From assembly GCA_023515795.1 (NCBI GenBank), contig JALGPX010000018.1, positions 4,952-26,330 on the forward strand: a stretch of 21,379 nucleotides of DNA. The letters are read 5' to 3'. Below, one piece after another: positions 1 to 21,379 of this stretch. The stretch is from Amoeboaphelidium occidentale (taxonomy: Eukaryota; Aphelidiomycota; Aphelidea). Each line of letters opens with the position of its first letter. Position 1 is the first letter of the stretch. Under the pieces are notes generated by a model that was not told the DNA's origin, searched no databases, and saw only the letters and a list, made by a program, of their open reading frames with translations. The position numbers were made by a program, and so were the translations under genes.

Positions 1-3000
1 GCCATCAAAACTGTACCGTAATTGTTCTTGCGTAACCATTGAAATAGCGAACCATCAGGGTAATACTTCATCACTATGGATAGCGGATTCTCAGTATAGC
101 CGATGATTTGACAGAAGTGCGGAAAAGAAGAAAGCATAATCATGATGCCAACTTCTTGGTAAAAAGCATCTTCACTTGCGTTACTTGCGACAAACACGAT
201 TTTTTGTACCACCACGTTACCAGCCTTTTGAGCTAGAGCTGAGTTCATTATCTTGGCAAGAAACAGTTCACCGCCACCACCTGCTGCAATCCTAGTTGAC
301 TTGGCAATCAAAGAGCTTTCAAGAAGAAAGGCAGCGTGTTTTGAAATTCCCATGATGGAATTCACCACGGTTTCCAAATCAGTTGTTGCGAAATTAGTGT
401 TTGTGGATAAATCCATTTGAGCTTTGCTTACGGCCGGCATATCTTTTGATTTCTTGAAAGAATAAATCCCGATCGTGGCAATAATTAAAAATCCAATTGC
501 TATAGCACCTCCAACAATTGCACTGGAAGGCAAAGACAAACTTGATCCCTCTGAAAAGCCACGGACTACCGACTTGGTTCTCTTTTTAACTCTGTCGTTG
601 GGAGATTTCATTGTTGTTGATGATGTTACAGCGTTTTCACCAAGAAACCCAGGGTCATAAAGCAAGACTGAAAAATCGTCGCTCCCAGAAAAAACAGAGC
701 CGTTGTAACAGAGTACCGAGGTGACTGGTTTTAATGCTCCCAAAAAAACGTCTTCGTGTCTTCCTGATTGTATATTCCAGCGTCTGACAGTGTTGTCAGA
801 TCCAGCGGAGAACAGCGCATTCTTGCACAAAGAAAGAGAATTAACAGGTCCTAAATGCCCAAGAGCAGTGGCTGAAAGTCTCTGCAAAATTTTTATCTCA
901 ACTTTTTCTGTAAGGGACCAACTGAAAATCGTCTTGTCGTCAGACGCAGAATAGAGGCTTTCCCTGTCAGCCAACAGATAATTAACTTTTGATGTGTGTC
1001 CTTTCAAATCAAACTCAAACAGAGTTGTTTCAATGTTCCAACTTATCACCGTCCCTGATTTTGAACCTGCAACTATGTACAAGTCGGTGACTGCAAGGCA
1101 TGTGATAGGATTAGCCGCGGATATTGTTTTTGTTCTTTCAGAAGAAGTGTTAAGCGGAAGAATTACAATTTCGCTATCACCCCTCAGGAAATAAATCTTG
1201 CTGCGAGACACAGTTGCACTTAAAACAGGAAGATTAGAATTATTAAACAGAACTTGAGGTTCACTTTCCCCACGTATCAAAAACCGTAGGATGAGTCCAT
1301 CAAAGCCAGATGAGAAATACCAATTATCTTGGCCATGTAATGAAGAGATCGCATTCGAATGAAGATTAAAAGAGCGGAAAGCTATAGCAGTATCAATCTC
1401 AAAAGCATGTATCAAACCACCTCTCGTTCCAACAAGTAAGCTATTCTCTGAAGCAAACAAAGCAGTCACAGAAGCACTGCGGTTCTCAAACGAAAAAGCA
1501 ACTTTGCGAGTGACCATATTCCATTTTCTGACAGAACCATCGAAACTTGCCGAGTAAAGAACTCCGTTGATATCAAGGCAGAGAGACCTAACGTTATCTT
1601 GATGCCCTTGGTACGTTTCTAGAATAGTCAAAGTATTGAAATCTCTGGATCTAATCAAGCCGTCCAAATGGCCTGTCAGTAATCGGGAAGGTGTGGACAC
1701 AATAGAATAGAATACAACACTTTCTCGCAGATGAACTGTGACGGTTTCAAAAGATATTGAATACATGTATAATCCATTATCTGTGCTGTAAATGATGCTA
1801 TTTTCATAAAGAAATATGGTGTAAACGACGTAAAAAGCTAAACAGTTATGAAACAAAGAAGAAAACTGACTTCTAATTGTTTGAAAATCTTCAGGGGAAC
1901 CTTTGTTCCATATTTTGAGAGTTGAATCGTAAGACCCAGAATAAAGAAACTCTGTATCTACCAGTATAGACATTACAGAATTAGAATGACTAACAAACTC
2001 AGCTTCTTGTTCACCTGAACTGATGTTCCATTTCTTAATAACATTGTCATGTCCACCAGAGTACAAGAACAAATCATCAGAGGTAAGAGTTAACATTGCC
2101 CTTGTATGTCCTTAGAGTTAATGGCTAAAATATTGATCGTTACCAAGAAGCGTTTTAATCGCAGACATGTCAGTCAAGTTCCAGTGCTTAATCAACAAGT
2201 CGGCACTACCTGAGAATAGTGTATCTTCGTATATACGCATGCAAATAACGTCATCAATATGACCCATAATCACATGATAAGGATCCCTGCTGTTAAAGGA
2301 AGTATCCCAAAATCTAACTTCGGCATCGTCTCCGCCACTTATAACGAACGTCTTCCACAAAACCACTGCTTTGAGAATAACTTGACGGCCACTGTACACG
2401 AATGATGGTTGCATTGAAGTCAAGTTCCATCTCATAACAGTTGTGTCTGCTGACGAAGAAAACAGACTCTGTTCTTTAGAGCCAATACTAAGTATCCTTT
2501 CTTCGTGATATCTTGGGAAACTATCTATGATTTTGCCATCACTTATGCTCCATTTAATTAAAGTTGAGTCCCATCCACCGGAATACAGCTCATTGTCAAT
2601 TACTTTCAATGCTGTCACAAAACCTCCGTGGCCGATGAACCTATTAAGGAGTAAGCCACTATCTGCATTCCAACTGATGATTGTATTATCTGCGCCGCCA
2701 GAGAACAGAATCGAGTCTGACATATGTACAATAAAGACAGAATCTGTGTGTCCGCTGAATGTTAAGGTCATAGTTGCGCTTGGTATGTGAATTTTATCAA
2801 GTTGATCTCGTAAACCATTCATTCCTATATACGCAAAGTCACCTTTCACAGTAATAGAGTTAAGTATCACATTGAAATCTATAAGGTTATCGACACAATA
2901 ATAGCCGGCTTACCAAATAGAAGAGTAACTCTGCCAGCTGCCAAGTCAATCTTTCTAAACTTGTAATCCAACCCACAAGAATACACAAGATTATTTTGAA

Positions 3001-3370
3001 ATGATATACTATAAATGGCTGTATTGGCAGCCCTGAGCCAGATCCTTCTGATAATTGAACCAGATTCCAAATCCCAAACTATGATCGTATCATCCCATCC
3101 TGCAGTGATCAGTCTTGAGTCATTTGTAACAAGAAAGGCCTGTATAAGTTTTGTATGTGCTCGAAAAGTTCTTTGAATTGCACCTGTCTCTACATCCTTC
3201 TGAATAATGTCGTTGGAGTATGTTAACAACAAAGAATCCTTGAACAAACCGATACAGTCCACAGTAGCCGCACGATCCTGCATCAAGAAGCTCTTCACAT
3301 GTTCAGTGCAGGTTATTAATGAGCATAAGAGCAAAATTATGAAGTGCACACACGATTTTATGGAGATCAT
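1..3370 (-). CDS. WD40-ectodomain transmembrane receptor kinase, paralog 1 (3' end outside window)
   Basis: Coding exons on the minus strand are 3370-2914, 2878-2144, 2110-1871 and 1837-1, open at the window edge (about 1089 residues visible). The ATG at 3370 opens a strong signal peptide (core FIILLLCSLITC). About 900 residues of WD40-type blades follow, with repeated D-x-x-(I/V)-x-x-W-(D/N) endings such as DDTIIVWDLESG and DNTVRRWNIQSG. A single membrane span (AIVGGAIAIGFLIIATIGIY, near residue 912) and a basic stop-transfer KKSK come next. The kinase domain then starts, with a Gly-rich loop (AAGGGGELF), Lys in VVQKIVFV and Glu in FYQEVGIM; the window ends just before the catalytic loop. 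The family and topology suggest a cell-surface or ER-lumen sensor signalling to a cytoplasmic kinase; the ligand is unknown. The exon lengths 457/735/240 match paralog 2 (457/738/240), which supports the introns. Confidence 0.9.
1838..1870 (-). other. Probable intron 3 of WD40-kinase paralog 1 (33 nt, no stop, multiple of three)
   Basis: The segment begins GTCAGT and ends GTTTAG and is phase 1. It contains no stop and keeps frame, so an ORF scan reads through it. Paralog 2 has an intron at the homologous site (9530-9561). With it removed, the exon before it is exactly 240 nt, as in paralog 2. Confidence 0.75.
2111..2143 (-). other. Intron 2 of WD40-kinase paralog 1 (33 nt)
   Basis: The intron begins GTAACG and ends TCTAAG, phase 1. 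It contains an in-frame TAA. Its removal gives KTLLGHTRAMLTLT, a normal WD40 blade start, at the same site as the GC-AG intron of paralog 2. Confidence 0.85.
2879..2913 (-). other. Intron 1 of WD40-kinase paralog 1 (35 nt)
   Basis: The intron begins GTAAGC and ends TTATAG, phase 1. Removing it joins two coding stretches that otherwise stop, and both then align with paralog 2. Paralog 2 has an intron at exactly the same position, after 457 coding bases. Confidence 0.9.
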
Positions 3371-3492
3371 ATCAAGATGTTGAGTTGAAACAGAAGAGAC
3401 AAAAGTGTTTGATCACCCAAAAGGATTTTTCATGTCGATTTACAAATATTTTAGCCGGAATAAGATCCAACCATGAAATCTTTCACTCGGTT

Positions 3493-3498
3493 TTTATT
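3493..3498 (-). terminator. Poly(A) signal AATAAA for the 3521-4276 gene
   Basis: The minus strand reads AATAAA about 22 nt after the TAA stop of the neighbouring gene, a normal distance for a short 3' UTR. Confidence 0.5.
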
Positions 3499-3520
3499 GA
3501 TGAAAACACGAGCAGTATAT

Positions 3521-4276
3521 TTAGAGCTGCGCGATGAGACGTCCAATGTGGGCAGGTAGAAACATTGAATCTGGCGGGCAGATCACTTCTTCCACTGGCT
3601 GCTCACATGATTTGGGAAGTTGAAACAATTCCGATTTCTGCTGTCCTACGACAACATCAAAGTAGTCCGTTGCTCCAGGATCTTCTCCCTGGTTGGTACT
3701 TCGCAAAGGCAACCCTGTCTGAGCAGACGCGTAGTAGATAACTTTGTTTCCAGAACCCGCGTCCAAATCCCATCTATGAGCCCACTGTCCACGGAACTCC
3801 ATTGAACCTTGATATTTGGATTTCTGCAACCAGAATCGACTTAGATTTCCAACTCCGGGTCGTTTTTGGCATCTTCCCCATTCTCCAGATGTCTGCCCAT
3901 TTCCTGTATGAGTATCAATTACATAGAAATCCTTCGCATAAAAAATAATCGAACATACGGGTTCCCATTGTTCTTGAAAATTCAAGTAATGGTTGTAGAA
4001 ATCAAATCTAGAGTAACTTCCTCCCGGAAGATCTTGGAAGTAAAATTTTGTCCACCAAACGGGAGACACGGAAGGATCTGCATCGGTACCAATTTTGAAG
4101 AGAGTCGCGTTAAATGCAGCTGGCCAAATATGCGTGGCAGGCGGTTGTTTAGCTAAGACGCGAGTTTCTAGAAGGAGAATCAGCAGAATAATGAGAATCA
4201 TAATGAAACTTAAAAGCAAAATTGTTACAGATTTATTCTCCTTAAAGTAACAAATACAAACTGCACCGGCTTTCAA
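3521..4276 (-). CDS. Signal-anchored lumenal/extracellular protein of unknown family
   Basis: A single open exon encodes 251 residues and ends at TAA. After a short N-terminal cytoplasmic segment (MKAGAVCICYFKENKS) there is a strong 20-25 residue hydrophobic span made mostly of Ile and Leu. The remaining ~205 residues should therefore lie in the lumen or outside the cell, as a type II protein or with a cleaved signal. This part is rich in aromatics and Gly (PVWWTKFYFQDL, GNGQTSGEWGRC), contains several cysteines and two N-glycosylation sequons (NAT, NLS). Spaced W/F/Y positions suggest a compact beta-rich fold, but I do not recognise the family. It lies in the same strand direction as the receptor gene 150 bp downstream, in a separate transcription unit. 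Confidence 0.8.
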   Translation of the reverse strand: MKAGAVCICYFKENKSVTILLLSFIMILIILLILLLETRVLAKQPPATHIWPAAFNATLFKIGTDADPSVSPVWWTKFYFQDLPGGSYSRFDFYNHYLNFQEQWEPVCSIIFYAKDFYVIDTHTGNGQTSGEWGRCQKRPGVGNLSRFWLQKSKYQGSMEFRGQWAHRWDLDAGSGNKVIYYASAQTGLPLRSTNQGEDPGATDYFDVVVGQQKSELFQLPKSCEQPVEEVICPPDSMFLPAHIGRLIAQL

Positions 4277-4336
4277 TAAAATATCAAGAAAGAAACATGA
4301 AATAACGCTTCTGTGTAGGTAAAACGGAATGTGTCT

Positions 4337-5540
4337 CTAACTTTCATCCAAAGAGCTGTTTTTGAGGAATCTTTTGCAGGACTCATTAGAAGACTTTGAA
4401 CCTCTTCTTTCCAGATATTTCGTAATGAGTTTAATATTCGACTTTGCGACATGAAATACCTTTGGAAAAAATATCTCGAATAGTATCATCCACGAGACAA
4501 ATTTTCAAAAGGCTGTCATCAAAGAGTTTATGTCTCCAGTTTCCATTAGGAACATGAAATCTCCATGATAGGATTTTCTTTAAAGGACCCAGATAAATTT
4601 GCACTGGTTCACGGTTTACAACTAATTCAGGCAAATTTCGAATCATATTGTACACCAGATCTTCAAATAATTAGCCGTAGTTGGGTCGCCGCTTTCTGAT
4701 AAGCTCTTTCAGAAAAATATCGAATAAATTTTCTAGGCTAGTGAGACCCTCTGGTGTCGCATTAACGATGCATTGAGACATGCGCCCAATTTTCCCAAAA
4801 TCACGCAGCTTCGGTAACAAACTCAGAAGATGATGTAAACCTTCTTCACAACTGATTGAACTGTCACTCACACTTCCAAAGATTTCAGCAATGATACGTT
4901 TAATAAGCTCTTGCTCAAACAGAGTGTAGTTCATTTTTTCGGCATAATCCAACACATCAAGCCAGTACTCAATTTTCTTCATATCATAAATGTCTACATG
5001 GTTATCTTTTAAAAGATTGCGACAATTGGAGTAAAAAATGTCCTCAAAGAAGTGCCGATAATGAGATTTTACCAGTTCGGAGTTTTCTTCTCTCACCCCC
5101 TTGATTCTTCTATACATGTGGTCAATATCTTAATTCTCGCGGTAGTTAAACTCAACTCCAAGATCTGCAAGAATATATCCCATTTCCAGGCCAAGCTTGT
5201 CCAGGCCGCTTCCGGTCATGCTATCAATACAGCTTCCAATAATACCCAATTGATTGTAGTAAAATAATCTATTATAGTAGAAGAAATAAGCGAATTCGTA
5301 TGCTTTATCATATAGCCTCTCCACAATGTCTTTCCAATTTCATATTTTGTCACGATAAGTGTGAATAATACTTATGGCACAGTCTTGTTAAGCTTCTGTG
5401 AAAAAGTTTACGTAGAACGATAGGTCTGATGTTGCTTCCAAAACCATAGTACTCGATTCCTGAAGGCAAGCAAGATCGTTAAACTGCATGTTCATCGCTA
5501 TTATTCTTATCATCTCCAGCGGAAGGCTCGAAAGGGACAT
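4337..5540 (-). pseudogene. Decayed F-box-like gene with four in-frame stops
   Basis: From the ATG at 5540 a coding-like frame runs to 4431 without changing frame. It is interrupted by stops at 5388-5390 (TAA), 5340-5342 (TGA), 5130-5132 (TAA) and 4671-4673 (TAA). After the stop at 4431-4433, similar coding-like sequence continues one frame over to a TAG at 4337-4339, which suggests one frameshift. The N-terminus (SLPLEMIRIIAMNMQFNDLA) resembles an F-box; the body is helical and leucine-rich with no domain I recognise. I looked for short GT-AG introns that would remove each stop: only weak donors (GTTTAA, GTTGAG) exist for the third and none for the fourth. The neighbouring genes have clean frames, so decay is the best reading. 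A real F-box protein would recruit substrates to an SCF ubiquitin ligase. Confidence 0.6.
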
Positions 5541-5770
5541 TATCTGTGCCACATATTTGCAGTGTTATAGACTTTGTTTCAAAAAAAAGATCGGGAGTTA
5601 ACGAGCTGTGTAGTTACACCGTAGGTTCAAGGATTTTTTAGGAGGAAAACGTATCGATAACCAAAGTGTACTAGGTTGTGATTAACTCTTAAGCATGGAA
5701 GCATACATAGGTTTTCTATTTCGTTCAGAACACACTAGCGTCTCGCGCAAGAATGTATTCCTTTAAGCGC

Positions 5771-6259
5771 CTAGACAGTGTCGGGTTCCTTTCGTTTCTT
5801 TTCCATTGAGCTTTTACTGTTGTCTTTTCTTTCCGATTTCGCAGACACATCTGCTTCAGTTTTAGACTTTTCGACTGTTTTAACATCTTTCTTGATGGTT
5901 ACAACACTTTTCTCACAGTTCGCATCAACTCTAATGCCATTCTCTTTCACTTCAGGGGCAGAAACAGGCTCTAATATCCTCATAAAGGGCGGCGGTTGGA
6001 AATGATTGATTAATTTCTGTATTGTACCTTTCTTGCGATACTTGACTCCGTTTTCAGCATCATATATTCGAATTTCCTCCTCTGTTATTGGGTATGGCTT
6101 TGCTTTGCCATCTTCTATGTAAAATCTTGATGGTGCAGGTGCATTATGTCGACGACCCCAAGCCTGGGCCTCTGAAGCTCAATAGAGAAGTTAATAGTTG
6201 TCATTTATGATGATCATACCCTTCTCGGCTTTCTCTAGTGGTGAAAGTTTCCTTGGCAT
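5771..6259 (-). CDS. Small Lys/Glu-rich protein of unknown function
   Basis: Two exons on the minus strand, 6259-6220 and 6171-5771, encode 146 residues ending at TAG. The first exon gives MPRKLSPLEKAEK. After splicing the protein continues EAQAWGRRHNAPAPSRFYIE and then a charged stretch with a conserved-looking core (PYPITEEEIRIYDAENGVKY, then RKKGTIQKLINHF). From about residue 80 it is low-complexity, rich in Lys, Ser, Glu and Asp, and probably disordered. There is no signal peptide or membrane span. The composition would suit a nuclear or nucleic-acid-associated protein, but that is a guess. The two-exon model rests on one 48-nt intron that joins the upstream ATG to the long open frame. 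Confidence 0.65.
6172..6219 (-). other. Intron of the small Lys-rich gene (48 nt)
   Basis: The intron begins GTATGA and ends CTTCAG, phase 1, and contains in-frame stops. It joins the short MPRKLSPLEKAEK exon to the downstream frame. Confidence 0.65.
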
Positions 6260-6327
6260 AATGTTTAATGTTTTGAATTTGGTTCAGTGTGATGAAACAA
6301 ATTCATGTTCTCCAAAATTCACGACGT

Positions 6328-6333
6328 TTTATT
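6328..6333 (-). terminator. Poly(A) signal AATAAA for the 6349-7722 gene
   Basis: The minus strand reads AATAAA about 16 nt beyond the TAG stop of the binding-protein gene. Confidence 0.5.
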
Positions 6334-6348
6334 CTTTTTTGTACTGGT

Positions 6349-7722
6349 CTAACCCAGGAAGACGGCTAGAATAGCGCTGAGAGCGATAGTGTACATGGAA
6401 GGAACTTGAACGGACTCGCCTGCATTAGTAACACCATTTTCCAGCTTCACTTCACATTTTTCAACTGCGAAAGCTGGTGTTACGGAAGCCGTGACGTCTG
6501 AGCAAGCGGAACTTTCAGTTACAATTACTGTCTGCTTCTTTGATGCATTTCTGAACCATTCAAAACCATCATTCGATGTTGCCCCACCAGCAACAATAGC
6601 AGCCAAATCTTTAATAACCGCATCTGGCATAGCGATTGCAGTTTCAAACCAACCATCAGCGCCAGCTGGACTTCTATTTGCATCAACCCTCCAGATTTGG
6701 TCGTTCTTTGCAAACTTGTATTGCTTCTTGATGTCATCATCGCTTGTTTCTTTCAACCCATAAGCAATCTTGAACTGATCATAAGGATCTTTAGTAACGT
6801 CTGGCATGTATGACTGATCAATGACAATGTCTGCATCAATTGATTTCAAAGCACTTAAAAAGTCACTTGCTGAAGTATACACACCGGAGCCGCTAACTTT
6901 TGGTGCAACACCGCCAGCATCCTGGGTAAAAGCGGCCTTGTAAGAAGCAGTATCAATGAACCACTGAGCAGGCTGAGAAAATTCAGGATATGCTGGAAAG
7001 TAGTTGATCCAAGCAACGACTTTAGGTTTTGCAGCAGACTTGGCATTAGTTGACACGCAGGTGTACTCTGCAACAACGCCATCATAATAAGTATTAGCAG
7101 CAGCTTCCTTGTTGAAGAATAGAGAGATTAACTTGACCCATTCAGCTCTTTTCAAAGGAGAATCATCAGCTGAAGCCGGAACCGTGACTCTGACAGGTGA
7201 GAATTCTCCTGAAGAGTAACCATCAAGCACAGCCTGAAAGTTGGTATTGGATTCCAAGTAAGTGTTATTGGATGTCTCTTGATAACCCAATCTCATCAAT
7301 AGATTGTCTGAAGCCATCTTCTGCAAGCAAGCAGATACAGCATACTCAGCACTTCCTAACCCCTTGATCGCACCACGCAAACCCAAGATTTCAAGGAATG
7401 AAGTAGTGGTAGTATCAGTAACAGCAACTCCTTGCAATGGGACAGCAAAGTACTTGATCTTGTTTCCAGCACGAGATGGCTTTGGTGTACCGCATTGATA
7501 TAAAACCAATTCTTCGTTTGATGCAACGTTCTTGACGATCTTATAGCTCTTCTCGTACACCACAGTAAACCCAGTGGTACTTGTTGGAGTGGTCTTCTCT
7601 GGGAAGTAATCAACCATATCATCATATGTTTCAGCGCACCCTTGTAAGTTCTTTGTCAATTGAGCATGAGCAACCGAGAAAGTTGTTAAAGCCAAGACCA
7701 ATGAATGGTAAATATGTCTCAT
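6349..7722 (-). CDS. GPI-anchored periplasmic-binding-protein-like (TroA/BtuF-type) surface protein
   Basis: One exon encodes 457 residues and ends at TAG. The N-terminus is a clear signal peptide (MRHIYHSLVLALTTFSVAHA, cleavage before QLTK). The C-terminus is a short hydrophobic tail (SMYTIALSAILAVFLG) after a small-residue region (TNAGES), the pattern of a GPI-attachment signal. The body resembles the helical-backbone class of bacterial ABC-transporter solute-binding proteins that carry metals, siderophores or cobalamin: a PKVVAWINYFP strand opening the second lobe, a SIDADIVIDQSYMPD segment and a DQIWRVDANRSP segment. Related secreted single-domain proteins are known in fungi. I infer a wall- or membrane-tethered ligand scavenger; the ligand cannot be read from the sequence. 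No transporter gene lies nearby. It is divergently transcribed from the WD40-kinase gene at 8028. Confidence 0.75.
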   Translation of the reverse strand: MRHIYHSLVLALTTFSVAHAQLTKNLQGCAETYDDMVDYFPEKTTPTSTTGFTVVYEKSYKIVKNVASNEELVLYQCGTPKPSRAGNKIKYFAVPLQGVAVTDTTTTSFLEILGLRGAIKGLGSAEYAVSACLQKMASDNLLMRLGYQETSNNTYLESNTNFQAVLDGYSSGEFSPVRVTVPASADDSPLKRAEWVKLISLFFNKEAAANTYYDGVVAEYTCVSTNAKSAAKPKVVAWINYFPAYPEFSQPAQWFIDTASYKAAFTQDAGGVAPKVSGSGVYTSASDFLSALKSIDADIVIDQSYMPDVTKDPYDQFKIAYGLKETSDDDIKKQYKFAKNDQIWRVDANRSPAGADGWFETAIAMPDAVIKDLAAIVAGGATSNDGFEWFRNASKKQTVIVTESSACSDVTASVTPAFAVEKCEVKLENGVTNAGESVQVPSMYTIALSAILAVFLG

Positions 7723-7760
7723 TATTGCAAGATCAGTCCGAGATAGAGCTGAAGATGTCT

Positions 7761-7768
7761 TTTTATAT
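7761..7768 (-). promoter_or_regulatory. TATA-like box for the binding-protein gene
   Basis: The minus strand reads GATATAAAAAG, about 40 bp upstream of the ATG at 7722, which implies a very short 5' UTR. Confidence 0.45.
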
Positions 7769-7795
7769 CGTGGTCAATTTTATGCTGCGATGATT

Positions 7796-7809
7796 GTTTC
7801 CATGGCAAC
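7796..7809. promoter_or_regulatory. X-box (RFX transcription-factor site)
   Basis: GTTTCCATGGCAAC matches the RFX consensus GTNRCC(N0-3)RGYAAC-type palindrome (GTTNCCATGGNAAC form) at every defined position. It is 74 bp from the minus-strand start and 219 bp from the plus-strand start. RFX factors are known from opisthokonts and amoebozoans. Confidence 0.55.
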
Positions 7810-8027
7810 GATTGCCGCCCAGTGTGATCGCTCGATGGCGTAATAACGGATTACTTCTACGTTTGAGACTTTAGCGCTTAATTTAATGATGGCTTCATTA
7901 CATTTATTAAAAATAAAGAGTAATAGATCTGAAACCTCTGATAGCATCAAGGTTTGTTCTTTTGATCAAGGTTGAAACTGGCTATGTTGTGCTTCGCTCC
8001 AGTTTGTTTCATCACAAACTCCGCGAC

Positions 8028-11000
8028 ATGAAACTGAAAGCATTTTGCCACTACATCAGCACTTTAGCTTGCTTACTGGGTGCTTCTAGTTTAAATCATG
8101 AAAAGAGCTTTCTTTATCAGGATGGTGCTTCCAATGTGTTTGCAATAGCAATCTACAAAGATTCTTTGCTGCTTACAGTTTCGAACGACGTTGTTCAAAA
8201 GGATATCCAGACTGGCTCCATTCAGAGAACCTTTAGAGCTCATCAGAGTTTGGTTTATTCATTTTCTGTTACAAATGACTCCATGATGATAACATCTGGA
8301 TTTGATGATATGATCATTCTTTGGGATCTTGAAACAGGATCGATTCTAAAACGAATTTTGTTGAGTCGGTTGGATTCACGGATAAGAAGTATTGCTGTTC
8401 AAAATAATCTTGTAGTTACAGGTGGTCTTGATAGCAAAGCGAGGACAATTGATTTGGTTAGTGGAAGAGTTGTCAGAACAATCGGTAACCATTCCAAACA
8501 CATTGTTCTTAATAGTCGTAGATACAGACGGCTTTGTTTTTAGTGTAGTAGTAAGTGGTGAATTCTTTTACATTGGAAAACAGAACCAACCAAACGTTGT
8601 CAGATACTCTACTCAAAGAGGTAGTAGCAACCTGGCGTATGATGGCCACACAGACTCGGTGTTCTCCATTTTCTTGTACAACGATATTCTTATTTCAGGG
8701 TCTGCTGATACAACCGTCGTGTGCTGGAATGCAAGTAACGCGAGAACATTGCGAGTTTTAAGTGGTCATACAGATTTCGTGAGAGTAGTTGCTATTTTTG
8801 ATGGATTTCTTTATTCAGCTGGAGGAGACACATATGTTGTCAAATGGAATATCGAAAACGGACAGATTTTACAAATGTTCCCTACATTTCACTACCATGA
8901 AATAATGTCTTTCGCCTACAAACACTCGGAAATATTTACAGGATCGTTGGACACATCAGTGATCCGATGGGATTCAATTTCAGGCCGGCGGCTAGTTTCC
9001 TACGAAGGCAAAAACACCAAATTAAACGCTGTTGCTGCATGGAAAAATTTCGCTATAAGCGCGGGTGAAGACGTCGAAATTAAAGTATGGGATTCAACCA
9101 TTGATAGTATAGAACCGTTGGCAATTATGATTAATCACACCGTCTCCATCAACTGTTTGTGTTCCTATGAAGATTTCCTTTTCTCGGGAGGCTCCGACGG
9201 CACAGTCAAACAATGGGATATGAAACAATTTATACCTAAGAACACATTTGAAGGCAAGACAATTCCAAACTCGAACTCTCATTCTTTAGGTCAAACAAGT
9301 GTAATTGTTTCGCTAACAGCCTTCCAGGGGTTTCTGTACTCCTCAGGACACAGTATTGATATATACCAATGGAATATTTCATCTGGCTTACTCGAAAACC
9401 GATTTGTCGGTCATACCGGCTGGATTGACTCCGTCACAAATGACGCGAGCTCTCTTTACTCAGGATCGAATGATAAAACAATCAGAATGTGGAATGTTCA
9501 ATCGCTGCAGAGCTCAAAAATTTTTTATTGTAAGTATCAATTTTTCTATTGACTTTGATAGCCGTTGATTCTGTAAGAGCTGTATGGAGAACACAAGATT
9601 CGATTTTAGCTTGTGCTTCTGAGAGCCTTCAGTCTTTTTCTGTTGCAAGCGGTGAGACGCTAGCTTTTTTTAAAGGTAAGTTCATTTATTATTAAATTGA
9701 TTGCATAGAACCCAACGGTTGTTCTTCCATCGTTTCTCTGTTAGAAAGGGCCTACACTGGCCATTCTGATGGTGTCATCCGAGTCAGAGACTTGTATACA
9801 CTTAATGTTATGAAAACATATTCAGGTCATTCGGATTATGTTACGTGGCTTTGCTTCGACGATTCATACAACTTATTCTCTACAGGATTTGACGGGACTA
9901 TAAAGAAATGGAATTTGTTGGCAAGAAAGGTCGCATATTCATTTGAGATCCGTTCAAAGGCAGTCACTGCTCTAGCAGTGAGCGGCAAGAACTTATATGT
10001 TGGAACCCTGGGAGGGAATATCTTCTCCTACAACACCGATGATGCAAAGGCTGTAAAAGAATTGAGATACTTTAACCAACGTGTTACGTCTTTATTGGTG
10101 TTGAATTGTTCAGTTTATGGGTCAAGTCTTGATGGGCTACTACTAAAGTTCATAGATGGCACAAAAGACGTGGTATCGGCTCTTTACAATTCCAATTTAG
10201 AACCAGTAAGAAGTCTTACTGCCAACAATAATTATGTGGTTTCTTTACACGGAGAAGAAAAGGTTGTGATTTTTTCAAATGATTCGTTTAGAAGAACGTT
10301 GGATTTCCCTGCTGTTATGGTTTGCATTGCCGCAACCGACCGGTTCCTTTTGGGAGGAACTAGATCGGGTGTAATATACTCATGGAATATCGAAAGTTTT
10401 GAACTTTCACTGGAGCTGAAGGGACATATTTCTCAGGTTAATCATCTTCTTCCAGTTCACCAACGCCTTTTCTCTGCATCAGATGACAAATCGATCATTG
10501 AATGGTCTTTGAAGGATGGGATTAGTATTAATGCTTACCAAAGACTTTCTGCAAGAGTGCTGGGGCATCTGGGTTCTGTTAACTCTTTATCGTTTTGTTT
10601 TGGTACCTTATTCTCTGCCGGGTCAGATTTGTCGGTACGCCGATGGAATACGGCTACGGGGAGACATGAAGACGTGTATATTGGGTTTTCTGATATTGTT
10701 ACGTCAGTGACTTGTATTAATGGCTCGGTTTTTGCAGGGAGCGAAGATTTTTCCGTTCTTATGTTCCGACCTGTTTTCGATGATTTGTCTAGAGCAACGA
10801 CTTCATCAAAGGCCTTGATAACGACAGGCAAGAGGAAAGCCTCAAGAATAGTTCGTGGATCTCAATCTCATGTATCTCCTGAAACGTCGATATTAGCTCT
10901 AACTGTTGGTCTTGTATTCTTAGTGATTCTCCTAGTTGGATTCGGAGCTTTGTTTTCCTTTTCGAGGATTCAAAAGAAGGAAATAGCCGCAAAAACTTCA

Positions 11001-11780
11001 TCAAAGACTCAAAATGAGTCAAGTTTTACGGTAACAGATTTACAAACCGTTGTAAACTCAATCGTGGGCATATCGAAGCATGCCGAGTTTCTGCTTCAGT
11101 CTTCTGCTATTGCAAAAGTTCGTAGAATCGCACGTGGTGGTGGCGGTGAGCTGTTTATCGCTAAAGTTATGGATCCGCTATTGCAAAAGAAAGTGGGAGA
11201 TACGGTCATTCAAAAGGTTGTCTTTGTTTCGAGCAAAAGCCACGAGGAAGCCTTTTTCCAAGAAGTTGGAATCATGATCATGCTGTCTACATTTCCTCAT
11301 TTTTGTCAGATTATAGGATATACAGAGAATCCGCTATCGATGATACTGAAGTTCTACTTGCATGGCTCTCTTAATGAGTGGTTGCGGGAAAATCAAGCTA
11401 CTAGGCTTTTTGCTGTGAAATTATTGAAAGAACTTGCTGAAGCCCTAAATGCGATGCATTCTCATTTTTTGGCACACTGTGACATTAAACCGCAAAATAT
11501 CTTAATGCAAATCGAGAACGGAGTACCATCCTGCTTCTTGACTGATTTTGGAATAACTCAGATATTATCAGACGAGATTCTTGCATCCAGGATGTTCAAT
11601 GTCACCAATTTACGAGGATTATCCGTCAATTATGCCTCACCAGAAGCTTTCACAAACTTTAGATCTAAGCGTTACAATCTTGTTGATTTCTTGAAGTACG
11701 ACATTTACTCTTTTGCTTGCGTGGTGTATGATTTTGTCTCAGCAAGGCCGCCTTGGAATAATTCTTATGAATTCAATTAA
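8028..11780 (+). CDS. WD40-ectodomain transmembrane receptor kinase, paralog 2
   Basis: Exons are 8028-8484, 8516-9253, 9290-9529, 9562-9675 and 9709-11780, encoding 1206 residues ending at TAA. The protein starts with a signal peptide (MKLKAFCHYISTLACLLGAS). Roughly 17 WD40-type blades follow (for example DTTVVCWNASN, DKTIRMWNVQS, DLSVRRWNTATG), enough for two to three propellers. A membrane span lies at about 911-934 (ILALTVGLVFLVILLVGFGA). The kinase domain starts near 985: Gly loop RGGGGELF (992-999), Lys1019, Glu1035, catalytic HCDIKPQN (Asp1108), DFG Asp1129 and SPE. All catalytic residues are present, and HCDIKPQN suggests Ser/Thr specificity. The protein ends at PPWNNSYEFN, only 78 residues after DFG, so the last helices of the C-lobe are missing. 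Its stop is 8 bp from the convergent OST1 stop. I know of no described family with this architecture. Confidence 0.92.
8485..8515 (+). other. Intron 1 of WD40-kinase paralog 2 (31 nt)
   Basis: The intron begins GTAACC and ends TAATAG, phase 1. It lies after exactly 457 coding bases, as in paralog 1, and its removal joins two overlapping frames. Confidence 0.9.
9254..9289 (+). other. Probable GC-AG intron 2 of WD40-kinase paralog 2 (36 nt, no stop)
   Basis: The segment begins GCAAGA and ends CTTTAG, phase 1. It has no stop and is a multiple of three. Removing it converts an unalignable insertion into NTFEGQTSVIVSLTAF, which matches KTLLGHTRAMLTLT of paralog 1. The site coincides with paralog 1 intron 2, and the following exon is 240 nt in both genes. 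Confidence 0.75.
9530..9561 (+). other. Intron 3 of WD40-kinase paralog 2 (32 nt)
   Basis: The intron begins GTAAGT, has a branch-like TTGAC and ends GATAG, phase 1. It contains an in-frame stop, and its removal keeps the frame open into the next exon. Confidence 0.9.
9676..9708 (+). other. Intron 4 of WD40-kinase paralog 2 (33 nt), absent from paralog 1
   Basis: The intron begins GTAAGT and ends GCATAG, phase 1, with in-frame stops. Paralog 1 is continuous across the homologous position, and both proteins have 57 residues between intron 3 and the shared TGH motif. Confidence 0.88.
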
Positions 11781-11787
11781 ACTCGGT

Positions 11788-11793
11788 TTTATT
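11788..11793 (-). terminator. AATAAA overlapping the OST1 stop codon
   Basis: The minus strand reads GAATAAAAC, where TAA is the stop codon itself. If used, the cleavage site would fall inside the end of the convergent WD40-kinase coding region. Confidence 0.4.
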
Positions 11794-13324
11794 CAGTCTT
11801 CTTTTTCAGACTTGTTTCCGTTCTGAGAGCGAATATTGCCACAGAGAACAGTACAAGAAACCCAACAGAAGCTACAAGTGGCTTTCTGAAATACTCTGAT
11901 GAAGCATACTTGTATGTCACATAAACGTAGTCCTTATGATCTTCATAAACTCCCTTCTTGTTCAAAACGATCGTTGGCCTTCCTTTAGTATCCAAATAAG
12001 TAAAAGTGAGTCCTTGTTGATCAATTTTGACGGAATCTTCATAAGGAACAATTAGTTTGTAGTCTCTTGCACCTTCAGGTAAAACAATCTTCATTGTGTA
12101 ATTCTTGACAGCGACATTTCTCAATCCTTCGTAGAAGTTAAATCTTAGAATGTGTGTTCCATTCACTGGATGATATCTGACAAAATCTTTAATGTCAACA
12201 TTAAACCCATGAAACCATGAATAAATCCAGCCACCAAACAATGGATATCGAGGTCTTAACTCCAAGACAGACTTCTTCTTCTCCTCGCGAAAGTTCGAAG
12301 TTGAAACATTACCAACATCATCTCTGTAATAAACACCATGAGCACCAGTAGGTAAATCCAAACTGACTTGTTTGACAACAGTACTTTGGGAATGCAAGTA
12401 TGATGATCGCAAATAATCAATACGAGAGAATTCAGTTTTCAGTTGAGGACCATTATGCTGCAGTGTATACCATTCTTCCACAGCAACATTGCTTCCCCAA
12501 TGACTTACCCATAATTCCTTCTTTAAATCATTAACCGTTAGGTATTCAAACGATGATGAAGGTTCGAATCTAATTTGCAAAGGCTCATAATCAAATTCCA
12601 CAAGCTGTTGACCGTGTTCATAAGGACCATAAGTAACAGTTTTACCACTCTTATCAACAGAACTAACAACTTTCAATGAATCTCTCTGTGGATCTTTCGT
12701 GTAATGCAAAACATTAGATGTTGGTAGCATAACTTTCAATTTCTCTTTGACTGTTTCATACGGAGAAGGCATGAACAAATTAGACCCCAGCTGATATGTA
12801 GCCTTCTCTGTCTGCTCTACAACTTCCGGAAAAGGCGCGAACGCATTTCCATAAGTAACATCCACAACAAGAACAAAAGGTTTCGAGTTATCTGAAGGTT
12901 TGACTCTCCAGTAATCAGCCTTCCTTCCATTACCAGAAGTTGAACCATCAGCGGAAATTAATTCAGCCTGCAAAGGAACCAAAGAATCACCACTGACCTT
13001 TTCCTTAACGGAAACATCCAGAATAGTCGCATTGAAGTTAACACTCTCCAAAAGCGACTTGGGCTTCTCAATAACATACTCCACTGCAAAGTAATACTGC
13101 TGGTCTGGACGAGGAGGTGAATTCTTTGAAGGCGCAACCTGAATTACTCTTCTCTCAACCATAAACGCACCAGACAAGTCAAGTGAACGAACAACATTCT
13201 CGTTAACAAAAGTCTTTAGGATTTTCGGTTTACTCGCATTAACTGGAAAGTCGCAAAGGATTAAAGTGACCAAAAGAAACAATTTAAAGACTTTAGGGAT
13301 TCCGTAACTTTCGAAGCGTTTCAT
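11789..13324 (-). CDS. OST1: Ribophorin I, oligosaccharyltransferase subunit OST1
   Basis: One exon encodes 511 residues ending at TAA, close to the usual family length (about 480-610). Ribophorin I is a subunit of the ER oligosaccharyltransferase that transfers the N-glycan to Asn-X-Ser/Thr of nascent proteins. The ATG at 13324 is chosen because it opens a signal peptide (MKRFESYGIPKVFKLFLLVT); an in-frame ATG farther upstream would precede it with an uncharged-to-basic tail and run into the divergent gene. Family features include the ER-lumenal beta-rich body (YYFAVEYVIEKPKSL, LWVSHWGSNVAVEEWY, VYYRDDVGNVSTS), a C-terminal span (FRKPLVASVGFLVLFSVAIF) and the tail SLKKKTE, whose lysines at -3 and -4 form a dilysine ER-retrieval signal. 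An AATAAA overlaps the stop codon. Confidence 0.95.
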   Translation of the reverse strand: MKRFESYGIPKVFKLFLLVTLILCDFPVNASKPKILKTFVNENVVRSLDLSGAFMVERRVIQVAPSKNSPPRPDQQYYFAVEYVIEKPKSLLESVNFNATILDVSVKEKVSGDSLVPLQAELISADGSTSGNGRKADYWRVKPSDNSKPFVLVVDVTYGNAFAPFPEVVEQTEKATYQLGSNLFMPSPYETVKEKLKVMLPTSNVLHYTKDPQRDSLKVVSSVDKSGKTVTYGPYEHGQQLVEFDYEPLQIRFEPSSSFEYLTVNDLKKELWVSHWGSNVAVEEWYTLQHNGPQLKTEFSRIDYLRSSYLHSQSTVVKQVSLDLPTGAHGVYYRDDVGNVSTSNFREEKKKSVLELRPRYPLFGGWIYSWFHGFNVDIKDFVRYHPVNGTHILRFNFYEGLRNVAVKNYTMKIVLPEGARDYKLIVPYEDSVKIDQQGLTFTYLDTKGRPTIVLNKKGVYEDHKDYVYVTYKYASSEYFRKPLVASVGFLVLFSVAIFALRTETSLKKKTE

Positions 13325-13430
13325 TTTCTGTTTTGAATTTCTGAGTGCAGAAAGGCGTGGCTTTTCGACTGTCCTTCCTTTCAAGCGAATCAAAATCTTT
13401 TTCAGTTGCAGACGAAACACTCTTTTGAAA
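13325..13430. promoter_or_regulatory. 106-bp bidirectional promoter (OST1 / PAF-AH)
   Basis: Only 106 bp separate the two divergent ATGs. No clear TATA box is seen. The stretch has pyrimidine-rich tracts on the plus strand and must contain the start sites for both genes. Confidence 0.5.
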
Positions 13431-14549
13431 ATGACACAATTAGTCGGACACTGTGACATAAGAATTCTATCAAACGGTAAAGCAGACAGCAAAACACCAT
13501 CAGAGGTCCTGTTGAGGGCTTACTATCCCGTTGATACAAAAAGTTCTGAAGCAAAGACTACGAAATATTGGTTACATAATCGTGTCAAGTGGTTGCCTTC
13601 AACGAAATACTTTCATGGCATTATTGAATATGCAAAACCAAAGGGTTCAGCTGTCATTAAGTTCTTTGCTCCGTTGTTTCACTGGTTCTTGCGTCAACCT
13701 GATTACTTTCATCACAGTGAGTGTTCTGTCCCAGCGGTGACGTCAAAGCAATCAGTGATATTATTCTCTCATGGCCTGGGAGGATTTCGTGGCATGTATT
13801 CTGAGTTCTGTGCGAGTATGGCTATGAAGGGACATATTGTTCTGGCTTTGGAACACGGTGATGGTTCTGCTTGTTACTTTGATGCTTCCAAAGATGAAAA
13901 TGGCGTCTACTATTCTGGTTATCCAAAAGAAAATGGATGGAGTTTCAGAAGAGAACAGCTCGCGTTTCGTTCAGGGGAGATTAAAACATGTTTAGAAGCA
14001 TTGGGTTTACTGGAGAACAAGACTGATCGTTCGTTCTTGCTTGAAACAACAAATGACGATCTGTTATCGTGTATTAAGGAAGCCAATGATGTTCATTTTG
14101 CTGCTCATTCTTTTGGTGCTGCGACTTTGATTAATTATTTGACTCATGATCATAAGGATGATAATAATGATGATGCTGCTGCTGTTAGTGTCTGTTTGAT
14201 GGATCCTTGGCTTGAACCTTTGCTAATGAATGATACTGAAAAAGCTTTTAAGGATCACACGAATTTCAGAAGCAAAATGTCAAAGCATTCATTGGCAGTT
14301 ATAAACTCTGACTCTTTTCATTGGAAGAATAATTTGGAAATTATTCGATTGATTCTAGACGCAGGTCCATGTGAACTTGTAGACAAAGATCACCAAGCAT
14401 CACCTGATAACAGAAACATTTGCCTGAATAATACAAGTCATGTAGATTTCTCTGATATTCCATTCAGGATACCTTTTATGGAACAAAAGAAGCATGTCGT
14501 AACTTTAAGCGCAGATCTGTTTCATGTGGTCTTGCAAGAGCGAAAATAG
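13431..14549 (+). CDS. Platelet-activating-factor acetylhydrolase-type phospholipase A2 (group VII/VIII-like)
   Basis: One exon encodes 372 residues ending at TAG. The family hydrolyses the short or oxidised sn-2 acyl chain of PAF and oxidised phospholipids. Matches are strong around the oxyanion region (FSHGLGGFRGMYSEF, compare FSHGLGAFR in animal enzymes), the following LALEHGDGSACYF, and the catalytic triad: Ser227 in AHSFGA, Asp258 in LMDPWLEP and His337 in HVDFSDIPF. Odd points: the nucleophile elbow begins with Ala instead of Gly, and an Asp/Asn-rich insert (DHKDDNNDDAAA) sits between Ser and Asp. There is no signal peptide, so it is likely intracellular like PAFAH2. The upstream in-frame TTG is rejected in favour of the ATG at 13431. 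Confidence 0.9.
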   Translation: MTQLVGHCDIRILSNGKADSKTPSEVLLRAYYPVDTKSSEAKTTKYWLHNRVKWLPSTKYFHGIIEYAKPKGSAVIKFFAPLFHWFLRQPDYFHHSECSVPAVTSKQSVILFSHGLGGFRGMYSEFCASMAMKGHIVLALEHGDGSACYFDASKDENGVYYSGYPKENGWSFRREQLAFRSGEIKTCLEALGLLENKTDRSFLLETTNDDLLSCIKEANDVHFAAHSFGAATLINYLTHDHKDDNNDDAAAVSVCLMDPWLEPLLMNDTEKAFKDHTNFRSKMSKHSLAVINSDSFHWKNNLEIIRLILDAGPCELVDKDHQASPDNRNICLNNTSHVDFSDIPFRIPFMEQKKHVVTLSADLFHVVLQERK

Positions 14550-14551
14550 AC

Positions 14552-14558
14552 TTTATTG
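14552..14558 (-). terminator. Poly(A) signal AATAAA for the p24 gene
   Basis: The minus strand reads CAATAAAGT about 18 nt after the p24 stop and directly beside the PAF-AH stop, so the two 3' ends should overlap. Confidence 0.5.
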
Positions 14559-14575
14559 TTTCACATACTCAGTGC

Positions 14576-15274
14576 TTACACTAACTTCTTGGCTTCAAAG
14601 AAACCCTTCAAATGTCTAACTTGCCACATGCATGTAATACCAAGAACAATAATTTGAACGAAAGCCCACCACACAACTTTTGAGTTAACAGCTTCAGATA
14701 AATTCCTAAAATTCGCTTCCCTGTCCCTCTGCATTGACTGTTCCCTTCTTATCTCACCAATTCTGTAATTCAAATCTCTGGCTCTTTCTGCTAAATCAGA
14801 TAACCTGTCGCCCTCCTCTTTGCCGTGATCAAGATCAACACTTCCTCCTACAGCCAAGTCGAAATGCACACGGGCCAACTCATGCGAAAACCATCCAGTG
14901 TGGTTAGTGCTGAGACAGAGGGAATACATTCCGGAACCAGCAGAAGTAAAAACAACTCTGCCACTGGAAGCTCCCTTCTGATCTTTTATAATGTGACCAG
15001 TATGAATTTCCTTTACAAGAATTCTGATTCCCAAAGAAGGATTCTCCTGGTAAAAGTTTGTCTGTGGGTTGTACTGTTCAGAGCGATACTTTGCTACAGG
15101 ATTGAATTATAACAGAATCAAAGGAAACTTACCTACTGCCATCGTCTTTTCCATCATATCCTCACTGAAACACTTTTCCGAAGAAGTGTCCAAATAGAAA
15201 TACATTCCATTGGATGAATGGAATAGGAAAATGGATTGAAGCAGAAGGCAAAGTAGAAGTTTTAATTGTGACAT
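14576..15274 (-). CDS. p24/emp24/GP25L family ER-Golgi cargo receptor
   Basis: Two exons, 15274-15133 and 15093-14576, encode 219 residues, the usual p24 length, ending at TAA. p24 proteins cycle between ER and Golgi in COPII and COPI vesicles and select cargo such as GPI-anchored proteins. The order is typical: signal peptide (MSQLKLLLCLLLQSIFLFHS); GOLD domain with the conserved paired cysteines (SEKCFSE and MYSLCLST) and SEQYNPQTNFY; a coiled coil (DRLSDLAERARDLNYRIGEI); one span (VVWWAFVQIIVLGITCMW); and a tail ending FFEAKKLV, with the FF COPII motif and the KKXX COPI motif. The ATG at 15274 is chosen because the signal peptide starts there. A subfamily cannot be assigned safely. Confidence 0.95.
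15094..15132 (-). other. Intron of the p24 gene (39 nt)
   Basis: The intron begins GTAAGT and ends CTGTAG, phase 1, and is a multiple of three but contains in-frame TAA and TAG. Removal gives MAVAKYRSEQYNPQTN, matching the p24 family. Confidence 0.93.
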
Positions 15275-15346
15275 ATGCGTTTTCTGTGAACTGAAGGAAA
15301 ACAACTGAAGTTGTGAACGAGCGGCTAAAGTAACGACGGTAAAGAA
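15275..15346. promoter_or_regulatory. 72-bp bidirectional promoter (p24 / LARGE-like)
   Basis: The divergent ATGs are only 72 bp apart. A short imperfect inverted repeat (AACAACTGAAGTTGT) lies near the middle. No TATA box is visible. Confidence 0.45.
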
Positions 15347-17527
15347 ATGCGATCTTTTGGAAGTTTCAACATAAATTCGACGTTCCTTTTGGTATCGCTG
15401 GTTTTAATTTTTTTGTATTTCTCTTTGGAATACTTTGCAAGGTCGCTGTTGTTGGATAATGAATATGTCGCTGTTTCAAGTCCCGGCGCTGTTGTAACTT
15501 CTACCGACAATTCTGAGCTGAAGGGGTTGGAAGTATGGAAGTATTTACCAAAGAGCGTTAATAGGAGTTTGTTAAAGAATTACTTAAGGCTAGCGGAATT
15601 ACGAGAACGAAGAGGTGGTGTGTATTTTCAAGCTTCAGAGGCTGAAGAATTTCTTAACGGAACATCAAAGGTTGCTTATGCTACTCTTTTAACTTCGAAT
15701 TCTTTTATGGATGGCGTTCAGGTTTTGGTGTATTCCGTTATGAAGAGTTTACATGAGATTTGTCTTGATGGTTACGAAACTGCAGATTTCATCGTGATGG
15801 TCGTGCCACACATTTCTTTATACACACGCTCCACTCTCTTGTCATTAGCAGATCATTCCATAAACTTTTGTTCTAATGGACAGCGAATATTGAAAGTTAT
15901 TGTAAAAGAGGTTGATTATGTAGAAAATCCTTACAAGAAGAATATGGTTACAAGGCGGCAAGTTTTTAATTTTACAAAACTGCGTGTATGGCTTCTTGTA
16001 TTTTATGACAAGGTGTTATTTATGGACGCAGATCTTCTGGTGCTTCGGTCTGTGCATGAATTGTTTTACTTAAAACATGATATGGCTGCCGTTTTGAATT
16101 TCAATTCGCCGCTCTCAGCTACTAAACAAACACGCGCTACATTCAACTCGGGTTTCATGCTTTTAAAGCCATCAAAGAAAACGTTTGAAAGTATGCAGAG
16201 ATATTTAGGGAAGTTTGACTCTTACAATGGAGGAGATCAAGGATTTCTGAATAACTATTTTCCAAGCTGTGAGAACATTAGAAAGCCATCATCAAGATTA
16301 TGTTGGGAAGAATTAGACATCATTTATAATCTTAATAAGATGATTATAAAGTTTGCACCACAAAAGCTAAAAGGTGTAATGGATGATTTGAAAGTTTTAC
16401 ATTTTGTTCGACAGAAGCCATGGCTGGAACGACAACAGAAAAGAGCTCCTCCAAACTTCAATTCACATTTGAACCATTCATCTTTATCTTTTGATCAAAT
16501 GTGGAAGAAATACTGGGTTGATGCAAACTGGAACATTGAAGATGAATTAGACAAGTTGAAACAACGAAAAGAACATCGATGTTTAAAAGGGAGAGAATCA
16601 CATTGCGTTGAAGTTTATCGAAATGTTTTTGATTTTATTACAGAAAGAAATCGCCCTGCTAATTTCGAGTATAATTCTGAAAGCATAACTTTGGCAACAG
16701 TAACAACACCGGATAGATTGAGAAGAGTTTTTGAAATAGTGGCATATTGGGATGGCCTTATTTCATTGTCGTACTTTTCTTATGATACTATTCATGATAC
16801 AATCAATGCTCTTCTATCATACAATCTGCCATGGCACAAAATCAAAGTATCAGTGATTCTTCAGGACAAAGAAAAAGAGGATGCGTTTCCAATTAATCTT
16901 CTTCGAAATATTGCGATAGATGAAGTTGTTAGCAACTTGGTGTTTTACGTTGATGTTGATTTTGTTCCTTCGAACGGAATGCATTGGCGACTTATTCGAC
17001 AGAGAGCGTTTCGATATATTTGGAAAGAATGTAAGGACGAAAAGGTATTTGTGATTCCAGCATTTGAGCTTAAGAAAGACATCAACTATCCCGAAGATAA
17101 ACCCAGTCTTCTCAAATTGTATCATGAAGGCGTTATCGTTCCCTTTCACAGCGACAAGAAAGCGCACACTCAAACAAACTACACTCGTTGGGTTGAAGCA
17201 ACACAACCTTATGCTGTAGAATATGATGAGTGGTATGAGCCATACTTCATATTCAGAAAATCAGTATTGGCTAGAATTAGATCCAACGAATGGTTTCATC
17301 AAGTATTTGTAGACAGAGGTCGAAACAAACTACTTCTTCCATTTGAACTATCTCTAGCTGGTTTTAAATTCATTGTTGTTCCTGATCTATTCATTATACA
17401 TTCCTTTGAAGATTCATCATCATCAAATTACTTGAGGGGAATGCACAACAGAAGCAGGATTTACGATGAACTCAAGTCTTCCATAAACTCGAAATACGAA
17501 AAGAACATCACAGCTGATATTAATTAA
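15347..17527 (+). CDS. LARGE-like bifunctional glycosyltransferase (GT8-type + GT49-type domains)
   Basis: One exon encodes 726 residues ending at TAA, near the ~756 of animal LARGE1. It is a type II Golgi-type protein with an N-terminal span (STFLLVSLVLIFLYFSLEYF). Residues about 105-340 form a glycogenin/PGSIP-like GT8 domain: YATLLTSNSFMDGVQVLVYS, FNFTKLRVWLLVFYDKVLFM followed by DAD (227-229), then FNSGFMLLKPSK and NGGDQGFLNNYFP. Residues about 440-720 form a GT49-type (beta-1,4-glucuronyltransferase-like) domain: FPINLLRNIAID, YVDVDFVPSNG (DVD 536-538), EWYEPYFIFRK and a final HSF. Both DxD metal/nucleotide-sugar motifs are intact. In animal LARGE the same domain order builds a xylose-glucuronate polymer on dystroglycan; the glycan made here is unknown, and the GT8 half looks closer to glycogenin/GUX enzymes. 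Confidence 0.88.
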   Translation: MRSFGSFNINSTFLLVSLVLIFLYFSLEYFARSLLLDNEYVAVSSPGAVVTSTDNSELKGLEVWKYLPKSVNRSLLKNYLRLAELRERRGGVYFQASEAEEFLNGTSKVAYATLLTSNSFMDGVQVLVYSVMKSLHEICLDGYETADFIVMVVPHISLYTRSTLLSLADHSINFCSNGQRILKVIVKEVDYVENPYKKNMVTRRQVFNFTKLRVWLLVFYDKVLFMDADLLVLRSVHELFYLKHDMAAVLNFNSPLSATKQTRATFNSGFMLLKPSKKTFESMQRYLGKFDSYNGGDQGFLNNYFPSCENIRKPSSRLCWEELDIIYNLNKMIIKFAPQKLKGVMDDLKVLHFVRQKPWLERQQKRAPPNFNSHLNHSSLSFDQMWKKYWVDANWNIEDELDKLKQRKEHRCLKGRESHCVEVYRNVFDFITERNRPANFEYNSESITLATVTTPDRLRRVFEIVAYWDGLISLSYFSYDTIHDTINALLSYNLPWHKIKVSVILQDKEKEDAFPINLLRNIAIDEVVSNLVFYVDVDFVPSNGMHWRLIRQRAFRYIWKECKDEKVFVIPAFELKKDINYPEDKPSLLKLYHEGVIVPFHSDKKAHTQTNYTRWVEATQPYAVEYDEWYEPYFIFRKSVLARIRSNEWFHQVFVDRGRNKLLLPFELSLAGFKFIVVPDLFIIHSFEDSSSSNYLRGMHNRSRIYDELKSSINSKYEKNITADIN

Positions 17528-17549
17528 TTATTGCATATAAACTGTTTTC

Positions 17550-17555
17550 TTTATT
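17550..17555 (-). terminator. Poly(A) signal AATAAA for the YIPF5 gene
   Basis: The minus strand reads CAATAAAG 13 nt after the YIPF5 stop, within the 41-bp convergent gap to the glycosyltransferase stop. Confidence 0.5.
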
Positions 17556-17568
17556 GATAATCGTTTTC

Positions 17569-18421
17569 TTAGAATACGGTGAATAGTCCGAATACTGCGT
17601 AGAGCAACAGAACTGGGTATGCGACAAGAACCCGCTGATCCTTCATAGCGAGCACAGTGACAAACATTGTGGATGCAGAGTATGTACACCAAAGAATGCT
17701 CATTGTAGATAAAATTATACCAACCACACCAGTCAAAGAAAGAAGCGTAGAAATTATGCTCAATAAAACCAGAGGCAGCATACAATAACCCAATACTGAA
17801 GTTGTTCTTGCAAAATCTATACCGACCGATGACATGAGATTCAGTATCAGATGCATAGAAATACACCCCACCAAAGCGACACCATAAATAAATCCAAAAT
17901 GAACCTTTCCACTCAAAAGAAGGAATGACCCAAACAGCAAACAAAAGAACAGAGGCCCTGCTAAATCTGAAACAGTTAGAAAATCTTCAACAGAGAATAA
18001 AACTCCAACCGGTATCGTCCATTATGTGTGAGTCGGGCATCCTAAAGACATTCAGCACAGAAACTGACTTCGTCTTTATGTGACTGAAATTAATTCCCAA
18101 TTCTTCCAGTAACGGAGGTTCATCACTACACCAGGAATAAATTAAACTGTTCCATAATCTCAAGTAAAGTTGCCTGTATCCTCCGGTGCCAAAGGGTGAC
18201 CCTACAAATGTCCGTTCTATAGGGACAAAGCCAGCCGTGGATTGTGTCTTATATTGCGAATAGTCATACTGTTGGTGCTGCTGTTGTTGGTACTGTCCAG
18301 GTTGCTGCTGTTGGTATTGTCCTGGTTGGGCCTGGTAGAAACTTAGACCGTCTGCTGAGCTGCTTCCGTATTGTTTTTCCTGGTCAAAGAGAACAGACTG
18401 AAGTGGCTGATTTGGATTCAT
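17569..18421 (-). CDS. YIP1: Yip1-family ER/Golgi membrane protein (YIPF5/Yip1 ortholog)
   Basis: Exons 18421-18010 and 17966-17569 encode 269 residues (human YIPF5 is 257) ending at TAA. Yip1 binds Rab/Ypt GTPases and supports COPII vesicle formation and ER-Golgi transport. The N-terminus is Gln/Tyr-rich ([16 protein letters not shown]). The conserved cytoplasmic motif [12 protein letters not shown] follows, then the Yip1 domain with five hydrophobic spans, including [33 protein letters not shown] and [15 protein letters not shown]. The ATG at 18421 begins MNPNQPLQ. The stretch between the Gln-rich region and EPPLLEEL ([15 protein letters not shown]) is unusual for the family; a 75-nt stop-free GT-AG segment at 18126-18200 could be a retained or unrecognised intron there. 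Confidence 0.93.
17967..18009 (-). other. Intron of the YIPF5 gene (43 nt, GTTGGA donor)
   Basis: The intron begins GTTGGA and ends TTTCAG, phase 1. Its removal restores [17 protein letters not shown], an excellent family match, so the weak donor is real. Confidence 0.9.
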
Positions 18422-18883
18422 CAATTTTGAGAAAAAAGCGAAATAATGAGCATCGCGGGTTTCAGCTAGTTCTTACTGCCAAGCTACGTTCATTCACCTT
18501 CTCTTCGGTGATATCAATGTCCTTGCTAGAATGGGCAGTTTGATAACGTGTCTTCAAATCATTGACCTCTGATCTTTGTTACATTTGATGCTATTTACAT
18601 GCACGAGATAACTCTAGACCGCTGATATTACACCGGTTCTGAGTTATAACTTCATACTTCTATTATTGCGCTTTTCTAGCAAAATGATCAACGAAAAAAA
18701 CTCGTAAGTCGTAGTCGCACGAACACAATGCGTCACAATCCACGGAAGCATCCTAACATAAATTAAGACTATAACTTACATTAAGACTACTGCTGACCAA
18801 GACTTTCATCAGACTATCATCGGCTGCCCCTACCTCCTTTCTGGTCCTGGTCACAAGGCATTTGTTGGTGTTGAAACACCATC
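18422..18883. other. Intergenic region between YIPF5 and the Fanzor remnant
   Basis: The first ~100 bp should contain the YIPF5 promoter and leader. I see no tRNA or other RNA gene and no convincing exon. A 10-bp direct repeat (ATTAAGACTA) occurs at 18762-18771 and 18780-18789. The last ~60 bp are GC-rich and continue the Fanzor remnant (see findings). Confidence 0.5.
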
Positions 18884-19153
18884 TTAGTTCCCCCTACGGA
18901 ACGCCGGGGGCTTTTTACCACCATTGGCATTCATGTATAAAGCAACGTTTCTGATGTTTATTGCACCATTCACATCACGATTCCAGCGGGTCCAGCAGTT
19001 GGGATTGTTACAACACTTGATCGTCCAGATATCGGATTGAACCAACACATTATCACACAATGAGCACAGTTTGCTCGTTCTGAATTCAGGGACTAATCTG
19101 CTTCATGTTCTTCTTTTCAACTCTTGAAACAAGTGCTTGTATGGAGTGGGTGG
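18884..19153 (-). mobile_element. Fanzor (eukaryotic TnpB) C-terminal remnant, degraded and cut by an assembly gap
   Basis: On the minus strand the frame from 19153 reads PPTPYKHLFQELKRRT, an in-frame TGA (19103-19105), then SRLVPEFRTSKLCSLC, WTIKCCNNPNCWTRWNRD and VNGAINIRNVALYMN to a TAA at 18884-18886. This is the diagnostic end of TnpB/Fanzor nucleases: RTSKxCSxC and the second Cys pair (CCNNPNC) form the zinc finger inside RuvC, and NRDVNGAINI carries the last RuvC aspartate. Intact Fanzors are RNA-guided DNA endonucleases carried by transposons. Only about 90 residues of an enzyme of several hundred remain here, because the sequence ends at the N at 19154. Coding-like sequence with further stops continues past the TAA (DGVSTPTNAL). 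The premature TGA makes it a probable pseudogene. Confidence 0.85.
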
Positions 19154-19154
19154 N
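19154..19154. other. Single-N assembly junction
   Basis: A lone N is followed by a run of ten T. Fanzor-like coding on the minus strand stops abruptly here and does not continue beyond, so two contigs may have been joined. Confidence 0.6.
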
Positions 19155-19302
19155 TTTTTTTTTTGAATGAATTTTTTTTATTAAAAAGAAAATTTTTGTT
19201 GAGTGTCGCACTGTGATTGGTTCAAAGTTTTGGGAAGGAAAGCACGGCAAGAAGAACATTAGAAATGAAATTCTTAAATACACAAATGCTTTTAATCTAT
19301 TT
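19155..19302. other. AT-rich spacer, 3' flank of DCP1
   Basis: The first ~45 bp are T/A homopolymer-rich. The remaining ~100 bp lie downstream of the DCP1 stop. No gene is supported. Confidence 0.4.
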
Positions 19303-20270
19303 CTATCCCCTTCTTTTCATATATCCTGAATAAAGCGCATCTTGCAATGTTTCATCTGTACTCAATAGTTTTAAAAGTTCACCAATAAATTCCTGTTTAG
19401 ACAATAACAGATTATTAATAGTAATTGTTTCTTGTGGTTGCATTTGTGGAACAGATTGACTAGAAACAAGAGTAGATCGCAAAACACCAATAGGAACTTC
19501 ATTAAATGCAGGTCTTATAGTCTTCAAAGGGGTTGACGTAGAAGTTGTAGTAGAAGGAAGAACAGGAACAGATACTTTCCTTTGTTGTAACTGTAACTGT
19601 AGCTGTTTCTGTTGTAACTGTTTCTGTTGTTGAATAGATATAATTCTATCAATAGCAGAATTAATTGCCCATTCAGGATTCTGTTGAAGTGACTGTTGAT
19701 TGCCTTGAATCAAAGCCAACAAGTTAAATTCTGGACCTTTAGAAGGAGTAGGCTGATCAATACCACAATTCAAATAAGAAGTAGAAGTAGAAGTAGAAGT
19801 AGAAGAACCCATCAGAATTGTCTTTAAACGATTTTCCAATACTTTCAAATCAGCAACAGTTGAATTAGAAGTAGAAGAAGAAGAAGAAGTAGTAGTAGAA
19901 GTATCTCTGGGACAATAAGAAGATGATGGAACAACACTCATCAACATTTTATGGAATGAATCCAATTCCTGACTAGAATGAAACCATAAACCATAAATTG
20001 AACCATTCAAACTGTAAACCAAAAAAGGTTCCTGAACATAATACTTGAACTGATGATCAGAAGTAGTAGATTGATCAGAAGTAGTAGATTGAGTAGTAGT
20101 AGTAGGAATCATTGTAATGTGATTCTCTGTATTCAATCTGTTTAGAACAACTAAACCAAAGTAAGGCTTCTGACTCTTTTGTATAAGAAATAGAGTTCCT
20201 TCAATTTCCTTCTTCTCCCACTTCTCTTCTTTTGAATCAAAAGAAAAGACAATGACATGCGATGCACGGA
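19303..20270 (-). CDS. DCP1: mRNA-decapping enzyme subunit DCP1, 3' part (contig copy A)
   Basis: DCP1 activates the decapping enzyme DCP2 in cytoplasmic P-bodies. This piece is open from the N at 20271 to a TAG at 19303-19305. It carries the second half of the N-terminal EVH1 domain (EGTLFLIQKSQKPYFGLVVL, then YYVQEPFLVYSLNGSIYGLW), interrupted by a Thr/Ser/Gln-rich insert. Ser/Thr-rich and Gln-rich linkers (QQQKQLQQKQLQLQLQQ) follow. The C-terminal helix pair (LLSKQEFIGELLKLLSTDET) fits the DCP1 trimerization domain. Together with 20272-20956 it represents one gene; the true 5' end is in copy B. No intron is evident. Confidence 0.88.
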
Positions 20271-20880
20271 NGTTGATTGCCTTGAATCAAAGCCAACAAG
20301 TTAAATTCTGGACCTTTAGAAGGAGTAGGCTGATCAATACCACAATTCAAATAAGAAGTAGAAGAAGAAGTAGAAGTAGAAGTAGAAGAACCCATCAGAA
20401 TTGTCTTTAAACGATTTTCCAATACTTTCAAATCAGCAGCAGTTGAATTAGAAGTAGAAGAAGAAGAAGTAGTAGTAGTAGAAGTATCTCTGGGACAATA
20501 AGAAGATGATGGAACAACACTCATCAACATTTTATGGAATGAATCCAATTCCTGACTAGAATGAAACCATAAACCATAAATTGAACCATTCAAACTGTAA
20601 ACCAAAAAAGGTTCCTGAACATAATACTTGAACTGATGATCAGAAGTAGTAGATTGATCAGAAGTAGTAGATTGAGTAGTAGTAGTAGATTGAGTAGTAG
20701 TAGTAGTAGTAGTAGGAATCATTGTAATGTGATTCTCTGTATTCAATCTGTTTAGAACAACTAAACCAAAGTAAGGCTTCTGACTCTTTTGTATAAGAAA
20801 TAGAGTTCCTTCAATTTCCTTCTTCTCCCACTTCTCTTCTTTTGAATCAAAAGAAAAGACAATGACATGCGATGCACGGA
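19695..20880. repeat. Near-identical direct duplication of a DCP1 segment (576 and 609 bp) around an N
   Basis: 19695-20270 and 20272-20880 are the same sequence. They differ by at least one substitution (GCAACAG / GCAGCAG) and by in-frame changes in AGT/AGA-type trinucleotide tracts, totalling 33 bp. An unmerged overlap of two contigs, possibly two alleles, explains this better than a real tandem duplication. Confidence 0.9.
20271..20271. other. Single-N assembly junction inside DCP1
   Basis: A lone N separates two overlapping copies of the same DCP1 segment. The sequence before it (ending GATGCACGGA) recurs at 20871-20880, and the sequence after it recurs from 19695. Confidence 0.9.
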
Positions 20881-20956
20881 CAAGAATATCAGAAATTTGT
20901 TCATCAATTTGTCTCTTTAAAGAATTTAAATTTAATTTATAAAGTTGTTCTTCCAT
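20272..20956 (-). CDS. DCP1: mRNA-decapping enzyme subunit DCP1, 5' part (contig copy B)
   Basis: The ATG at 20956 starts MEEQLYKLNLNSLKRQIDEQ, the canonical DCP1 EVH1 opening, followed by ISDILVRASHVIVFSFDSK and WEKKEIEGTLFLIQ. The frame runs to the N at 20271, within the linker (EFNLLALIQGNQ). Compared with copy A, the Thr run in the EVH1 insert and the Ser/Thr linker differ by whole codons. The frame is also open upstream of this ATG as low-complexity Thr/Val codons, so the ATG at 20956, where family similarity starts, is preferred. Confidence 0.88.
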
Positions 20957-20961
20957 CTTTG

Positions 20962-21150
20962 TTGTTGTTGTTGTCGTTGTATCTTTAGTTGTTGTTGTTG
21001 TTGTTGTGATTGGGAAATCTCTTTTGTGAGAAATGATGAAGAAAAAGACAAGATTCAAAAGGATTCCAACAACAACAACAACAACAACAACAACAGAATC
21101 TTTTAACAACAACAACAACAACAACGATGATGATGATGATGATGATGATG
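20962..21150. repeat. Trinucleotide microsatellites (GTT/AAC and GAT)
   Basis: The plus strand has two GTT runs (from about 20962 and 20989), AAC/ACA runs (about 21066-21124) and a run of about eight GAT (21126-21150). They form the DCP1 leader, a CAA-rich unstructured 5' UTR on the minus strand, and encode homopolymer tracts in the plus-strand gene. A further CAA/ACA run lies at about 21270-21311. Confidence 0.8.
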
Positions 21151-21379
21151 ATATACATTCAGAATCAACAAATGAAAGGAATATTAGGAGGATGACGTCA
21201 TCTTCTATTGTACATTCTTCTTTTGATGATGATGAAGAAGAAGTTATTATAGTTGATTATCCTGCCTCAACAACAACAACAACAACAACAACAACAAGAA
21301 CAACAACAACAGTTTACTCAAATACTCAACAGGATCATTGGTGGATTACAATTTATATTACAAATTTATTAAAGATTGA
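21036..21379 (+). CDS. N-terminus of an unknown protein with poly-Thr/Asn/Asp runs (3' end outside window)
   Basis: An open frame from the tandem ATGs at 21033/21036 continues past the window edge. It encodes MKKKTRFKRIP, nine Thr, ESF, seven Asn, eight Asp, then IHSESTNERNIRRM, an acidic DDDEEEVIIVDY segment, more Thr runs and NTQQDHWWITIYITNLLKI. The last residues are hydrophobic and could begin a membrane span. The low-complexity N-terminus is uninformative and the family is unknown. The gene is divergent from DCP1 with about 76 bp between the start codons. Because repeats make long open frames easily, the call is moderate, though the non-repeat segments look coding. Confidence 0.5.
   Translation, partial: MKKKTRFKRIPTTTTTTTTTESFNNNNNNNDDDDDDDDDIHSESTNERNIRRMTSSSIVHSSFDDDEEEVIIVDYPASTTTTTTTTTRTTTTVYSNTQQDHWWITIYITNLLKI

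Follow-up and report, generated by a model that had tools for sequence, protein, structure and literature searches.

Plant non-RD receptor kinases form large families, with an LRR ectodomain and a complete kinase C lobe. MET and PknD are receptor kinases with propeller ectodomains. IRE1 and PERK are encoded by single genes and have a different lumenal fold; IRE1 bears an RNase (KEN) domain after the kinase. Bacterial WD40 kinases of the PkwA type have the kinase first and WD40 after it. The tandem WD40 proteins Pwp2 and Utp21, those of cilia, and Gemin5 are intracellular, with neither a span nor a kinase. In the tree of life aphelids are placed next to Fungi; their way of living is to locate algae and enter them. 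The infection of algae by A. protococcarum is the subject of transcriptome and proteome papers (PMC8657485, PMC9343445), and to our knowledge no host-recognition receptor has been identified in aphelids. According to PMC10608142, an earlier paper (its ref. 9, Mikhailov 2022) showed that aphelids and fungi differ in their receptor-like protein kinases; the architecture described below, called undescribed in a sequence-only reading of the same DNA, is therefore not asserted to be so. Among the literature matches listed, no title or abstract opening concerned secreted WD40 receptor kinases or these aphelid kinases. Receptor kinases bearing propeller ectodomains are already known: in CRINKLY4 the ectodomain is predicted to be a beta-propeller (PMC4617170).

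The window is a stretch of 21,379 nucleotides from Amoeboaphelidium occidentale, an aphelid parasitoid of algae with a genome of 13.6 Mb. It carries two receptor kinase genes, A and B (Table 1). The region 1..11780 had been presented as one pair, but positions 3521-7773, between A and B, are occupied by other genes. The product of gene B is 1218 aa in length, from four exons (splice model). The database protein MP638_006610 (Amoeboaphelidium occidentale, 1216 aa) is identical except that it lacks two residues at one splice acceptor; its exon 2 begins 6 bases later than 8516. The product of gene A is 1089 aa as far as the window edge, also from four exons (splice model). The intron after its exon 3 is 33 nt long and in frame, hence less certain. 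The kinase end of gene A is not visible, because the 4951 contig bases beyond its cut end read N.

Table 1. Features of genes A and B, in window positions.
Feature	Position	Strand	Basis or remark
Gene B exon 1: signal peptide and initial blades	8028..8484	+	splice model; hydropathy; start matches MP638_006610
Gene B signal peptide	residues 1-21, about 8028-8090	+	putative cleavage site
Gene B exon 2: WD40 ectodomain	8516..9529	+	splice model; Pfam
Gene B exon 3: WD40 ectodomain	9562..9675	+	splice model
Gene B exon 4: ectodomain remainder, membrane span, truncated kinase	9709..11780	+	stop codon 11778-11780
Gene B transmembrane segment	10890..10946, residues 923-941	+	hydropathy peak, flanking charges; long helix in model
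Gene B kinase domain	11118..11777	+	terminates PPWNNSYEFN after helix F
Gene B HCD motif	11475-11483	+	
Gene A exon 1: signal peptide and initial blades	2914..3370	-	splice model; hydropathy
Gene A exon 2: WD40 ectodomain	2144..2878	-	splice model; Pfam
Gene A exon 3: WD40 ectodomain	1871..2110	-	splice model
Gene A exon 4: ectodomain remainder, span (residues 917-935), kinase start	1..1837	-	window edge cuts exon

The layout read from the letters, a signal peptide, WD40 ectodomain, single span and kinase, is present in both genes, with only the kinase start in A. A secreted-type WD40 ectodomain joined through a single span to a eukaryotic kinase is supported for A and B at the sequence level. 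Pfam returns WD40 (PF00400) with E 1.7e-47 (A) and 2.9e-35 (B), and Pkinase in B with E 3.9e-23 (residues 1020-1214, covering just profile positions 19-200 of 263). No kinase family is present among the best 25 of 37 Pfam families of gene A; its kinase start is recognised by alignment to B. Signal peptides and spans were called by hydropathy and charge alone. An N-terminal hydrophobic stretch is present in A and B, within predicted exon 1; in B its hydrophobicity is the lowest of 15 tested (11-residue mean 1.75 vs 2.95 in A), so the predicted signal peptide of B is a weak one. Hydropathy gives one strong membrane segment per protein, from residue 917 (A) and 923 (B). The kinase side is net positive in 12/12 proteins tested. 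Signal peptide, one span and a kinase on the positively charged side are those of a single-pass receptor kinase. Enrichment of N-glycosylation sequons, a possible sign of secretion, was looked for and not found: the ectodomain has 73 vs 102 expected from shuffles and the inside part 12 vs 20, and cysteines are scarce (5-11 per protein; 12 proteins throughout). This pattern is not typical of a secreted ectodomain, though compatible with one.

Structure prediction of the ectodomain, proposed earlier as a check, was made on the paralog P0016 (1185 aa, mean pLDDT 83.9). Its 84 ectodomain strands form 21 four-stranded WD40-type repeats, which may be grouped in the model as three seven-bladed propellers. 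Pfam repeats and four strands per blade in the paralog model are those of WD40 propellers. The 50 best Foldseek matches of this ectodomain are WD40 proteins where named, mostly tandem propellers, the best being processome Pwp2 and Utp21, ciliary proteins and Gemin5; whole chains superpose poorly (among the 50 listed, rmsd 12-32 Å and a query-based TM-score of at most 0.26). Hypervariability of the top loops, the classical ligand face, was looked for: overall they are not more variable than the bottom (0.453 vs 0.512, p 0.052). In propeller 1 the top face is weakly more variable (p 0.037), whereas in propeller 3 the bottom face is the more variable (p 5e-8). Identity to B among 14 closer proteins is 36-57% in the ectodomain and 55-63% in the kinase.

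The cytoplasmic kinase is eukaryotic, as first read, but truncated after helix F, which that reading overlooked. Helices G-I are missing in all 32 kinase copies of the 30 best-scoring loci; model, alignments and stop codons alike give no complete C lobe with helices G, H and I. The stop codon is located 1-8 residues past the W of a conserved PW in 30/30 loci (SW once), and the protein ends exactly one residue past W in 26/32 copies. Terminating codons of the 32 copies are TGA (17), TAA (13) and TAG (2). The Pkinase profile match stops at 198-200 of 263 in all five proteins for which one is listed; for A and P0046, scanned with Pfam too, Pkinase is not among the families listed. The truncated end is found in 41/46 database relatives, the remaining five being merged, fused or cut models. 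The model of B span and kinase (pLDDT 82.5) terminates with helix F; the kinase aligns to c-Src 257-470, BRAF 448-664 and RIPK2 5-237.

Wrong gene joins, or a missed 3' exon, could mimic such an end, since the models of A and B rest on genomic sequence and merged or fused models occur in the database (P0025, P0040, P0046). An artefact is nevertheless scarcely credible. The kinase, the span and about half of the ectodomain share a single open exon. In 30/30 loci the end is conserved, with three different stop codons. P0072, labelled as a transcriptome protein from Paraphelidium, another aphelid, has the same end (56/57 of its scored matches in the A. occidentale genome extend to residues 790-793 of its 794). 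Almost no space is left downstream of gene B: the stop codon of a convergent ribophorin I gene is 8 bases from its own, so that an extra 3' exon must overlap that gene.

The residues of a eukaryotic protein kinase (Lys, helix-C Glu, Asp, Asn, DFG, APE) are kept in 32-33 of the 33 rows of alignment A2. Lys118, helix-C Glu134, His205, catalytic Asp207, Lys209, Asn212, helix-F Asp280 and Pro297-Trp298 are present in 33/33 rows, DFG Asp and APE Glu in 32/33. The kinase is non-RD: no Arg precedes the catalytic Asp in 49/49 readable motifs (54 proteins, 5 not read), the replacing residue being Cys (44), Ser (4) or Leu (1), with an HCD motif in B. Kinase dN/dS is 0.06-0.21 where finite (22 pairs), with synonymous sites near saturation in most pairs; by this measure the kinase half is under purifying selection. 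The two diverged copies look functional, as had been argued. Catalysis may nevertheless be abolished by the loss of helices G-I and of the Arg that is the usual partner of the APE Glu. A less favoured but possible explanation is that the receptors are the same and the kinase is non-enzymatic in vivo, acting as a conformational switch or as a docking platform for another kinase; it overlaps the best explanation save for the output step. Pseudokinases often lose catalytic residues, whereas those checked here are kept, and purifying selection likewise speaks for an enzyme. So do SteC, whose domain is described as active with a reduced C lobe (helix G kept), and RIO, described as trimmed kinase domains. 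The missing helices and the non-RD HCD motif favour a non-enzyme; the motif is as in the plant receptor EFR, for which a switch or docking role was proposed and whose catalytic activity is reported as dispensable for antibacterial immunity (PMC8463890). The family thereby poses a clean biochemical question, that of signalling by a kinase whose active site is intact and whose helices G-I are gone.

Genes A and B, formerly described as a pair, are two of about 80 close loci in the A. occidentale genome, many in tandem arrays. The B kinase finds 80 merged loci at 45% identity or above, so the recurrence is more than chance. The same truncated kinase bears Kelch ectodomains elsewhere in the genome, and an unassigned ectodomain in P0072. 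Stress sensors resident in the ER, like IRE1 and PERK but with lumenal WD40 propellers, would have the same type I topology, propeller-like lumenal part and cytoplasmic kinase, features that IRE1 and PERK share with A and B. About 80 diverged loci are unexpected for a housekeeping stress sensor, and the kinase has no continuation at the place of the IRE1 RNase: the RNase (KEN) domain is absent from proteins ending 1-8 residues past W (30 loci). Such a role is very unlikely.

Tracts of at least 60 identical nt are shared by 3/465 pairs of loci; in L012/L013 the kinase tract is identical over 496 nt despite 67% overall identity. Such tracts show conversion-like homogenisation, apparently gene conversion, of the kinase half in a few pairs. 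Wholesale shuffling of ectodomains against kinases was considered and rejected: the distance matrices correlate 0.38, contiguous within-domain halves 0.41-0.44 and interleaved ectodomain columns 0.73, and nearest neighbours agree between ectodomain and kinase in 9/29 cases (control 11/29). Conversion is taken from the pairwise tracts only. L012 and L013 are adjacent on one contig, and an assembly error is possible for that pair. The very long open frames C15 and C177 are mostly runs of N and were discarded. Family members lie at a median of 7.7 kb from a contig end vs a null of 11.9 kb (p 0.006; 58 family rows, on the 26 contigs of known length); the 34 contig-end groups are wholly outward (23), wholly inward (10) or mixed (1) in orientation (p 0.035). 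No claim is made from this position, because assembly breaks at the family itself could yield the same. The telomere-type repeat (TTAGGG)4 has no match in the genome, so a subtelomeric location of the family is not shown. Large family size, tandem arrays, position towards contig ends and conversion-like tracts would also suit a variable surface coat or adhesin with an incidental kinase. This is very improbable: conservation is highest in the kinase (mean normalised entropy 0.278 vs 0.41-0.47 in the propellers), which is also under purifying selection.

A and B are probably single-pass type I surface receptors of an aphelid, diversified for recognition, perhaps of algal hosts. Surface location, ligand class and signalling mode are proposed as follows. 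A cleaved signal peptide would direct the ectodomain, some 880 residues that make up three consecutive seven-bladed WD40 propellers, out of the cell. The single span would lead to a cytoplasmic non-RD kinase with an ATP-binding and catalytic core, ending after helix F. The ligands of the ectodomains would be external and diverse, and most plausibly lie on algal host surfaces, or on other aphelid cells. Ligand binding would cluster the receptors for signalling by transphosphorylation; alternatively, a recruited partner would supply the missing helix G-I surface. Tandem duplication would have built the repertoire, and gene conversion would have kept the kinase halves of some copies alike as their ectodomains drew apart. 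About 80 secreted-WD40 receptor kinase loci in 13.6 Mb are an obvious host-recognition candidate and, if the surface reading is true, a rare case of WD40 propellers employed extracellularly. More tentatively, these proteins may form a receptor class of aphelids' own, in which propeller ectodomains (WD40, Kelch, others) are joined to an active kinase permanently without helices G-I, whose substrate platform would be completed by a partner or by dimerisation, and which would not work otherwise; the WD40 type at about 80 loci would be a recombining host-recognition repertoire in one species.

Among known systems, SteC and RIO share the kinase fold and a reduced C lobe, and neither is a receptor. 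As described, SteC keeps helices F and G, of which the A. occidentale kinase has only F, and RIO has no activation loop, whereas the DFG-to-APE segment is present here (alignment A2). Bacterial WD40 Ser/Thr kinases, including cyanobacterial ones (PMC2176072), share a kinase and a WD40 propeller. In seven metagenomic kinase and WD40 proteins, of probably bacterial origin, the kinase precedes WD40 where the motif is readable, the reverse of gene B; a membrane-like segment precedes WD40 in 5/7, so the earlier statement that bacterial forms are non-secreted may be too strong. CRINKLY4 differs by an RCC1-like cysteine-bridged propeller, a TNFR-like domain and a family of five genes in Arabidopsis (PMC4617170); RCC1-like crinkly repeats and a TNFR-like domain are absent from the best 25 of 37 (A) and 38 (B) Pfam families. 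EFR and plant non-RD receptors share a repeat ectodomain and a non-RD kinase, with Cys for Arg in EFR (PMC8463890), and differ by LRR instead of WD40 and by a complete C lobe. If the receptor class proposed above is real, it would be a parasite-side analogue of plant non-RD immune receptors, for recognising algal hosts.

Proteins A (1089 aa, cut by the window edge) and B (1218 aa) are derived from splice models with introns of 31–35 bases. MP638_006610, a hypothetical protein of Amoeboaphelidium occidentale, equals B apart from a two-residue difference at a single splice acceptor. Pfam WD40 families extend across both ectodomains, with a kinase at the C-terminal end of B. One strong membrane segment per protein, positively charged on the kinase-facing side. 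A hydrophobic stretch is present in 15 of 15 N-termini tested, chosen as apparently complete; in main-family proteins of A. occidentale a LEHEKSF-like motif follows. A variable stretch ahead of a conserved motif would fit a signal peptide. The layout proposed in the sequence-only reading (signal peptide, WD40, one span, kinase) agrees with Pfam, hydropathy and charge for B; A shows it as far as the start of the kinase, where the window edge cuts it. Further window genes encode ribophorin I, PAF acetylhydrolase, a p24 protein, a glycosyltransferase and Dcp1; no Pfam match was obtained for 5 of the 10 further window frames scanned. Aphelids are algal parasitoids and the sister group of Fungi, and the published A. 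occidentale assembly comprises 13.56 Mb, 951 pieces and 7495 proteins, according to the available text of PMC10608142. The genome sequence searched here comprises 11.3 Mb in 204 contigs.

Coordinates of the receptor genes and of features observed beside them
Feature	Sequence	Position	Strand	Remark
Gene A	window	3370 down to 1	-	predicted WD40 receptor kinase
Gene B	window	8028-11780	+	predicted WD40 receptor kinase
Secreted-looking protein	window	6349-7773	-	between the receptors; by eye; no Pfam match
Secreted-looking protein	window	3521-4336	-	between the receptors; by eye; no Pfam match
Stop codons of B and convergent ribophorin I	window	11778-11791		8 bases apart; very compact genome
Dcp1-like gene, two near-identical adjacent stretches	window	19303-20286 and 20237-21256	-	looks like assembly duplication
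Single N bases, Dcp1-like region	window	19154 and 20271
Two adjoining predicted proteins beside the WD40 receptor of locus L039	contig C15	4613-8219	-	signal-like starts, single spans; possibly CAP/SCP-like, by eye

The WD40 propeller nature of the ectodomain is upheld by the predicted structure of paralog P0016, which stands in for B (45 alignment rows). The model has a mean pLDDT of 83.9, with most ectodomain blocks at 85–95. The 84 ectodomain strands form 21 repeats of four. Because they begin with a d strand and finish with a c strand, three seven-bladed rings, presumably closed, fit the model. Top Foldseek matches come from small-subunit processome and ciliary doublet chains, Pwp2, Utp21, Gemin5 and Apaf-1; whole-chain superposition is poor (TM-score ≤ 0.26 by query), and the resemblance therefore lies in the propellers. 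Normalised entropy is 0.41–0.47 in the propellers, 0.28 in the kinase and 0.66 in span and linker, and lowest among blades in membrane-adjacent blade 21 (0.23).

The kinase is eukaryotic, as first read, and retains its catalytic residues; its motif is non-RD (no Arg before the catalytic Asp; HCD in B), and it is truncated after helix F at 30 of 30 loci. These are the 30 best-scoring loci of the B kinase search, with 32 kinase copies, B included. The end is PW in 31 copies and SW in one, followed by 1–8 residues (one residue in 26 copies) and by TGA (17), TAA (13) or TAG (2). Among 46 family proteins from the first database search, 41 end 0–8 residues past the Trp (PW in 39, AW in 2); the other five (P0025, P0040, P0042, P0044, P0046) are merged, fused or cut models. 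The last DFG string is followed by 71–80 residues in 40 of these family proteins and by 96 in P0097, of a second group; in the other database matches by 103 (P0079), 119 (P0052), then at least 121. Pkinase matches in this genome extend to profile position 255 or beyond in 33 of the first 34 cases. The predicted model of the B span and kinase has a confident core and a less confident activation loop, with helix F as its last element; structural alignment of this model stops at c-Src 470, BRAF 664 and RIPK2 237. Kinase domains of these three proteins continue with helices G–I beyond those points. The family kinase therefore lacks helices G–I, although its catalytic residues are retained. In P0046 (MP638_004964) the kinase is interrupted; beyond it come a region whose P-loop-like motif is reminiscent of RHS/Crinkler-type NTPases, further WD40 and a span. 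That region has no Pfam match among those listed, and either a merging of gene models or an insertion may account for P0046.

Two copies of the same layout were correctly recognised, but the supposed pair belongs to a family of at least 80 loci. The B kinase has at least 148 matches in the genome; 147 of 215 candidates were scored, so counts are lower bounds. The locus count took in 114 rows of matches, of which the 85 with at least 45% identity to the B kinase collapse to 80 loci, spread over 43 contigs. Part of the family rows are fragments; 63 span query positions ≤ 20 to ≥ 250, with ends at 254–260 (Trp at 253). Same-orientation groups of 3–6 loci occur on contigs such as C73, C114, C4, C133, C134, C36 and C90. 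The 29 rows below 45% identity include WD40 receptors, recognised by eye (L041, L042, L043, L044, L047, part of L039; for L041 and L043 also from precomputed Pfam entries of near-identical P0097 and P0099), and Kelch receptors L045 (C76) and L046 (C143), recognised by eye and from Pfam of P0071 (which matches L046 at 97% identity across the region searched) and of the relative P0102. The same truncated kinase lies under Kelch ectodomains in L045, L046, P0098 and P0100–P0102; the kinase module is thus combined with different propellers.

Outside the species, P0072 derives from EukProt, label Partr_v1, which we take to be the Paraphelidium tribonematis transcriptome. Hydrophobic N-terminus, one span, kinase ending ILKRREPWTSRE; no Pfam match in the ectodomain. 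Searched against this genome, it gave 57 scored matches of 205 candidates, all at sites also matched by the B kinase, 56 of them reaching query residue 790–793 of 794. By these sequences the truncated kinase may be older than A. occidentale. In a tree of 42 chosen kinase cores, 20 truncated and 22 complete, all trimmed to one length (L003 and L005, with no frame fitting the selection pattern, were left out), truncated kinases form one side of one branch with support 96/70, under the tool's firm-support mark. Closer complete relatives may be absent from this tree because the set has few fungal or protist kinases. Many other relatives are metagenome proteins, partly genes of the same species (P0097 is 99% identical to L041). 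None of the database matches is named Amoeboaphelidium protococcarum, which does not show absence there. No kinase, WD40 or receptor was found in the main text of the Paraphelidium transcriptome paper (PMC6299283).

In 14 closer full-length or near-full-length proteins, ectodomain halves are 36–57% and kinases 55–63% identical to B. Across 406 sufficiently overlapping pairs, nonsynonymous difference has a median of 0.38 for the ectodomain part and 0.23 for the kinase; synonymous sites are close to saturation (0.77 and 0.81). Among 22 listed pairs (synonymous sites near saturation), dN/dS, where finite, is 0.06–0.21 in the kinase and 0.13–0.23 in the ectodomain. Tandem neighbours L012 and L013 share 496 identical kinase bases against 67% overall identity; L023 and L027, on different contigs, share 181 against 83%. 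Both tracts are best read, from the sequences, as gene conversion. Broader shuffling between ectodomain and kinase found no support in the family comparison.

The sequence-only reading called the architecture undescribed as far as known. Receptor kinases with propeller ectodomains are already known, and so, separately, are trimmed kinases; the combination of secreted WD40 ectodomain, fixed end after helix F and about 80 loci was not found in the literature search, as far as the available text of the sources extends. Mikhailov 2022 may be an earlier description of part of it.

The anatomy of A and B would suit a ligand-binding receptor. Because the family is large and diverged, its members would recognise a variety of ligands and not a single housekeeping signal. 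Algal host surfaces are obvious candidates, since a parasitoid must recognise algae; recognition between aphelid cells is the alternative. The least certain part is signal output: a dimer or partner could complete the substrate platform, or the truncated kinase could be purely allosteric. In the available text on each, the non-RD receptor kinase EFR can signal without its own catalysis, and SteC fragments lacking helices F and G show no activity.
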